61,453 bases of DNA from Oscillospiraceae bacterium (GTDB lineage: Bacteria > Bacillota > Clostridia > Oscillospirales > Acutalibacteraceae). Below the pieces are notes generated by a model, which was not told the DNA's origin, searched no databases, and was given only the letters and a program-made list of their open reading frames with translations. The stretch lies in NCBI GenBank assembly GCA_015065445.1, contig SVQF01000003.1:1-61453 (forward strand). Direction: 5' to 3'. The position numbers were made by a program, and so were the translations under genes. Below are positions 1 to 61,453 of the stretch, piece after piece. Position 1 is the first letter of the stretch. Each line of letters starts with the position of its first letter.

Positions 1-1151
1 ACAAACGGAATTGTTACGCCCGTTAGCCGAAGAATAGCCGTAATACCGAAAATGTTGAGTGCACACTGGAAAAGCAGCATAGTCGCACTTGCAACTGCAG
101 CGATTGCATACGCACTTGAGCGAGCCGCAACCGAGTTTACAAGAGCCGAAATGGCGATTGCAACAAACGACATTACAAGCATAATGCCAAACAAAAATCC
201 CCATTCTTCACAGATTACGCCGAATATACTGTCCGATATGGGTGCGTACACGTAACGCACGTATCCGTTGCCAATACCAACGCCGAAGAGTCCGCCGCTC
301 GCAATACCCACAAGCACCCTTGTCTGCTGCATACCCTGGTCAAATGGGTAGTCCCACACGTGACGGTACACGGCAAAACGCTTCATAACATACGATTTGT
401 ACTTGAGTACGATAGTTCCGCCCATCACTGCCGACGCAATTGCGAGTCCGACCGTTTTTATGTCGCCCGAATTCATAAATGCGATGACCAGAAACGTTAT
501 GAAGAAAATCAGTGCAGTACCAAAATCCTTAATTACAATAAGCGAGCCTACGCAGATAAGCGAATACACGATGTAGGCGATAATATTTTTGGAGGTCTGG
601 ATTTTTTCAAGAGTAGCGGCACCCACAAAAATGAATGCAATTTTTACAAATTCAGAGGGCTGAAACGTCGCACCGCCGATAGTTATCCAGTTTCTTGCAC
701 CGTTTGTGGCACGGGCAATAACCATATTGAGTATAAGAAGTGCGATTGAAAGACCCGCAACAACCCAGCGTATTTTCATACAGAAGTCAACGTGACCCAT
801 AAGAAATACTATAAAGGTGAACGCAAGCACGCCTGCAAGCACCATAAAATACTGCTTGAACGCCGACTCGGGCTGTACGCTGCCGATTGTAACAAGCCCC
901 ACGCCCGATAGGAAAAATGCAATCAGTTCGAGTTCAAAATTTCGTCTGTGAAATGCGGTATAAAAGAATAGTACGTACACCCATTCGGTTGCAACAAGGC
1001 AGAGCAGGGCAAGCATTGCCTTCATCTCGAACTTTTCGCCGCACGACGCTGCAATATAGCCCGTTCCTATCTGGAACACAGAAAGCACAAACAGAATAAA
1101 GAAGTTGTGTACAGGCTTGATTTTAGGTGATTTTTTAACTTTTGAAGCCAT
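1..1151 (-). CDS. SEDS-family protein (FtsW/RodA/SpoVE type), C-terminus beyond window edge
   Basis: Polytopic membrane protein of the SEDS family, the peptidoglycan glycosyltransferases that polymerise lipid II together with a partner penicillin-binding protein. The gene runs off the left edge, so about 383 codons are visible and the stop is missing. The minus-strand translation shows many hydrophobic helices. The family segments are recognisable: IKDFGTALIFF, equivalent to the PDLGTA block that carries a key Asp; a PISDSIFGVICEEWGF block; and near the edge LRLTGVTIPF, matching the TGVTLPF block that precedes the SYGGSS motif. The start ATG (1149-1151) follows a TAAGGAGG ribosome site. The FHA-domain gene lies 10 bp upstream in the same orientation, an arrangement known for cell-wall gene clusters. 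FtsW, RodA and SpoVE cannot be separated from this fragment. Confidence 0.85.
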   Translation of the reverse strand, partial: MASKVKKSPKIKPVHNFFILFVLSVFQIGTGYIAASCGEKFEMKAMLALLCLVATEWVYVLFFYTAFHRRNFELELIAFFLSGVGLVTIGSVQPESAFKQYFMVLAGVLAFTFIVFLMGHVDFCMKIRWVVAGLSIALLILNMVIARATNGARNWITIGGATFQPSEFVKIAFIFVGAATLEKIQTSKNIIAYIVYSLICVGSLIVIKDFGTALIFFITFLVIAFMNSGDIKTVGLAIASAVMGGTIVLKYKSYVMKRFAVYRHVWDYPFDQGMQQTRVLVGIASGGLFGVGIGNGYVRYVYAPISDSIFGVICEEWGFLFGIMLVMSFVAIAISALVNSVAARSSAYAIAAVASATMLLFQCALNIFGITAILRLTGVTIPF

Positions 1152-1161
1152 AACTACCTCC

Positions 1162-1899
1162 TTATTTATCGTAGAATATAAACACCTTGTCGCCGAAGGT
1201 GAGCATATCCTCGTCAAAAATCAAAAGCGGCTGATTGATGTATCTTCCGTTTAGTTTTGTGCCGTTGTGACTGTCGAGGTCGCTGATTGCCCAGCCTCTC
1301 GAAGTCCGATGAATTCTTGCGTGATGAACGCTAACGGTCTGCGACCTTATCTGAATATCGCAGTCGTCGCCCCTGCCAATCAGCACGTCCTCTTTTTTGA
1401 GATAAATCGGACGTTTTGTGTTAATATCAACAAGTACGCCGTATGCAACGGTATGCGGTGTCACAACCTGCGAACGAATCTGCTGTTTGCTCTGCTGCGA
1501 AAGTGCCTCATCGCACGCAAATTCAAGCGTTACAGAGCCGATAGAAATAATGTCGCCGTTTTCTATTACGGCAGAACCTTCAATCTTCTGACCGTTTACC
1601 ATTATTCCGATGGTGCGTTCGGAAGTGTCTGTTATAATCCAGTCCCTGCGTTTTTTTGCAATAACTGCGTGAAAACGTGAAACAGATGCGTACGGCAGCA
1701 CAATATCGTTTGACTTGCTTTTGCCGATGGATGTTTCCCAGTGGTCAATATCGGTGACGGTGCCGTCCTGCTGATTAATCAGCTGTGCGAGTCTGTGCAG
1801 ACGAGGTCTGTTTCTAAACAGTGATACAATGCACGTCAGCAGAATAAACACTGCCACGGTCGGTGCAATATAACGCATTACAGAAATAATATATTCCAT
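1162..1899 (-). CDS. membrane-anchored protein with two FHA domains
   Basis: About 245 residues. One N-terminal transmembrane helix (roughly residues 5-25, IISVMRYIAPTVAVFILLT) is followed by two forkhead-associated phosphothreonine-binding domains. The first (about 57-130) has IGKSKSNDIVLPYASVSRFHA, close to the canonical GR..NDI......SR.H core. The second (about 170-245) has IGRGDDCDIQI, then SVHHARI and SHNGTKLNG. FHA proteins of this kind read Ser/Thr kinase (PknB-type) phosphorylation in cell-wall growth, and the next gene is a SEDS protein, so a role in regulating wall synthesis or division is inferred. The second of two in-frame ATGs is chosen because the GGAG site lies 8 nt upstream of it and only 2 nt from the first (1905). 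No kinase or phosphatase gene is visible in the window. Confidence 0.82.
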   Translation of the reverse strand: MEYIISVMRYIAPTVAVFILLTCIVSLFRNRPRLHRLAQLINQQDGTVTDIDHWETSIGKSKSNDIVLPYASVSRFHAVIAKKRRDWIITDTSERTIGIMVNGQKIEGSAVIENGDIISIGSVTLEFACDEALSQQSKQQIRSQVVTPHTVAYGVLVDINTKRPIYLKKEDVLIGRGDDCDIQIRSQTVSVHHARIHRTSRGWAISDLDSHNGTKLNGRYINQPLLIFDEDMLTFGDKVFIFYDK

Positions 1900-1929
1900 A
1901 CCCATTTCTCCATTAATTTTTCTTTTAAT

Positions 1930-1958
1930 ATACTAATATTTACCGCAAAAAAAGTCAA
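1930..1958 (-). promoter_or_regulatory. sigma-A type promoter for the FHA-SEDS operon
   Basis: On the minus strand TTGACT (1953-1958) and TAGTAT (1930-1935) are separated by 17 bp and lie about 30 bp before the start of the FHA gene. Confidence 0.55.
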
Positions 1959-1963
1959 GAGTA

Positions 1964-1992
1964 TTGAAATCATTTAAGATTTTATATATAAT
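1964..1992 (+). promoter_or_regulatory. sigma-A type promoter for galM-GH127
   Basis: TTGAAA (1964-1969), a 17 bp spacer and a perfect TATAAT (1987-1992), 30 bp ahead of galM, which has a TTGGAGGA ribosome site. It diverges from the FHA-SEDS promoter. Confidence 0.65.
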
Positions 1993-2022
1993 TGATATAA
2001 CCATATTTTTGGAGGAACTCAT

Positions 2023-3072
2023 ATGTCAGTTACAAAATCTCTGTTCGGAAAACTGAACGAAGAAGAAATCTTTTTTTACACAATTACAAACAAAAGCGGT
2101 GCGTCGGTAACGCTGCAGACTCTCGGTGCAGGCGTACATTCAATCTGTGTACCCGACAAAAACGGTGCTCTTGCAGACGTTGTTCTGGGCTTTGACAATC
2201 CCGGGGATTACGTAAATCCCGATTACGGTTATCAGGGACTTACTGTCGGCAGATGGGCAAACCGCATCCGTGACGGCAAGTTTACCTTTGAAGGAAAAGA
2301 GTATACCGCTTTGCAAAATCAGGGCACATGGACCCTGCACGGCGGCGGTCGGTTCAGTTTTACAACGTGGGAAGCTGAGGTGAACGGCGAAAACTCTGTG
2401 ATTTTCAGTCGCTTTTCACCCGACGGCGAGGATGGATTTCCGGGCAATATGACCTTTAAGGTTATATATACTTTTACTGACGATAACACGCTCAGAATAG
2501 ACTACTGCATTACGTCCGATAAAAACACCGTTGCAAACCCGACAAACCACACGTATTTTAACCTTTCGGGTAACGACGGCGAAACTGTAGAAAACCACTG
2601 GCTTATGATTAACGCCGACTATTTTACCGAGACGGACTCATCGCAGCTTGCCACGGGTGAACTCGGCGAGGTAAAAGGCACGATGATGGACTTTACAACG
2701 CTTCATAAAATCGGCGACAATATTGACGTTCCGTTCAGAGCGTGCATCGGCGACGTGGGTTACGACAACAACTACTGTCTCAGAAACACCGAGGGCAGAT
2801 TTGAACTTGCCGCAGTGCTTGAACACAGAGAAAGCGGCAGAAAAATGGAGGTGTACACCGACCTCCCCGGTATTCAGCTTTACTGCGGAGGATGGCTCAG
2901 CAGGAACAACACCGTCGGCAAGGGCACAAGCCTTGTGACTTATCGCAGGGGCGTTGCACTCGAAACGCAGTTTTATCCTGACGCACTCAATATTGCCGAC
3001 TTCCCGCTGTGGACTGTCAAGGCGGACGAGCCGTTTAAAACAACAACAGAATTCAGATTTTCAACATTATGA
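2023..3072 (+). CDS. galM: aldose 1-epimerase (galactose mutarotase)
   Basis: Interconverts alpha and beta anomers of aldoses such as galactose, usually feeding sugar catabolism. The 349 residues match the family length. Visible family features are the substrate block VGRWANRIRDGKF near residues 76-88, the NPTNHTYFNLSG motif near residues 172-183 with the catalytic His, and the GIQLYCGGW segment near residues 283-292. The C-terminal ALETQFYPDA, which supplies the catalytic Glu in characterised mutarotases, is also present. The gene has no signal peptide, so it acts in the cytoplasm. It overlaps the following GH127 gene by 4 bp (ATGA), so the two are translationally coupled. Coupling to an arabinofuranosidase suggests that the mutarotase serves released arabinose or galactose. 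That last point is inference. Confidence 0.93.
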   Translation: MSVTKSLFGKLNEEEIFFYTITNKSGASVTLQTLGAGVHSICVPDKNGALADVVLGFDNPGDYVNPDYGYQGLTVGRWANRIRDGKFTFEGKEYTALQNQGTWTLHGGGRFSFTTWEAEVNGENSVIFSRFSPDGEDGFPGNMTFKVIYTFTDDNTLRIDYCITSDKNTVANPTNHTYFNLSGNDGETVENHWLMINADYFTETDSSQLATGELGEVKGTMMDFTTLHKIGDNIDVPFRACIGDVGYDNNYCLRNTEGRFELAAVLEHRESGRKMEVYTDLPGIQLYCGGWLSRNNTVGKGTSLVTYRRGVALETQFYPDALNIADFPLWTVKADEPFKTTTEFRFSTL

Positions 3073-4979
3073 GAACCAACCACATTTCCCTTGAAAAAAT
3101 AAAAATCAGCGACCCGTTCTGGAACGGCGTTCAGGAACTTGTACGCCGTGAGGTCATACCCTATCAGTATGAGGCGCTGCACGACAGAATTGAAGGTGCC
3201 GAAAAGAGTTACTGCATAGAAAACTTTGTTAAAGCGGGCAGGGTTGCAGCGGCTCTTAAAAGAGGGGATACCGTTCCCGTATATCCCGTTGACAAGTGGC
3301 AGTATACAGATGATAACTGCGACAAAAACGCTTTTCACGGCTGGGTGTTTCAGGACAGCGACGTTTACAAATGGCTTGAGGCTGTGGGTTACAGCCTTAT
3401 TAATCACCCCGATTCAGAACTTGAACGCAAGGCTAAAGAGGTAGTCGGTATTATCTGTGCGGCACAGCTCGAAAACGGGTATCTCGATACGCTTTACATA
3501 ATCAACGACCGCAGCAAAGTGTTTACGAATCTGCGTGATTTTCATGAGCTTTACTGCTTTGGTCATCTTGCCGAGGGTGCGGTCAGCTTTTATCACGCAA
3601 CGGGTGACAGGCGGCTGCTTGACGCTGCTCTGCGGTTTGCCGATTTGATTTGTTCAACCTTCGGCGAGGGCAAAAAGCGTGGTTACGGCGGACACGAAAT
3701 TGCCGAAATGGCACTCGTTAAGCTGTATGAGGAAACGGGCGAAAAGCGTTATCTTGAAACGGCAGCGTTTTTTGTTAACGAACGTGGACAAAAGCCGTAC
3801 TGGTTTGACACGGAACACGGCGTAGTTTCAAAGGGCGAAGCGTATCACTACAATCAGGCACACCGCCCCGTAAGACAGCAGGACGAGGCGGTAGGTCACG
3901 CAGTGAGGGGCGTGTACCTTTACAGCGGTATGGCGGATATTTTAAGATATTCGGACGATGCAGAACTTTATACGGCGTGTAAAAATATCTGGGAAAATAT
4001 AGAAAATAAAAAACTATATATTACAGGCGGTATAGGAGCGACGGTTGACGGCGAGGCGTTTTCGTTCAATTACGATTTGCCAAACGACCTTGCTTACAGC
4101 GAAACCTGTGCAGCAATCGGACTTGTTTTCTTTGCACGCAGAATGGCTGAACTTTCGCCTGACTCAAGATACGGAAACGTTGCCGAAAGGGCTATTTACA
4201 ACACCGTGCTTTCGGGTATGAGCGAGGACGGAAAAAGTTTCTTTTACGTTAATCCGCTCGAGGTAAACCCCGAGGCGTCGCACAAAGACAGCCGCAAAAG
4301 GCATATCAAATCCGTACGTCAGAAGTGGTTTGCGTGTGCGTGCTGCCCGCCAAACCTTGCAAGGCTTATTTCGTCAATCGGCGAGTATGCTTACAGCGAA
4401 AACGAAAGCACCGTTTTTGTGCATCAGTACGTCGGTTCAGAAGTGCAAACTGACAATGCAGACTTTTCGGTTAAATCCGACTATGCTGCAAGCGGCAGAG
4501 TAAGTTTTGACATTTCGGCAAAACGCCCGTTCGCCCTTGCACTTCGTATTCCCGAATGGTGCGGCGAGTACAGCATTTCGCAGCCGTTCACCTTAAAAGA
4601 CGGCTATGCGTATATTGAAATAACCGACTGCACGACCGTTACCGCCGAGTTTAAAACCGAGGCGAAAATTATCAGATGTTCTAACAGAGTGCGTGCCAAC
4701 ATCGGCAAAGCGGCGGTTACAAAAGGACCGTTCGTCTACTGTGCCGAAAGTGCGGATAACGGCGAAAATCTGCAGATGCTCGTGCTTGATTCAGACACCG
4801 AATTTGTGCAGGACGGCGAATTCCTTATAGCAGACGGCTGGCGTGAAACACCGCAGAACAGACTTTACAGCGATTACTGCGAGGCGGACAGAACGCCCTG
4901 CAAAATAAAACTTCACCCCTATTACCGCTGGGGCAACAGGGGCGAAAACGAGATGACAGTTTATTTAAGAACAGATTGA
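3069..4979 (+). CDS. glycoside hydrolase family 127, beta-L-arabinofuranosidase-like
   Basis: 636 residues, the usual size for GH127 (formerly DUF1680). Characterised GH127 beta-L-arabinofuranosidases use a Zn-bound cysteine nucleophile held by one Glu and three Cys. The same set is visible here: Glu345 and Cys347 in the block YSETC, and Cys425-Cys426 in ACCPPN, with nearly the spacing known for the Bifidobacterium enzyme HypBA1. The (alpha/alpha)6 barrel occupies about residues 1-440 and a beta-rich C-terminal region follows. No signal peptide is present, so it probably works on oligosaccharides already imported. It is coupled to galM by a 4 bp overlap, and the operon ends in the palindromic terminator at 5011-5040. 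Substrate identity is inferred from family only, since GH127 also includes activities on other furanosides. Confidence 0.9.
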   Translation: MRTNHISLEKIKISDPFWNGVQELVRREVIPYQYEALHDRIEGAEKSYCIENFVKAGRVAAALKRGDTVPVYPVDKWQYTDDNCDKNAFHGWVFQDSDVYKWLEAVGYSLINHPDSELERKAKEVVGIICAAQLENGYLDTLYIINDRSKVFTNLRDFHELYCFGHLAEGAVSFYHATGDRRLLDAALRFADLICSTFGEGKKRGYGGHEIAEMALVKLYEETGEKRYLETAAFFVNERGQKPYWFDTEHGVVSKGEAYHYNQAHRPVRQQDEAVGHAVRGVYLYSGMADILRYSDDAELYTACKNIWENIENKKLYITGGIGATVDGEAFSFNYDLPNDLAYSETCAAIGLVFFARRMAELSPDSRYGNVAERAIYNTVLSGMSEDGKSFFYVNPLEVNPEASHKDSRKRHIKSVRQKWFACACCPPNLARLISSIGEYAYSENESTVFVHQYVGSEVQTDNADFSVKSDYAASGRVSFDISAKRPFALALRIPEWCGEYSISQPFTLKDGYAYIEITDCTTVTAEFKTEAKIIRCSNRVRANIGKAAVTKGPFVYCAESADNGENLQMLVLDSDTEFVQDGEFLIADGWRETPQNRLYSDYCEADRTPCKIKLHPYYRWGNRGENEMTVYLRTD

Positions 4980-5010
4980 ACGTTTGAAATTCAAAACTGA
5001 TTTATAAACT

Positions 5011-5040
5011 AAAAAGAAGGAGCAATTGCTCCTTCTTTTT
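5011..5040. terminator. bidirectional intrinsic terminator between GH127 and the acyl-CoA synthetase
   Basis: A perfect 30 bp palindrome made of an A5 run, the GAAGGAGC/GCTCCTTC stem arms and a T5 run. It serves the converging plus-strand GH127 gene and the minus-strand synthetase, whose stop codon (5039-5041) touches the end of the hairpin. Confidence 0.9.
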
Positions 5041-6787
5041 ATTCTGCTGCTTCTGCCGCAGCCTTTGCTTTAGCCTCTTCCTCTTCTTCAAGTTTGCGGT
5101 AAGCAACCTTGCCAACAAGGGTTTTAGGAAGTTCGGTGCGGAATTCAATCTCTCTCGGCATTGCGTATCTTGAAATCTCTTGCTTGCAGTGTTCAAGGAT
5201 TTCGTCCTTAATCTTATCGCTTGGTTCAACGCCCGGGCGAAGGACTACAAATGCCTTAACTTTGTGCATTTTATAAGGGTCGGGAATACCGATTGCACAG
5301 GAAAGAAGTACGTCGGGGTGTGCGTCAATGGTGTTTTCAACCTGCGACGGATATACGTTAACGCCCGATACGATTATGAGTCTCTTAAGTCTTTGCTTGT
5401 AGTAGATGAAGCCGTCCTCGTCCATAGTGCCGAGGTCGCCCGTATGCAGCCATACGTTGCCGTCTGAGTGTGTACGCAAGGTTGATGCGGTTTCGCTCCT
5501 GTTGTTTAGGTAGCCCTTCATAACCGTAGGACCTGAGATACAGATTTCACCCTCTGTGCCGTAGGGGAGTTCCTTATCGGTGTTCGGGTCAACAATCTGA
5601 TAGTAGATGTCGGGGAAAGGAATACCGATACTGCCCTCACGGAAGAAGTCGTGCGGAGTAAGGCAGGATGCGGTTACGCACTCTGTTGTGCCGTAGCCCT
5701 CACGAATCTGAACTTTTGCATTGTGTTCTTTAAGGAAGGCGTCAACCTTCTTTTTAAGCTCAATAGAAAGCGAGTCGCCGCCGCAGAAAACACCCTTGAG
5801 GAACGAGAGGTCAACGCCGTCGAAACCGTCGCTTCTGAGAAGTGCCTCAAACAGAGTAGGCACGCCGACTATAACGTTTGGCTTATATTTTTTAACATCC
5901 TTAGCATATGTTTTGATTGTGAACTGAGGAATGAGAATGCAGGTTGCACAGTTAACGAGTGCGGTGTGAATACCTACACCGAGACCGAAGCCGTGGAACA
6001 ACGGCATTACCGAGAACATACGAAGCCCCGTCATTGTAAAGCCTGCACCTGCGGCAACTTCGTAACCGAGTGCGTTCATATTGAGGTTGGTAAGTTCAAT
6101 ACCTTTTGAAGTACCCGTTGTACCGCCCGAGAAAAGAATAATAGCAGTATCCTCTTTTGCAGGGTATGTATCGGGCAGTTCCTCAACAGCCTTGCCGCCT
6201 GCGATAAAGTCTTTCCAGTCGATTACATTTTTGTTGTCAGCAGGCAGCGGAGCAGGCTTATCCTTCACTGTAAGAGGATAAAGAAGGTTGAGAGGGAAAG
6301 GAAGTTCATCTTTAATGTGAGCAACAATTACCTTAACCTCGTAGTCAACGTCCTTGAGTGCGTCAAGCACTTTTTCGTAAAACATATCCAGTACAAGCAC
6401 TGCCTTACTGTGAGTGTGTGTTACGTAAAATTTGATTTCACCGGGGGCAGAAAGCGGATGAATCATTGCAGGTACAGCACTTATTCTGTTAAGTGCGTAG
6501 AATGTGTCCACGCCCTGAGGTGCGTTGGGCATACAAACCGTAACAGTGTCGCCCTTTTCTATTCCGAGAGCCTTGAATGCTCTTGCAATTCTGTCTATCT
6601 TCTTAAAGAATTCGGGGTAAGATGTTTTTTTGCCCTGGAATTCGTATGCGGCGTTGTTGTAGCCGTTGCCGTTAAGATGAGTTTCGTAAGCGTATTTTAT
6701 TGCCTCGTACATTGAACCGTCGGGGTACTCAAGCGTCTCGGGAATATCGCCAAAATGTTTGAGCCACGGTGCCTTTGGTTTGCTCAT
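5039..6787 (-). CDS. AMP-forming acyl-CoA synthetase (long-chain fatty acid-CoA ligase type)
   Basis: Adenylate-forming enzyme of the ANL superfamily, activating a carboxylic acid with ATP and transferring it to CoA. The 582-residue protein contains the P-loop-like block ILFSGGTTGTSKGIELTN (about residues 217-234), GYGTTEC (A5 motif), TGDLGTMDEDGF with the ribose-binding Asp, the hinge RLKRLIIVSGVNVYP, and the C-terminal PKTLVGKVAYRKL with the catalytic Lys. The start is the ATG behind GGAGGG. A 17-codon upstream extension is possible but has no ribosome site. The tail is a charged Glu/Ala/Lys-rich stretch beyond the usual end of the family. It is monocistronic with its own promoter. The acyl substrate cannot be told from sequence alone; fatty acid is most likely. 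Confidence 0.88.
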   Translation of the reverse strand: MSKPKAPWLKHFGDIPETLEYPDGSMYEAIKYAYETHLNGNGYNNAAYEFQGKKTSYPEFFKKIDRIARAFKALGIEKGDTVTVCMPNAPQGVDTFYALNRISAVPAMIHPLSAPGEIKFYVTHTHSKAVLVLDMFYEKVLDALKDVDYEVKVIVAHIKDELPFPLNLLYPLTVKDKPAPLPADNKNVIDWKDFIAGGKAVEELPDTYPAKEDTAIILFSGGTTGTSKGIELTNLNMNALGYEVAAGAGFTMTGLRMFSVMPLFHGFGLGVGIHTALVNCATCILIPQFTIKTYAKDVKKYKPNVIVGVPTLFEALLRSDGFDGVDLSFLKGVFCGGDSLSIELKKKVDAFLKEHNAKVQIREGYGTTECVTASCLTPHDFFREGSIGIPFPDIYYQIVDPNTDKELPYGTEGEICISGPTVMKGYLNNRSETASTLRTHSDGNVWLHTGDLGTMDEDGFIYYKQRLKRLIIVSGVNVYPSQVENTIDAHPDVLLSCAIGIPDPYKMHKVKAFVVLRPGVEPSDKIKDEILEHCKQEISRYAMPREIEFRTELPKTLVGKVAYRKLEEEEEAKAKAAAEAAE

Positions 6788-6817
6788 AATCGTCCCTCCA
6801 AATTTTAATTCTTGTAT

Positions 6818-6845
6818 ATTATAGCGAATAAAAATCAAAAAACAA
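6818..6845 (-). promoter_or_regulatory. probable promoter of the acyl-CoA synthetase
   Basis: On the minus strand TTGTTT (6840-6845), a 16 bp spacer and TATAAT (6818-6823). The -10 is perfect and the -35 weak. Confidence 0.45.
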
Positions 6846-6899
6846 ACATTTGTCTAATTAGTTTATCTTTTGTTTAGAAATAGACAAAATAAAAAAGTG

Positions 6900-6928
6900 T
6901 TTCAATTGTTTTTCATTTGTGGTATTAT
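6900..6928 (+). promoter_or_regulatory. probable promoter of the small membrane protein gene
   Basis: TTTCAA (6900-6905), a 17 bp spacer and TATTAT (6923-6928), 29 bp before the start codon. Both boxes deviate by one or two bases from consensus. Confidence 0.4.
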
Positions 6929-6957
6929 AGCAGTATCAAATTGTTTGGAGTATTAAA

Positions 6958-7638
6958 ATGGCTTATAAAATTAAGAAGGACCCGATTGACAAAATCCCTA
7001 AGTGGCAGCTCGTTTTCTGGATTATTGTGCGTGCTGCAATGATAGGATGTGCAACGTATTCGTTTGTTCACGGCGATTTGGTTATGGGGTTTGAAAGCGT
7101 TTTCTGTTTTATATTTACGCACCTGTGGGATTTGTTTCAGATATTCGGCAACGGCTCGTTTATCGAAGAGGTGCCGCCGCTTAATCAGACCATGCTCAAC
7201 GTGATTATTTTTATCGGAATTGTAATCGGTTCGTATATGGGAGTGTTTGACAATTACAAGTGGTTCGACGAATTTATGCACATAATGTCGGGTATGGTGT
7301 GTGCGGTGTTCGGATACGATTTTGCGGTAATTATTCAGCGTAAAAAGGGCGAATGTGCAGCAACTCTTGCAGCGATTTTCAGCCTTATGTTTGCACTTTC
7401 AATCGCAGTGGGCTGGGAGTTTTACGAGTTCCTTATGGACACGCTGCACGGCACAAACCTTCAGCTTGCCAAAAAAGGCGTGGAAACCGCTGTGTTTGAC
7501 ATTTCAAAATTCCGTGGCGAGTACGGATACCTCGGACTTTTTGACACCGTTACGGATATGATGATGAACACCACGGGCGGCGTTATAGGTATGATATTTA
7601 TGATTGTTATAAGAAACAGAAAAAAAGACAAGCAGTGA
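6958..7638 (+). CDS. integral membrane protein, DUF2238/YjdF-like, function unknown
   Basis: 226 residues with about six predicted membrane helices. Two charged, conserved-looking positions lie within or next to helices: WFDEFMHIMSG (about residues 101-111) and VGWEFYEFLMD (about 150-160). Near the C-terminus LFDTVTDMMMNTTGG adds two Asp. The pattern of a His after an Asp, a WE..E block and a D...DM..N block resembles the DUF2238/YjdF membrane family, for which no biochemical role is settled. The start is ATG behind TTGGAG. The gene is monocistronic and its stop codon lies inside its own terminator hairpin. The family link is a judgement from motif order only. Confidence 0.7.
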   Translation: MAYKIKKDPIDKIPKWQLVFWIIVRAAMIGCATYSFVHGDLVMGFESVFCFIFTHLWDLFQIFGNGSFIEEVPPLNQTMLNVIIFIGIVIGSYMGVFDNYKWFDEFMHIMSGMVCAVFGYDFAVIIQRKKGECAATLAAIFSLMFALSIAVGWEFYEFLMDTLHGTNLQLAKKGVETAVFDISKFRGEYGYLGLFDTVTDMMMNTTGGVIGMIFMIVIRNRKKDKQ

Positions 7639-7652
7639 TGCTTGTCTTTTTT
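7621..7652 (+). terminator. intrinsic terminator containing the stop codon of the membrane protein gene
   Basis: Arms AAAAAAGACAAGCA and TGCTTGTCTTTTTT enclose a GTGA loop. The TGA stop of the gene is in the loop. Confidence 0.85.
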
Positions 7653-7688
7653 CAGTGTCGGGTCGGTATGTCAAATGCCCTGTAACCC

Positions 7689-7716
7689 TTGAGTCTTGAG
7701 TCTTGAGTCTTGAGTC
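7689..7716. repeat. heptanucleotide tandem repeat, four units of TTGAGTC
   Basis: Four perfect head-to-tail copies of a 7 bp unit lie in the gap between the membrane protein terminator and the HAD gene. The same heptamer, in inverse orientation and with six slightly degenerate copies, occurs at 57928-57969. It is not a CRISPR, because there are no spacers. Confidence 0.9.
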
Positions 7717-7748
7717 TATGTTCACACAGTGAACACCTTGTCACTGAA

Positions 7749-7774
7749 GCAGGGTGCTAAGCACCCTGTTTTAT
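7749..7774. terminator. hairpin spanning the stop codon of the HAD phosphatase gene
   Basis: CAGGGTGC and GCACCCTG form an 8 bp stem. The TAG stop of the minus-strand HAD gene falls in the loop. The T-rich side faces the plus strand (TTTTATAAT), so its efficiency as a terminator for the HAD gene is doubtful. Confidence 0.5.
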
Positions 7775-8590
7775 AATTTGAAAAATTATATTCGCAACGC
7801 CGTCGTTATTGTTTGATTTTGCAATAATGTCGGCGTTTTGTTTTATTATGGGGAATGCGTTTTCCATAGCAACCGCAGTGCCTGCCGCCTGTAAAAACTG
7901 CAAATCGTTTTCGCCGTCGCCAAAGGCAACGGTGTTTTTTATGTCTACGCCAAGGTGATTGCAAATCGCCCTGAGTGCGTTACCTTTGTCGGTGCCGAGC
8001 CGTGTAATCTCTATAAATCTGTCGCCCAGATTACAGTACTGAAGCCCGCCGATTTTGTGCGTAACATCTATGACCTTGCAGCGGATTTCGGGAGCGGCAC
8101 AGTTTATAAAAAGCTCGTCGGCACGTCGGCTTTTGCCGTCAAAAAGTTCTTCGTAACTGCTGCAGATTCTGCGTGAAGACGTAAAATAATCCTCAAGCGG
8201 AGTGCCTTTGAAAACGTCCATATAGTAATCAAAAACGTACTGTTCCGTATAGCCTACTCCGTCGGCAAACGGTTCAAACATACAGTCAAGTTTACGCATT
8301 TCGTCAATAAGCGTTCGGCTCTTTTTACTGTCGATTGCAAAAGAGTAAATCTCTTTGCCATTTTTTACATCGTAAATGCTGGCGCCGTTTGACGCAATAA
8401 TGTATTCAATCTCTTCGAGTTCACGCACACACTTTGGTACGCCCTGCAGCGGTCTGCCGGTTATAGGCACAATGTGTATGCCTTTGCAGTATGCTTTTTG
8501 CAGTGCGTTTATTGTTGCGGCGGACAGTGTTTTGTCGTCGCAAAGCAGCGTGCCGTCGAGGTCTGTTCCTATCAGTTTAATTTCGTTCAT
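7757..8590 (-). CDS. HAD-superfamily hydrolase, Cof-type phosphatase
   Basis: 277 residues, typical of class IIB (Cof) HAD phosphatases, which dephosphorylate sugar phosphates or nucleotide-like metabolites in the cytoplasm. Motif I is LIGTDLDGTLL (residues 6-16) with the nucleophile and acid/base Asp pair. Motif II is in PITGRPLQG, and a conserved Lys is in TDKGNAL. Motif III/IV is VAFGDGENDLQFLQAAG (about 223-239). The cap domain lies between them. The start is ATG after an AAAGGT site. It diverges from the GH30 gene. Substrate unknown, as is usual for this family. Confidence 0.88.
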   Translation of the reverse strand: MNEIKLIGTDLDGTLLCDDKTLSAATINALQKAYCKGIHIVPITGRPLQGVPKCVRELEEIEYIIASNGASIYDVKNGKEIYSFAIDSKKSRTLIDEMRKLDCMFEPFADGVGYTEQYVFDYYMDVFKGTPLEDYFTSSRRICSSYEELFDGKSRRADELFINCAAPEIRCKVIDVTHKIGGLQYCNLGDRFIEITRLGTDKGNALRAICNHLGVDIKNTVAFGDGENDLQFLQAAGTAVAMENAFPIIKQNADIIAKSNNNDGVANIIFQIIKQGA

Positions 8591-8607
8591 TTATTTATAC
8601 CTTTGAA

Positions 8608-8636
8608 TTGACTTATCAGTAATATAATTTTATAAT
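8608..8636 (+). promoter_or_regulatory. sigma-A promoter of the GH30 gene
   Basis: TTGACT (8608-8613), a 17 bp spacer and TATAAT (8631-8636), 31 bp before the ATG. Confidence 0.7.
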
Positions 8637-8667
8637 AAAATTATCAAATTGTAAAGGGCGGATAAAA

Positions 8668-10038
8668 ATGAAGATTAATTTTAATTCTGCGAAAAGGCTG
8701 CAGACCACAAAGGGCTGGGGTACATCTGCGTGCTGGTGGAGTCAGGCGTGTACCGACAGCGACACACAGGATAAAATAATTGACCTTCTTTACGGCAAGG
8801 ACGGGCTCGGGCTCAATATTTACCGTTATAACGTAGGCGGCGGCACCGACCCGAAGAACTGCCGTGTTCCCGACCCGTGGAGGCGGACTGAATCCATGAT
8901 GCTCTTTGACAAAGAAAAAGAGGAGCCGTCGTGGGATTTTTCACGTGACAAGACTGCGGTTGAGGTAATGAAAAAGGCAGTCGCAACAGGCAACGTAGAC
9001 ACTCTTATTCTGTTTGCAAACTCACCGCACTACTCGCAGACTTCGACGGGTCAGGCGTCGGGCAGTCTGCTCACGCACACCTGCAATATTCCAAAATCAA
9101 AATACAAGGCGTTTGCCGACTACTTCTTAACTGTAACGGAGTACTTTATAAGCGAAGGGTTACCCGTTACCTACATAAGCCCGATTAACGAGCCTCAGTG
9201 GAAATGGGGCGGCGACGTAGTCTGGCAGGAGGGCTGCCACTACGAACCGGAAGAGGTTGCAGAGGTGCTGCACATTTTTGCAACGGAAATCAAACGCCGA
9301 AACATCCCCGTAAAACTCTGCATACCCGAGAGCGGCGAGCTTCTTCAGACCACGCCCAAATACCTGTGGGCAATTCTTGCCGACGACGAGATTATGTCGG
9401 TTACGGACGTTATTGCTTATCACTCGTACCACGTTGACAACAGTCCCGAGTCACGCTACGAATTCTGCGATATGATTGTAAAGGCAAATCCGCAGTACCG
9501 CTTTGATATGACCGAGTGGTGCGAGCTTCCGTGCCGCCATCACACAAAGGACTTTAAGGGTGCGTTGATTACGGCGAGAATCATAGGTCAGGATATGATT
9601 TACTGCCGTGCGGTCAGCTGGACTTCGTGGGTTGCGGTAAACGGAATCTGCAAGGGCGAGGACGGTCTTGACTATGCCGACAGCCTGCTGTCTGCGTCAG
9701 CCGATTTCAGTGAGTGGAACATTGCCGAAAGGTATTACGGCTTTGCACATTTTTCAAAGTTCATACCCGTCGGCTCCACAGCACTTGACGTCGTTCTCAG
9801 ACCGACAAGCGACAACAACACTTTCAACGCTTTTGCGTTTCGCACTCCCGACGGTGAGTCGGTGCTTGTTGCGGTTAACGAGGGCGAGGGTAAAACGCTG
9901 GAACTCGCAGGCGGCTTTACAGATATGAAAGTGATAATGTCAACCCCTTCGGAAAAACTTAAAACCGTGTACGACGGCAAGTTCACAGGCTCCCTTACGT
10001 CACCTGCAAACTCAATCGTCACAGCGATACTCAGATAG
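8668..10038 (+). CDS. glycoside hydrolase family 30 enzyme
   Basis: 456 residues with a (beta/alpha)8 barrel plus a short C-terminal beta domain, matching GH30. Two catalytic glutamates are placed by motif: Glu175 in ISPINEPQW (acid/base) and Glu283 in DMTEWCELP (nucleophile). The opening GWGTSACWWSQ and the block LNIYRYNVGGG match GH30 members acting on beta-1,6-galactan or related polymers rather than glucosylceramidases; that assignment is tentative. No signal peptide is visible, so it would act on imported oligosaccharide. It has its own promoter and an AAGGGCGG ribosome site. Together with GH127 and galM nearby it points to use of arabinogalactan-type plant glycans, which is inference from context. 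Confidence 0.82.
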   Translation: MKINFNSAKRLQTTKGWGTSACWWSQACTDSDTQDKIIDLLYGKDGLGLNIYRYNVGGGTDPKNCRVPDPWRRTESMMLFDKEKEEPSWDFSRDKTAVEVMKKAVATGNVDTLILFANSPHYSQTSTGQASGSLLTHTCNIPKSKYKAFADYFLTVTEYFISEGLPVTYISPINEPQWKWGGDVVWQEGCHYEPEEVAEVLHIFATEIKRRNIPVKLCIPESGELLQTTPKYLWAILADDEIMSVTDVIAYHSYHVDNSPESRYEFCDMIVKANPQYRFDMTEWCELPCRHHTKDFKGALITARIIGQDMIYCRAVSWTSWVAVNGICKGEDGLDYADSLLSASADFSEWNIAERYYGFAHFSKFIPVGSTALDVVLRPTSDNNTFNAFAFRTPDGESVLVAVNEGEGKTLELAGGFTDMKVIMSTPSEKLKTVYDGKFTGSLTSPANSIVTAILR

Positions 10039-10049
10039 TTAATTCCCTA

Positions 10050-10078
10050 TTGACAAAGTAGGATTTTAAGCATATAAT
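10050..10078 (+). promoter_or_regulatory. sigma-A promoter of the metF-metH operon
   Basis: Perfect TTGACA (10050-10055), 17 bp spacer and perfect TATAAT (10073-10078), 30 bp before metF. No SAM or cobalamin riboswitch fits in the short leader. Confidence 0.8.
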
Positions 10079-10108
10079 CGGTTTTATATAAAAATTAAGG
10101 ACAGAGCT

Positions 10109-10975
10109 ATGAAAATACGTGATATTTTAGCAGAAAACAGAGTGACTGTTTCGTTCGAGGTCTTTCCGCCGAAACAGTGGGATAAAATTGAAAACACCAA
10201 GGCGGTCGTTAGGGAAATGAGTGCGGCAAATCCCTCGTTTATGAGCGTTACCTACGGTGCGGCAGGTACGCAGTCGGGCTTTACAACCGAGATTGCAAAC
10301 GAGGTAAAAGACTGCGGTATTACTCCGCTTTCGCATCTTACCTGCCTTACCTCAACACGTGACAAAATTCACGGGGTAGTAAGCGAACTGAAAGAGAATA
10401 ATATAGAAAATATTCTCGCACTTCGTGGCGACATCCCCGAAGGTTTTGTATTCCCCGACAAGCAGTATTTTGAACATGCGTACCAGCTGATTAACGAGAT
10501 TAAAGAACTCGGCGATTTCTGTATCGGCGGTGCGTGTTATCCCGAAATACACCCCGAAAGTAAAAACAGGGTGGAGGATATTGACTTTCTAAAATACAAG
10601 GTTGACTGCGGTGCGGAGTTTCTCACCTCGCAAATGTTTTTTGATAACGACAAATTCCTGAATTTTTACGAGATGTGCAGAATCAAAGGCATAAACGTCC
10701 CGATTATCGCAGGCATTATGCCTATTACAAACGCAAAGCAGATTATGCGTAGCATCGAACTGTCAAACTGCTCGGTGCCTAAAAAGTTTTACAGAATTAT
10801 GGAACGCTTCGGCGACGACGCAAAGTCGATGCAGCAGGCAGGAATTATTTACGCTACGGAGCAGATAATTGACCTTATGGCAAACGGCATAAATAATATT
10901 CATATTTACACTATGAACAAGCCCGACGTGGCAAACGCCATTATGAGCGGACTTTCGGATATTATAAATGGATAA
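10109..10975 (+). CDS. metF: 5,10-methylenetetrahydrofolate reductase
   Basis: FAD enzyme reducing methylene-tetrahydrofolate to methyl-tetrahydrofolate, the methyl donor for MetH encoded two genes downstream. 288 residues, normal for bacterial MetF. Family marks are VSFEVFPPK at residues 11-19 (catalytic Glu), FMSVTYGAAG, PLSHLTCL, ILALRGD and GGACYPEIHPE, then FLTSQMFFDN and PIIAGIMPI. Cytoplasmic. It overlaps the next gene by 8 bp. Many Clostridia MetF proteins act with an iron-sulphur MetV partner; no such gene is in this operon. Confidence 0.93.
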   Translation: MKIRDILAENRVTVSFEVFPPKQWDKIENTKAVVREMSAANPSFMSVTYGAAGTQSGFTTEIANEVKDCGITPLSHLTCLTSTRDKIHGVVSELKENNIENILALRGDIPEGFVFPDKQYFEHAYQLINEIKELGDFCIGGACYPEIHPESKNRVEDIDFLKYKVDCGAEFLTSQMFFDNDKFLNFYEMCRIKGINVPIIAGIMPITNAKQIMRSIELSNCSVPKKFYRIMERFGDDAKSMQQAGIIYATEQIIDLMANGINNIHIYTMNKPDVANAIMSGLSDIING

Positions 10976-11528
10976 GGCGGAAATTTTACGCTATATGCGT
11001 ACTTCGTCGGGCGTTAAGGACGAGGGTGTTCTTGCACTTGCAGACAGGGCGGCGGAGATGATAGAACAAAACGCAGCCCCCAAAACGCTTTACAGAATAT
11101 TTGACTGCACCGTTGGTGAGAATTCTGTTACAATAGGTGGCAAAGTATTTGCAAGCACACGCCTTTCACAGCATCTTAAAGGTTGCAAACGGGCGGTAAT
11201 ATTCGGTGCGACGCTCGGCACCCAGTGCGACAGACTTATTAATGCCGCAGCCACCACGGACGTTGCACTTGCGATGGCTCTGCAGGCGGCGGGTGCGTGC
11301 AAAATTGAAGAAGTGTGCGACGAGCTTGAACAGCGGATTATCGCCGAACACGGCGTTAAACTGCGGTCAAGATATTCGCCCGGTTATTACGACCTCGACA
11401 TATCGCAGCAGAGCGATGTTTTTGAACTTGTTGAACTCACAAAGCGTATTGGCGTTACGCTGACAGATACATATGAAATGCTGCCGACAAAAAGTGTTAC
11501 GGCGATTATAGGAATTGAAAATGATTAA
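10968..11528 (+). CDS. stand-alone B12-dependent methionine synthase reactivation domain protein
   Basis: 186 residues corresponding to the C-terminal activation domain that in E. coli-type MetH binds S-adenosylmethionine and repairs oxidised cob(II)alamin. The diagnostic block is near the C-terminus: SRYSPGYYDLDISQQ followed by IGVTLTDTYEMLPTKSVTAIIGI, which contains the R-SPGY SAM-binding motif. The gene overlaps metF upstream by 8 bp and metH downstream, so the split parts are made from one message. The downstream MetH correspondingly ends after its B12 domain. A separate activator implies that the two proteins must meet during reactivation. An electron donor such as flavodoxin or ferredoxin is not visible here. 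Confidence 0.85.
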   Translation: MDKAEILRYMRTSSGVKDEGVLALADRAAEMIEQNAAPKTLYRIFDCTVGENSVTIGGKVFASTRLSQHLKGCKRAVIFGATLGTQCDRLINAAATTDVALAMALQAAGACKIEEVCDELEQRIIAEHGVKLRSRYSPGYYDLDISQQSDVFELVELTKRIGVTLTDTYEMLPTKSVTAIIGIEND

Positions 11529-13824
11529 GTATTTTGACGGCGGAATGGGCACAATGCTCAATCTGAAAGCGGGCGAACTGCCCGAAAAACTGAATATTAC
11601 CGACCCCGACAGAGTGCTTGCCGTTCATATGGCGTACGCTGAGGCAGGGGCGGACATAATTACCGCAAACACGTTCGGAGCAAACCCGCTCAAGTACGGC
11701 AACTGTGCCGAACTCGTGCGTGCGGGCGTTCGCCTTGCAAAGCAGACGGGCAAAAAAGTCGCACTCGATATGGGTCCAACCGGCAAACTGCTCAGACCTA
11801 TGGGCGACCTCGATTTTGAGGAATGCGTTTCGCTTTACGCCGAAGTTGTAAAGGCGGGCAGGGACGACGCCGACCTTATTCTTATTGAAACTATGGGCGA
11901 CACCTACGAGATAAAAGCCGCCGTGCTTGCGGCAAAGGAAAACTCCGACCTCCCCGTATTTGTTTCGATGATTTTTGACGAAAAAGGCAGGCTGCTCACG
12001 GGTGCCGACGTTAAAACAGCCGTTGCGGTTTGCGAAGGACTCGGCGTGGACGTTATAGGTTTTAACTGCGGTCTCGGACCTGAGCAGATGATTCCGCTTG
12101 TGCGTGAACTGCGTGAGTGTGCGTCCGTTCCGATTATGGTTAACCCAAACGCAGGGCTGCCCGAATCGGTAAACGGCTGCACGGTTTACAACGTAACGCC
12201 CGACGAGTTTGCAGGCTATATGACCGAGATTGCAAATATCGGCGTTTCGTATCTCGGCGGTTGCTGCGGTACTACGCCCGAGCATATCAGAAAACTTATT
12301 GCAAAAACAAAGAATATACCCGACAGCGTGCCCGAATTCAAACACACAACGCTTGTGTCAAGTTACAGCGAGTGCGTAGAACTCGGCAGAAAAAGTGCCG
12401 TAATAGGCGAGAGGATTAATCCTACGGGCAAAAAGCTGCTCAAAGAGGCACTGCGTTCGGGTGATATGGATTATATTTTAAAAGAGGGCATCACTCAGCG
12501 TGAGTGCGGAGCTCATATACTTGACGTCAACGTCGGTCTGCCCGAGATAAACGAGGTGCAGATGCTGAGCGACGCAGTGTATCAGTTGCAGTCGGTATTG
12601 CCGACTCCGTTGCAGCTCGACTCGTCAGACCCCGTAGCAATGGAAAAGGCATTGCGTATCTATAACGGCAAGCCGATGATTAACTCTGCAAACGGCAAAG
12701 AAAAATCTATGGCGGAGATTTTTCCGCTTGCAAAAAAATACGGCGGCGTGGTTGTGTGCCTCTGCCTTGACGAAAACGGTATTCCCGAGGACGCACAGAG
12801 CCGCATAGAGATTGCAAAAAAGATGATTGATACTGCCGCAAAGTACGGCATAGACAAAAAGAATCTTGTTATTGACGCACTCACAATGACAATCAGCACC
12901 AATCAGCAAAACGCTGTTGAAACGCTTAAAGTTGTTGATTACTGCAAAAACACACTTGGCGTTAACACGGTGCTGGGCGTGTCTAATATAAGCTTCGGTC
13001 TGCCTAACAGGGAAGTGGTGAACACCGCTTTTTACACTCAGGCACTCGGTGCAGGACTCAGCGGCGGAATTATCAACCCAAAGTCGCAGAGTATGATGAA
13101 CGCTTATTATTCGTTCAATGCACTTGCGGGGCTCGACGACAACTGCAGCGAATATATTGCATCGGCTGTGGCGGTTGAAACCGCAGCTCCCGTCGGTACC
13201 GAGATAACGTTGCAGCAGGCAATAATCAAGGGTATGAAAGAGGAAAGTTCCGTCTGTGCAAGAGAACTTCTTAAAAATACCGAGCCGCTCAATGTGATTA
13301 ATAACCACATTATACCCGCACTCGACACCGTGGGCGACGGCTTTGAAAAAAACAAACTGTTTTTACCTCAGCTGCTTATGGCGGCGGACTCGGCAAAGGC
13401 GGCGTTTGATGAAATCAAGCGAACTCTTGTGTCAAACGGAACGCCGCAGGTAAAGGGCGATAAAATAATTATCGCAACGGTTGAGGGCGATATTCACGAC
13501 ATCGGTAAAAATATAGTTAAGGTGCTTTTGCAGAACTACGGCTTTGACGTTATCGACCTCGGCAAAGACGTTAAGTGCGAAACCGTGCTTGAAAAAACTG
13601 TGCAGCACGGTGCAAAGTTTGTGGGACTGTCGGCGCTTATGACAACGACCGTTCCGAATATGGAAAAGACGATTAAATTAATTCACGAAAACACCGACGC
13701 AAAGGTGTTCGTGGGCGGTGCGGTTCTGACTAAGGAATACGCAAAAATGATTAACGCCGATTATTATGCAAAGGACGCTATGGAAAGCGTGCGTATTGCA
13801 CAGCAGTTTTTCGGCAGGGAGTAA
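11521..13824 (+). CDS. metH: B12-dependent methionine synthase lacking the activation domain
   Basis: Transfers the methyl group from methyl-tetrahydrofolate to homocysteine through methylcobalamin. The 767-residue order is as follows. A homocysteine-binding TIM barrel (1-~285) has zinc ligands in GFNCG and GGCCGTT (Cys183, Cys248, Cys249). A pterin-binding barrel follows (about 295-560; IGERINPTGKK, LDVNVGLPEIN). Next come a B12 cap helix bundle and a cobalamin-binding domain with EGDIHDIGKN, containing the DxHxxG lower-ligand His, and a GLSALMTTT block. The protein stops there, whereas full MetH (about 1200 residues) continues into the activation domain encoded separately upstream. The ATG at 11521 is preferred over an in-frame TTG at 11515 because AGGA sits 7 nt upstream. 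Confidence 0.93.
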   Translation: MIKYFDGGMGTMLNLKAGELPEKLNITDPDRVLAVHMAYAEAGADIITANTFGANPLKYGNCAELVRAGVRLAKQTGKKVALDMGPTGKLLRPMGDLDFEECVSLYAEVVKAGRDDADLILIETMGDTYEIKAAVLAAKENSDLPVFVSMIFDEKGRLLTGADVKTAVAVCEGLGVDVIGFNCGLGPEQMIPLVRELRECASVPIMVNPNAGLPESVNGCTVYNVTPDEFAGYMTEIANIGVSYLGGCCGTTPEHIRKLIAKTKNIPDSVPEFKHTTLVSSYSECVELGRKSAVIGERINPTGKKLLKEALRSGDMDYILKEGITQRECGAHILDVNVGLPEINEVQMLSDAVYQLQSVLPTPLQLDSSDPVAMEKALRIYNGKPMINSANGKEKSMAEIFPLAKKYGGVVVCLCLDENGIPEDAQSRIEIAKKMIDTAAKYGIDKKNLVIDALTMTISTNQQNAVETLKVVDYCKNTLGVNTVLGVSNISFGLPNREVVNTAFYTQALGAGLSGGIINPKSQSMMNAYYSFNALAGLDDNCSEYIASAVAVETAAPVGTEITLQQAIIKGMKEESSVCARELLKNTEPLNVINNHIIPALDTVGDGFEKNKLFLPQLLMAADSAKAAFDEIKRTLVSNGTPQVKGDKIIIATVEGDIHDIGKNIVKVLLQNYGFDVIDLGKDVKCETVLEKTVQHGAKFVGLSALMTTTVPNMEKTIKLIHENTDAKVFVGGAVLTKEYAKMINADYYAKDAMESVRIAQQFFGRE

Positions 13825-13829
13825 CAGAT

Positions 13830-14228
13830 ATGATGATTTCAACAAAGGGCAGATACGCCCTCAGCATAATGCTCGACCTCGCACAGCACGGGGACGGCGG
13901 CAAATATATTTCGCTCAAAGATATTTCCGAAAGACAGGGTATAAGTATGAAATATCTTGAGGCGATTATTTCCAAACTTGCCAAGGGCGGACTTGTTGAC
14001 AGTTGCCGTGGTAAAAACGGCGGTTACCGCCTTAACAGAAAACTCGAGGAGTACAAGGTCGGCGAAATACTTATTTTAACCGAAGAGTCGCTTGCACCAG
14101 TTCCGTGCGTTGAGTGCGAAAAGGAATGTGTAAAAGAAGGCAGCTGCCTCACCCGTCCTATGTGGAACGAACTCAACACTGTGATTATGGACTTTCTTAA
14201 CTCCAAAACACTTGCAGACTTGCTGTAA
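13830..14228 (+). CDS. Rrf2-family transcriptional regulator
   Basis: 132 residues with an N-terminal winged helix (MMISTKGRYALSIMLDLAQ, ISLKDISERQGISMKYLEAIISKLAKGGLVDSCRGKNGGYRLN). The C-terminal loop has three closely spaced cysteines plus one more (PCVECEKECVKEGSC). Such Cys clusters bind an iron-sulphur cluster in IscR/NsrR relatives, whereas CymR lacks them; the ligand here is inferred. It is the last gene of the metF-metH transcript, 5 bp after metH, so it may link sulphur or redox state to methionine synthesis. A second in-frame ATG three bases downstream is equally possible as the start. Confidence 0.88.
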   Translation: MMISTKGRYALSIMLDLAQHGDGGKYISLKDISERQGISMKYLEAIISKLAKGGLVDSCRGKNGGYRLNRKLEEYKVGEILILTEESLAPVPCVECEKECVKEGSCLTRPMWNELNTVIMDFLNSKTLADLL

Positions 14229-14238
14229 ATACAGTCTT

Positions 14239-14267
14239 AGCCGACGTCCTAAGACGTCGGTTTTTGT
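14239..14267 (+). terminator. intrinsic terminator of the metF-metH-rrf2 operon
   Basis: Stem CCGACGTC/GACGTCGG with a CTAA loop followed by TTTTTG. Confidence 0.88.
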
Positions 14268-14380
14268 TTATAGTGACGAAAAAATACATATTTATGCCAA
14301 AAAATATGTAAAATTTGTATTGTATTATAACTTATAATTTGATATAATTAATTGAAAATATATAGAAAAGAGGTTTCTTT

Positions 14381-15973
14381 ATGGCAAAAAAGAAAGCCGC
14401 CGTTGCCAGCGGTGCACCGGCGGAAAAAAAGTACATGAAGCCATCTGAGATTGTCACCTTTGGTATAGGTCTGTTCGGCGTTGCACTCCTCACAGGATGG
14501 ATGCCCGACTATACAATGACTTTCTTTGCTGACTTCGCATTCAAGGGCAAGGGCTTTGACTCTGCTCAGCTTGCGAGAGTCATCTCGCTTGTGTTCGGTG
14601 TTGCCGGCTTTGTAGGTGCAGTTATGGAACTTGTAATCGGTATCCTTGTTGACCGCACACGCACAAGTCTCGGTAAAGTTAAGCCGTGGGTAGGCTTTGG
14701 TGCAATCCCGCTTGCAATCGTTGCAATGCTCGTTTTTGTTGCACCAAACACAAGTTCGTTCACAGTTGCTACGGTCTGGATGTTTGTAATCTATTCGCTT
14801 TATACCGCAGTTTCCTGTGCGGTTGAATCACCCGCAAACTGCTTTGGTGCTTTGTGTTCGCCAAACCCGAAGGAAAGGTCAAGTGCTATTTCAATTGCAT
14901 CCTTCCTCCGCTCAGTAGGACAGTCGGGCGGTCAGGTAATCATCATCGTTGTTCCTGCAATTATGAAGGCTCTTATGGGTCAGCAGCAGTACAAAAATGC
15001 CGAGGGTCAGGGTCTTGACCTCATCATTTCAACTGCAATCTGTGCTCTGGGTATGATTATTTTTGTAATGATATTCTTTGCAAACAACGAAGAGCGTGTT
15101 CCTTACACAACCGAAAAAGTTTCGCTTATTGAATCAATCAAACTCGTTTTTACAAACAAGAATCTTCTTATGGTATCGCTTACAAAACTCTGCGGCTTCG
15201 GACGTGGCGTTTACGGTACGGTATCGCTTTACATCGCAGTTTATCTTCTTGGCTCAAAGGGCTTAAAACTCGCTCTTATGCTCCCGATGGGTATAGGTAC
15301 CGCAGTAGGTACTCTGCTTGTAAACTTTGTACTTAAGAAATTCTCTACCAAAAAAACATTTATTCTTTTCTGTTGCTACGGTGCTTCGGCACTTGCAATC
15401 CTTTACTTCGTTTCAAGAGGTATAGGCTTTAACAAAACACTTATTGTTCCGTTCCTTATCCTCAACTTCTTCTGCGGTATTCAGCACGGTAACACAAACG
15501 TTACACCTAATATTATGATTGCAGACTGCGTTGACGAAATGGAATACAAAACGGGCAAGCGTCAGGAAGGTCTTGCATACGCAGGCTACGGACTGTTTTC
15601 AAAGATTGCGTCAGCTCTTACTAAGTGGCTCGCTCCCGTACTCGTTTACACATGGTCGGGCTACCAGTTCTCCAAGAGTGCCAACGTTGCATACGCAACT
15701 CAGACAGACGCAACTCTTAACAAATTCCTTGCAGTTTACACAATCATTCCTGCAATTTTCGTAGTTCTTCAGTTCGTTCCTATTCTCTTCTATGATATGG
15801 TTGGCGAGAAGAAAGAAAGAATTACTGCAGCACTTGCAGAAAGAAGAGCCGCAAACGGCACGGAAGTTTCCGATACAGAGGAATCTGTTATTGAAGAAAT
15901 TGCCGAGGCAGTAGAGGCTCAGGCAGTTGAGGCTAACGAAAACGGCGAGCAGACAGAAAGTAAGGAGGGATAA
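14381..15973 (+). CDS. MFS transporter of the GPH (glycoside-pentoside-hexuronide:cation symporter) type
   Basis: 530 residues with about 12 membrane helices. The MelB-like cytoplasmic loop block GILVDRTRTSLGKVKPWVGFG (about residues 87-107) is typical of GPH cation:sugar symporters. The second half holds a DCVDEMEYKTGKRQEG block that is also conserved in this group. The tail MVGEKKERITAALAERR is nearly identical to the tail of the second GPH transporter in this window (33919-35367), so they are paralogues. After it comes an acidic, low-complexity extension rich in Glu and Ala (about 500-530). It is followed at 2 bp by an unknown single-pass protein, suggesting a two-gene transport unit. Substrate unknown; sugars are likely. 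Confidence 0.87.
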   Translation: MAKKKAAVASGAPAEKKYMKPSEIVTFGIGLFGVALLTGWMPDYTMTFFADFAFKGKGFDSAQLARVISLVFGVAGFVGAVMELVIGILVDRTRTSLGKVKPWVGFGAIPLAIVAMLVFVAPNTSSFTVATVWMFVIYSLYTAVSCAVESPANCFGALCSPNPKERSSAISIASFLRSVGQSGGQVIIIVVPAIMKALMGQQQYKNAEGQGLDLIISTAICALGMIIFVMIFFANNEERVPYTTEKVSLIESIKLVFTNKNLLMVSLTKLCGFGRGVYGTVSLYIAVYLLGSKGLKLALMLPMGIGTAVGTLLVNFVLKKFSTKKTFILFCCYGASALAILYFVSRGIGFNKTLIVPFLILNFFCGIQHGNTNVTPNIMIADCVDEMEYKTGKRQEGLAYAGYGLFSKIASALTKWLAPVLVYTWSGYQFSKSANVAYATQTDATLNKFLAVYTIIPAIFVVLQFVPILFYDMVGEKKERITAALAERRAANGTEVSDTEESVIEEIAEAVEAQAVEANENGEQTESKEG

Positions 15974-15975
15974 TC

Positions 15976-17019
15976 ATGGCTGATAAAAAAGAGAAAAAAG
16001 GCTTCAGACGTGGTGTGTATGCCGTAGTTTCAGGCGTGATTATTGCTGTTGTTCTAATTGCACTTACGATTTTTGCATACACCACACGTTACACCGCACT
16101 GTCACCCGAAAAGACCGCACAGGCTTATGTTGACGGTATTGTTCAGACAGGCGACGGCTACAACGCTTACAAGACCACCCTGCTTTCCAAAAACGGCAAG
16201 CTCAAGTACGGCGACTTTGTACGCAACGTTTATATGCGTCCTTACGTCAACGACGGCGACGACGTTAAGCAGGCAGATTTTGTTTCGACAAACGGCTCTG
16301 TAAGCGAAGAAGAGCAGAAGGCTATTGATAAGGTTTACACCACAATGTACGAATACTACGTTGAGCTCCTCAGTACATACGGCTGGGATAATTACGACGC
16401 CTTCTTCACTCAGTATTTTGAAAAACTCGTTCAGGTAAGGCACGACGTTTACGGCGACGACTATATGAGTATGGACTATATGTTCGGCGTACTCGAGTCA
16501 AACGTTCAGACTTATGCCGACTCCCTCACAGGTACCGAGGAAGTTCTTGCTGCCGATAATAAAACAGTAATTTCCGAGGCGACAGAGGGCGAATATCAAA
16601 AGCGTTTTGGCAAGGACTACAAACTTACCACAACGGCAACCGAGTTCAAGGAACTCTCTGCTGAAGAAACCAAGGCTTATATTGCTGCTTACAAATCACG
16701 CATAACACCGGTTGCAGAAAGCGGCGAGGCACTTGCTGACAAGTATGGCGTTAAGAATTATCAGAAAGAAGAAAAATTCTTGCTCGTGTTCAAGAAAATG
16801 AAAGACCACAACGAACGAGATGCAATGATTAACGCACTTAAAGGACTTGACCATTCGGAAGAAATCGACGCTGTCGGCACAGTTACCTGCGAAGTTAAGG
16901 ACGAAAGCGGCAAGGTTAACATCAAAATTGACGTTCCCGTTGTTAAAATCGGAAAGAGCTGGTATGTTGATAACACAAATATCATAACAACTCCGCTCTA
17001 CTTTGCACTTAACGGTTAA
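15976..17019 (+). CDS. single-pass membrane protein of unknown function
   Basis: 347 residues. A short basic N-terminus (KKEKKGFRRG) and one transmembrane helix (about residues 12-36) place most of the protein outside the cell. The extracellular part is rich in Tyr, Asp and Lys and shows no catalytic motif I recognise. The TM-proximal segment LSPEKTAQAYVDGIVQTGDGYNAYK recalls small helical domains of Firmicute lipoprotein-like proteins, but I cannot name a family. It starts 2 bp after the GPH transporter, with an AAGGAGGG site inside the transporter's end, so the two are co-expressed. A role as an accessory factor of the transporter is speculative. Confidence 0.75.
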   Translation: MADKKEKKGFRRGVYAVVSGVIIAVVLIALTIFAYTTRYTALSPEKTAQAYVDGIVQTGDGYNAYKTTLLSKNGKLKYGDFVRNVYMRPYVNDGDDVKQADFVSTNGSVSEEEQKAIDKVYTTMYEYYVELLSTYGWDNYDAFFTQYFEKLVQVRHDVYGDDYMSMDYMFGVLESNVQTYADSLTGTEEVLAADNKTVISEATEGEYQKRFGKDYKLTTTATEFKELSAEETKAYIAAYKSRITPVAESGEALADKYGVKNYQKEEKFLLVFKKMKDHNERDAMINALKGLDHSEEIDAVGTVTCEVKDESGKVNIKIDVPVVKIGKSWYVDNTNIITTPLYFALNG

Positions 17020-17027
17020 AAAACATT

Positions 17028-17053
17028 CGCCTGCATACTTAGGTATGCAGGCG
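17028..17053 (+). terminator. GC-rich hairpin between the unknown membrane protein and the lipase gene
   Basis: 11 bp stem CGCCTGCATAC/GTATGCAGGCG with a TTAG loop. No run of T follows, so it may only attenuate or protect RNA rather than stop transcription. Confidence 0.55.
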
Positions 17054-17077
17054 TTAGACTTCAAAAGGACCTTTGTT

Positions 17078-18557
17078 ATGAAAAGAGCAAGTAAGTTTAT
17101 ATGCATAATGCTTGTGTTTGTAAGTTTAATATGCAGCACAAGCGTTGCGTTTGCAAAGCAAAAGGTTACGCCGGTTATCGTTATGCACGGACTCGGCGGA
17201 AGCGATTTGTTCAACAACGTGAATACTGACGAAAAGTCTATGATTGCCCAGTACGGACTCGATACTTCTGCGATGCTTAGAAATCAGACCATTGTGCAGG
17301 AGGCAATAAAACTTCTTGACAACGGCAGAAAGGTTAACTACACAAAACTTTTTACCGAACTCGGAAAGGTGCTTGGCAGTACGGGATTCAACTGCACCGC
17401 AGACGGCAACGCTCAGAAGGGTCAGGGTATTGACTGCGAGTGGTACGACTCTATTAAAAATCATCCCGAATACGCAGAGCTTCGCAACTTTTCAATCAAC
17501 TCGTTTGCAAAGCAGATTTCGGGAATCATCGGTGCAAAAAACGTTTACGCCTTTAACTACGACTGGCGGCTCGACGTAGCTGAAACTGCTAAAAAGTTGC
17601 GAAAACTTGTTGTTGCAGTCAAAAAGCAGACGGGTGCCGACAAGGTTACTATCGTAGGTATGTCGCTTGGCGGTGCGGTTATAAGTGCATATATGGACGC
17701 ATACAAAACCAAAAACGACGTGGCAAAGTACGTTATTTTAAACGGAGCCCACCTCGGACTCGACGCCACACGGCTTTTCAGACTTGACTTTATACTTGAC
17801 AAAAAGAGCGTTCTTGCCTATCTCAAGCACCTCGAAACCGCTTTTGAGGGCGGTGCGGCACAAAGCAAAATCCGTGCGGTGAGGGCTCTCGGCGACGCAA
17901 GAATAGGAATTGCCGTTGACAAGCTCAACAAAGAAGTATGCAAAAATCCCAAAGTGCGTAAGATGTTTTATCTTAAAGTACTTAAAGTCTGGCTGGCAAA
18001 CTGCCCTTCGCCGTGGGAGTGCATACCGTATAAAGAGTTTGGTGCCTGCGTTAAGCAGATGGAAAAAATCGGTATCCTTAATAAAAAGAGCGGCCTTTAC
18101 AAAAAAAATTGCACGCTACCACAAAATTCAGGGCAGATTTACCTCAAATTTAAAGTGGGTAAAAAAGCACGGCACTGAGGTTATGATTGTTGCGAATTAC
18201 GGCACAAGGGCGTTGCCGCTCACATCAAAAAAGAACAATCAGACCGATATGATTATCGACACAAAGTATGCCTCGGCCGGTGCTACGGTTGCCGCCTTCG
18301 GCAAAAAACTCAAGAAGAACGGCAGGTATGTTTCGCCCGACAAGGTGATTGACGCCTCTACCTGTACGCTGCCCGATAACACCTGGTTCTTCAAAGGGGT
18401 AACGCACGGTATTTTCCGCTATAACACGCAGGCGACAAAACTGCTGTCAAATATGATTGCAGGCAGAGTCAGATGCAACGTCAAGGCGGTTAAAAAGAAG
18501 TACGGCTACTCTCAGTTTATATCGGCAGACAAAAATCAGAAAATTAAAAATGTGTAA
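17078..18557 (+). pseudogene. LCAT-like lipase/acyltransferase, frameshifted at an A8 tract
   Basis: Secreted alpha/beta hydrolase resembling the lecithin:cholesterol acyltransferase/lipase family. A signal peptide (residues 1-26, ending VAFA) is followed by PVIVMHGLGGSD (oxyanion region), the block YAFNYDWRLD, and the nucleophile elbow GMSLGG with Ser196. The first frame stops at 18178, but homologous-looking sequence continues in another frame to 18557, including DNTWFFKGVTHGIF, where the catalytic His would be expected. The frames meet at eight adenines (18101-18108); with seven A the reading would be continuous (LYKK then IARYHK). It may be a real frameshift, a sequencing error, or slippage-dependent expression. 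The start is ATG after AAAGGA. The downstream terminator carries a mobile element insertion. Confidence 0.75.
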
Positions 18558-18561
18558 AGAA

Positions 18562-18585
18562 AAACCCGTTCTTGTGAACGGGTTT
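18562..18585 (+). repeat. left duplicated terminator hairpin (element copy 1)
   Basis: 24 bp hairpin AAACCCGTTC-TTGT-GAACGGGTTT directly downstream of the lipase stop. The identical sequence recurs at 18851-18874 on the other side of the inserted element. This left copy has lost its T-tract because the element starts immediately after the stem. Confidence 0.85.
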
Positions 18586-18850
18586 CAGCGTGTAGACAAA
18601 CCAAATTAACAAGGTCTACACGCTGTCAGACTTTTGAGAAAGGTGCAGAATTTCGTTTTCTTGCGAACTTTGCTGTACGATGGTACCGCTTGTTCGCAAA
18701 AAACGAAAAACGCTAAAAGCCTTGCAAACTCGATGTTTGCAAGGCTTTTCAAATATTCAAGATATTGTTTGCTTTGCGGGCGGATGATATCCGCCCCAAC
18801 AGGCTGATACTATAATTTCAGGCGTGGTTATGCCCTTTGTCGACAGTCTG
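18586..18850 (+). mobile_element. 265 bp non-coding MITE-like element, copy 1
   Basis: Begins CAGCGTGTAGACAAA and ends with the inverted counterpart of CAGACTGTCGACAAA, so imperfect 15 bp terminal inverted repeats match at 12 positions. A nearly identical 271 bp element lies at 27568-27838. Both contain, in order: a 12 bp hairpin at the left end (18586-18597 with 18614-18625); a T/C-rich stem pairing TTTCGTTTT with an A-rich counterpart around GGTACC; a 15 bp hairpin AAAAGCC.../...GGCTTTT (18715-18749); a GGGCGGAT/ATCCGCCC hairpin; and a small GGCGT/ATGCC hairpin. No ORF of note. The flanks are direct duplications of the target hairpin. Origin as a transposed element is inferred from the TIRs, the second copy and the duplications. 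Confidence 0.8.
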
Positions 18851-18874
18851 AAACCCGTTCTTGTGAACGGGTTT
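18851..18874 (+). repeat. right duplicated terminator hairpin (element copy 1), retains T-rich tail
   Basis: Identical to 18562-18585 and followed by TGTCTT. It is the original 3' side of the lipase terminator. It also lies at the end of the converging minus-strand PHP gene. Confidence 0.85.
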
Positions 18875-18878
18875 TGTC

Positions 18879-19547
18879 TTAATCATATGTTTTTATCAGC
18901 TCAAAGTCCTGCAATTTGAGGATTTCAACAAGGTCGTTGTTGTCGGCAATTCTGCGGTTTGTGATTATGCCGCCACGTGCGAGCTGCTGCTTTTCGTGAA
19001 AGTCAGAACCCGACACCATAAGTTTGCCCGTTTTTTCTGCCCAGTGCAACGCCTTGTCGTTTGTCTTTTTGTCGCACTTGCCGTTGTACACTTCAATGCC
19101 GTCAATGTATTTGGGATTGCAGCGAAGAATATACGGCCGAAACGGGTGTGCCTGAAACACGAGATAGCCCTCTTTGTGCATCATTTCGTACACGGATTTT
19201 TCCCATTTTGCAAGCAGGTTGCCCTGTTTTCTGAGCCAGTCGGGGTCAACGCCGTAAATCAGATAGTCCGCACCTGTGGCGTAGTGCCGCAGCTCCATTC
19301 CGAAAAAGACAGAAAAATCGTCTGTTTCGTACTTTTTGAGTTCTTCGTAAGACGAAATGTAAAAGTCAACAAGCCGCTGGGGTTTGTAATAACTGTTAAG
19401 TCCGAAGGTAAGCGGGGAGTAGTGTTCGGTTACCACAAGTCCCGAATAGCCTTTTTCACGGTACATTTCTACAATGTCCTTCGGCTCCGTTTTTCCGCAC
19501 TGGCTCACCATTTTTGTGTGGCAGTGCATTTCGTACTTGTATTTCAT
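18879..19547 (-). CDS. PHP-domain metal-dependent phosphoesterase
   Basis: 222 residues of the polymerase and histidinol phosphatase (PHP) superfamily. Metal-binding motifs are the N-terminal YEMHCHT (residues 4-10), VTEHYSP (about 39-45), FQAHPFRP (about 155-162) and SGSDFHE (about 199-205), which cover the usual PHP histidine/aspartate set. PHP phosphatases of this size hydrolyse small phosphate monoesters in the cytoplasm. It is the last gene of the nadB-nadC-iolB operon, overlapping iolB at its start. It lacks the HCHxLPGxDDG signature of CpsB-type capsule phosphatases, so I do not assign it to the capsule system. Substrate unknown. Confidence 0.82.
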   Translation of the reverse strand: MKYKYEMHCHTKMVSQCGKTEPKDIVEMYREKGYSGLVVTEHYSPLTFGLNSYYKPQRLVDFYISSYEELKKYETDDFSVFFGMELRHYATGADYLIYGVDPDWLRKQGNLLAKWEKSVYEMMHKEGYLVFQAHPFRPYILRCNPKYIDGIEVYNGKCDKKTNDKALHWAEKTGKLMVSGSDFHEKQQLARGGIITNRRIADNNDLVEILKLQDFELIKTYD

Positions 19548-20320
19548 TATTCAGCGTCCAGTATCCACTCGTGGTCCGGGTCGTTGATTCTTGTCTTCTC
19601 CCATGGGTCGCCGTCAAGATGACGTATAAGCCACACATAGTACATTTCGTACATCGGGGCAGTTACCTGCTGATGTGCGTTGCCGCCTCTTATGCAAAGG
19701 CAGGTGCCGTTTTCTGTTTTGTAAGGCGTGTCGCCCTCAAAACCTGCACCGAATCCCTGCGAAGGGTTAAACTGATAGTAGTACAGTTCAGGCTGCGGAT
19801 GATGATGCGGCGGGTAAGACGACCAGCGTCCCTGCTGATTGAAAACTTCGCCCATAACCATATTTGAATACGGAGCGTTTTCAAGGTCAAACATTGTTGA
19901 CACAATGCGGTAACCCGTGCCGTCCCACTGACCTTTGCCAAAGTGCTGGTAAAGGCAGTTGTCGGGATTGTAGAACTGCGGCTCCCACGTTTTTTCGTTA
20001 TCTGTCATCTGCACAAGAACTTCACTGTCCTCAAGTGCGGTAACCGTACCGACTGTGCCGTGCGAAAAATGCACTGCGTAAGGAGTTTTCTGAAACGGGT
20101 TTTCACGCTCGCAGGTTTCGTTAATTGCGTTGCCGATTTTAAAATTAACCTTGCCCGAAAGCAGCAGAATTGCCGTTTCGTTTTCGCTTTCGTTAATTTC
20201 GAGCACTTCGCCCTTCTTCATTCTTTTAACGTAAATATCCATAAGCATATCGGAATTTACGCCGTTCATTTCGCAAAGAACTTTTTTGCCGTTTTCGTCA
20301 TATTCAGGTCTGTATAACAT
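19547..20320 (-). CDS. 5-deoxy-glucuronate isomerase family protein (IolB-like)
   Basis: 257 residues of the bicupin KduI/IolB family; IolB isomerises 5-deoxy-D-glucuronate in myo-inositol breakdown. The metal-binding core SYPPHHHPQPELYYYQF (about residues 163-179) and the later CLCIRGGNAHQQVTAPMYEMYYVWLIRHL block with His are intact. The start is the ATG 7 nt after AAAGGAG. No other inositol genes (iolA, C, D, E, G) are nearby; instead the gene sits 13 bp after nadC and overlaps a PHP phosphatase. The true substrate in this setting may differ from that of classical IolB. Confidence 0.82.
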   Translation of the reverse strand: MLYRPEYDENGKKVLCEMNGVNSDMLMDIYVKRMKKGEVLEINESENETAILLLSGKVNFKIGNAINETCERENPFQKTPYAVHFSHGTVGTVTALEDSEVLVQMTDNEKTWEPQFYNPDNCLYQHFGKGQWDGTGYRIVSTMFDLENAPYSNMVMGEVFNQQGRWSSYPPHHHPQPELYYYQFNPSQGFGAGFEGDTPYKTENGTCLCIRGGNAHQQVTAPMYEMYYVWLIRHLDGDPWEKTRINDPDHEWILDAE

Positions 20321-20333
20321 ACTGATACTCCTT

Positions 20334-21173
20334 TTAATCAATTGGTTTAAGGTTTTTAAGGCTTACATCCATAATCGGTGCCGAGTGTGTAAGAGCTCCG
20401 CAGGACACAAAGTCAACGCCGATTTCGGCGATTTCTTTCAGACGCTCTTTTGTAACGTTGCCGCTGCATTCGGTCTGAGCCCTGCCGTCAATCATCTGCA
20501 CCGCCTTTTTCATCGTGGCGTTGTCCATATTGTCAAGCATTATGATGTCGGCACCTGCGTCGATTGCCTCCTGCACCTGCTCAAGAGTTTCGGTCTCGAT
20601 TTCAATTTTTCTGACAAACGGAGCGTATTCCTTTGCCATCTGAATTGCCTTTGTAACCGAGCCTGCCGCACCGATGTGGTTGTCTTTCAGCAGTACGCCG
20701 TCCGAAAGATTGTAGCGGTGGTTTGTCGCCCCTCCAACCTTTACTGCGTGTTTTTCAAACGGACGCATATTCGGCGTGGTCTTGCGAGTGTCGAGCAAAA
20801 CGGTTTTGTAACCTTCGAGCTCGTTTACGTACTCCCTTGTCATTGTGGCAATTCCGCTCATACGCTGAAGGTAGTTGAGTGCGGTTCTTTCGCCGCTCAG
20901 CAGTGCCTTTACGTCGCCGAAAATTACGCCAATTAAGTCGCCTTTTTTTACCTCGTCGCCGTCCTTGAAGTTAGCCTTAAAACGAGAGTTTTCGTCAAGT
21001 ATTTTAAACGTTCTTTCAAACACGTCAAGTCCGCAGATAATACCGTCGCCCTTGCAGATGAGGTCTGCTCTGCCATTTTTGCTTTCGGGCATAACGGCGT
21101 TGGTAGAAACGTCCTCAGACGTAATATCTTCTTTTAAAGTGTTGATAATGTAATCGTCAACATTAATCTTCAT
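20334..21173 (-). CDS. nadC: nicotinate-nucleotide pyrophosphorylase (quinolinate phosphoribosyltransferase)
   Basis: Converts quinolinate and PRPP to nicotinate mononucleotide in de novo NAD synthesis. 280 residues, normal length. Visible family blocks: GDVKALLSGERTALNYLQRMSGIAT, LLDTRKTTPNMRPFEKHAVKVGGATNHRYNLSDGVLLKDNHI, IEIETETLEQ, IMLDNMD and the C-terminal VDFVSCGALTHSAPIMDVSL. The start ATG lies inside the end of nadB (11 bp overlap) after a GGTG site. The partner quinolinate synthase gene nadA, usually adjacent, is absent from the operon. Confidence 0.94.
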   Translation of the reverse strand: MKINVDDYIINTLKEDITSEDVSTNAVMPESKNGRADLICKGDGIICGLDVFERTFKILDENSRFKANFKDGDEVKKGDLIGVIFGDVKALLSGERTALNYLQRMSGIATMTREYVNELEGYKTVLLDTRKTTPNMRPFEKHAVKVGGATNHRYNLSDGVLLKDNHIGAAGSVTKAIQMAKEYAPFVRKIEIETETLEQVQEAIDAGADIIMLDNMDNATMKKAVQMIDGRAQTECSGNVTKERLKEIAEIGVDFVSCGALTHSAPIMDVSLKNLKPID

Positions 21174-22488
21174 TGTCACACCATTTATCATAGAAATCCT
21201 CATCCTTTCGCTTGATTTCGTCCATAATGAGCTGCCTGAACTGTCGCTGAATTTCTGCCTTGTCGGGATACGCCTTCAGGTCAACGTCGGGGAAATTGTC
21301 GCTCTTTTTTGTTTTGTCGGACACCATAAGGTCAGCCGCACGCTTTGCAAAAACAAGGCTTTCAAGCAGGCTGTTTGAGGCAAGACGGTTTTTGCCGTGT
21401 ACGCCGTTGCAGGCGGTTTCGCCCACAGCCCACAGGTGTTTCATCGAGGTGGCACCGTTTATGTCGGTCTTGACGCCGCCCATCATATAATGCTGTGCAG
21501 GAGTTACGGGTACCATATCTTTTGTAAGGTCGTAGCCCTCTTCCTTGCACGCCTCAAATATATTCGGAAAACGCTCTGCCGCCTCTTCGCTCGTCATAGT
21601 GGGCAACGTGATATAAACGTGGTCTGTGCCGAACTTACGCATTTCGTCAACAATAGCGTTTGTAACCACGTCACGTGGCTGAAGTTCGTCGGTAAACCGC
21701 TCGCCGTTTTCGTTAAGAAGTATCGCACCTTCACCACGCACGCTTTCGCTGATAAGAAAGCGTCTGCCTTTTTTCTTTGAATAAAGGGTGGTGGGGTGAA
21801 TCTGTATGTAGTTCATATCCTGCAGTTCAACGCCGTGCTTCAGGCTGAGTGCAAAAGCGTCGCCCGTAATATGCGGAAAGTTTGTTGAGTTCAGAAACAG
21901 TCCGCCTATGCCGCCAGTAGCAAGCACAATATCGTCGGCAATTATGGCACCCATTTCGCCGTACTCGTCCTCGCAGACAATACCGTAGCACTCGTTGTCA
22001 CGCTCAATAAAATCAATCATCGTTGTTTGCGTAACAAAGGTGATGTTAGGGCGTTTTCTTGCGATTGAAAGCAGGGTGTCGGTAATCTGCTTGCCCGTTT
22101 CGTCCTTGTAGTGAAGAATACGGTTCTGACGGTGAGCTCCCTCACGTGTGTAGTCGAACTCGCCGCCGTCCTCGGTGTCAAACTTAACGCCAAGTGATAC
22201 AAGCGTGCCTATAATATCGGGTGATGACTCAATCATAACCCTTACTGCGTCGGGGTTGTTTTCGTAGTGGCCTGCCTTCATTGTGTCCTCAAAATAGCAT
22301 TTGAAGTCGTCAATGTTTTTAAGCACGCACACGCCGCCCTGTGCAAGATACGAGTCAGCGTCCTTCAGGTTTTCTTTTGTTATTATAAGTATCTCTTTGT
22401 CGTCAGGCAGGCACAGTGCCGTAAAAAGCCCTGCAACGCCCGAACCTACAATAACAATCTGCGTTTTGATGTAGTTTTCCTTTTTCAT
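21163..22488 (-). CDS. nadB: L-aspartate oxidase
   Basis: FAD flavoprotein oxidising L-aspartate to iminoaspartate, the first step of de novo NAD synthesis. 441 residues, shorter than the roughly 530-residue E. coli protein because the C-terminal helical part is reduced. N-terminal dinucleotide fold IVIVGSGVAGLFTALCL, then the flavin-contact block YLAQGGVCV, IVLATGGIGGLF, and the C-terminal MMGGVKTDINGATSMKHLWAVGETACNGVHGKNRLASNSLLE typical of NadB/SdhA-like oxidases. First gene of nadB-nadC-iolB-PHP. A promoter and a palindromic candidate operator lie directly upstream. The ribosome site is weak. Confidence 0.93.
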   Translation of the reverse strand: MKKENYIKTQIVIVGSGVAGLFTALCLPDDKEILIITKENLKDADSYLAQGGVCVLKNIDDFKCYFEDTMKAGHYENNPDAVRVMIESSPDIIGTLVSLGVKFDTEDGGEFDYTREGAHRQNRILHYKDETGKQITDTLLSIARKRPNITFVTQTTMIDFIERDNECYGIVCEDEYGEMGAIIADDIVLATGGIGGLFLNSTNFPHITGDAFALSLKHGVELQDMNYIQIHPTTLYSKKKGRRFLISESVRGEGAILLNENGERFTDELQPRDVVTNAIVDEMRKFGTDHVYITLPTMTSEEAAERFPNIFEACKEEGYDLTKDMVPVTPAQHYMMGGVKTDINGATSMKHLWAVGETACNGVHGKNRLASNSLLESLVFAKRAADLMVSDKTKKSDNFPDVDLKAYPDKAEIQRQFRQLIMDEIKRKDEDFYDKWCDNED

Positions 22489-22503
22489 ACTTGTGTACCG
22501 TTT

Positions 22504-22544
22504 TAGTGTCTGTAAGTATATTATTTTTAATTATACTTACACTA
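22504..22544. promoter_or_regulatory. palindromic candidate operator of the nad operon
   Basis: TAAGTATA and its inverse TATACTTA form the core of an inverted repeat extended outside by TAGTGT and ACACTA. It lies immediately downstream of the -10 box and ahead of nadB, the expected place for a repressor of NAD synthesis. The binding protein is not in the window, and I do not assign it to NiaR or another family. Confidence 0.6.
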
Positions 22545-22572
22545 ATATATAAAAAAATCCCTCTAAAGTCAA
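22544..22572 (-). promoter_or_regulatory. sigma-A promoter of nadB-nadC-iolB-PHP
   Basis: On the minus strand TTGACT (22567-22572), 17 bp spacer, TATATT (22544-22549). The operator palindrome begins at the -10 box. Confidence 0.7.
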
Positions 22573-22812
22573 TACTTTAGGCATTTTTTGGTGCCTCTTT
22601 TAAAAGACTGTTAAAAAACACAAAAGTGTCCTGAAAGTATTGACAAATTTGTAATAATATGTTACCTTTTTGTTGCCAATAAAAACGCCAATATTTTGTA
22701 GTTTTTTCAACAAAAATTAAAATTACGCAATATATTGTATGTATTTGCCAAAAAATGCAGATATTTTGTTGTGTGAGTAAGTTACATTTTGGATAAAATA
22801 AATAGTGTTTTG
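22573..22812. other. AT-rich intergenic stretch between nadB and murA promoters
   Basis: No coding potential seen on either strand. It holds a weak GGCA/TGCC hairpin with T-rich flank (around 22580-22602) and otherwise A/T runs. Nothing else is recognised. Confidence 0.5.
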
Positions 22813-22841
22813 TTCAAATTGCGTGTATTGTTTGGTATAAT
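22813..22841 (+). promoter_or_regulatory. probable promoter of murA
   Basis: TTCAAA (22813-22818), 17 bp spacer, perfect TATAAT (22836-22841). The leader to the GTG start is about 70 nt. Confidence 0.5.
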
Positions 22842-22918
22842 ACTTAATATATTTAAAATTTAATTTGATTTTACTTATTGATATTATATAAGAATCCCGA
22901 AAATCAGGGGGCATTAAA

Positions 22919-24205
22919 GTGGAAAATTTTGTTATCGGCGGCGGCCACGAGCTGTTTGGCGAAGTTAATATAAGCGGTGCAAAAAACGCAGCAGTTGCAA
23001 TTATCCCTGCAGCCATTCTTGCAGGCGACGTTGTAAGAATTGAAAACATACCGCAAATAAGCGACGTTCAGCTTATCATCGAAATTCTCGACAGTATGGG
23101 TGCCGAGATTAAACTTATCAACAAAAATACTATTGAAATAAATTCGGCTAATCTCAGTTATCAGAGCGTACCTTATGAACTTACTTCTCACTTCAGAGCA
23201 AGTTATTATCTTATAGGTGCAATGCTCGGCAGATTCAAGAAGGCAAGGGTTGCAATGCCGGGCGGATGTAACTTCGGCGTTCGTCCCATTGACCTTCATA
23301 TCAAGGGATTTGAGATGCTTGGTGCCGATGTGGATATTATTGACGGTATGGTTTGTGCCCAGGCGGACAAACTCGTAGGTGCGTCAATCTATATGGATAA
23401 CGTATCCGTCGGTGCAACTATTAACGTTATGCTTGCGGCAGTTCTCGCAAGAGGACTTACCGTTATTGAAAACGCAGCCAAAGAGCCGCATATCGTTGAC
23501 CTTGCAAACTTCCTTAACTCAATGGGTGCGGATGTAAGAGGCGCAGGTACAGACGTTATTAAAATCCGTGGCGTTGAAAAAATGCACGGCTGCACTTACT
23601 CAATCATCCCCGACCAGATTGAAGCGGGAACTTATATGGTTGCTGCAGCAGCCTGCGGCGGCGATGTGCTTATTAAAAACGTAATTCCAAAGCACCTTGA
23701 GTCCATCAGTGCAAAACTTGAGGAGGCAGGTGCCGAGATTATAGAATACGACGACGCTGTTCGTGTAACCCGCTTTAAAAAGCTAACAAAGTGCAACGTT
23801 AAAACAATGCCTCACCCGGGCTTCCCAACGGATATGCAGCCGCAGATGGCAGTTCTTCTTGCTATTGCAAACGGCACAAGTATTTTGTCCGAAAGCGTGT
23901 GGGACAACCGTTTTCAGTACGTGGGTCAGCTACTCAGAATGGGTGCAAATATTCAGGTTGACGGCAAGATTGCCGTAATAGAGGGCGTTGACAGACTCAC
24001 GGGCGTTAACGTAAAAGCAACTGACCTTCGTGCAGGCGCCGCAATGATTATTGCAGGTATGGTTGCAGAAGGTACAACAACTGTTGAAAACATCAATTAT
24101 ATCGACAGAGGATACGAGGACGTTGTTGCAAAATTTTCCTCGCTCGGTGCGGATATAAAGCGTGTTAAAGTACAGGAAAAGAATGCTGCAAAGTCAGCAG
24201 GATAA
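22919..24205 (+). CDS. murA: UDP-N-acetylglucosamine 1-carboxyvinyltransferase
   Basis: First committed step of peptidoglycan synthesis: transfer of enolpyruvate from PEP to UDP-GlcNAc, in the cytoplasm. 428 residues, normal length. The N-terminal GEVNISGAKNAAVAIIPA contains the Lys-Asn pair, and MPGGCNFGVRPIDLHIKGFEMLGA (about residues 110-133) has the PEP-binding Cys that is the fosfomycin target. Later blocks PHPGFPTDMQPQMAVLLA and the C-terminal DLRAGAAMIIAGMVAEGTT are also present. The start is GTG behind CAGGGGGC; no ATG is suitably placed. Firmicutes often carry two murA copies; which one this is cannot be said. Confidence 0.95.
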   Translation: MENFVIGGGHELFGEVNISGAKNAAVAIIPAAILAGDVVRIENIPQISDVQLIIEILDSMGAEIKLINKNTIEINSANLSYQSVPYELTSHFRASYYLIGAMLGRFKKARVAMPGGCNFGVRPIDLHIKGFEMLGADVDIIDGMVCAQADKLVGASIYMDNVSVGATINVMLAAVLARGLTVIENAAKEPHIVDLANFLNSMGADVRGAGTDVIKIRGVEKMHGCTYSIIPDQIEAGTYMVAAAACGGDVLIKNVIPKHLESISAKLEEAGAEIIEYDDAVRVTRFKKLTKCNVKTMPHPGFPTDMQPQMAVLLAIANGTSILSESVWDNRFQYVGQLLRMGANIQVDGKIAVIEGVDRLTGVNVKATDLRAGAAMIIAGMVAEGTTTVENINYIDRGYEDVVAKFSSLGADIKRVKVQEKNAAKSAG

Positions 24206-24214
24206 AGAATACGG

Positions 24215-24241
24215 GGAGCGATGACGGCATCGCTCCTTTAA
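24215..24241 (+). terminator. intrinsic terminator of murA
   Basis: GGAGCGATG/CATCGCTCC stem, ACGG loop, then TTTAATAAA. The T-tract is short. Confidence 0.7.
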
Positions 24242-24262
24242 TAAATTATACAGGGTGGAACT

Positions 24263-25051
24263 ATGCCAAAAGTGTGTCAGCTGTTTTCGGGCAGCAGCGG
24301 CAATTCAATATTTGTGTCGGACGGCAGAACAAAGCTGCTTGTTGATGCGGGCGTGAGTGCCAAACGCATTGAACAGGCACTTTCAGACATCGGCGAAAGT
24401 GCCGATGAACTCTCGGCTGTTCTTATTACTCACGAACACAGCGACCATATAAAAGGTCTGCGTGTGCTTGCGTCAAAACACAAAATACCCGTTTTTGCAC
24501 ACGGGCGTGTACTTGCGAGCCTAAAGCAGAGCGGCGACGTTACCGACAGTATGCAGGCTTTTGAAACGGGCGACAATGCCGAATTCGGCGGCGTTGAAAT
24601 TGTGCCGTTTGAAAACAGTCACGACAGCGTGGCGTGCCTTGGTTACAGGCTTAATATGTGCGGCGACAGGAGTATATCGGTCTGCACGGACACGGGGTAC
24701 ATAACGGACGACGCAAAAGAAAAAATTGCAGGCAGCGACCTCGTTTTTCTTGAGTCGAATCACGAGATTACTATGCTTCAGAACGGGCCGTATCCGTACA
24801 ACCTCAAACTCCGCATTCTCTCTGAGCGTGGGCATCTTTCAAATGCGGCGTGCAGCGAGTTTGCCGCAGAACTTATGAAAAGCGGCACAACAAGGATAGT
24901 GCTGTCGCACCTGTCACGTGACAATAATCACCCCGAAATCGCCCGCCAGACAACTCTTGCGGCACTCACAGGTGCAGGGTTTGTGGAGGAACACGATTTT
25001 CGTCTGCGTGTGTCCGCACCCGAAAACGACGGAAGGGCTATTATATTATGA
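24263..25051 (+). CDS. metallo-beta-lactamase-fold hydrolase, WalJ/YycJ-like
   Basis: 262 residues. The metal-binding motif LITHEHSDHIKGL (about residues 55-67) is complete. A conserved beginning QLFSGSSGNSIFV and the later block FLESNHEITMLQNGPYPYNLKLRILSERGHLSN (about 154-186) with a second His match the YycJ/WalJ group, linked in Bacillus to cell-wall and DNA metabolism. In Firmicutes walJ usually follows walRKHI and precedes rlmH; here it is followed by rlmH with a 4 bp overlap, but murA rather than the two-component genes lies upstream. Cytoplasmic, with no signal peptide. Confidence 0.87.
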   Translation: MPKVCQLFSGSSGNSIFVSDGRTKLLVDAGVSAKRIEQALSDIGESADELSAVLITHEHSDHIKGLRVLASKHKIPVFAHGRVLASLKQSGDVTDSMQAFETGDNAEFGGVEIVPFENSHDSVACLGYRLNMCGDRSISVCTDTGYITDDAKEKIAGSDLVFLESNHEITMLQNGPYPYNLKLRILSERGHLSNAACSEFAAELMKSGTTRIVLSHLSRDNNHPEIARQTTLAALTGAGFVEEHDFRLRVSAPENDGRAIIL

Positions 25052-25527
25052 TTAAAATTAGTATTATAGCCGTTGGCAAGCTTAAAGAAAAGTATCTGCG
25101 TGACGCTGTGGCGGAGTACACAAAACGGATTTCGGCTTTTGCCAAAATCAGCATTACCGAAATAAATGAGTACAGATGCTATGAAAATCCATCATCTGCC
25201 GAAATCGGGCAGGTGCTTCAAAAAGAAGGCGAACAGATTATTTCAAAAATTCCAAAGGGCTCTTTTGTTATCCCGATGTGTATTGAGGGCGTACAGAAGA
25301 CGAGCGAGGAATTTTCGGCAGAAATTGAAAAAATCTCGCTCACAAATTCAGATATTACATTTATAATCGGCGGCTCGTTCGGTCTGTCGGACGAGGTGAA
25401 GTCGCTTGGCAAGCTGAAGATGTCGTTTTCAAAAATGACATTTCCTCACCAGCTTATGCGTGTAATCCTGCTTGAACAGGTTTACAGGGCATTATCAATT
25501 TCAAACAACACAAAATACCACAAGTAG
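25048..25527 (+). CDS. rlmH: 23S rRNA (pseudouridine-1915-N3)-methyltransferase
   Basis: SPOUT-class SAM-dependent methyltransferase acting on 70S ribosomes at helix 69. 159 residues, exactly the family size. Start IIAVGKLKEKYLRDAVAEYTKRI, SAM-knot motif IIGGSFGLSDEVK (about residues 109-121), and the C-terminal FSKMTFPHQLMRVILLEQVYRALSI...KYHK, nearly invariant in RlmH. It overlaps the WalJ-like gene by 4 bp. The end of the gene forms one arm of an inverted repeat that spans the promoter of the next transcript. Confidence 0.95.
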   Translation: MIKISIIAVGKLKEKYLRDAVAEYTKRISAFAKISITEINEYRCYENPSSAEIGQVLQKEGEQIISKIPKGSFVIPMCIEGVQKTSEEFSAEIEKISLTNSDITFIIGGSFGLSDEVKSLGKLKMSFSKMTFPHQLMRVILLEQVYRALSISNNTKYHK

Positions 25528-25551
25528 TTGCAAATACAAACTGCTTGTGGT
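25517..25551. promoter_or_regulatory. inverted repeat spanning the riboswitch promoter
   Basis: ACCACAAGTAG (end of rlmH) and CTGCTTGTGGT are complementary with one G-T pair. They enclose the -35 box and reach the -10 box. It may be an rlmH terminator stem without T-tract, or an operator. Confidence 0.4.
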
Positions 25552-25556
25552 ATAAT
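25528..25556 (+). promoter_or_regulatory. sigma-A promoter of the cobalamin riboswitch transcript
   Basis: TTGCAA (25528-25533), 17 bp spacer, perfect TATAAT (25551-25556). It starts right after the rlmH stop codon. Confidence 0.75.
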
Positions 25557-25565
25557 CATATTCGC

Positions 25566-25790
25566 AAAATCCGAACTAACGGAAGCAGGTGCGAATCCTG
25601 CACAACCGCCATTACCGTATTTGACGTAAAAGCAAGTCATTGTGCCATTGCGAAAGTGAGAAGGCGACTTGCGTTGTCCTGTATTCCGAGTTTTTTAACA
25701 ATAAATAAGGACAAAGCGGCTAACTAAAACCAATTTGTATTAGTTCGCCGACGTCTTGAGTCGGGAGACGAGTTCGGCTTTTCAATTCAG
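25566..25790 (+). promoter_or_regulatory. cobalamin (B12) riboswitch aptamer
   Basis: Core elements of the cobalamin aptamer appear in order. GGAAGCAGGTGCGAATCCTGC (25581-25601) is the paired G-GTG-AA-TCC segment, followed by CCGCCATTACCGT, equivalent to CCGCCACTGT. Then come an AGTCATTG block and a GAGAAGGCGACTTGC block that pair as the next arm, and finally AGTCGGGAGACGAG (25759-25772), close to the B12 box AGTCAGGAGACCTG. It is preceded by a promoter and followed by a terminator hairpin just before the ribosome site of the secreted toroid protein gene, as expected for control by premature termination when B12 is plentiful. Not checked with a covariance model. Confidence 0.9.
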
Positions 25791-25845
25791 GTTCTTGGGC
25801 AAGCGGAAGAACTGTGGGTTGTTGCGTTTTTTCGTCACGCTCATT

Positions 25846-25873
25846 TCTCTGCCCGAGGGCAGAGATTTTTTTA
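25846..25873 (+). terminator. riboswitch-controlled intrinsic terminator
   Basis: TCTCTGCCC/GGGCAGAGA stem followed by a T7 tract, immediately before TTGGAGG and the ATG at 25887. It is placed to be the expression platform of the cobalamin riboswitch. Confidence 0.85.
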
Positions 25874-25886
25874 TTGGAGGTACAAA

Positions 25887-27539
25887 ATGAAAAAGGTATT
25901 ATCACTGGCACTTGCCCTTGTTATGACGGTTGCAAGTCTCAGCACTGCGGCAATCGTTCAGGCAGCAAATCCAAGCACAGCCTATGAAGAGGTGTCGCAG
26001 ATTAAGGAAAAGGCGGCAGCATATATTGTTGCAAACGACACTTACACCGATTATACTGACGTGGCAAACGCTTCGGCACTCTGGACGCTTATCAAAGCAG
26101 GTCAGAATATGGCGGACAAAGAGGTAACTCTTTATACTTATGACGATAAAGGTGAGGTTGTCGACACAACAACATCAAACGTTAAGACAGAATTTGTAAA
26201 GAATTTAAAGAGCAATCTTGATACAAACGAAGGCAAAATCGTTATAACAGGTGCAAACTGGTATCAGGACGAAAACGACAACTGGTACTCAGTTCCTTAC
26301 AGCTACGAGGATATTGCGGTTTACGGTGCGGCAATTCTTATTCTTGAGGAATTCGGTTACAACACAACAGACTTTGAGGGCTACGACCTTCAGAAAGCTT
26401 TTGCCGACTTTGACGTCAGCACTGTTACAAATCCGTATTCTTACAGAGTTGCGGTTGAGGCTGCAAACGTTGTAATCAAAAGTGCAGACAAAGCTAACGA
26501 GCTTCTTGCCGATATGCAGCAGAGATATTATGTAAAAGGCAGCGGCATCAACAACTGGGGATTTTCGTGCGACAATACCGCACAGATGCTTTTTGCAATC
26601 GGAAATATTGAAAATACTGCTGATTATGTTGAAACAATAGCAGACGCAAAAAGAGTTATAAGAACTTATACTACGGATGAGGGTGCATTTGCAGACAGCG
26701 TTTACGTCACTACTGTTAATGCAGATTCTACGGCACTCGCAATGGGCGGTTTTTCGGCGGTAGGCGACCCGATGAATGCAAGATTCTTTTACGAAAAACT
26801 GATTGAGAATTTCTACAACGCTTCAACAGGAGCTTTCACAACAGACGGTGCGGACAATATGTATGCAACAAAGGACTCGCTCCTTGGTCTTATATATTAT
26901 CAGGAGGCACTTGAAACCGTTCACGACTTCACCGCCGGTTCACAGGTTTTGTTACCCGCATCCTTGGAGAGCAACGGCGTTGAAATGGTTTATTGCAGCC
27001 TTTGCGGTGAATGTTATAAGAATACAATTCACGGTATTTCACACGTCACCCTCGCAAAGAAATCGTATGTTTATGACGGCAAAACCAAAAAGCCCGCTGT
27101 TAATGTTATTGCAGGCACTATGGAAGATGTAAGTTCCGATTGTTATACAGTTACGTATTCAAACAACAAGAACGTAGGCACAGCAAAGGCTACGATTACA
27201 TTTAAGTACCGCTATGCAGGAACTGTTATAAGAGAGTTTGTTATCAACCCCAAGGGTACTGCGGTTTCAAAGCTCACTGCGGCAAAGAAGGGCTTTTCTG
27301 TAAACTGGAAAAAGCAGGCAACACAGACTACGGGCTACCAGATTCAGTACAGTACAAACAGCAATTTCAAGAATGCCGGCACTGTAACAGTAAAGAGCAA
27401 CAAGACAACTTCAAAGAAAATTGCAAAACTTGCCGCAAAGAAAAAGTACTATGTACGTATTCGCACTTACAAAACCGTTAAGGGCAAGAACTATTATTCG
27501 GCATGGTCAAAGGCAAAGACTGTAACAACTAAAAAATAA
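25887..27539 (+). CDS. secreted alpha/alpha-toroid protein with Ig-like and FN3 domains, B12-regulated
   Basis: 550 residues. Signal peptide 1-27 (cleavage after VQA). Residues about 30-355 are helical, with repeating blocks such as SYEDIAVYGAAILILEEFG, NWGFSCDNTAQMLFAIGN, NADSTALAMGGFSAVGD and MYATKDSLLGLIYYQEAL. These resemble the (alpha/alpha)6 toroid of transcobalamin/intrinsic factor and prenyltransferase-like proteins. A small CSLCGECY knuckle (about 371-378) leads into an Ig-like repeat (YDGKTKKPAVNV...YTVTYSNNKNVGTAKATI) and a C-terminal fibronectin type III domain (about 465-550). No sorting motif or membrane anchor is seen. The cobalamin riboswitch and terminator directly upstream make corrinoid capture or handling the best guess. 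This is inferred from regulation plus fold; no B12-binding residues can be named. Confidence 0.8.
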   Translation: MKKVLSLALALVMTVASLSTAAIVQAANPSTAYEEVSQIKEKAAAYIVANDTYTDYTDVANASALWTLIKAGQNMADKEVTLYTYDDKGEVVDTTTSNVKTEFVKNLKSNLDTNEGKIVITGANWYQDENDNWYSVPYSYEDIAVYGAAILILEEFGYNTTDFEGYDLQKAFADFDVSTVTNPYSYRVAVEAANVVIKSADKANELLADMQQRYYVKGSGINNWGFSCDNTAQMLFAIGNIENTADYVETIADAKRVIRTYTTDEGAFADSVYVTTVNADSTALAMGGFSAVGDPMNARFFYEKLIENFYNASTGAFTTDGADNMYATKDSLLGLIYYQEALETVHDFTAGSQVLLPASLESNGVEMVYCSLCGECYKNTIHGISHVTLAKKSYVYDGKTKKPAVNVIAGTMEDVSSDCYTVTYSNNKNVGTAKATITFKYRYAGTVIREFVINPKGTAVSKLTAAKKGFSVNWKKQATQTTGYQIQYSTNSNFKNAGTVTVKSNKTTSKKIAKLAAKKKYYVRIRTYKTVKGKNYYSAWSKAKTVTTKK

Positions 27540-27544
27540 TTTTG

Positions 27545-27567
27545 AGGAGAGGCGGCAGACCTCTCCT
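27545..27567 (+). repeat. left duplicated terminator hairpin (element copy 2)
   Basis: 23 bp hairpin sequence AGGAGAGGCGG-CAGACCTCTCCT, six bases after the stop of the toroid protein gene and repeated exactly at 27839-27861. The T-tract is missing on this side. Confidence 0.85.
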
Positions 27568-27838
27568 CAGCGTGTAGACAAACCTGACAAACAAGGTCTA
27601 CACGCTGTCAGACTTTTGAGAAAGGTGCAGAATTTCGTTTTCTTGCGAGTGGGAGCTGTACGACGGTACCGCCCCCGAGCAAAAAACGAAAAACGCCAAA
27701 AGCCTTAGAAACTCAATGTTTCCAAGGCTTTTAAATTCTAATATATCTGTTTTTTAGGGCGTATGATATCCGCCCCAACAGGACTTAATCCCTTTTTTTA
27801 TTCTTTCAGGCGTGGTTATGCCCTTTGTCGACAGTCTT
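27568..27838 (+). mobile_element. 271 bp non-coding MITE-like element, copy 2
   Basis: Same element and same orientation as 18586-18850. The first 80 or so bases are identical apart from the loop of the first hairpin, and the last block GGCGTGGTTATGCCCTTTGTCGACAGTCT is identical. The middle differs, but with conserved stems: the 15 bp hairpin 27698-27712/27718-27732 has G27708-C27722 where copy 1 has C18725-G18739. It is inserted exactly between the stem and the T-tract of the terminator of the toroid protein gene. No ORF. The right end CAGTCTT differs from copy 1 in its last base. Confidence 0.8.
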
Positions 27839-27861
27839 AGGAGAGGCGGCAGACCTCTCCT
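27839..27861 (+). repeat. right duplicated terminator hairpin (element copy 2), followed by T-tract
   Basis: Exact copy of 27545-27567, followed by TTTTTTG (27861-27867, one T shared with the duplication). This is the functional terminator end. The CDF gene promoter begins directly after it. Confidence 0.85.
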
Positions 27862-27867
27862 TTTTTG

Positions 27868-27896
27868 TTGACAAGTAAGAGCCAAGAGGTTATAAT
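27868..27896 (+). promoter_or_regulatory. sigma-A promoter of the CDF exporter gene
   Basis: Perfect TTGACA (27868-27873), 17 bp spacer, perfect TATAAT (27891-27896). Confidence 0.8.
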
Positions 27897-27898
27897 AA

Positions 27899-27910
27899 AT
27901 TGTGCACAAT
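27899..27910. promoter_or_regulatory. palindrome ATTGTGCACAAT after the CDF promoter, candidate operator
   Basis: Perfect 12 bp palindrome 2 bp downstream of the -10 box. A closely related sequence lies at 29140-29151 in the glutathione peroxidase promoter; over 24 bp the two blocks match at 21 positions. A shared repressor is inferred. Confidence 0.6.
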
Positions 27911-27930
27911 CTAATTTGAGGTGACAGCAA

Positions 27931-29073
27931 ATGGAAAAAGACATAATTCAGGCAAAAAGCGATATGCAAAACAGAAGCAAGCAGATATTCAAAACAAGTA
28001 TTGTTGGAATTGCTGTTAATCTTCTGCTCGTTGGCTTCAAAGCGGCAGTCGGTATGCTTTCAAACTCTATTGCAATTATCCTTGACGCTGTAAACAACCT
28101 GAGCGACGCACTGTCGTCTGTAATCACAATTATAGGAATGAAACTTGCGGGCAAGCCCGCCGACAAAAAGCATCCTATGGGTTACGGCAGAATTGAGTAT
28201 CTGACCTCTGCAATAATTTCGGTAATTATTATTTACGCAGGTGCGACCTCGCTTGAAAGTTCAATCAAAAAGATAATACATCCCGAGCAGGCGGACTACT
28301 CAGCAGTAACGCTGATTATTGTGGCAGTGGCTGTTGCGGTTAAACTTATGCTCGGCTCGTATGTTAAAAAGCAGGGCGAAAAAGTGAACTCAGACGCACT
28401 TGTGGCGTCGGGCAAAGACGCACTGTTTGACTCGGTAATTTCGCTTTCAACCCTTGCTGCAGCTGCGGTATATCTTATCTGGGGCGTTAGTCTTGAGGCG
28501 TATCTGGGTGTTGTAATTTCGGTTATTATTATCAAGAGCGGACTCGAAATGATTGGCGAAACGCTGTCAAAAATCCTTGGAGAACGTGTTGATTCTGAAC
28601 TTGCAGGCAACATTAAAAGGACGGTATGCAGTTTTGACGAAGTGCAGGGTGCATACGACCTTACTATGAACAATTACGGCCCCGACAATTATCTTGCAAC
28701 AATTCATATAGAGGTTGCCGACACTCTTACGGCAGCGGATATTGACCGCCTTACAAGAAGAATTCAGGCAAAGGTGCTTGACGAATACAATATTTATATT
28801 GCGGCTGTAAGCATATATTCGGTTAACACCACCGACGACGAGATAATAAGTATTAAAAATAATATAGATTCAATTATTATGTCGCACGACAATATTCTGC
28901 AGATTCACGGCTTTTATGTTGACAAAGAGTATATGATGATTAACGTTGACATAGTTATGAGTTTTGACGAAAAAGAGCCCGACGCAGTTTACGCAGATAT
29001 TAAAAAACAGATTGAACAGGCGTATCCCGAGTACGCAATCAATCTTGCAATGGACACGGACATAAGCGATTAG
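27931..29073 (+). CDS. cation diffusion facilitator family metal exporter
   Basis: 380 residues. Six membrane helices occupy about residues 15-215, with the metal-site blocks LDAVNNLSDALSS (helix 2, Asp pair) and ALVASGKDALFDSVIS (helix 5), plus the loop KKHPMGYGRIEYLT typical of CDF proteins. The cytoplasmic part is long (about 216-380) and appears to hold two successive ferredoxin-like ZT-dimer domains, where classical CDF proteins have one. Exports divalent metals such as Mn, Fe or Zn by proton antiport. Helix 2 has Asp where zinc-type CDFs have His, which fits manganese or iron preference (known trend, applied here as inference). A shared operator block with the peroxidase operon links it to oxidative or metal stress. 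Confidence 0.88.
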   Translation: MEKDIIQAKSDMQNRSKQIFKTSIVGIAVNLLLVGFKAAVGMLSNSIAIILDAVNNLSDALSSVITIIGMKLAGKPADKKHPMGYGRIEYLTSAIISVIIIYAGATSLESSIKKIIHPEQADYSAVTLIIVAVAVAVKLMLGSYVKKQGEKVNSDALVASGKDALFDSVISLSTLAAAAVYLIWGVSLEAYLGVVISVIIIKSGLEMIGETLSKILGERVDSELAGNIKRTVCSFDEVQGAYDLTMNNYGPDNYLATIHIEVADTLTAADIDRLTRRIQAKVLDEYNIYIAAVSIYSVNTTDDEIISIKNNIDSIIMSHDNILQIHGFYVDKEYMMINVDIVMSFDEKEPDAVYADIKKQIEQAYPEYAINLAMDTDISD

Positions 29074-29098
29074 CAATTGTTAACTTTTTGTTAAATGC

Positions 29099-29126
29099 TT
29101 GACAAACGGGCATAATATGATATAAT
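29099..29126 (+). promoter_or_regulatory. sigma-A promoter of the peroxidase-thioredoxin operon
   Basis: Perfect TTGACA (29099-29104), 16 bp spacer, perfect TATAAT (29121-29126). Confidence 0.75.
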
Positions 29127-29139
29127 GAAGTAGAAATAA

Positions 29140-29151
29140 ATTGCACACAAT
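29140..29151. promoter_or_regulatory. ATTGCACACAAT, second copy of the candidate operator
   Basis: Lies 13 bp after the -10 box of the peroxidase operon. It is part of a 24 bp block (29135-29158) shared with the CDF promoter region at 27894-27917. Confidence 0.5.
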
Positions 29152-29178
29152 TTAATTTTACAAACAGGAGGAAGCAAA

Positions 29179-29643
29179 ATGAACGTACTTGATTTTAAAG
29201 TAATGGGACAGAAGGGTGAAGAAATTGCACTCGAACAGTACAGAGGCAAGGTGCTTCTTATTGTAAACACAGCAACACACTGCGGTTTTACTCCTCAGTA
29301 CAACGGACTTGAGGCTATGTACAAAAAGTTTAACGAAAGAGGATTTGAGATTCTTGACTTCCCGTGCAACCAGTTTGCTTTTCAGGCTATGGAAAGTGAC
29401 GAGGGAATCAACAAGGTTTGCTCACGTAAGTTTGGCACAACCTTCCCGAGATTTAAAAAGATTAAGGTTAACGGCAAAGACGCAGACCCGCTTTACAAAT
29501 ATCTTGTTGAGCAGACGGGCGGCGACAAAATCGGCTGGAACTTCACAAAATTTCTTATCGACAAAGAGGGCAACATTGTTGAGCGTTTCTCATCAAAGAT
29601 TACTCCTGAAGAAATCGAAGCAAAGGTTGAGGCACTTTTATAA
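29179..29643 (+). CDS. glutathione peroxidase family thiol peroxidase
   Basis: 154 residues, the length of bacterial GPx/BtuE-type proteins, which reduce hydroperoxides usually with thioredoxin as reductant. The peroxidatic residue is Cys35 in NTATHCGFTPQY, where selenoproteins carry Sec. The tetrad partners are in DFPCNQF (Gln) and IGWNFTKFLID (Trp, Asn). An extra Cys in DFPCNQF is the usual position near the active site. Cytoplasmic. First of three genes, followed 20 bp later by a thioredoxin reductase-like protein and then thioredoxin, which together make a complete peroxide-reducing chain. GGAGGAAG ribosome site. Confidence 0.93.
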   Translation: MNVLDFKVMGQKGEEIALEQYRGKVLLIVNTATHCGFTPQYNGLEAMYKKFNERGFEILDFPCNQFAFQAMESDEGINKVCSRKFGTTFPRFKKIKVNGKDADPLYKYLVEQTGGDKIGWNFTKFLIDKEGNIVERFSSKITPEEIEAKVEALL

Positions 29644-29663
29644 TTTCCCATTGAGGTTTAGCT

Positions 29664-30527
29664 ATGTATGATGTTATAATAATAGGAGCGGGACCTGCGG
29701 GCATATCCGCTTCGCTTTACGCAAAGCGTGCTAACAAAAGCGTGCTTGTGCTTTATCACGGCGAGTCACAGCTCGAAAAAGCCCATATGATTGACAATTA
29801 TTACGGCTTTCCGGGCGGTATTACAGGCACTCAGCTCTATGAGGACGGTATTGCACAGGCAAAAGAACTTGGCGTAGAGGTTAAAAACGAGGAAGTCACG
29901 CATATTTCTATGACCGCCTCTATGACTTATGAGGTAACTTCAAACGACAAAAAGTACGAGGGCAAATCGCTCATTCTTGCAACGGGCAACAAAAAGGTAC
30001 GTCCAAACATCAAGGGCGTTGCCGATTTTGAGGGCAAGGGCGTAAGTTACTGTGCAATCTGCGATGGCTTCTTTTACAGAAAAAAGACTGTTGCCGTGCT
30101 CGGTGCGGGCGACTATGCACTGTCCGAGGCGGGCGACCTCGAAAACATTGTCGGCAAACTCTATCTTCTGACCGACGGTCAGCAGGCACCGGATACCGAC
30201 AAGTACGAGATAATAACCAAAAAGATTGCCGAAATCAGGGGCGATGCAAAAATCGGTGCGGTTGTTTTTGAAGACGGCAGCGAGCTTGAACTGAACGGAC
30301 TCTTTGTTGCTCTCGGTGTTGCAGGCGGTGCGGACTTTGCAAAAAAGCTCGGTCTTTCACTTGACGGCGACAGCATAAAGGTTAATGCCGATATGAGCAC
30401 AAACCTTCCGGGTGTGTTCTCATGCGGTAACGTGACGGGCGGACTTCTTCAGGTCTGCAAGGCTGTTTACGAAGGCGGACAGGCAGGACTTTCAGCGGTA
30501 AATTATTTAAAAAGTAAGGAGAAATAA
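29664..30527 (+). CDS. thioredoxin reductase-like FAD flavoprotein
   Basis: 287 residues, shorter than E. coli TrxB (about 320). FAD fold VIIIGAGPAGISASLYA (residues 4-20) and redox disulphide CAIC (Cys130, Cys133) in SYCAICDGFFY. The second dinucleotide fold reads VLGAGDYALSEAG where NADPH enzymes have GGGDSA, and the NADPH-phosphate motif HRR...R is absent: the corresponding stretch reads YLLTDGQQAP. Thioredoxin reductases of Clostridia that take electrons from reduced ferredoxin (FFTR) also lack these motifs, so electron donation by ferredoxin is plausible (inference). It lies between gpx and trx, 2 bp before the thioredoxin gene. Confidence 0.87.
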   Translation: MYDVIIIGAGPAGISASLYAKRANKSVLVLYHGESQLEKAHMIDNYYGFPGGITGTQLYEDGIAQAKELGVEVKNEEVTHISMTASMTYEVTSNDKKYEGKSLILATGNKKVRPNIKGVADFEGKGVSYCAICDGFFYRKKTVAVLGAGDYALSEAGDLENIVGKLYLLTDGQQAPDTDKYEIITKKIAEIRGDAKIGAVVFEDGSELELNGLFVALGVAGGADFAKKLGLSLDGDSIKVNADMSTNLPGVFSCGNVTGGLLQVCKAVYEGGQAGLSAVNYLKSKEK

Positions 30528-30529
30528 TT

Positions 30530-30835
30530 ATGGTAAAAGAAATCACAGAGGCTAATTTTGAGGCAGAAGTGTTAAATTCAGGTAAAACCTGCTTAATCGA
30601 CTTTTTTGCAGTATGGTGCGGACCGTGCAAGATTATGTCACCCATCGTTGACGAAATCGCTGCCGAGATGCCCGACGTTGTTGTGGGCAAGGTTGACGTT
30701 GATGAGAACGACGAACTCGCAGAAAAGTATCAGGTAATGTCAATTCCTACCATTCTTGTAATCAAGGACGGCGAGGTTGCCGAAACTTTTATCGGCGTAA
30801 CACCAAAAGAAAACATTGTTGCTGCACTCAGCTGA
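30530..30835 (+). CDS. thioredoxin
   Basis: 101 residues, the usual size. Active site WCGPC (Cys30, Cys33), preceded by CLIDFFAVW, with the conserved cis-Pro in VMSIPTILV and the ending DGEVAETFIG. Cytoplasmic disulphide reductase, reduced by the preceding flavoprotein and in turn reducing the glutathione peroxidase two genes upstream. AAGGAGAA ribosome site inside the end of the reductase gene. Operon ends in the terminator at 30850. Confidence 0.94.
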   Translation: MVKEITEANFEAEVLNSGKTCLIDFFAVWCGPCKIMSPIVDEIAAEMPDVVVGKVDVDENDELAEKYQVMSIPTILVIKDGEVAETFIGVTPKENIVAALS

Positions 30836-30849
30836 TTTAAAAATATTGT

Positions 30850-30874
30850 CGGGCACCCCTCGGGTGCCCGTTTT
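30850..30874 (+). terminator. intrinsic terminator after thioredoxin
   Basis: CGGGCACCC/GGGTGCCCG stem with CTC loop, then TTTTGG. The short T-run may allow partial readthrough into the lipase gene 11 bp further on. Confidence 0.8.
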
Positions 30875-30885
30875 GGTATAAAGAT

Positions 30886-32070
30886 ATGAAAAAGAAGATA
30901 AGATTGATTGCCGTTTTGCTTGCACTTGTTTTGTTGTTTTCGTCGTGTGCGAGGAGCAAACCTGCCGTGCAGGCTAACGCAGACGATTTTAAAACCAACT
31001 ATACATATGTTTTTGTTCACGGTCTGTCGGGCTGGGGAAGCTACGACACTGCCAACAAGTTCCTCAAATACTGGGGAATGTTTGGCGGCGACCTTATGAA
31101 GTATCTTAACAAGCAGGGTTTCAACTGCGTCAGTGCGTCCGTTGCTCCGCACGGCAGTGCGTGGGACAGAGCGTGCGAGCTTTACGCTCAGCTGACGGGC
31201 AGTGTTGTGGATTACGGCGAGGCTCACAGCAAAAAGTGTAATCACGAGCGATTCGGCACCGATTATTCCGATAAGCCGCTTATAGAAGACTGGGACAGTA
31301 AAAACAAAATAAACCTGCTCGGTCACTCCTTCGGCGGTGCAACCGTAAGACTTCTTTCTGAACTTATGGCAAATGGCAGTGCCGACGAAATTGCCGCTAC
31401 CGACAGCGAAGGTATTTCTCCGCTATTTACAGGCGGAAAGGCTGACTGGATTTACAGCATCACAGCACTTGCCGCACCGCACAACGGAACCACCGCATAC
31501 GATGTGGGCGACGTTGAGGATGACGTTTCAAATTCACCAAAGCACTTTATTCAGGACAAACTGAACAGTCTTATGGCGTCTGCAAACAGCGAAGAGGACG
31601 ACGGCAGGGCGGATTTTGACAATGCGAATTACGATATGCTGCTCGACAATGCTAAGGCACTTAACGAGAGAATCAGCACGCTGCCGAATGTGTACTACTT
31701 TTCGATTCCGTGCTCGTCGTGTACCGGGAACGATGACGGTACTTACTCGCCTGACGAAAGCAAAACCGAAATGCTTTTTGTCAAGACGGCAAGGCTTATG
31801 GGCAAGTTCACCGAAACTTCAGAAGGCGGCGTTGTTGCAGACGAAAGTTGGCTCGAAAACGACGGGCTTGTAAACACAATCTCAGCGACAGCACCGTTTA
31901 ACGCCCCGCAGACCCAGTACCGTGAAGGCGAGGTAAAGGCTGGCGAATGGAACATTATGCCAACTTACGACGGCGACCATATGTCGCTGCAGGGCGGACT
32001 GTTCAAAACAAACGACGTGCGTGACTTTTACACCGCACACCTTATGATGATTAATTCCTTGGAGGGCTAA
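30886..32070 (+). CDS. lipase lipoprotein, staphylococcal/Geobacillus lipase type
   Basis: 394 residues. Lipoprotein signal with lipobox FSSC (Cys at about residue 22) predicts anchoring to the outer face of the membrane. The alpha/beta hydrolase core starts with YVFVHGLSGWG (oxyanion region). The nucleophile elbow is LLGHSFGGAT, with the Ser near residue 148. The Asp is in WLENDGLVNT and the His in DGDHMSL near the C-terminus, completing the triad seen in family I.5/I.6 lipases such as Geobacillus L1. The insert DWDSKNKINLL and the block ITALAAPHNGTTA also match that group. It follows the thioredoxin terminator closely and precedes a ferritin-like gene by 1 bp. The natural ester substrate is unknown. 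Confidence 0.86.
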   Translation: MKKKIRLIAVLLALVLLFSSCARSKPAVQANADDFKTNYTYVFVHGLSGWGSYDTANKFLKYWGMFGGDLMKYLNKQGFNCVSASVAPHGSAWDRACELYAQLTGSVVDYGEAHSKKCNHERFGTDYSDKPLIEDWDSKNKINLLGHSFGGATVRLLSELMANGSADEIAATDSEGISPLFTGGKADWIYSITALAAPHNGTTAYDVGDVEDDVSNSPKHFIQDKLNSLMASANSEEDDGRADFDNANYDMLLDNAKALNERISTLPNVYYFSIPCSSCTGNDDGTYSPDESKTEMLFVKTARLMGKFTETSEGGVVADESWLENDGLVNTISATAPFNAPQTQYREGEVKAGEWNIMPTYDGDHMSLQGGLFKTNDVRDFYTAHLMMINSLEG

Positions 32071-32071
32071 A

Positions 32072-32455
32072 ATGACAGACGAAATGAAAGCGTTAATCGG
32101 ATTTCAGCAGGGCGAACTTGATGCGGTTGCTCTTTACACCGCAATGGCAAAGGTTACGAAGGATGAGGAGATGAAACAGACTCTCACCAAAATGGCAGCC
32201 GACGAGGGCAAGCACGCCCGCATATTAAAAGAGTACACGGGCACAGTGCTTAAACCTAAAAGTACGATGAAAAATTTTGTTGTGCCTCTGTACAGAATGT
32301 TCGGCAAAAAGCCGCTTTTCAAGCTTATGGCTAAGTTTGAGTACGATTCTACCGACAAGTATCAGCCATACATAGATAAGTATCCGAACATAGCAGAAAT
32401 TGCCGCTGACGAAACACGCCACGGCAATCTGCTGATTGATATGATGTGCAAATAA
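32072..32455 (+). CDS. ferritin-like diiron protein (rubrerythrin-type four-helix bundle)
   Basis: 127 residues, nearly all helical. Candidate iron ligands are arranged as in rubrerythrin-like domains: Glu in FQQGELDAVALY (about residue 15), E..H in ADEGKHARIL (about 46-51) and E..H in ADETRHGNLL (about 111-116). There is no C-terminal rubredoxin domain, so it is an erythrin/VIT1-like short form. Proposed roles are peroxide reduction or iron handling. It starts 1 bp after the lipase stop, with a TTGGAGG site. Location downstream of the peroxidase-thioredoxin operon fits oxidative stress. Exact family name not certain. Confidence 0.75.
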   Translation: MTDEMKALIGFQQGELDAVALYTAMAKVTKDEEMKQTLTKMAADEGKHARILKEYTGTVLKPKSTMKNFVVPLYRMFGKKPLFKLMAKFEYDSTDKYQPYIDKYPNIAEIAADETRHGNLLIDMMCK

Positions 32456-32457
32456 AT

Positions 32458-32492
32458 AAATGCCTGTATGCTTATGCATACAGGCATTTTTG
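32458..32492. terminator. bidirectional terminator between the ferritin-like gene and fumC
   Basis: AAATGCCTGTATG/CATACAGGCATTTTT hairpin, T-rich on the plus side and A-rich on the other, between converging genes. Confidence 0.88.
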
Positions 32493-33869
32493 TTATACCA
32501 TTTCTTCGGGTTTGAACACTTTGTCAAATTCCTCTGCGGACAGAAAGCCGAGCTTTACGCAAGCCTCTTTGAGCGAGATGTTTTCGGCAAACGCTTTTTT
32601 TGCCGTTTTTGCCGCATTTTCGTAACCTATGTACGGGTTAAGTGCGGTCACAAGCATCAGCGAGTTGTGAAGGTTGTGGTGCATTTTATCCCGATTTGCT
32701 TTTATTCCGCTTACGCAGTTTGCATTAAACGAGTTCATAGCGTCGCCCAGCAGACGTGCGGACTGAACAAAATTATAAATTGTGACGGGCATAAACACGT
32801 TAAGCTCAAAATTGCCCTGACTTGCTGCAAACCCGATTGCAGCGTCGTTACCCATAACCTGAACGGCAACCATTGTAACAGCCTCGCACTGCGTGGGATT
32901 TACCTTACCGGGCATAATCGAAGAGCCGGGTTCGTTTTCGGGTATAGTGATTTCGCCGAGTCCGAGCCTCGGTCCGCTTGCAAGCCAGCGGACGTCGTTT
33001 GCAATTTTCATAAGGTCTGCGGCAAGTGCCTTCAAAGCACCGTGGGCAAACACAATTTCGTCCTTCGAGGTCAGTGCGTGGAATTTGTTGTCGGCGGTCA
33101 AATACTTTGTGCCTGTAATCTCTGTAAGGGCAGCAGCAACCTCGGTGTCAAATCCTTTGGGTGTATTGAGTCCCGTGCCTACCGCAGTTCCGCCGAGTGC
33201 GAGTTCGCTGAGCGGCTCAAGGGAAGTTTCTATTAACTGACGGTCTTTTTCAAGGCTTGCACGCCAGCCGCTGATTTCCTGCGAAAACGCTATTGGCGTT
33301 GCGTCCTGCAGGTGAGTGCGTCCGCTTTTAATAACGCCTTCGTTCTCCTCTTCAAGCCTTTTCATAGTCGCAACCAAGCCGTCAATCGCAGGGAGCACCC
33401 TGTTCTTAACCGAGCTAACCGCAGCGATGTGCATCGCCGTTGGAAAGGTGTCGTTAGAACTCTGGCTCATATTTATGTCGTCGTTCGGGTGGCATAATTT
33501 TTTGCCCGCAATCTCGTTAGCACGGTTTGCAATAACTTCGTTTGCGTTCATATTAGACTGAGTTCCCGAACCCGTCTGCCATACCACGAGCGGAAAGTGT
33601 TCGTCAAGTTTTCCGTCTGCAACCTCGTCGCAAGCAGTGCAGATAGCTGCGAGTTTTTCGTCAGTCATTTTTTCGGGGCGGAGCTTGTTATTTGAAATTG
33701 CGGCAGCCTTTTTAAGCAGACCGAAGGCGTGCGTGATTTCACGGGGCATCACTTCGATGCCTTCGCCTATTTTAAAGTTGTCTTTGCTACGTTGAGTCTG
33801 GGCTCCCCAGTACCTGTCGGCAGGAACTTTAACTTCACCCATTGAGTCGTGTTCAATACGAAAGTCCAT
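32493..33869 (-). CDS. fumC: class II fumarate hydratase
   Basis: Reversible hydration of fumarate to malate in the cytoplasm; iron-independent homotetramer. 458 residues. The superfamily signature GSSIMPGKVNPTQCEA (about residues 315-330), the substrate blocks SGSGTQSNMNANEV and SQSSNDTFPTAMH, and KSGRTHLQDATPI are intact. RBS AGGAGAA. It is the last gene of a run SDR - methyltransferase - MFS transporter - fumC on the minus strand, with only a weak hairpin ahead of it, so it may be partly co-transcribed. Confidence 0.95.
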   Translation of the reverse strand: MDFRIEHDSMGEVKVPADRYWGAQTQRSKDNFKIGEGIEVMPREITHAFGLLKKAAAISNNKLRPEKMTDEKLAAICTACDEVADGKLDEHFPLVVWQTGSGTQSNMNANEVIANRANEIAGKKLCHPNDDINMSQSSNDTFPTAMHIAAVSSVKNRVLPAIDGLVATMKRLEEENEGVIKSGRTHLQDATPIAFSQEISGWRASLEKDRQLIETSLEPLSELALGGTAVGTGLNTPKGFDTEVAAALTEITGTKYLTADNKFHALTSKDEIVFAHGALKALAADLMKIANDVRWLASGPRLGLGEITIPENEPGSSIMPGKVNPTQCEAVTMVAVQVMGNDAAIGFAASQGNFELNVFMPVTIYNFVQSARLLGDAMNSFNANCVSGIKANRDKMHHNLHNSLMLVTALNPYIGYENAAKTAKKAFAENISLKEACVKLGFLSAEEFDKVFKPEEMV

Positions 33870-33886
33870 AATGTTCTCCTATAATA

Positions 33887-33909
33887 ACGGGCGGATATAA
33901 TCCGCCCGT
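33887..33909 (-). terminator. hairpin between the MFS gene and fumC
   Basis: ACGGGCGGAT/ATCCGCCCGT stem with ATA loop, followed on the minus strand by TTATTAT. A partial terminator at best. Confidence 0.5.
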
Positions 33910-33918
33910 GTAATTGCA

Positions 33919-35367
33919 TTATTCTTCAAGCGAACCTCTGCGTTCTGCAAGAGCCGCTGTGATTTTTTCTTTCTTTTCGCCGACGATGTCGTATTTGAGA
34001 ATCGGGAAAATTGAAATCAGTGCAAGGATGCCGGGCAGTGCGGTATACGCAAAGAAGATTAAGTCTTTGTTGCAGTCTGAAAAATCTTTGATTTTAAGTG
34101 CGTCGTAGTAGCCTGAAGCACCAACAAATATAAGACCTACTGCCATACCGAGAGCAAGGCAAACTTTGATTGTGAGAGTGAGAATCGAGTAGCACGCACC
34201 CTCGTTACGCTTGCCTGTTTCATACTCGTATGCGTCAACGCAGTCAGCCGTCATAATCATTGGCATAAGTGTAACTGCACCAAACTGTAAGCCGATAAGG
34301 AACAGCGACGCATAAAACAGAACTGTAAGAACGGTGTTTTTAGGATTCTCAAACCAGAAGTGGCCGATTGCGAACGAGAATATCGAAGCGGCAAATCCGT
34401 AAACCGAAAGAAGAATATATGTTTTTTTCTCGTTGAGTTTTTTAATAAGGAACGGGCAGATTGCCATACTTATCATTGAGCCAATCGCCGTCACAATGCC
34501 AAGAACAACAACAAGATTCTGGCTGCCGAGGATTATTGAAGCAGCCTGCACCTGAATGCCCATAGCCATCTGTCTTCCAAATCCGAGGAAGTACGAAATA
34601 ATCACAAGCATAAACGGTTTGTTAGCCTTGAGTGCGGCAAACATTTCTTTAAAACCGATGGTTTCGCTTGAGGTGTTTGTAACCCTCTCTTTGTTAACAA
34701 TCGGAATGAGCGAAAACAGAACACAGCCAAAAATCGCTGTGAGTATACCGACAAATAGGAACTCGGTTGAATTCATAGGTGCGTCCTGCTTGCCCTCGAG
34801 TCCTATAACCTTAGAACCCTGCGGAACGATAAGGCACACTATAGGTACTATTACGGCACAGGCGGAAAATCCAATCTGTTTTGCGGTGTTCGAAATCGAA
34901 ACGACGTTTGTTCTCTCAGTAGGATTCGGTGTGAGTGCAGCGGCAATACCCTGTGACGGAACGTCGCCCATTGTCATTGCAATTGACCATATAAGGCTTA
35001 CAACAAAAATCCACACATACAGCATTACGCCTTTAAACGGCACGTTGACAAAAATGAGGATTGTTGTAATAAGCAGCGGAGCGAGTGAGTAAAGAATCAT
35101 CGACTTGAACTTGCCGATTTTACTCTTTGAGCGGTCAACAAGGTTGCCGACAATCGGGTCAGCCGCAGCCGATACTATCTTTGCAACAAGAATAAGAATT
35201 GCAACAATAATAACATCTGCTTTAAGAATTGAACCCGAAAACTCTGCCTGATATGTAAACAGCAGACCTACAATAGCCTGAAAACCAAACAGGCCGAGCG
35301 AGTAAGAGATAATTTCTTTTAAACTAAGGTGCTTTTGTTTAGTGATGTCTTTGATTTCTTCTGACAT
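33919..35367 (-). CDS. MFS transporter of the GPH type
   Basis: 482 residues, about 12 membrane helices. Loop block GNLVDRSKSKIGKFKSM (about residues 74-90) and TADCVDAYEYETGKRNEGACYS (about 373-394) are characteristic of cation-coupled sugar symporters of the MelB kind. The C-terminal VGEKKEKITAALAERR is almost the same as in the paralogue at 14381-15973. RBS AAAGGAG. It starts 4 bp after the methyltransferase gene in an operon facing a TetR regulator, so its substrate could be the ligand or product handled by that SDR/methyltransferase pair rather than a sugar. Inference. Confidence 0.87.
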   Translation of the reverse strand: MSEEIKDITKQKHLSLKEIISYSLGLFGFQAIVGLLFTYQAEFSGSILKADVIIVAILILVAKIVSAAADPIVGNLVDRSKSKIGKFKSMILYSLAPLLITTILIFVNVPFKGVMLYVWIFVVSLIWSIAMTMGDVPSQGIAAALTPNPTERTNVVSISNTAKQIGFSACAVIVPIVCLIVPQGSKVIGLEGKQDAPMNSTEFLFVGILTAIFGCVLFSLIPIVNKERVTNTSSETIGFKEMFAALKANKPFMLVIISYFLGFGRQMAMGIQVQAASIILGSQNLVVVLGIVTAIGSMISMAICPFLIKKLNEKKTYILLSVYGFAASIFSFAIGHFWFENPKNTVLTVLFYASLFLIGLQFGAVTLMPMIMTADCVDAYEYETGKRNEGACYSILTLTIKVCLALGMAVGLIFVGASGYYDALKIKDFSDCNKDLIFFAYTALPGILALISIFPILKYDIVGEKKEKITAALAERRGSLEE

Positions 35368-35371
35368 AGAT

Positions 35372-36058
35372 TTACTCCTTTACGTTTTGCTGAGGTGTGT
35401 ATATCCATTTTGAAAAGCCCTGCGGTACCGTAACAAGCGGCAGCCCTTTGTGGTAAAAAATTCTCAGCCGTTTTTCACGCACCCAGCCTTCTCTGCCTTT
35501 AAGATACGAGCCGCTTTGCTGGTCAACCCAGTAAAACACTGTTACGGGATGGTTTATTTCACTTTCAAATTTGTCAATAAACGTTTTGAAAAATTCTGTT
35601 TCAAACGGTCTGCCAAGGTACATAACGGTAATGTCGGACAAATCCTGTTTAAATGCGTCGCCTGCAATAATTTCAACGTTGTCAAACTGCTTTGCCCAGT
35701 CTGACGCAATTTTTGCAACGTCACCGTTCAGTTCAACACCTCGGATTTTTCCTTTAAAACCGTATTCGGCAGCCATATATGCAAGCACTCTGCCCTTACC
35801 GCAACCGATGTCGGCAAACACGTCGTTTTTGTCAAATTTTTCGCCTTCAAACATCCGACGCAGTGCGGGGTAGGGCGACGACTCGCTGCCCGTTGCACCC
35901 ATATCTTCACGGTGCTGCGACGCAACGTAGTTCCCAAGCGACATTCCCACAAGTTTTTTGTCGTGCCTGATGTCAACTTCTTGCGATAACCGCTTGACCC
36001 TCGAATTGAAAAACCTGACAAACTTATTGTTGAGTATTTTATTAGGTAACTTTTTCAT
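35372..36058 (-). CDS. class I SAM-dependent methyltransferase
   Basis: 228 residues. SAM motif I DVFADIGCGKGRVLAYMA (about residues 80-97), an acidic residue in the following strand (RGVELNG), and VEIIAGDAF as motif II make the Rossmann fold clear. The N-terminal segment of about 75 residues is basic and helical. The post-II motif VMYLGRPFE replaces the usual NPP/DPP. The target is unknown. Start codon overlaps the stop of the SDR gene by one base, so the two are translated together. Some small-molecule methylation coupled to the SDR and exported or imported by the MFS protein is conceivable. Confidence 0.82.
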   Translation of the reverse strand: MKKLPNKILNNKFVRFFNSRVKRLSQEVDIRHDKKLVGMSLGNYVASQHREDMGATGSESSPYPALRRMFEGEKFDKNDVFADIGCGKGRVLAYMAAEYGFKGKIRGVELNGDVAKIASDWAKQFDNVEIIAGDAFKQDLSDITVMYLGRPFETEFFKTFIDKFESEINHPVTVFYWVDQQSGSYLKGREGWVREKRLRIFYHKGLPLVTVPQGFSKWIYTPQQNVKE

Positions 36059-36897
36059 TAATCGTCAAAAACTTCCTTGAAGATGTCAACATTTGCAAGT
36101 TTCATAACCGAGCTGAAAAGCATCGAGCCGTAAACGGGCATAACACGGTTGAAGGTGGACATAGCGTGGGCGTCAAATCCTCGTACCTGCATAGGATATT
36201 TGTACTCTATGCCACGCATAATCATTCTGACCATTCTGTCGCAGTCGGTTGAAATCATATTCATAACCTTCTGACCTTTGTCGTTTGACTCTTCACCCTG
36301 ATTGCGGAAAATGTCTGTTTTTGTAAATCCCGGGCAAACAAGACTTACATACATCTTACCTCTGAACTCAACACGCAGCGCCTCGGTAAAGCCTTTGAGT
36401 GCCGACTTTGACGCAGAGTACATAGAAGTACCCGCAAGAGTCATAAGTGCTGCCGACGAGTCGATGTTGATTACAGCGGGAGTTTCTGATTCAAGAATCA
36501 GGGGCAGCATAGTTTTAGTGGAATAAATGCAGGAATAAAAATTGATGTTCATAGCCTGCTCAATTTCTTCGTATGAGTATCTGTCAAACCTCTTGAACTT
36601 AGGCAGTATACCTGCATTGTTAATAAGTATATCAACCTTTGTGCCGTTTGCTTTAAGTTCTTCGGCAAAACTCTCCCAGTTTTCACGCTTTGACACATCA
36701 AAGAGTTTGTACGAGAAACGGTCTTTGTACTCGTCGCCGAGTTCTTCTATAAACTTAAGCATTTTTGGTTCGGACCTTGCAATACCAATAACGGTACAGC
36801 CGTGTTTTTTTATAAGAGTGGCAGCAATACCTGCTCCCATACCGCCCGAAGCACCTGTTACCACTGCGGTTTTTCCGCTGAGCCAGCAATTACTCAT
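36058..36897 (-). CDS. short-chain dehydrogenase/reductase
   Basis: 279 residues. Classical SDR marks are TGASGGMG near the N-terminus (NAD(P) binding), NNAGILPKF, and SSAALMTLAGTSMYSASKSALKGF with the Ser, Tyr and Lys of the active site, then VCPGFTKTDIFR. The ATG chosen has GGAGG 7 nt upstream; an in-frame ATG 21 bp earlier has none. The C-terminal extension (about residues 215-279) is hydrophobic enough for a membrane-associated helix, as in SDRs acting on lipids or sterols. First gene of the operon, with a promoter of its own and a divergent TetR gene. Confidence 0.87.
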   Translation of the reverse strand: MSNCWLSGKTAVVTGASGGMGAGIAATLIKKHGCTVIGIARSEPKMLKFIEELGDEYKDRFSYKLFDVSKRENWESFAEELKANGTKVDILINNAGILPKFKRFDRYSYEEIEQAMNINFYSCIYSTKTMLPLILESETPAVINIDSSAALMTLAGTSMYSASKSALKGFTEALRVEFRGKMYVSLVCPGFTKTDIFRNQGEESNDKGQKVMNMISTDCDRMVRMIMRGIEYKYPMQVRGFDAHAMSTFNRVMPVYGSMLFSSVMKLANVDIFKEVFDD

Positions 36898-36934
36898 ATT
36901 TATTACCTCCGAATACAAAGAATAATTCTATATA

Positions 36935-36963
36935 ATTATACAATAAATATTAAATTAATACAA
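36935..36963 (-). promoter_or_regulatory. promoter of the SDR-methyltransferase-MFS operon
   Basis: Minus strand TTGTAT (36958-36963), 17 bp spacer, perfect TATAAT (36935-36940). Confidence 0.6.
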
Positions 36964-37018
36964 TGTTTTATTATATAAATTTGGAGGACTTACCAAAAGT
37001 GTATAAAAAATGAATAAA

Positions 37019-37041
37019 AATTAGCAAAAATATTGCTAATT
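37019..37041. promoter_or_regulatory. TetR-type operator palindrome
   Basis: Two perfect 9 bp arms, AATTAGCAA and TTGCTAATT, with a 5 bp centre. It lies in the divergent region and overlaps the -35 area of the tetR gene (a TATTAT -10 sits downstream near 37055), so autoregulation is likely. It is about 55 bp upstream of the SDR promoter. Confidence 0.75.
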
Positions 37042-37084
37042 GAATTTTTATGTGTTATTATATGCACGCGTGGAGGTGAATTGT

Positions 37085-37615
37085 ATGGACAAAAGAATTG
37101 TCAAAACCAGACTGGCTGTATTTAACGCAGTTTTTGATCTGGCAACAGAGAAAGAACTTGACAAAATAACCGTAGTTGAGCTTTGCAATCGTGCAGGTAT
37201 TAACAAAAGCACGTTTTATCTTCACTATAAAAGTATCGACGATTGTTTTCAACAGTGTTTTGATTATTTCGCCGGCAGAATTCTTGACTTAAGCAAGGGC
37301 ATAAATTACATTGATATGTCTGTTTCTCCCGAACAAAACGTAGCAGCAATCCTTGACGTGGTGGAACAAAACATCAAATACTTCGAGCGTTTTAAAAACA
37401 GCGTGATTTATGAGTCGGCAATTAAGTCGTTAAAAGACAGCTTTGTTCAGTCAATTTGCAAAACCAATAACATTAATGTAAACGACAATTATCACGAAGT
37501 TGCCAAGGTTACATTCCTTGTCGGCGGTTGTGCGGACGTCATTATTAAAATGATGCCAAACTTCAACCGTGAAGAAATTGAAAAAATAATGATTAATGTT
37601 ATAAAAAGAAAATAA
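37085..37615 (+). CDS. TetR-family transcriptional regulator
   Basis: 176 residues. N-terminal helix-turn-helix: KTRLAVFNAVFDLATEKELDKITVVELCNRAGINKSTFYLHYKSIDDCFQQ (about residues 7-57), with the TFYLHY recognition segment typical of TetR. The C-terminal ligand/dimer domain is short and resembles the TetR_C_8 type found in many Clostridia. The ATG after TGGAGGTG is chosen; an upstream in-frame ATG lacks a ribosome site. It is divergent from the SDR operon, with a perfect palindrome between them. Confidence 0.9.
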   Translation: MDKRIVKTRLAVFNAVFDLATEKELDKITVVELCNRAGINKSTFYLHYKSIDDCFQQCFDYFAGRILDLSKGINYIDMSVSPEQNVAAILDVVEQNIKYFERFKNSVIYESAIKSLKDSFVQSICKTNNINVNDNYHEVAKVTFLVGGCADVIIKMMPNFNREEIEKIMINVIKRK

Positions 37616-37635
37616 CGGGGCAACCCGTTATTTTT
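37609..37635. terminator. bidirectional terminator between tetR and the capsule operon
   Basis: AAAATAACGGG/CCCGTTATTTT stem with a GCAA tetraloop and T-rich flank on both strands. It closes the 15 kb polysaccharide operon. Confidence 0.88.
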
Positions 37636-38440
37636 CTTTTATTTTTATAACTTCTATTAGGTGATTTATCCGCTGGTTTTCCGGCGGCAGCGTCATATAG
37701 TCGCCGTACATTTTTGTAAGATATTCCTCATATCCCACAGGTGCTTTTAGCATTGCACCTTCAAATTCAAGCTCACAGGTTGTGAGCATTTTTTCTTTTT
37801 CTATAGCGGCCTTTATTCCTCCCCAAGAGGAACTCGCTGCATAACGTGAGCTTTCCAACGGGTACTGCATTGCGATTTTTTGCATTTTTTTGCCGTAGTA
37901 CTCAGCACCCTTTATTCTCGAAAAAGCTATTACGGGTATTTTTACAATTTTGCGAAGAAGTGTTTTGCCGCTCCCGTATTCGCAGCAGGCATTTTCAAGC
38001 AGGAAAGCATAGCGTTTAATGCGTTCTGCTTTAGATGACAATGTTTTTTCTTCAAGTTGAGGTAGGCCGTCTATCGGGAAAATATCAACCCAGAGTTCAG
38101 TATGAAGTGAGGTCTTCGAGTTAACTATTTTTGTGTTCATATCAAGTACTTTTGCAAAAGGATACGGCGAGTTTTCTGCGGTAAGGCTGACGAGCTTGTA
38201 GTTTTCGCCTATGGGTTCGGTTTTAACAAGTTCGTGCAGTCTGTTGTAGTCTTCACGTGGCATAGCCAAATCTATGTCGTCGTCCCACGGAATAAATCCT
38301 TTATGCCTTACCGCACCGAGAAGCGTGCCGCCGACCATAATATAACTGAGTCCGTGTGCGTCACAGTATTTTACAACGTCAAGGGTGATTCCAAACAGAG
38401 CCTTTTTTAACTCATCACCCGTCAGAATATGATTATCCAT
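37628..38440 (-). CDS. LicD-family phosphotransferase-like protein
   Basis: 270 residues of the LicD/fukutin-related nucleotidyltransferase-fold family, whose members attach phosphorylcholine or other phospho-substituents to surface glycans. The core block is GGTLLGAVRHKGFIPWDDDIDLAMPREDYNRL (about residues 34-65), containing the metal-binding DDD-ID. The later stretch TELWVDIFPIDGLP also fits. The start is taken at the ATG behind GGAGCG, overlapping the flippase end by 8 bp. Last gene of the operon. No licA/licB/licC choline genes are in the window, so the donor may be something other than CDP-choline. Confidence 0.87.
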   Translation of the reverse strand: MDNHILTGDELKKALFGITLDVVKYCDAHGLSYIMVGGTLLGAVRHKGFIPWDDDIDLAMPREDYNRLHELVKTEPIGENYKLVSLTAENSPYPFAKVLDMNTKIVNSKTSLHTELWVDIFPIDGLPQLEEKTLSSKAERIKRYAFLLENACCEYGSGKTLLRKIVKIPVIAFSRIKGAEYYGKKMQKIAMQYPLESSRYAASSSWGGIKAAIEKEKMLTTCELEFEGAMLKAPVGYEEYLTKMYGDYMTLPPENQRINHLIEVIKIKEK

Positions 38441-39902
38441 TTTTCGCTCCAATTTTAGATTTTATAAATTTAACAGCGTGGTTTATACCCGTTAACGTAA
38501 AGTATTCACGTTCAACAATCAGCACTGCAAAGTAAATTACTCCGCCGCCTGCAATAAGAATTACAAGGCTTGCTGCGTTAAGCGGCAGCTTTTCGGACAG
38601 TATCCACAGCACTGCCAGCATTACGCCGCCTGCAACGATATACTTGCCGCAAAGCGTAAAGATTTTGCCTACGCTGAAATAGCGGTGACGTGCCACATAC
38701 ATAAGCATTGCAACCATAATAACTACTTCGCCTGCAACAGAGGCAACAGCCGCACCGTCAGCCTGCATATTCGGTATAAGCACGGCATTGAGTATTACGT
38801 TAACCGCACCGCCGATTAAAACGCATACGGTGTAAACGTTCTGACGTCCCGTCGAGATGAAAAACTGCGTTGACGAGGTAGAGTTGAGTGCAATCGGCAC
38901 AAACAGCAGTGCCATAATACAGAGTACGTTGATTACGGGTTCAAACCCGTCACCGAAGAATACGGGTACGAGCGTGCGTGATACACCTATTACGCCGCAC
39001 ATCAGAGGCACTCCCAAAAACCACACAAATCGGTATGAGCGGTACAGGTAATCTTCCATTTCGTCAATCTTGTTTTCTGCGTACGCCTTTGAACTTTTCG
39101 GCAACAGGACGGTGTTGAGTGCGGTAATCATAATAAGAGCCATTTTAACAATTTTGTTGCTCTGCTCATAGTATCCGTTTTGGGCGTCGCTCTGAGTGAT
39201 TACACCAATCATGGTTTTGTCGAGCATTTCGTACATCTGCAGTGCCATCGCAGGTATGAAAAGCTGCATTATAACGCCGAAATCCGTAAACGGTTTTGGC
39301 TTGTAGCCGTCAACTTTTACAAGATATTTTCTTAAATACGGGATTATTGACAGGTTGCCGAGGAAGGTGAGTCCTGCAAGCATCAGCACGTATTTCCAAA
39401 GATCGTCGGGGTTGTGAATAAAAACAAATATTATTACTACGTTAAGCAGCTTAATAGCATAGTTACGCAGTGCAACTCTGCGAAAGTCCTCCATACCCTG
39501 AAAGAACCACGCCGTGTCGCACAGTGTGGCAAGAAGATAAAAGCCCTGAATCAGTGCTATACCTTTGTTTTTTGCAAAAACAAGCACATAAACGGTGTAT
39601 AGCACAAGTGCCAAACCGGATGTTACAAGGCGTAACGTCAGAATATCCCAGAACTTTTTGCTTCTGCCCACAGGGTCGTCCTGCAGAATACCAATCTGCT
39701 TGCTGCCGTAAGTCGATGTGCCAAGTACCGAAAAAATTACAAAGTAACTTACTATTGAGTACGTAAAGCTGTATATACCAATGCCGTCTGCACCGAGGGC
39801 ACGTGATATATACGGTGTTGTGACAAGCGGCACAATAATTGCAAGCAGCTGATAGCTTGTGTTAAATATATAATTTTTAACTACTTTTTTATTGCTTGAC
39901 AT
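38433..39902 (-). CDS. Wzx-type polysaccharide flippase
   Basis: 489 residues with about 14 membrane helices, of the MOP superfamily (polysaccharide_synt). It moves undecaprenyl-linked repeat units across the membrane. The N-terminal block KNYIFNTSYQLLAIIVPLVTTPYISRALGADGIGIYSFTYSI is the typical Wzx opening. The CapF/Wzx-like segments WFFQGMEDFRR and STRYFI-type loop SSTQFFISTGRQNVYT follow. Tenth of the polymer-assembly genes in reading order after the polymerase. Serves the same pathway as the Wzy, Wzz and sugar-transferase genes upstream. Confidence 0.9.
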   Translation of the reverse strand: MSSNKKVVKNYIFNTSYQLLAIIVPLVTTPYISRALGADGIGIYSFTYSIVSYFVIFSVLGTSTYGSKQIGILQDDPVGRSKKFWDILTLRLVTSGLALVLYTVYVLVFAKNKGIALIQGFYLLATLCDTAWFFQGMEDFRRVALRNYAIKLLNVVIIFVFIHNPDDLWKYVLMLAGLTFLGNLSIIPYLRKYLVKVDGYKPKPFTDFGVIMQLFIPAMALQMYEMLDKTMIGVITQSDAQNGYYEQSNKIVKMALIMITALNTVLLPKSSKAYAENKIDEMEDYLYRSYRFVWFLGVPLMCGVIGVSRTLVPVFFGDGFEPVINVLCIMALLFVPIALNSTSSTQFFISTGRQNVYTVCVLIGGAVNVILNAVLIPNMQADGAAVASVAGEVVIMVAMLMYVARHRYFSVGKIFTLCGKYIVAGGVMLAVLWILSEKLPLNAASLVILIAGGGVIYFAVLIVEREYFTLTGINHAVKFIKSKIGAKNG

Positions 39903-39912
39903 ATAATCTCCG

Positions 39913-41304
39913 TTAATTTTTTATTTTAAAATACGATTTCGGATATACATCACTTCTGTTCGTTTCAGGTGCACCCGAAGCTATGCCGTAAACGATAAAC
40001 ATAAATGCTATCGCAGGATTGAAAAATCCTGTTTCTGAAGTCGAAGAACTAAATGCGTAAGTCATTACTGCAAGCATGCACCAACCGGCATATTTATTTG
40101 TTTTGATTTTCTTGACAGAAAGTGCGGTCATAATTACAACGGTGACTGCAAAAAATACGGAGCCAAGCCAGCCGGATTCCGCAAAAATTCCTGGCCAGAA
40201 AACATCGCCGACCGGTTGGTCCTTATAATATCCACGCATATATCCTAAATTGTAGTAAAACGGCGAGCCGTTGGCATAGGCAACTGTTGTTCCGTATGTG
40301 CCGAAACCTGCACCAAGCGGGAAATGACTGTTTGCAATGGAAATGCCGTCTCGCATCATTTTAAGTCTAATTGGAGCATATCGTCCTGCTGATTCCGTGA
40401 AATACAGCTCGAATTGACTTGAAGCCAAATATATAGCAACGCATATCGCTGCGACAAACAGCAATCCCTTGAATGGCAGATTGTATTTTATAAATACGAA
40501 GTAAATCAGAATTATAATAAATATCGCGGCGATTGCCTTAGCCCTGAAAGTTAGAATTGTAATAACGGACAGTATGATAATATAATACATGTTGCTCTTT
40601 GCATACTGCATATTAAGTATCAAAACAGAAATCATCAGCATGCAAAATGCTGCGAGATATGTTGGATGATAGAAAAATAACTGGAGAGAATTAGTGAAGA
40701 ATCTGAAGTCGTATTTTTTGAAAAACGGATTAAAAAACAAGTCGTGAACGGAGTACAATAAGAGCACTATCGAAATAATTTTAGCGGCTAAGTTTGTGTG
40801 CTCGTAAAATGTTTTGGTATCGACAACTCCTTGTCTCGAAAGTTCAAATGCTCCTCGGTAAAAGATGAAGAACTTAATGCATACAAACGCATCAAGGATT
40901 ATAACCATAATCGTGGCATAGTTGTTTAATATCGATGATAAGAAACACATCAAAAGATATAATGAGTAAAAGACAATCATTATCCTTTCGGCGTAGCTAA
41001 TAGATATCCTTTTTTTGGACATTACGTATACAAGATACAGTATTATAAAAATTTGGAATGCTTCGTCATAATATGTCACAATTTGCAACAACGACGGAGG
41101 TACTGTCATCTGAAGGGCGTTTTGCATAGACATTAGAAAGAAAATAACGCCTATAACCCCTTTTTTGATAATGATAATGCAGAAAACACAAAGAGCAAGA
41201 GTGACCGCAAGTAAGGTGTATCTTACGGCACTTTTGAAAAGAGGAGAAATCATGAATATAATCGTGGTAACTGCAGTTAACATATCTTTAAATCTTACCT
41301 TCAT
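39913..41304 (-). CDS. Wzy-type O-antigen/capsule polymerase
   Basis: 463 residues with about 11-12 membrane helices and one large external loop containing HFPLGAGFGTYG and DVFWPGIFAESGWLGSVFF, the pattern seen in O-antigen ligase/Wzy family proteins. It would polymerise flipped repeat units on the outer face of the membrane. Base composition looks more AT-rich than its neighbours, as is common for wzy genes, which exchange often. It lies 10 bp upstream of the flippase gene. Confidence 0.83.
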   Translation of the reverse strand: MKVRFKDMLTAVTTIIFMISPLFKSAVRYTLLAVTLALCVFCIIIIKKGVIGVIFFLMSMQNALQMTVPPSLLQIVTYYDEAFQIFIILYLVYVMSKKRISISYAERIMIVFYSLYLLMCFLSSILNNYATIMVIILDAFVCIKFFIFYRGAFELSRQGVVDTKTFYEHTNLAAKIISIVLLLYSVHDLFFNPFFKKYDFRFFTNSLQLFFYHPTYLAAFCMLMISVLILNMQYAKSNMYYIIILSVITILTFRAKAIAAIFIIILIYFVFIKYNLPFKGLLFVAAICVAIYLASSQFELYFTESAGRYAPIRLKMMRDGISIANSHFPLGAGFGTYGTTVAYANGSPFYYNLGYMRGYYKDQPVGDVFWPGIFAESGWLGSVFFAVTVVIMTALSVKKIKTNKYAGWCMLAVMTYAFSSSTSETGFFNPAIAFMFIVYGIASGAPETNRSDVYPKSYFKIKN

Positions 41305-41328
41305 CAGTAACTCCTCCTTACTTACTCG

Positions 41329-41892
41329 TTAATATTTGTTATCAAGTGCTTTCATCATATTCTCCACCGTCGGCGGATTCACGCCAAGGGCGTTGATTGG
41401 CTCGCTGAAGGCGAGCGACTTTTGCTTAACGTCGTCATAACTGCCTATAACCTTTGCAGGCACGCCGCCCACAACGCTTCCGTCGGGAACGTCTTTTGTA
41501 ACTACAGCACCTGCCGCAACAATACAGTTGTTGCCTATTTTTACGCCGAAATTTATAATGGCATCTGCACCTATGTAAACGTTGTTGCCGATTTCAACCC
41601 TGTCAAAACGGCAGCGATGCACGTCTGTTTTGTCCTCGTAATTAAACACAACGTTTGCAATACTGTGCGTTACAATCCTTACGCCTGCAGCAACGGCAAC
41701 ATTGTCGCCGAAAGATACCAAAAACGGTTCGGCAGGCAGTATTGTAGACTGAAAGAAGCAGTGTTCGCCGACCGAGGCGAATACTTTTTTCTTTTTAAGG
41801 TACGCCATTTTTTTCCAGCCGTTACGCATGGTTATCATTTTAATCTGCAGACGGTATCTTCTGAGTGCGTCATACAGTACATACGGTGTCAT
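41329..41892 (-). CDS. hexapeptide-repeat O-acyltransferase
   Basis: 187 residues of the left-handed beta-helix acyltransferase group (serine/maltose/virginiamycin acetyltransferase-like). Hexapeptide pattern: [69 protein letters not shown]. It likely acetylates a sugar of the repeat unit using acetyl-CoA. The ATG behind AAGGA is chosen; an earlier in-frame ATG reaches into the preceding gene. It starts 2 bp after the membrane acyltransferase gene. Confidence 0.88.
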
Positions 41893-41894
41893 AG

Positions 41895-42911
41895 TCAGTC
41901 CTTCTTTTTTAATGAGTTTTTTATTTTGCCCCACAGCACCGAAAGTGCAGTGCAGATTGCAAGGTTAAGAACAGTTGTTACAGCTAAGATAATTACACTG
42001 TTAAGCGTAATTCCTGCTTTTTCAATCGCAATTCGCAGTACGTTCTGCACAAGGTAGTGAAAGCCGAAGATGTAAAGGCTGTGCCGTCCGAGAAGTTCAG
42101 ACACGGGCACCTCTTTTTGCCTGTGTGCAAAAAGAATTATCAGCAGGCTTCCCGATATTGCCGTCAGGCAGAAAAGCCACGGTACTTCAAACTGAACGTT
42201 ATAATACGAAAATGCCTTGTCGTTGTAGTAAGTAAAGTAAAATGCCTGTGAGGTGCAGAATGCAAATATTGCCGCAGGAAGCATCAGCATTTCTGTTTTC
42301 TTTTTGATGTCCGCCTTTTGAATCAGCGTGCCGATGTATATAAACAGCAGCGAAACCACCGCAGCTTCAAGGCTGAGCGGCAGACTGATTTGCGGGGATA
42401 TGAATATTATTGCAACCGACGGAACCGTGCAGCAGAGTGCAACAATCCATTTGTTTTTTATAAACTTAAAAATTACAAACAGAATCACCTGTGCCGCAAA
42501 CATACACGGCAAAAACCACAGGTTTGAAAACGCCGATTTGTTTGTAAGCAAAAGGGTGTTAAGTATGCCCGAAGGTGTTTTTAGTGTTTTAAAAAATTCA
42601 CTGTCGGTCTTGAACACAAAACGCTCCGCAAGGTGCGACGCAAATATCAGCACTGCAAAAAGAAGGTAGGGGAGCATAAGCCCTTTGGCACGCTTTTTTG
42701 CAAAAGACTTAACCGTGTCCCCGCTTTTTACCCTGAACACAAGTCCGCTTATTACAAAGAACAGCGGCATATGAAATGAGTATATAACCCGTTCAACGCC
42801 CGTTAAGCCCGTAGAGTATTCACTGACGCCGTGACCTATAACAACAAGCGTTATCGCAACGCCTCGTGCTATGTCAATATAATGCTTTCTGTTTGTCAGC
42901 TTGCCGTTCAT
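41895..42911 (-). CDS. acyltransferase 3 family membrane protein
   Basis: 338 residues, about 10 membrane helices, of the OafA/YrhL/NodX family that O-acylates extracellular polysaccharide. The start [20 protein letters not shown] carries the RG...VV.GH motif with the catalytic-type His, and [15 protein letters not shown] follows. It overlaps the DUF-type glycosyltransferase stop by one base. A second member of the family is at 46145-47170, so the polymer may carry two acyl decorations in addition to that from the hexapeptide enzyme. Confidence 0.87.
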
Positions 42912-43909
42912 TACTGCTCCTTGGGTTTGTAAACGTATTCCTTCGTCTTGTATCCAAACATCCCTTTGATGTTGAAGATTATTCTTTTAAGCGTTAGTTT
43001 TTTTCTGTTTGCCCAGATGCTTTTGGCGTAGTAAACCGCTTTGTTTTGTCTGCTCTTTTTCAAAACAAAATCGGCGGTGATTTCATACGGCTTGTCCGTT
43101 GTGACATCGGGGTAGATAGTAAGCATTTTGCTTTTGTCGTAGTGTTTCACCTTAATCGTGGTAGGTCTGCACCAGTAGTGGAGGTAAAGCATTTCCTCGC
43201 TGTAAAGTTTGCCTTGGTGAACGTAACGCCTGAGCAGTGTGCCGTCTTGCCAGGTAAAAATCTGATGCTTGTTTTTGTACTGCTCTTCCTCCGTCTGCCA
43301 CGACAGATTAAACGAGTAGTCGTACTTAGCAAGGTTTGCAAAGTCGATTCCCATATAAACGGGTACGCCGAGTTCTTTGTAAATTGACTGCATATACGGT
43401 TCGTCAAACGCATAGCCTTTGTCGGTCGAGTACACCTCAATATAATTTTCAAATTTTTTTGAAATATGACGGTATCTTGCGTTTACCTCGGGCGTGTTTT
43501 TGTAAAGGTTAGAGTGCCCGTTAAAGCCTATACGCTCGTAGTTGCCAAGCACTTCGTCCGTGTAAAACTTGCGGATATTACCCCAGATTAAGTCAACGTC
43601 GCAGTGACCCCAGAAGTCGTAGCCTTTAAGTTCGTCGGCAAAAATTTCGCCGTAGGCGGGCTTGAAGTCGCAGAGTTTGTACGGCTTTTCAAGAAAAATC
43701 TTGAAGTCAAAAATTGCCTGTGCCTTCTTTTTCATATCGTCAAAGGTCATATATGTGACCTTTACATTTTCGGGATAATCGTATTCTGTTTTGTCATCGG
43801 TAAATACCAAAAAATCAACCGTGGGATTGCATCCTGCACTCATCAGCCACAGTTTCATATACTTTGGGAATTTGCCGAAGTACGGGATTATATATGCAAT
43901 TGAATACAT
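42911..43909 (-). CDS. DUF6625-like glycosyltransferase-fold protein
   Basis: 332 residues. The start YSIAYIIPYFGKFPKYMKLWLMSAGCNPTVDFLVFTDD resembles a GT-A fold beginning. KPAYGEIFADELKGYDFWGHCDVDLIWG (about residues 92-119) holds a DxD-like D-V-D pair preceded by a Cys, expected for metal and nucleotide-sugar binding. This matches an uncharacterised family common in Firmicute and Bacteroidetes polysaccharide loci. I assign it as a probable glycosyltransferase from fold-like features and context only. Genes on both sides overlap or touch. Confidence 0.68.
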   Translation of the reverse strand: MYSIAYIIPYFGKFPKYMKLWLMSAGCNPTVDFLVFTDDKTEYDYPENVKVTYMTFDDMKKKAQAIFDFKIFLEKPYKLCDFKPAYGEIFADELKGYDFWGHCDVDLIWGNIRKFYTDEVLGNYERIGFNGHSNLYKNTPEVNARYRHISKKFENYIEVYSTDKGYAFDEPYMQSIYKELGVPVYMGIDFANLAKYDYSFNLSWQTEEEQYKNKHQIFTWQDGTLLRRYVHQGKLYSEEMLYLHYWCRPTTIKVKHYDKSKMLTIYPDVTTDKPYEITADFVLKKSRQNKAVYYAKSIWANRKKLTLKRIIFNIKGMFGYKTKEYVYKPKEQ

Positions 43910-44985
43910 CAGATTAACTCCATAAACTGCTCGACCCTTCTGTTGTCGGACAGTTCGTCTCTGTATTTAAGGCAGTTGTTTACGTAAATATCATTATTAT
44001 TAACAATCTCATCGAGATCTCTTTCGCACCATTCATCATCAGCAATTCCGAGTTGGTATTTACTGATATAAGCTGCGTTATATGGTACGGTGGTGGTTAT
44101 TACGGGCGTGCCGCACGCAATTGATTCAACGACGGAAACTAAATTGTTGTCCTTGCGTGTGTAAATCAGCATCGCCTGTGCTTTTGCAAGATATTCCTTT
44201 AGTGTTTCGTGCGGCACTTTGCCAAAAAACTTTACTCTGTCCTTAATGCCGCAGGACTGTGCCAAAGCCTGCAGGTTGTTATGCTCCTCGCCTTCGCCGA
44301 AAATATAAAGATTGTAGTCGTTCCCGTCGTTTACAAAATCGGCAAACGCACGAATGGAAAGGTCAATCTGTTTGCGGGCGATAAGCTGCGAGGGGATTAT
44401 AAAAAAGTTCTCTTTTTTTGTGCGTGGTGAGAATTTTTCAAGATTAACGCCGTGGTCGATTATTTTGTCCGACACGTTTTTGCAGTATTTTGAAATAAAT
44501 TTCTTTGCCTTTTCGCTTCTTGCCACAACAGTAACTTTGCCGTAAAACATCCTTGCAATAATGCCGTACCACAGTTTTGACGGTATTTTGTGCATAATGT
44601 TGTTGTGCTTGGCAAGTTCCTGCCACACTACTACCTTGCAGCGTGCGTTCCTTACAGCCATAAACGACAGCAGTGAGAACACCTCGCTTGTGATTACCAA
44701 ATCAAAATTCCTGCTTTTAAGCAGTTTTTTTATTGACGGGCAGTAGGGGAGTACGTTTGCGGGAAATAGTTTTGTGAGTTTTGTTTTTGCCCAGTAAATT
44801 TCAAAAGGATACTCTTCGTTTGCAACAGGTTTGTAGTCGTCTGCTGCAAACAGCGTCACCTCGTGACCGCTGTTTTTAAAAGCAAGGCACAAGTCGTAAA
44901 TCATTGTGTCCTTAATTGAGCTTACCTTTTTGATTTCGTGCGTTTCGCTTGTGTAGAGGATTGCGTTAACAATCAGAATTTTCAT
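43909..44985 (-). CDS. glycosyltransferase family 4 protein
   Basis: 358 residues, GT-B fold. C-terminal donor domain blocks: FFIIPSQLIARKQIDLSIRAFADF, LYIFGEGEEHNNLQALAQ, VKFFGKVPHETLKEYLAKAQAMLIYTRKDN and the nucleotide-binding VVESIACGTPVITT (E-x7-E variant). The N-terminal acceptor domain is less typical. It transfers one sugar of the repeat unit on the cytoplasmic face. Stop overlaps the next gene, start overlaps the radical SAM stop by one base. Confidence 0.9.
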   Translation of the reverse strand: MKILIVNAILYTSETHEIKKVSSIKDTMIYDLCLAFKNSGHEVTLFAADDYKPVANEEYPFEIYWAKTKLTKLFPANVLPYCPSIKKLLKSRNFDLVITSEVFSLLSFMAVRNARCKVVVWQELAKHNNIMHKIPSKLWYGIIARMFYGKVTVVARSEKAKKFISKYCKNVSDKIIDHGVNLEKFSPRTKKENFFIIPSQLIARKQIDLSIRAFADFVNDGNDYNLYIFGEGEEHNNLQALAQSCGIKDRVKFFGKVPHETLKEYLAKAQAMLIYTRKDNNLVSVVESIACGTPVITTTVPYNAAYISKYQLGIADDEWCERDLDEIVNNNDIYVNNCLKYRDELSDNRRVEQFMELI

Positions 44986-46160
44986 TATTCCTTCTCCAGT
45001 TGCTTTGCTATATCTGCGTCAACAATCGCTTCGCCCGTAGTGCCTTCAAGTGCGGTTTTTGACGCATCTGAAAGTCCGTCGTTAACCACTGCACTCATAT
45101 CGCAGGTGGACAGACTGTCGAGTTCTTCTTTTGTTACCCTGCCGTCACGCAAATCACGGCAGATTTTGTTTTCGTACATAGAGTACTTTTTATCTTTAAA
45201 GTAGCGTAAAAATTTGTGCTTCACTACCCACGCAGCGGGCACCCATATGTACTTGTGCATAGCGGGCGACACGGAACCTATCATCCAGCACTGGCGGTCG
45301 CAGTGGCGTACTTTTTCACGCACCTTTTCCGCCTGCTCGCTGCTCCACAGTTCGTCCCAGCTTTGCTCGCAAAGGTTGCCCATAACCTCTTTTTCTTTGG
45401 TGCCGTTGCAGGGCATAACGTCGCCGTAAGGGTCAATGAAGAACGTGTCAAACGCCATATCGCACGGAAGCAGTCTTTTCTGCCCGTAAATGTAGTTTAT
45501 AAGTCCGTGGTTAAAGTATGCCCTGAACCATTTTTTGGGCGAATTCGACTTAAGGAGTTCGTTAATAAGTTCCTCAAAATTCTCTGCAACTGCCTGACGG
45601 TCGTGAATAATGTTTTTTGCCTCTACAAAATAAAAAGAATTGTGAAGCGACGCTGTTGCAAACTCCATATTCATCTCGTCCGACAGTCTGTAAAGCGGCA
45701 CAAGGTCTTTTGCGTTGACGTCCTGTACGGTCATACCGAAACCTACGTCGGGATGATTCATTTCCACAAGCTTTTTAAGCGTTGTGTACCCTTTGTTAAA
45801 GCCGTCGTCAAGTCCACGGATTAAGTTGTTCGTTTCCTCCAGACCTTCAATCGAAATACGTATGCCGACGTTCGGGAATTCGTTGCAAAGGTCGATTATT
45901 CTGTCGGTAAAAAATCCGTTTGTCGAAATTACTATTCTGTCGCTCTTCTTGTAAAGTTCACGCACTATGTCTTTGAGGTCGGTGCGTATAAAAGGCTCGC
46001 CGCCTGTGATGTTTGTAAAGTACATCGGCGGGAGTTTTTTAATAGTTTCAATTGTGATTTCTTCGTCGGGTGTTGACGGGGCTTTGTATCGGTTACACAT
46101 TGTGCATCTTGCGTTGCAGCGGTATGTAACTATAACAGTGCCGTTTAATTTTTTTTGCAT
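44985..46160 (-). CDS. radical SAM protein with SPASM-type C-terminus in the polysaccharide operon
   Basis: 391 residues. The radical SAM cluster motif Cys15-x3-Cys19-x2-Cys22 is in VTYRCNARCTMCNRYK. NITGGEPFIRTDL is the SAM-binding GGE block. The C-terminal part has YGDVMPCNGTKEKEVMGNLCEQSWDELW and further cysteines (RHCDRQCWM), as in SPASM/twitch auxiliary cluster domains. Such enzymes modify peptides or epimerise/deoxygenate small substrates. No small precursor peptide gene is nearby, and the gene is locked between two polysaccharide genes (15 bp and 1 bp overlaps), so a sugar or lipid-linked substrate is more likely. That is inference. Confidence 0.88.
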   Translation of the reverse strand: MQKKLNGTVIVTYRCNARCTMCNRYKAPSTPDEEITIETIKKLPPMYFTNITGGEPFIRTDLKDIVRELYKKSDRIVISTNGFFTDRIIDLCNEFPNVGIRISIEGLEETNNLIRGLDDGFNKGYTTLKKLVEMNHPDVGFGMTVQDVNAKDLVPLYRLSDEMNMEFATASLHNSFYFVEAKNIIHDRQAVAENFEELINELLKSNSPKKWFRAYFNHGLINYIYGQKRLLPCDMAFDTFFIDPYGDVMPCNGTKEKEVMGNLCEQSWDELWSSEQAEKVREKVRHCDRQCWMIGSVSPAMHKYIWVPAAWVVKHKFLRYFKDKKYSMYENKICRDLRDGRVTKEELDSLSTCDMSAVVNDGLSDASKTALEGTTGEAIVDADIAKQLEKE

Positions 46161-47170
46161 ATAAACTTACTTCCTAAAAGAGAAAATATTTTTTTTACGG
46201 CAAACGAAAATGCCGTGGCAAGCACAAAAGTAATCGACGCCGTGATTATATACGACACGGTGTCGCTTCCTGCGAGGTGAGCAAGCCCCGCCTTTTCAAT
46301 AAGTTTGTAAAACATCATATGGCAAAGGTATATTTCCATACTTATTGAACTGAAAAACGCCGTTACCTTATTGTGCAGAATTTTTGTGTCGTTGCCGACT
46401 GCGTATACTGTAATCAGTGCGAACAAAGGCAGTGCAGTCCACAGCTGTGACCCCTGCCGGAAAAACAGTGCCGCACAGCATAAACAAGTGACAAACAGCG
46501 GTATACGAAGCCGCTTTGCCCATTTTGCAACAGAATCCCTGTAAAGATAGATTATTCCGCCCGCCAGAAAATACGGCGAGCAGTAAACGATGTTTGAACG
46601 GTAGTCAAAGTTAACCGTATGTTCCTTGTTAAAAAAGTAATAGACGCACAGCAGGTTAAATACTATGCACAGTGCAAAAACACCCAGTGCCCGCTTTTTT
46701 GTTTTGATAAGAAAACAGAAAAACGGAAAGACAATATAAAAAACAAAAATCAGTCCGATAAACCAGCCAACGCCGATTACGGAAATATTTGCGTTTGGCA
46801 ACAGTCCGAAGCAGAGGGTGAGGTCTGCAAACAGTTCGGCGGCGGTATCAAGACTCGGTGACGCTGCAAAGTCAAGAAGGCACATCAGTGCAAAAAACGG
46901 AAAAATCTTAGCAAAACGCTTACCGTAAAAATCGGCAGGCGTGATTTTGCCGCCGCTGATTTTACCGTAGTAACCGCAGCACATAGAAAATGCACTTACT
47001 ATCATAAACAGATAAACAAGTTCACCGAAAGAGGCGATAACGGTATCACCTAAAAATGCACCGATTTTGTAGCCGCCGTTAAGCAGCACGTGCATTAAAA
47101 CTATTCCGAGTGCTGCAAAGGCACGCACGCCGTCGAGCGACTCATATCTTTTTGGTTTAATTGTTTCCAT
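46145..47170 (-). CDS. acyltransferase 3 family membrane protein (second copy)
   Basis: 341 residues, about 10 helices. It opens with KRYESLDGVRAFAALGIVLMHVL, the R-x10-H motif of acyltransferase 3 enzymes, and has a YLCHMMFYKLI block near helix 9. Probable O-acylation of the polysaccharide. It overlaps the radical SAM gene by 16 bp and lies 1 bp from the glycosyltransferase upstream. Not closely similar to the other acyltransferase 3 gene by eye, so likely a different position or acyl group. Confidence 0.86.
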   Translation of the reverse strand: METIKPKRYESLDGVRAFAALGIVLMHVLLNGGYKIGAFLGDTVIASFGELVYLFMIVSAFSMCCGYYGKISGGKITPADFYGKRFAKIFPFFALMCLLDFAASPSLDTAAELFADLTLCFGLLPNANISVIGVGWFIGLIFVFYIVFPFFCFLIKTKKRALGVFALCIVFNLLCVYYFFNKEHTVNFDYRSNIVYCSPYFLAGGIIYLYRDSVAKWAKRLRIPLFVTCLCCAALFFRQGSQLWTALPLFALITVYAVGNDTKILHNKVTAFFSSISMEIYLCHMMFYKLIEKAGLAHLAGSDTVSYIITASITFVLATAFSFAVKKIFSLLGSKFICKKN

Positions 47171-47171
47171 A

Positions 47172-48350
47172 TTATTCCGTATAAATCTTAATCAGTTTTT
47201 CGCAGTAGGTTTCTGCGTCGTCAAACGATGTTTCAAGGCAGTTTTTACTCAGTTCGTCCGCATTCTGCACGGCTGTGAGTATTGCTCGCTCAAAATCTTC
47301 AGCGTCGCCGCTGTTAAACAGCACGCCTGTTTTGCCGTCCTTTACGAGTTCGGGGATTCCGCCTATGTTTGCACCCACAACGGGAGTGCCGTACATAATG
47401 CTCTCCATTACGGAAAACGGGCAGTTGTCGTAGCAGGTGCTCGGACATACCGAACAGGCTGCCTTGCGTATGAGCATTTCGAGTTCTTTGCCGCTTTTAA
47501 ACCCTACGTTTTCAACGTTTTCCGCTTCGTCAAGCAAATCCTCAAGGTCGCCCGAACCCGCACAGATAAACCTGATATTCTTTGCTTTCGGCATTAGCTC
47601 AACGCCTTTTTCCTTGCTGTACCTGCCAAAGTATAAAACGTAGTTTTCTTTTTCAACATCTGCACCGGGTTGCTTTTCAATAAAGTTGTGCATAGCAACC
47701 GTCTTGCCCGCAAGAACGGGATTTTGGCCCATCTTGCTTTTCAGGAATTCACTGCAGCAGATGATTTTGTCAAAATACTTGTAAGTGCCGAGCGTTTTGT
47801 AAAGCGTAGCCTCGCAGGTGCCTATAATGCTTTTGACTTTTGAGCCGTGAATGCAGCTTTTTTTCGTGCAGTTGATAAACCTGCCGCCCGCACATTTTTC
47901 GCACACCTGACCGTCCTTGTCAAACATAAGGTGGTTGGGGCAGATAAGTTGCCCGTCGTGTGCCGTGTAAATAATTTTAACTTTTTTGCCCGCACGCTTT
48001 TTGTAATTCTGTGCGGCGTAAAGTATGCTCGGCGTGAGCTGATAGTTGAAGTTGTTGATATGTATAATGTCGGGCTTGAAGTCGTCAAGCACGGCAGTGA
48101 TTTTGCGTTTAGCCTCTGATGAGTAGATTGTTTTAACGGGGTAGGTGAGCTTTTTCAGTTTGCTGCCGCCGTGAAAATCCATATCTTCGGTGTACTGTTC
48201 AGCGGCGTTGCCAACGCATCTGCCCTCGTGCTCCATACCGAAGTACTGCACCTCGTGACCGAGTTTTGTCAGCTGTTCGCCAAGTTTGAAAATATATGTT
48301 TCCGAACCGCCGTTCGGGTGCAGAAACTTGTTTACCATCAAAATTTTCAT
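47172..48350 (-). CDS. glycosyltransferase family 4 protein with inserted cysteine cluster
   Basis: 392 residues, GT-B fold. Acceptor domain start MVNKFLHPNGGSETYIFKLGEQLTKLGHEV with the GG..T loop. Donor domain blocks YVLYFGRYSKEKGVELM and FSVMESIMYGTPVVGANIGGIPELV with the E-x7-G/E motif. Around residues 135-175 is an insert with about five Cys (LICPNHLMFDKDGQVCEKCAGGRFINCTKKSCIHG), which looks like a zinc or structural cluster and is seen in a subset of GT4 enzymes. One sugar transfer in the repeat unit. 4 bp overlap with the upstream GT4 gene. Confidence 0.9.
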   Translation of the reverse strand: MKILMVNKFLHPNGGSETYIFKLGEQLTKLGHEVQYFGMEHEGRCVGNAAEQYTEDMDFHGGSKLKKLTYPVKTIYSSEAKRKITAVLDDFKPDIIHINNFNYQLTPSILYAAQNYKKRAGKKVKIIYTAHDGQLICPNHLMFDKDGQVCEKCAGGRFINCTKKSCIHGSKVKSIIGTCEATLYKTLGTYKYFDKIICCSEFLKSKMGQNPVLAGKTVAMHNFIEKQPGADVEKENYVLYFGRYSKEKGVELMPKAKNIRFICAGSGDLEDLLDEAENVENVGFKSGKELEMLIRKAACSVCPSTCYDNCPFSVMESIMYGTPVVGANIGGIPELVKDGKTGVLFNSGDAEDFERAILTAVQNADELSKNCLETSFDDAETYCEKLIKIYTE

Positions 48351-49471
48351 CTTAGCAGTCCTTCGTATAATTCAAGTGTTTTTTTGGTTACGTCGTCCCA
48401 GTTGTATTTGCCGCATACGTATTCGGTACTTACCTCTTTTAAGCGGCGTACCTTATCGGTGTCGCTCAGCATACAGCCGAGTTTTTCTTTTAAATCGGAT
48501 GCGTCGCCCTTTCTGAAGTATACGGCGTTATCGCCGCACACCTCCGTACACTCCGCAATGTCGGAGGTAAGGCAGGCGTTTCCAAAACTCATAGCCTCAA
48601 GCAGACTTATCGGCATACCCTCCAAATCACTCGGAAGGCAGTAGATGTATGCGTTGGAGTAAAGTTCGCCGAGTTCCTTGCCCTGAACAAATCCCGTAAA
48701 TATAATTCTGTCGTCGCCGTCTGCAAGTGCTTTTAGTTCGTTTTCATATTCCGCAGTGTGACTTGAGCCGCCTGCGATTACAAGTTTTTTATCTGTGTCA
48801 AGCTTTTTATACGCCTCAATCAGATAGTGAACGCCCTTTTCGGGCACAAGGCGTCCCAGATATAGAATATATCCGTCTTTTTCAAGCGAGTATTTGTCGG
48901 CAATTATGTCCGCCGCCTCGCTTTCGGGCTTGTCTATGCCGTTTGGGATAAATACTGTTTTACGTGCGTAAGCGGTTTTAAAATACTCCTGCACGTTTTT
49001 GCTCAGCACAATTACTGCATCGGCGTGCCTTGCCGCTGTTCTTTCGCCGAATTTAAGGAACTTTGTGGCAAATCCGCCCCATTTAGCACGCTGCCAGTCC
49101 AGTCCGTGAATTGTTGCAACACATTTTTTGCCAAACAGTTTTGCAAGCAAAATCATGGAGCAGGGACCTTCAGCGTGGAAGTGAATAACGTCATACCCGC
49201 CAAACATCGCCTTCAGAGTGGCAACGGCACTGTAAATTATCGCATTGAGCGACGAGCGGTTCGGAGTAGGTATCCATTTGATTTTTACGCCGTTCCATTC
49301 GTTTGCAGCCACCGTGTTGAAGTCCTTGCCTGCAATATGTTCGCTCTTCCTGTTATACGCCGTAACCTCGTTGCCCGCAGACGCCATTCGGCTGCAAAGT
49401 TCGCCCACAACTATTTCGATTCCGCCTTCACGTGACGGTATTCTTTTGTGACCAATCATTGCAATTTTCAT
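48347..49471 (-). CDS. glycosyltransferase family 4 protein (rhamnosyltransferase-like)
   Basis: 374 residues. The start MIGHKRIPSREGGIEIVVGELCSRMASAGNEVTAYNRK is the hallmark of GT4 enzymes annotated as second-step (WcaL/CpsF or rhamnosyl-type) transferases in capsule loci. Donor blocks YILYLGRLVPEKGVHYLIEAY and GMPISLLEAMSFGNACLTSDIAE. Placed directly after the initiating sugar transferase gene, consistent with adding the second sugar. Sugar specificity not determinable. Confidence 0.9.
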   Translation of the reverse strand: MKIAMIGHKRIPSREGGIEIVVGELCSRMASAGNEVTAYNRKSEHIAGKDFNTVAANEWNGVKIKWIPTPNRSSLNAIIYSAVATLKAMFGGYDVIHFHAEGPCSMILLAKLFGKKCVATIHGLDWQRAKWGGFATKFLKFGERTAARHADAVIVLSKNVQEYFKTAYARKTVFIPNGIDKPESEAADIIADKYSLEKDGYILYLGRLVPEKGVHYLIEAYKKLDTDKKLVIAGGSSHTAEYENELKALADGDDRIIFTGFVQGKELGELYSNAYIYCLPSDLEGMPISLLEAMSFGNACLTSDIAECTEVCGDNAVYFRKGDASDLKEKLGCMLSDTDKVRRLKEVSTEYVCGKYNWDDVTKKTLELYEGLLR

Positions 49472-49476
49472 TTGCT

Positions 49477-50973
49477 TTATTCGGCTCCTTTGTGCGTAAG
49501 TACAACGTAAACAGTTTTAAGCAGGATTTTTATGTCAAGACCGATAGACCACTCGTCTATGTACTGACAGTCGAGTTTTACAACCTCTTCAAAATCGGTA
49601 ATCTCACTTCTGCCGCTTGTCTGCCACATTCCCGAAATACCCGGTCGCATAGACAGACGGCGTTTGTGCCTGCTTTCGTATTGTTCAAATTCGTCAATCG
49701 TGGGCGGTCTTGTACCCACAAGGCTCATGTCGCCCCTCAGAACATTAAAGAACTGCGGAAGTTCGTCAATGCTGTATTTGCGGATGAACTTTCCTACTTT
49801 TGTAATCCTCGGATCGTCCTCCATCTTGAACATAAGCCCGTCCATTTTGTTGCCGTTTTCGAGTTCGTTTTTATGCTCTTCGGCGTCAACATACATCGAA
49901 CGGATTTTGTAAATGTTAAAAATTCTGCCGTTTTTTCCCACACGTTGCTGTTTGAATATCAGCGGACCGGGGGATTCTTTTTTCAGCGGAATTGAAACAA
50001 TTGCCATTACGGGCAGAGTAACAATGCAACCGATTACGGATACAACAATATCCGTAACTCTTTTTATGGCAAGAGCACCCGTGCTGTATGTAGCGGCAGC
50101 AAACGTTGCCATAGGATACCCTGCGTAAACCTTGCAGTTGATGTTGTCAAACTTGCTTTCGCTGAGCATTTCGCTAAGAACGGGGATGTGCAGATGCACC
50201 GTGATACCCATATCCTCAAGTTCTTCAACGATTTCCTGCACTTCGCTACTGTCGCTGTAATCGAGGTTTATAAACACCTCGTCAAGCGGAGCGGAGCGAA
50301 TCCAGTCCATATAGTTTCCGTCAGTTGACACAACGGGTATGTCGCATATGCTTTTTATACCTGTTTTGTTTCTTGGCTCAAGCACGCTATCAAATGAGCT
50401 GCCGGTCTGAAAAGCGGGAGCTTTTGCAGTGCTGTACTCTTTGTCAGCAAGCATAATACCCGAGATGTTAAGCGACCAGTCGTCTTTAATACCTCTTACA
50501 AAGTCCTCGGCAATATCGCTTGTGGTGATAATGCCCACAAGCGACGCCGTTCTGCTTTTTGTAAAGAATCCGGTAATCCACCGTTTGAGAAAATATCTTT
50601 CGGGTACAAGCAGTACAATATACACCAGATAGCCCGAAAGCAGCATATAACGTGAATCGACAATCGGGTTTTTAAGCAGCAGAATAACTGCCGAAAACAT
50701 AAGGTATGTAAGCGTTGCATTTCTGAACAGCGACATAAGTTCGAGCGAGCGGTTACGCTGTTTGATGTCGAGATTTGAGTAAAATCCGCTGTAAACCACT
50801 ATAAACGAAAACAGCAGAGACATAAAGTATCTCAGCCAGTCGTTGCCTGAGTATCCGCCTATACGGTAGATTACGAAGTGAAAAATAACGTATGAAATTG
50901 CGTTTGCAAGTACGAGGCACAACAGGTCTGAGAAAAATTCAAGCCAGAACTGTACCTTACCTCTTTTATTCAT
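49477..50973 (-). CDS. initiating undecaprenyl-phosphate sugar transferase (polyprenyl glycosylphosphotransferase, WbaP/CpsE type)
   Basis: 498 residues. Four to five N-terminal membrane helices, a central CoA-binding-like Rossmann region (about 130-270), a further helix (KRVTDIVVSVIGCIVTLPVMAI) and the catalytic C-terminus. Catalytic blocks: KKESPGPLIFKQQRVGKNGRIFNIYKIRSMY, RKYSIDELPQFFNVLRGDMSLVGTRPP and RPGISGMWQTSGRS. It transfers a sugar-1-phosphate to undecaprenyl phosphate, the first membrane step. 9 bp after the tyrosine kinase gene. Confidence 0.94.
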   Translation of the reverse strand: MNKRGKVQFWLEFFSDLLCLVLANAISYVIFHFVIYRIGGYSGNDWLRYFMSLLFSFIVVYSGFYSNLDIKQRNRSLELMSLFRNATLTYLMFSAVILLLKNPIVDSRYMLLSGYLVYIVLLVPERYFLKRWITGFFTKSRTASLVGIITTSDIAEDFVRGIKDDWSLNISGIMLADKEYSTAKAPAFQTGSSFDSVLEPRNKTGIKSICDIPVVSTDGNYMDWIRSAPLDEVFINLDYSDSSEVQEIVEELEDMGITVHLHIPVLSEMLSESKFDNINCKVYAGYPMATFAAATYSTGALAIKRVTDIVVSVIGCIVTLPVMAIVSIPLKKESPGPLIFKQQRVGKNGRIFNIYKIRSMYVDAEEHKNELENGNKMDGLMFKMEDDPRITKVGKFIRKYSIDELPQFFNVLRGDMSLVGTRPPTIDEFEQYESRHKRRLSMRPGISGMWQTSGRSEITDFEEVVKLDCQYIDEWSIGLDIKILLKTVYVVLTHKGAE

Positions 50974-50982
50974 TTAATCACC

Positions 50983-51738
50983 TTAATTATAATTATAGTT
51001 GTAGTTGTAATTGTAGTTATAATTGTATCTTCTGTAATAAGAATAATACTTCTTTTTGTCACTGCTTACGTCGTTGAGGATAAAACCGAGAATATCTGCG
51101 TCAATCTGTTCAAGATTTGAAACAGTGGTTTTAACATCGTTGATGTTTGTTGTGTCGGTTTTGATAATCAGAACGTAACCCGTAACCTTCTGTGCAAACA
51201 GGGTGGAGTCGGTAACAATATTAATCGGCGGCGTATCAATAAATACGCAGTCGTAATGCTCCTTAACAAAGCGGAGTAACTTGTCCATCCTCTCGGAAGA
51301 CAGCAGTTCCGCAGGGTTTGGCGGAATCTTGCCTGCCGTAAGCACCGAAAGGTTTTCAATAGGTGTTTTTGATACCGAAATGCTGTCGGTAAGCCCTGCA
51401 AGAATTTCCGAAAGACCGTTTTTAACGGGGATTGAAAACATTCTGTGCATCGTGGGGTTACGCATATCCGAGTCGATAACAAGCGTCTTTTTACCCATCT
51501 GTGCAAAACTGATTGCAAGGTTGATTGTATTGATAGTTTTACCGTTGTTGGCGGTGGGGCTTGTGATTACAAACACGGGACACTTTTCGCCCTGTTGCAA
51601 AAACATAAGATTTGTTCTGATAGAATTATAAGCCTCTTTTACCTGAAAGGAGGTATCGTTACTCAGAATTTTCGTGGGGTCCGCCTTGTTAAAGCCGTTG
51701 TTTTCGGCAAGCTTTCTTCTCTTACTTCTTTTGCTCAT
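50983..51738 (-). CDS. capsule tyrosine kinase (CpsD/CapB/Wze-like) with a (Tyr-Asn)7 tail
   Basis: 251 residues. BY-kinase cytoplasmic domain: ITSPTANNGKTINTINLAISFAQ (Walker A, in a divergent form), TLVIDSDMRNP (Walker A') and YDCVFIDTPPINIVTD (Walker B). It ends with KKKYYSYYRR followed by seven Tyr-Asn pairs, a tyrosine cluster of eleven residues that would be autophosphorylated. Codons for the repeat vary (TAC/TAT, AAC/AAT). The start is the ATG 9 nt after AAAGGAG, overlapping the wzz gene end by 17 bp. It works with the Wzz-like membrane partner to set chain length. No cognate phosphatase (CpsB) gene is in the operon. Confidence 0.92.
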   Translation of the reverse strand: MSKRSKRRKLAENNGFNKADPTKILSNDTSFQVKEAYNSIRTNLMFLQQGEKCPVFVITSPTANNGKTINTINLAISFAQMGKKTLVIDSDMRNPTMHRMFSIPVKNGLSEILAGLTDSISVSKTPIENLSVLTAGKIPPNPAELLSSERMDKLLRFVKEHYDCVFIDTPPINIVTDSTLFAQKVTGYVLIIKTDTTNINDVKTTVSNLEQIDADILGFILNDVSSDKKKYYSYYRRYNYNYNYNYNYNYN

Positions 51739-52537
51739 TAGATACATCTCCTTTCACGTCCTGAATACTTTTAAGCAGCGTTTCGCTCGGACGAGCCACA
51801 CCGTCGCTGCTGTCCGCTGTCTGAGCAGCGTATTTGCTGTTGTTTCCTTTTCCGTCAAGTCTCGGAACAGTGCCGAGAACGGGGATTTCAAACTCTCTTT
51901 CAAGGTCCTTAGCCTCGGTAATAGAGGTGTCAAATATCTCGTAAATAAAGAATGCGGCAAACGAAAGCACAAATCCGCCGAGAGCACCGAAGAGTATATT
52001 GCGTTTCAAATTCGGCGACGACGGTTCTTGCGGCACCTTTGCATAGTCAATAACTCTGATTCCGCCGCCCTCTACAATTTTAACAACCTCGTCGGGTGCA
52101 ATTCTTGCAACAGCGTTGGCAATTTTTTCAGCAGTGTTGGGGTCGTGGTGCTTAACAGTAACCGTAAACGCCTGTATGCCTTCAACCGCACCTGCCGAAA
52201 TGGAGTCCTTAATCTCCTGCGACGAGTTCATCTGCAGTTCTTTTGCCACCTTGTCGGTAACGGTGTCGCTCTTGATAATGTAAACGTAAAGTTCCGCAAG
52301 TTTTTCGGCAGCGTTAAGTTCCGAATCGGTGTATGTAGACGCCGTGTTTATTGCATCCGTGCTGCTTTTTGCGTAAAACTTTACCGTAGCGGTATAAGTT
52401 GGCGTAATAAAAAGCTGTGTAAATGTGCCAAGCAATACACCGCCAAGGATTGTTATGAGGAGAATGTATATAACCTTATTCCTCATCATATAAACTATTT
52501 TTCTTAAATCAATTTCAATTTCACGGTTTTCGTTCAT
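51722..52537 (-). CDS. Wzz-type chain-length regulator / kinase activator (CpsC-like)
   Basis: 271 residues. Membrane helix 1 is at about residues 20-42 (VIYILLITILGGVLLGTFTQLF) and helix 2 at about 178-200 (ILFGALGGFVLSFAAFFIYEIF), with an extracellular coiled domain between and a cytoplasmic tail after. It begins with the Wzz N-terminal IEIDLRKIVYMMRNKV. Start at ATG after CGGAGG. First gene of the polysaccharide operon, directly behind a consensus promoter. Its C-terminal tail would activate the following tyrosine kinase. Confidence 0.93.
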   Translation of the reverse strand: MNENREIEIDLRKIVYMMRNKVIYILLITILGGVLLGTFTQLFITPTYTATVKFYAKSSTDAINTASTYTDSELNAAEKLAELYVYIIKSDTVTDKVAKELQMNSSQEIKDSISAGAVEGIQAFTVTVKHHDPNTAEKIANAVARIAPDEVVKIVEGGGIRVIDYAKVPQEPSSPNLKRNILFGALGGFVLSFAAFFIYEIFDTSITEAKDLEREFEIPVLGTVPRLDGKGNNSKYAAQTADSSDGVARPSETLLKSIQDVKGDVSNEQKK

Positions 52538-52595
52538 TGTAAACCTCCGTCTGAAAATTTTTCGCTGCATGGCAGGACATAAAGATACATAATGT

Positions 52596-52624
52596 ATTAT
52601 AGCAACTATAAGCTTTAAAGTCAA
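52596..52624 (-). promoter_or_regulatory. sigma-A promoter of the 15 kb polysaccharide operon
   Basis: Minus strand TTGACT (52619-52624), 17 bp spacer, perfect TATAAT (52596-52601). It is the only clear promoter found for the 14 closely packed genes down to 37628. Confidence 0.75.
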
Positions 52625-52649
52625 TTATATTTATATAATTATAATATAT

Positions 52650-52681
52650 AAAAAATGCCAGCCGAGGAAACGGCTGACATT
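52650..52681 (-). terminator. intrinsic terminator of the Dabb gene
   Basis: On the minus strand TGTCAGCCG/CGGCTGGCA stem followed by TTTTTTA. Confidence 0.85.
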
Positions 52682-52694
52682 ACTGCTTTAGTTT

Positions 52695-52985
52695 TCATAT
52701 ATTATAGTCAACAGCAATCGAACTTTCGCAAACACTGTGCATATGCTCCTTAACAACCGAGCAGTGATAATGGTCGTTCTGATATGCGTCAAGTTCGGCT
52801 TCGTCTTTTATAACGACCTGAAGAATTATGTCGTAAGACCTTGCCGAGTGCAAAAAGTCCGTGCCTACTTCTATTGACTGAATCTGCGGCACCTTGCCCT
52901 CCATAGAGCGAAGAATATCAGCCGCTCTGTTTACCTCTTCGGCAGAGTTATCTTTGAGTTTAAAGCAAACTATGTGTTTAATCAT
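52695..52985 (-). CDS. Dabb (stress-responsive A/B barrel) domain protein
   Basis: 96 residues, a single dimeric alpha/beta-barrel domain. Typical features: start MIKHIVCFKLKD with the His-x3-Phe pattern, IEVGTDFLHSARSYDIILQVVIKDEAELDAYQNDHYHCSVVKEH. Domain members range from plant stress proteins to polyketide cyclases, and small bacterial ones are of unknown role. Located between the RNase Y terminator and the capsule promoter and separated by terminators on both sides, so probably an independent unit with readthrough from rny. Confidence 0.87.
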   Translation of the reverse strand: MIKHIVCFKLKDNSAEEVNRAADILRSMEGKVPQIQSIEVGTDFLHSARSYDIILQVVIKDEAELDAYQNDHYHCSVVKEHMHSVCESSIAVDYNI

Positions 52986-52999
52986 ACGGTTTTCCTTTC

Positions 53000-53028
53000 C
53001 AAAAAAGAGCGGATTGCTCCGCTCTTTG
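53000..53028 (-). terminator. intrinsic terminator of rny
   Basis: AAAGAGCGGA/TCCGCTCTTT stem; minus-strand side followed by TTTTGG. Confidence 0.85.
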
Positions 53029-53033
53029 ATTCA

Positions 53034-54593
53034 TTATTTTGCAATATCGGATGTTCTGCTTTCACGGATGATGTTAACCTTAATCTGTCCGGGGTAGTCC
53101 ATTTCATCCTCGATACGCTTAACAATTTCTCTTGCAACAAGAGGCATTTTGCTGTCGTCAATAACTTCGGGTTTAACCATAACTCTGACTTCACGTCCTG
53201 CCTGAATTGCGTATGCCTTTTCAACACCCTCAAAGCTTGATGAAATCTCTTCAAGCTGCTGCAGACGTTTGATATAATTTTCGATATTTTCACGTCTTGC
53301 ACCGGGTCTTGCAGCGGAAACTGCGTCAGCAGCCTGTACAAGTGCAGCAACTACCGTTTTGCATTCAACATCGCCGTGGTGAGCCTGAATAGCGTGAACG
53401 ATTGCCTCGTTTTCTTTGTACTTGCGGGCGTATTCAACGCCGAGTGCAATATGGCTGCCCTCCATCTCGTGGTCAACAGCCTTACCGATGTCGTGAAGAA
53501 GACCCGCACGTCTTGCCTGCTTTTCGTCAACACCGAGTTCAGCAGCCATAAGACCTGCAATATATGATACTTCAAGCGAGTGCTTGAGTACGCTCTGACC
53601 GTAGGATGTGCGGTACTTGAGCTTGCCGAGCAGTTTAACAAGTTCGGGGTGGATAGAGCCGCAGTTTGCACTGATAACAGCCTTTTCACCCTCTGCCTTG
53701 ATAGTCTGCTCAACTTCTTTTTTGGACTTTTCGTACATTTCCTCAATTCTGGTCGGGTGAATTCTGCCGTCCTGAATGAGTTTTTCGAGTGTAAGTCTTG
53801 CGATTTCACGCCTTACGGGGTCAAACGCACTTACTGTGATTGCTTCAGGTGTGTCGTCAATAATGAGTTCTGCACCTGTGATTTGTTCGATAGAGCGGAT
53901 GTTTCTGCCCTCTCGACCGATAATCCTGCCCTTCATATCGTCCGAAGGGAGCGAAACAACGTAAACCGTTGTTTCTGCTGTGTGGTCAGCCGCACAGCGT
54001 TGAATAGCGGTACCGATGATTTCTCTTGCCAGAACATCGCTCTGGTCACGAATCATCTGCTCGTATTCAAGAATACGCTTGCTCTTTTCTACGTCAAGCT
54101 CTGCCTCAAGGGACTGCATAAGTTGCTTTTTAGCGTCCTCCTGCGACAAGCCCGATATTCTTTCAAGCATATCAAACTGGCTTTTCTTGATGCCATCGAT
54201 TTCAAGTAACTTTTCATCAACCTGCTTAAGCTTTTCGCTTAAATGTTCACTTTTTGATTCGAGATTGTCAGCTCTTTTGTCAAGATACTCTTCACGCTGA
54301 TTAAGTCTCTTTTCCTGACGCTGAACTTCGTTTCGTCTTTCACGAATTTCTTTGTCTGCGTCTGAACGAAGTTTGTGAATTTCTTCTTTAACTTCAATAA
54401 GCTGAGCCTTTTTTGAAGACTCCGCCTCTGCCAAAGCGTCGTTAATAATCTTTTTTGCCTGCTGCTGAGCAGATTCCTTGTCGTTTAAGGCTTTCTTTTC
54501 TTTTATAATCTCGCCGATTACAATACCAAGAGCACCGAAAGCAGCGGCAACAATAACGACTACAATAACAAATACTGAAATACTTACTGTCAT
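53034..54593 (-). CDS. rny: ribonuclease Y
   Basis: Membrane-anchored endoribonuclease that starts decay of many mRNAs in Firmicutes. 519 residues: N-terminal membrane helix (about 5-25), long coiled coil (about 30-190), KH domain with [30 protein letters not shown] (about 215-245) and HD domain with [17 protein letters not shown] (about 365-381), where His-Asp binds the metals. The C-terminus [22 protein letters not shown]-like block matches family ends. AGGAGG site 10 nt before the ATG. Its own consensus promoter is divergent from the ABC transporter gene. Confidence 0.96.
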
Positions 54594-54740
54594 ATCAATA
54601 GCACCTCCTTCTGTTTTTAGATTTTTCCATAACTTTTTAATTCAAATAATCATCAGAAAAGGTACAGTTTTATGCAATTTAAAGCCCTGTACACCGTTGT
54701 TTTCAGCCACAAAAACAGCGGTATATAGAATTTCCACTAT

Positions 54741-54769
54741 ATATTACACCTATATCTTGTATTTGTCAA
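54741..54769 (-). promoter_or_regulatory. sigma-A promoter of rny
   Basis: Minus strand TTGACA (54764-54769), 17 bp spacer, TAATAT (54741-54746), leaving a leader of about 140 nt in which I see no further structure of note. Confidence 0.7.
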
Positions 54770-54898
54770 GAAATTAAACAAGTTTGCTCAACATATTTAC
54801 AATTTGATAACATTTTTAATTGTCCGTGCGGCGAGCACTTTGACAAGGCAGGCAAATATGTATCTCTGCTTCGCCTCAAACAATATTAGAAAAAGTTA

Positions 54899-54927
54899 TT
54901 GACTTTAACGCTTTTATGTGCTAAACT
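54899..54927 (+). promoter_or_regulatory. sigma-A promoter of the ABC substrate-binding protein gene
   Basis: TTGACT (54899-54904), 17 bp spacer, TAAACT (54922-54927). No T-box, TRAP-like or riboswitch signal was recognised in the short leader. Confidence 0.6.
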
Positions 54928-54969
54928 GTGTTTTGCAATCCCAAATAAAAAATTGAAGGAGATTTACAA

Positions 54970-56031
54970 ATGAAAAAAATTGTAAAAAGATTATTGGCGG
55001 CTTGCCTTACTGTAGCTCTTGTTGCGGCAGTATTTGCAGGATGCAGCGGCGGAAAAGACAGTAAAAACGGCGGCAGCGATGCTGCAACAATCGGTCTTTT
55101 CTACTGTTCAGCAGAGGCTAACTCAAAGTATCAGGTAGAAAAAATCAGTGAAGAGTTGTCAAAACTCGGTTATGAAACAAAAGAATATTCTTTTGCTGAC
55201 TCTAACGACCTTGCAACAGTTCTTAACACAGCTGTTTCGGAATGTAAGGCAATCTATGTTCCTACAGATAACACCTGTGCAAGCAACGCAGAGCTTATCA
55301 ACAACATCTGCGAGCCAAAAGGTATTCCTGTAATCGCAGGCGAAGAGGGCATTTGCGAAGGTTGCGGCGTGGCAACACTTTCTATTTCTTACTATGACCT
55401 CGGCGTTGTAACAGGTAAGATGGCTTACGAAGTTCTTGTTAACGGTGCAGACATCAAGACAATGGACATTTCGTATGTTGACGCTTCAACACTTGTTAAA
55501 AAGTATGTTTCTGACAGAGCAGACAAACTCGGCATCAAGGTTCCCGAAGGATTTGTTGCAATCGGCGGTGACGCTGCAGTAGCAGAAAACAAACTCCCGA
55601 GCGACCTTCCTTCATACACCGGCGACAAGGTATTCAACATCGGTATCTGCCAGCTTGTACAGCACCCTGCACTTGACGCAGCAACACAGGGCTTTATGGA
55701 CTCTTTAACACAGATGCTCGGCAAAGACCACGTTAAATTTGACAATCAGAACGCATCAGGCGATTCTGCAACCTGTGCAACAATCGTTAACCAGTTTGTA
55801 TCAAAGAACGTCGATTTAATTCTTGCCAACGCAACTCCTGCACTTCAGGCTGCAGTTTCTGCAACACAGACAATTCCGATTCTCGGTACATCTGTAACAG
55901 AATACGGCGTAGCTCTTGACATCAAGGACTTTGACGGAAAAACAGGCATTAATGTTTCGGGTACATCAGACCTTGCACCGCTTGACCAGCAGGCTGCTTT
56001 ATTCGAAGAACTTAATATTGCTAAAGGTTAA
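54970..56031 (+). CDS. ABC transporter substrate-binding lipoprotein, TrpX-like, circularly permuted
   Basis: 353 residues. Lipoprotein signal with lipobox FAGC (Cys25). In TrpX-type proteins (ABC_sub_bind family) the order is an N-lobe block G-I-Q-HPALD...NAxGD...ATPAxQ...GTSD, followed by a C-lobe block GxLYxSxExNS...VDAIYVPTDNT...G..YYDLG..TGKMA...LGIKVPE. Here the C-lobe block comes first (residues about 40-195: IGLFYCSAEANS, AIYVPTDNT, YYDLGVVTGKMA, LGIKVPEGF). A linker of about 25 residues follows, and then the N-lobe block (221-353: IGICQLVQHPALDAA, NASGD, ANATPALQAA, NVSGTSDLAPL) ending where the hinge would be. Both halves are complete, in one frame and one signal-bearing protein. 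The gene precedes permease and ATPase genes, so it should be the functional binding protein. Tryptophan or another aromatic compound is the likely ligand class, by family. Confidence 0.9.
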   Translation: MKKIVKRLLAACLTVALVAAVFAGCSGGKDSKNGGSDAATIGLFYCSAEANSKYQVEKISEELSKLGYETKEYSFADSNDLATVLNTAVSECKAIYVPTDNTCASNAELINNICEPKGIPVIAGEEGICEGCGVATLSISYYDLGVVTGKMAYEVLVNGADIKTMDISYVDASTLVKKYVSDRADKLGIKVPEGFVAIGGDAAVAENKLPSDLPSYTGDKVFNIGICQLVQHPALDAATQGFMDSLTQMLGKDHVKFDNQNASGDSATCATIVNQFVSKNVDLILANATPALQAAVSATQTIPILGTSVTEYGVALDIKDFDGKTGINVSGTSDLAPLDQQAALFEELNIAKG

Positions 56032-56053
56032 TTTGTAAAAATAAGTTAATCGG

Positions 56054-56095
56054 TAATGGCAACGGGATTATTATCTTGTTGCCATTATTTTTAAG
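56054..56095 (+). terminator. intrinsic terminator between the binding protein and permease genes
   Basis: TAATGGCAAC/GTTGCCATTA stem followed by TTTTTAAG. It would let the binding protein be made in excess over the permease. Confidence 0.75.
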
Positions 56096-56109
56096 TTTTT
56101 AATTTTTGT

Positions 56110-56138
56110 TTGCAAATCTCGGCAAATTGTAGTATAAT
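56110..56138 (+). promoter_or_regulatory. second promoter, for permease and ATPase genes
   Basis: TTGCAA (56110-56115), 17 bp spacer, perfect TATAAT (56133-56138). Confidence 0.6.
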
Positions 56139-56192
56139 ACTGCATCATACTTAACTTATACGGTTTAGCAACAGAAAGGTTATGGTGGTTTT

Positions 56193-57098
56193 ATGGGTTC
56201 ATTACTTGCATCAATGCCCGGTGCCGTTGCGTACGGCATAATCTGGGGTATGATGGCAATCGGCGTATATATTACCTTCAGAGTACTTGATATCGCCGAC
56301 CTTACGGTTGACGGCTCAATGGCGACTGGCGGCATCGTGCTTGCGGTTCTTGTAAAGAACGGTGTTAATATATACCTCGCAGTTGCAGTCGCATTTTTAG
56401 TAGGCTGTTTATCAGGCCTTGTAACAGGTATTTTTCACACGTTTTTCGGCATACCTGCAATACTTGCGGGTATCCTTACGCAGCTTAGTCTGTATTCCGT
56501 TAACCTCAGAATATCGGACAAAAACTCAAACGTGCCTGTAAGTGCAAGAAATTTAAGTCACATTCTTCTTACATCGGGCGATAACAAAAAATCAATAATA
56601 ATCGGCATTATTTTTGCGGTTGTGCTGATTGTGCTTTTGTACTGGTTCTTCGGCACAGAGTTCGGCTCTTCGGTCAGAGCAACGGGCTGCAATCAGGCAA
56701 TGGCAAGGGCAAACGGTATCAACACAAGGTTTAACGTAATCTTCGGTCTTGTTCTTTCTAACGGTATAGTTGCACTTTCGGGTGCTCTTTACGCTCAGTA
56801 TCAGGGCTTTGCAGATATTAATATGGGACGTGGTGCAATCGTAATCGGTCTTGCAGCCGTAATTGTCGGCGAGGTTGTTCTCGGCAAGATTTTCCGCAAT
56901 TTTGCACTAACGCTCGTTTCGGTTGTATTCGGCGGTATTATTTACTATATCGTTCAGAATATCGTTGTATGGATGGGTCTGGATGCAAACGACCTCAAAC
57001 TTCTTTCGGCAGTTCTTGTTGCACTCTTCCTCGGACTCCCGTACTGGAAAGGCATATTAGCCTCAAAAAGAGTTAAGAATAAGGAGGTTAAAGAATAA
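56193..57098 (+). CDS. ABC transporter permease (TrpY-like, BPD_transp_2 family)
   Basis: 301 residues, about 8-9 membrane helices. The start GAVAYGIIWGMMAIGVYITFRVLDIADLTVDGSMATGG is characteristic of the permeases paired with ABC_sub_bind proteins. The block GSSVRATGCNQAMARANGINTRFNVIFGLVLSNGIVALSGALYAQYQGFADINMGRGAIVIGLAAVIVGE contains the conserved cytoplasmic coupling loop. It is separated from the binding protein gene by a terminator plus promoter and overlaps the ATPase gene by one base (TAATG). Confidence 0.9.
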   Translation: MGSLLASMPGAVAYGIIWGMMAIGVYITFRVLDIADLTVDGSMATGGIVLAVLVKNGVNIYLAVAVAFLVGCLSGLVTGIFHTFFGIPAILAGILTQLSLYSVNLRISDKNSNVPVSARNLSHILLTSGDNKKSIIIGIIFAVVLIVLLYWFFGTEFGSSVRATGCNQAMARANGINTRFNVIFGLVLSNGIVALSGALYAQYQGFADINMGRGAIVIGLAAVIVGEVVLGKIFRNFALTLVSVVFGGIIYYIVQNIVVWMGLDANDLKLLSAVLVALFLGLPYWKGILASKRVKNKEVKE

Positions 57099-57895
57099 TG
57101 CTTGAAATCAAAAACGTTCACAAAACCTTTAACCCCGGCACTATCAATGAAAAAAAGGCACTTAACGGTATCGACCTTGTGCTCAATGAGGGCGACTTCG
57201 TAACCGTCATCGGCGGTAACGGTGCAGGCAAATCAACAATGCTTAATATGGTTGCGGGCGTTTATCCCGTGGACTGCGGAAGCATTACAATCGACGGCGT
57301 TGACGTTACCAAACTTCCCGAACACAAAAGGGCAAAGTATATAGGCAGAGTGTTCCAGGACCCTATGACGGGTACCGCAGCCAATATGCAGATTATCGAA
57401 AACCTTGCCCTCGCATCAAGACGTGGGCAGTTCAGAGGGCTTGGCCCCGGCGTTCGCCGTAAGGAAAAAGAACAACTCAGAGAAATGCTTTCGCATCTTG
57501 ACCTCGGACTTGAGGACAGACTAACCTCTAAGGTTGGACTTCTTTCGGGCGGCCAGCGTCAGGCAATCACTCTGCTTATGGCAACACTCAAAAAGCCAAA
57601 GCTCCTTTTGCTCGACGAGCACACTGCGGCTCTTGACCCCAAGACCGCCAAAAAGGTGCTTGACCTTACCGAAAAGATTGTCAGCGAAAACAACCTCACA
57701 ACCATAATGATTACTCACAATATGCGTGACGCAATCAACATCGGCAACCGCCTTGTTATGATGAATAACGGCAAAATAATTTACGATGTTTCGGGTGAGG
57801 AAAAGAAGAGCCTTCACAAATCCGACCTGCTTGAAAAGTTCAAGACAGGGGCAGGCGAAGACCTCGAAAACGACAGAATGCTCCTTGCAGAATAA
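57098..57895 (+). CDS. ABC transporter ATP-binding protein (TrpZ-like)
   Basis: 265 residues. Walker A GGNGAGKSTMLN (about residues 38-49), Q-loop in VFQDPMTGT, signature LSGGQRQAITLLM (about 148-160), Walker B KLLLLDEHTAALDP and switch His in MITHNM. The residues after the signature (Leu-Leu-Asp-Glu-His) are as in ATPases of the TrpZ/YnjD type. Couples ATP hydrolysis to uptake through the preceding permease. AAGGAGGT ribosome site. Terminator follows immediately. Confidence 0.94.
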   Translation: MLEIKNVHKTFNPGTINEKKALNGIDLVLNEGDFVTVIGGNGAGKSTMLNMVAGVYPVDCGSITIDGVDVTKLPEHKRAKYIGRVFQDPMTGTAANMQIIENLALASRRGQFRGLGPGVRRKEKEQLREMLSHLDLGLEDRLTSKVGLLSGGQRQAITLLMATLKKPKLLLLDEHTAALDPKTAKKVLDLTEKIVSENNLTTIMITHNMRDAINIGNRLVMMNNGKIIYDVSGEEKKSLHKSDLLEKFKTGAGEDLENDRMLLAE

Positions 57896-57925
57896 AAAGA
57901 ACGCCCCAAGGGGCGTTCTTTTTAT
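57894..57925 (+). terminator. intrinsic terminator of the ABC transporter operon
   Basis: AAAAAGAACGCCCC/GGGGCGTTCTTTTT with an AA loop. A heptamer repeat array begins 3 bp later. Confidence 0.92.
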
Positions 57926-57927
57926 TA

Positions 57928-57969
57928 GACTCAAGACTCAAGACTCAAGGCTCAAGGCTCAAGACTCAA
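57928..57969. repeat. heptanucleotide tandem repeat, six units of G(A/G)CTCAA
   Basis: Units: four GACTCAA and two GGCTCAA, in the order A,A,A,G,G,A. It is the reverse complement of the TTGAGTC array at 7689-7716. The last two units overlap the end of the minus-strand LtrA-like gene and supply its final codons and stop. Confidence 0.9.
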
Positions 57970-59101
57970 GGTTTCTTGCTGCGTTGTAGATTATTACGTA
58001 CACGGCGTAAACATATAAAACCGTAACGGCTATATTGAGTTTCATATTTTCTTTTAGCAGCAGCATCAGAGCAACAAAACTTGCAGCAATCAGCAACATT
58101 TTAATGTAAAATTTTATGTTTATTGCACATTTTTGCTTTGCGTAACTGCGTGTTGAAAGCAGGAATGCATAGTAGATAATAACCGACCCTGCAAGAAACA
58201 GGATTTTAGGCACGAGGTTTATTTTGTCGTCACGCATAAATTCGAGTGCGGCGGTGATGTTGTTGAGCGAGAATATTATAAATATATGTATAAGTATATA
58301 ACCTATTCCGCTTGTCTGTTTTTCACGGTCAATTATGCGGTCGTACAGCGTGCCGTAACTCAGAAACAGCCCCACTACAATCAAAAACGCCATAAGGCAG
58401 AAGTAAAGGCTGTTAAGGTTGAACGCACCTTCAAAATATCCTGCGATTGCAATTATCATTTCGCCGAATGTAAACACCACGTAAAGCATAATTCTTTCAG
58501 ACAGGTGCGGAAAGTCCACAAGGCTCTGAGCCGTTTTTTTGCCGGATGCAGACACCGATACAAAGATTATGCCAAACAGTATGGCGGCAAGCGAAAAATA
58601 TGACGTGCCGAATTTGTTGTGTTCAAATATTGCAGCCGCAACAAGCAGCGATTCGCCAAGCAGTACGGTTATCATACCCTTTATACGTTTTAAATGCAGC
58701 GGCTCACCCTTATGATTTTTTATCTCGATTGCGTACTGCAGAGCAATATTAAGGAGTATCAGCACCCACGCAATATGGTACATCGTGTGGTAATCCTGCC
58801 AGTCCTTGCGGGTTGCCTCGCCAATAAAGTACAGCAAAAACATATTTACAAACATAAATATGTGGTCTCTTGCACCGTTTCTGCCGTAAAGGTTTATGTA
58901 GTACGCTGTAAAAGTCCATATCTGAATAACCGCAAGCGTACACATAACATACGCCATAAACAGCCCCACTTCCACAAATCCGTTTTGCGTGTGGTGAAGA
59001 AGGGTGTTGTTTCTACCGATAATGTAAACAAATATCAGGTCGTATATCAGCTCTACATATTCAACTTTTTTCTCTTTTTTGTCTGATGTTAGGTCAATCA
59101 T
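57959..59101 (-). CDS. LtrA-like (low temperature requirement A) membrane protein
   Basis: 380 residues with about 11-12 membrane helices. The N-terminal block KKVEYVELIYDLIFVYIIGR (about residues 10-29) and the helix-7 region GEMIIAIAGYF are typical of the LtrA family, named from a Listeria cold-sensitive mutant; the biochemical function is unknown. The ATG with GGAGA 6 nt upstream is chosen; an earlier in-frame ATG lacks a site. The last codons (Leu-Glu-Ser-stop) are encoded by the heptamer repeat array, so changes in repeat number could alter the C-terminus. Confidence 0.85.
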   Translation of the reverse strand: MIDLTSDKKEKKVEYVELIYDLIFVYIIGRNNTLLHHTQNGFVEVGLFMAYVMCTLAVIQIWTFTAYYINLYGRNGARDHIFMFVNMFLLYFIGEATRKDWQDYHTMYHIAWVLILLNIALQYAIEIKNHKGEPLHLKRIKGMITVLLGESLLVAAAIFEHNKFGTSYFSLAAILFGIIFVSVSASGKKTAQSLVDFPHLSERIMLYVVFTFGEMIIAIAGYFEGAFNLNSLYFCLMAFLIVVGLFLSYGTLYDRIIDREKQTSGIGYILIHIFIIFSLNNITAALEFMRDDKINLVPKILFLAGSVIIYYAFLLSTRSYAKQKCAINIKFYIKMLLIAASFVALMLLLKENMKLNIAVTVLYVYAVYVIIYNAARNLES

Positions 59102-59174
59102 AGTTATCTCCGATTGCTTTTTGGTGATAATATTATAGCACAAACTACGCTGATTTTAAATACTGTTATTACCC

Positions 59175-59202
59175 TTGACAAAAAATTTTATTCTGCTATA
59201 AT
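59175..59202 (+). promoter_or_regulatory. sigma-A promoter of the leu operon
   Basis: Perfect TTGACA (59175-59180), 16 bp spacer, perfect TATAAT (59197-59202). Confidence 0.8.
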
Positions 59203-59208
59203 ATACTC

Positions 59209-59490
59209 ACTGAAAAAATTACAGTACCTACAAAAGACTGTGATGCAGAAAAAGATTTTTCATTTTAGTTTCAGAGAGTCGGCGGACGGTGCGAGCCGAC
59301 ACAAAATGATTAGTGCATAGCTCTCTGCGGAGTCGCTGTCCTGAATAGTAATCAATAGGGGCAGACGGTTAACCTCGTTATCGGTTGAGGCATTGTTTGA
59401 TGCTAAAGATGGCAGTTTTACCTTCTGCCGAAGTAGGGTGGTACCGCGTTTCTTACGCCCCTATACGTTAGTGTGGGGGCTTTATTATTT
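59209..59490 (+). promoter_or_regulatory. T-box leader, predicted to respond to uncharged leucyl-tRNA
   Basis: Stem I is recognisable from CAGAGAGTCGG, the GGTGCGAGCCGAC apical motif, CATTTT/AAAATG pairing, and base pairing of GACTGTGA with TCGCTGTC. The antiterminator carries the invariant T-box sequence GGGTGGTACCGCG (59436-59448). A terminator stem (GCCCC...GGGGGC, 59456-59480) with TTTATTATTT follows. The specifier loop 3' side contains a CTC (59321-59323) next to the lower stem and a TTA nearby, both leucine codons; CTC is favoured but not proven. It lies directly ahead of leuA. Readthrough when leucyl-tRNA is uncharged is the established mechanism. Confidence 0.93.
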
Positions 59491-59515
59491 GCCTCACACG
59501 GGAAGGAGAATCATT

Positions 59516-61252
59516 ATGAAAAAAGGTTTTGAAAAGTACACACCGTTTACTCCGATTAACATTCCGGACAGACAGTGGCCTAACAACGTTATTACAAAGG
59601 CACCCGTATGGTGTTCGGTTGACCTTCGTGACGGCAACCAGGCACTTGTTGACCCGATGAATCTGCAGGAAAAGCTCGAGTTTTTCCAGACTCTTGTTGA
59701 CGTAGGATTTAAAGAGATTGAGGTAGGCTTTCCGTCTGCGAGCGAAACCGAGTACGAAATTCTGCGTACTCTTATCGACGGCGGATATATTCCCGACGAC
59801 GTTACGATTCAGGTGCTTGTTCAGGCAAGACCTCACCTCATCAAAAAGACTTTTGAGGCTATTCACGGTGCAAAAAATGTAATTGTTCATTTTTACAATT
59901 CAACCTCGACCCTTCAGCGTAAAGTCGTATTTAAGACCGATATGCAGGGCGTTATTGACATCGCAGTAAAAGGTGCAAAACTTATTTACGAACTGACCGA
60001 AGAGGAAAAGAAAAATAATCCCGATATGAACATCCGCTTTGAGTATTCTCCCGAATCCTTTACGGGAACCGAGATGGACAATGCGGTTGAAATCTGCCGT
60101 CAGGTTATGGAAGAACTCCACATCACCAAGGAAAACCCGATTATCCTTAACCTGCCGTCAACGGTTGAGTGTTCAACACCTAACGGCTACGCAGACCAGA
60201 TTGAATACTTCTGCCGCCATCTGCCAAACAGAGAGGCAGCGATTATTTCGCTTCACCCTCACAACGACCGTGGCGAAGGCGTTGCAGCAACTGAACTTGC
60301 ACTTATGGCAGGTGCAGACAGAGTTGAGGGTACGCTCTTTGGCAACGGTGAAAGAACGGGTAACGTTGACGTTGTCACGCTTGCACTCAATATGTGGACT
60401 CAGGGTGTTGACCCCGAACTTGACTTCCACGACATAAACAAAATCAGAGAAGTTTACGAACGCTGCACCAAGATGCAGGTTCCGCCCCGTCATCCGTACG
60501 CAGGCGAACTTGTGTTCACCGCTTTTTCAGGCTCTCATCAGGACGCTATCAACAAGGGCAAAATCTATATGGAAGAGAGCAAATCGGAGATGTGGGAGGT
60601 TCCGTACCTTCCAATCGACCCTGCCGACGTTGGCAGAGAGTACGAGCCGATTATCCGCATAAACTCGCAGTCGGGCAAGGGCGGCACGGCGTATATTCTT
60701 TCAAACAACTACGGCATCAAGATGCCTAAGGCTATGCATCCCGAATTCGGTGCGGTAGTTCAGAAGGCGTGCGACGAAAAGGGAACAGAACTTTCGTCTG
60801 CAGAGGTGTTCGACCTGTTCCAGAAGGAATACAGAAACGTTGCAGGCCCGTACAAACTCCGCAACTATAAGGTTTATGAAGAAAAGGTTGAGGAAGAGGA
60901 ACTTTCAAAGGTTAAGTTTGAAGGCACAATCACATATAAGGGCGGCGAGCCTGTTGACATCAAAGGTGAAGGCAGCGGACCGATTGGTGCGTTCTTCACC
61001 GCAATACAGGCTATCGGCGTAACGGGTTATGAGTTTATAGATTACAGCGAACACGCAATCGCAGTAGGCTCCGATTCAAAGGCTATCAGCTATATTCACC
61101 TTAAAAATCCAAAAGGCAAGGACGTGTTCGGCATCGGCGTTAGCCATAATATCAGTTATGCGTCGATGAAAGGAATAGTATGTGCAATCAACCGTGACCA
61201 GCCCGACACCTACCGTGACGACACAATGCCCGGCATTTTCGACATCTGCTAA
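59516..61252 (+). CDS. leuA: 2-isopropylmalate synthase, LeuA type 2
   Basis: First committed step of leucine synthesis: acetyl-CoA plus 2-ketoisovalerate. 578 residues, the length of the type 2 (fungal-like) enzymes. Catalytic DRE-TIM barrel with VWCSVDLRDGNQALVDPM (about residues 35-52), NLPSTVECSTPNGYAD, ISLHPHNDRGEGVAATELALMAGADRVEGTLFGNGERTGNVD, and a C-terminal regulatory domain (about 440-578) for leucine feedback. The ATG has GGAAGGAG 8 nt upstream; earlier in-frame ATGs lie within the T-box terminator. The stop is followed 20 bp later by leuB. Confidence 0.96.
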   Translation: MKKGFEKYTPFTPINIPDRQWPNNVITKAPVWCSVDLRDGNQALVDPMNLQEKLEFFQTLVDVGFKEIEVGFPSASETEYEILRTLIDGGYIPDDVTIQVLVQARPHLIKKTFEAIHGAKNVIVHFYNSTSTLQRKVVFKTDMQGVIDIAVKGAKLIYELTEEEKKNNPDMNIRFEYSPESFTGTEMDNAVEICRQVMEELHITKENPIILNLPSTVECSTPNGYADQIEYFCRHLPNREAAIISLHPHNDRGEGVAATELALMAGADRVEGTLFGNGERTGNVDVVTLALNMWTQGVDPELDFHDINKIREVYERCTKMQVPPRHPYAGELVFTAFSGSHQDAINKGKIYMEESKSEMWEVPYLPIDPADVGREYEPIIRINSQSGKGGTAYILSNNYGIKMPKAMHPEFGAVVQKACDEKGTELSSAEVFDLFQKEYRNVAGPYKLRNYKVYEEKVEEEELSKVKFEGTITYKGGEPVDIKGEGSGPIGAFFTAIQAIGVTGYEFIDYSEHAIAVGSDSKAISYIHLKNPKGKDVFGIGVSHNISYASMKGIVCAINRDQPDTYRDDTMPGIFDIC

Positions 61253-61272
61253 ACATATAGGGGGATATACCA

Positions 61273-61453
61273 ATGAAAGAATACAACATTACAGTATTAA
61301 AGGGTGACGGAATCGGACCTGAAATCGTTGATGAGACTATTAAAGTACTTGACAGAGCAGGCGAGAAGTTCGGCTTTAAGTTCAACTACAACTATCAGTT
61401 GCTCGGCGGATGTGCAATAGACGAAACGGGTGTTCCGTATCCTGAGGCAACTG
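61273..61453 (+). CDS. leuB: 3-isopropylmalate dehydrogenase, N-terminal part (cut by window edge)
   Basis: Only the first 60 codons are visible. The start MKEYNITVLKGDGIGPEIVDE contains the GDGIGPEI block of the isopropylmalate/isocitrate dehydrogenase family, followed by LLGGCAIDETGVPYPEAT, matching LeuB. AGGGGGA site 8 nt before the ATG. It continues the T-box controlled leucine operon; leuC/leuD are not seen here. Confidence 0.9.
   Translation, partial: MKEYNITVLKGDGIGPEIVDETIKVLDRAGEKFGFKFNYNYQLLGGCAIDETGVPYPEAT

Follow-up and report, generated by a model that had tools for sequence, protein, structure and literature searches.

The window, the whole 61,453-nucleotide stretch of DNA analysed here, comes from an Oscillospiraceae bacterium (assembly GCA_015065445.1, contig SVQF01000003.1) and carries on its forward strand the gene of a lipoprotein, P0001, together with the permease and ATPase genes of an ABC transporter. 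The features are listed below.

54970..56031 (+): permuted TrpX/ABC_sub_bind lipoprotein P0001, an ORF of 353 aa, stop codon included in the coordinates
54970..55044 (+): lipoprotein signal peptide ending ...VFAGC (Cys25), read from the sequence without a signal-peptide predictor
55078..55554 (+): canonical C-half, now first, residues 37-195 (phmmer and lobe scan)
55342..55344 (+): Glu125, equivalent of CD0873 Glu263 (alignment)
55390..55392 (+): Tyr141, equivalent of CD0873 Tyr279 (alignment)
55555..55626 (+): fast-evolving linker (residues 196-219) that bridges the former C- and N-termini (alignment, dN/dS)
55627..56028 (+): canonical N-half in last place, residues 220-353, with its end after LAPLDQQAALFEEL (phmmer, lobe scan, alignment)
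56193..57098 (+): permease, PF02653 BPD_transp_2 (Pfam, operon context, permease tree)
57098..57895 (+): ATPase, PF00005 ABC_tran (Pfam, operon context)

The sequence-only reading had claimed that the two halves of a TrpX-type binding protein are swapped in P0001, in the order signal, C-half, linker and N-half, and this was borne out by Pfam and by three solved structures. PF04392 (ABC_sub_bind) matched P0001 with 165.8 bits against a gathering cut-off of 25.9, not as one colinear match from N-half to C-half but as two stretches in reverse order. In phmmer searches against 6hni, 3lft and 3lkv, query residues 219-344, 223-348 and 220-348 were aligned to the first half of the respective chain, and residues 37-177, 38-200 and 39-197 to its second half, with per-stretch E-values of 1.3e-22 to 1.4e-8. 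By descent, as judged from the tree described below, P0001 is a permuted member of PF04392. The NCBIfam equivalog for tryptophan-binding TrpX, NF041285, gave it 202.2 bits, below the curated cut-off of 390, and the two canonical relatives tried also stayed under 390, at about 245 bits.

Pseudo-symmetry of the two lobes posing as a permutation was rejected, because first halves matched C-half queries and second halves N-half queries, and because canonical ORFs in the same lobe scan gave the order N-C. Before overlapping loci were merged, the scan comprised 96 N-C, 39 C-N, 2 C-N-C, 1 N-C-N-C and 5 single-half entries. The N-C-N-C entry (L118, 961-2910, +, from the phylum sample) is a 649-aa fusion of two complete TrpX-type proteins followed by a permease gene; its copies are only 48% identical in the N-halves and 53% in the C-halves, so the fusion is old. 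Another long ORF, L124 (669 aa), was considered as a fusion and discarded: it is a canonical gene whose long 5' extension matches nothing in Pfam.

The site of the cut was located by comparison with canonical relatives. The canonical congener L020 reads ...GTSDLAPLAEQAAMIKEL-CPQAK-TVAILYCSAEANS... across it, while P0001 ends in ...GTSDLAPLDQQAALFEELNIAKG and starts, after the signal and tether, with ...DAATIGLFYCSAEANS, and the canonical piece absent from P0001 amounts to no more than a loop of some 4-5 residues, which is CPQAK in L020. The signal peptide is of the type found in canonical congeners such as L020 (...VFAGC), and the linker, in a by-eye reading of the alignment, resembles a canonical C-terminal tail joined to a mature N-terminal tether that lacks its signal peptide. 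In the canonical relative CD0873, the available part of PMC6816091 describes two domains connected by three hinge loops.

The C-terminus had been placed at the crossover between the lobes, and here the reading needed correction: the chain ends after LAPLDQQAALFEEL, which in the alignment of canonical relatives follows the crossover region and precedes the strand that opens the second half, and by type I topology this would be past the crossover. We take the LAPLDQQAALFEEL stretch to be a helix of lobe 2, as type I topology suggests. With that last helix in lobe 2, the cut would fall just past the crossover, the new ends would lie in a single helix-strand loop, and the lipid anchor would hang from lobe 2 rather than lobe 1. 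The chain would thus run from signal peptide and lipid anchor through the canonical second half and a linker of about 24 residues to the canonical first half, and both lobes should still be able to close on the ligand.

A full-length, colinear permuted homologue was found in 10 of 80 genomes of the genus, that of the window included, and these are called group A; one further genome of the genus has a truncated permuted copy on a chimeric contig. The nine other group-A proteins are 77-85% identical to P0001 in the alignment. The lobe scan gave C-N for every full-length group-A copy and N-C for the canonical relatives. On the question raised from the sequence, whether proteins with the swapped order form a clade, these 10 full-length orthologues support one, with a clade support of 100/100. 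Seven long and one partial permuted matches (L034-L041) look like group-A genomes seen twice, and the records with titles among the genomes with a permuted gene are metagenome assemblies. In L014/L041 and L054 the permuted gene runs into an unrelated gene, a probable assembly chimera; by our reading, the foreign parts are a permease-like stretch with Xs and a short-chain-dehydrogenase-like stretch.

P0001 is the sole copy in its genome, where three further weak matches touch only the signal regions of other genes. Among the matches listed for the 10 group-A genomes, which are incomplete, no close canonical copy stands beside the permuted gene, and the highest second match, a gene of group B (described below) in genome G018, reached 72.3 bits.

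Both halves of group A are under purifying selection. Over the 45 pairs of the 10 genes, the median dN/dS was 0.093 for the C-half (43 usable pairs), 0.072 for the N-half (44 usable) and 0.335 for the linker (31 usable), and the values of the halves reject a pseudogene. Conserved columns were defined as those with at least 95% conservation in 40 canonical rows chosen by hand from 82; group A keeps on average 95% of 46 such columns in the N-half and 89% of 46 in the C-half, and two N-half and five C-half columns are mostly changed. Mean identity of group A to its nearest canonical rows was up to 71% in the N-half and 62% in the C-half.

The permease and ATPase genes noted 3' of the permuted gene were indeed present, with SBP-permease-ATPase in 10/10 group-A loci. 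In genomes G063 and G056 a DAHP synthase gene lies before the permuted gene (L007, L010), the family being assigned by NCBIfam for L037 (the gene of G063) and by homology for the others. A DAHP synthase gene was also found in the short upstream slice of 12 of 19 canonical loci of the genus (L015-L033), and the 8 of these 12 that were displayed have the same order and strand as the permuted loci of G063 and G056. In the window and in G018, G021 and G011 the permuted gene is divergent from a gene labelled RNY, presumably ribonuclease Y, and LEUA lies downstream of the permuted operon in the window and G011. The same slot between RNY and LEUA in G019 (L055) holds two canonical binding-protein genes in tandem (RNY - SBP - SBP - permease - ATPase - LEUA).

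Further along the window, a T-box leader at 59231-59465 (+) precedes the isopropylmalate synthase (leuA) gene at 59393-61252, whose called ORF start (TTG) overlaps the leader, so that the true start is probably further in. A gene of the LtrA family (PF06772; 57959-59143, -) lies between the ABC operon and leuA, and is not at that place in L055.

In a permease tree of 119 rows built by a quick method, the 10 group-A permeases formed one clade nested in a set of 44 rows, 34 of them canonical (SH-aLRT 98). This position among canonical congeners suggests an unchanged transporter whose binding protein was altered. A simple change in place is spoken against by the tandem canonical genes of congeners, which fall in another subclade of the binding-protein tree. 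In the binding-protein tree the nearest row to group A was the canonical L094 of another genus (98/95), whose permease is placed elsewhere than those of group A, and because of this conflict between the two trees the permuted gene may have arrived by transfer rather than arisen in place.

To assign a ligand, we compared specificity residues. The available part of PMC6816091 reports that CD0873 recognises tyrosine via Glu263 and Tyr279, with Glu263 bonded to the tyrosine hydroxyl. The position of Tyr279 is Gln in the Trp-binding SP1069. Their equivalents, Glu125 and Tyr141 in P0001, are kept in 10/10 group-A rows and in 21/21 chosen canonical relatives; the pair is common, with Glu in 63 and Tyr in 78 of the 82 canonical rows. 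No T-box was detected before the window gene at E up to 0.1, or in any of the five group-A loci examined (window, L036, L037, L137, L138). The two CD0873 residues point to tyrosine as the most likely ligand of group A, and the aromatic class is also indicated by the DAHP synthase neighbours.

Taken with the orthologues, the purifying selection on both halves, the kept specificity residues and the operon, the proposal of a natural permutation in the TrpX family was upheld. Half order, clade, conservation, selection and operon were observed or computed for group A, and it is very likely that P0001 is a naturally circularly permuted, working type I binding lipoprotein of an ABC importer for an aromatic amino acid, most likely tyrosine.

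How group A arose is less firmly fixed. We infer that a tandem duplication came first and that the outer halves were then lost, a route that had been suggested from the sequence and is plausible. The tandem canonical genes in the same slot (L055) and the N-C-N-C fusion L118 speak for it, and no intermediate or remnant was found: the flanks of the 10 group-A loci, of limited length, held no trace of the lost halves at E up to 1. The tandem genes of the congeners also belong to a different binding-protein subclade from group A, and together with the lack of a remnant this leaves the duplication route only plausible. Fission of the gene and re-fusion of its halves would be in keeping with the lack of remnants, and in the available part of PMC3320104 it is the second main model for circular permutation beside the duplication model. 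Separate half-genes were not met in the genomes scanned for other purposes, however, and with tandem genes in the same slot of L055 and the existing fusion L118, we consider this second route unlikely.

Instead of closing on itself, the permuted chain could form a domain-swapped dimer in which the halves of one molecule pair with the complementary halves of another, and duplication with domain swapping has been proposed in the history of this fold (PMC9815098, available part). But the linker of 24 residues, longer still in group B, seems enough for closure, and the permuted TpMglB-2 is reported as monomeric and functional in the accessible part of PMC4990184, which makes the dimer improbable. 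Another possibility is that P0001 no longer serves in transport and now acts as an adhesin or sensor, as its canonical relative CD0873 also acts in adherence (PMC6816091, available part). Against this, the permease and ATPase genes lie 3' of the gene in 10/10 loci, the group-A permeases group with canonical ones and the two specificity residues are kept, so a loss of transport is very improbable. Finally, a misassembly of two adjacent canonical genes in this metagenome-assembled genome, a concern raised at the outset and fed by its 119 contigs and by the truncated chimeric copies of permuted genes that do exist (L014/L041 and L054), is rejected with near certainty by the same junctions in nine other genomes at 77-85% identity (one on a 472-kb contig), conserved chain ends and linker position among the orthologues, and the lack of a canonical copy in the window genome at E up to 0.01.

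The permuted binding protein is not confined to group A. A second set, group B, was found in 8 of 80 genomes of the genus of the window (L047-L053; L054 is truncated) and in a second genus of the same family, where 13 of 39 genomes have it, 11 of these being matched over nearly full length. Its cut loop is that of group A and its linker is longer. Group-B proteins are 27-29% identical to P0001, and their mean identity to their own canonical relatives is up to 75% (N-half) and 70% (C-half). SBP-permease-ATPase was seen in all 10 group-B loci of one set and all 7 of another.

A T-box lies directly 5' of the group-B gene in 9/9 loci of the second genus (L125, L127, L165-L171; L126 left out), and by eye its specifier reads UGG (Trp) in 9/9, with a second place also matching the pattern in L167 and L169. 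The available part of PMC9382623 gives UGG as the specifier of the Trp T-box of S. suis trpX. Four group-B loci in the genus of the window (L048, L051-L053) had no T-box at the gathering score; of two canonical B loci, L133 has one (UGG) and L128 none. A TrpB-like gene precedes the group-B gene in L048 and L051 (above the NCBIfam cut-off) and in L052 (by homology); L053 has a fragment of such a gene after the ATPase gene. The ligand of group B is probably tryptophan. At the two CD0873 specificity positions group B has Ala and Tyr in 10/10 rows, the pattern of the Phe-binding VC_1101, and the Trp-type specifiers of its T-boxes contrast with this Phe-type look.

A third set, group C, has the form C'-N-C'' and was found in 9 of 118 genomes sampled from another family of the order, the nine coming from six genera. 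Its loci are as follows.

L122, 1945-2979 (-): group C, C'-N-C'' form
L123, 2073-3116 (+): group C, C'-N-C'' form
L143-L150: group C, C'-N-C'' form

The chain begins midway through the C-half, which in L123 is at ...LPIVCGE, and finishes with ...TDNTLANGIATVHSVNMGE; this defines a second cut site. The lobe scan gave C-N-C in all nine genomes, and SBP-permease-ATPase was present in 9/9. A T-box was found in three of the nine, with the specifier UAC (Tyr) in two and an unreadable one in the third, and Glu and Tyr stand at the CD0873 positions in 2/2 rows compared, so that the ligand is probably tyrosine. Group C had surfaced in the wider search merely as an odd partial span. That search used the permuted A+B profile on samples of the order (394 genomes), the class (391) and the phylum (398); no more than five candidates were scored per genome, and class and phylum matches were kept only below 1e-55. 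Among the matches listed no further permuted group appeared, which is weak evidence of absence.

To investigate the relationship between the three groups, the 107 distinct two-half ORFs were re-ordered, single-half ORFs being left out; after removal of two ORFs whose lobes were short and division of the fusion into its two copies, there were 106 rows (82 canonical, 10 A, 10 B, 2 C and 2 fusion halves) and 299 columns. In the resulting tree each group formed one clade (A 100/100, B 97/99, C 100/100), and in separate N-half and C-half trees (quick method) all three were again single clades, with a support of 81 for B in the C-half tree. AU tests rejected A+B (p 1e-46), and with it one shared permutation for A and B, as well as B+C (p 7e-5) and A+C (p 0.014). 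The last is the weakest rejection, and the program warned of long branches at group C; the cut sites of A and C also differ. With every pairing rejected on the re-ordered sequences, the alignment-based trees indicate that the permutation arose at least three times within one bacterial order, at two cut sites.

The bacterium lives in the gut, and P0001 would be its amino-acid-binding surface protein. We tentatively propose, as a possibility rather than the favoured account, that moving the lipid anchor off lobe 1 and onto lobe 2 was itself selected and the permutation is a repeated adaptive route. A single order has seen three independent permutations, of which two cut the same loop; in each of the three the anchor comes to stand ahead of a strand from the canonical C-half (regarded as lobe 2), and specificity residues and transporter partners were kept. 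If so, permutation would retune how the tethered protein closes on its ligand or docks with the permease. Circular permutations that occur in nature tend to be ancient, and their history is difficult to follow. Here the high identity to canonical kin, the common operon slots and the at least three origins provide matched natural pairs on which the influence of chain order and anchor position on folding, closure and transport can be tested directly, and the repeated swap is a natural experiment in how far binding proteins tolerate rewiring. The natural cut points could be used in biosensor design, and there is a caution in that colinear alignment hides permuted proteins.

Compared with known systems, P0001 is similar in sequence, in both halves, to the canonical lipoproteins CD0873 (6HNI), SP1069 (3LFT) and VC_1101 (3LKV), and shares with canonical TrpX-type proteins the CD0873 specificity residues, the lipoprotein signal and the permease and ATPase partners. 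Unlike them, it has its halves reversed, its termini in the loop after the first crossover, the old termini linked and the anchor moved. Half-proteins of the type I fold made in the laboratory, as far as the sources available describe them, share fold and permutation with P0001, which is natural. The sequence-only reading knew of no such protein in the TrpX family, and no description of permuted TrpX/ABC_sub_bind proteins was found among the open-licence PMC papers listed. A permuted type I protein is already described in another family. This is TpMglB-2 (Tp0684) of Treponema, a circularly permuted lipoprotein of the MglB family that is monomeric and binds glucose, for which its authors proposed the name 'Type Ic / Cluster Bc' and suggested an adaptation to membrane anchoring (PMC4990184, available part). 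According to the same part, the first three strands of its N-lobe now stand at the C-terminus, a displaced portion that shows only 13% identity, and its relatives occur in Gram-positive gut bacteria. Both proteins have a naturally permuted chain order, a lipid anchor and an ABC transporter beside them, and P0001, permuted in its sequence order, would likewise be a permuted type I binding protein. As a member of PF04392 cut after the N-half, P0001 has neither the MglB family nor the cut within the N-lobe sheet of that type, and set against what is described of TpMglB-2 it differs in its amino-acid family, other cut sites, closer canonical kin and at least three origins. The kind of protein is thus already known from TpMglB-2; what is new is that it occurs in this family and with these cut sites, and that it arose repeatedly near canonical relatives.
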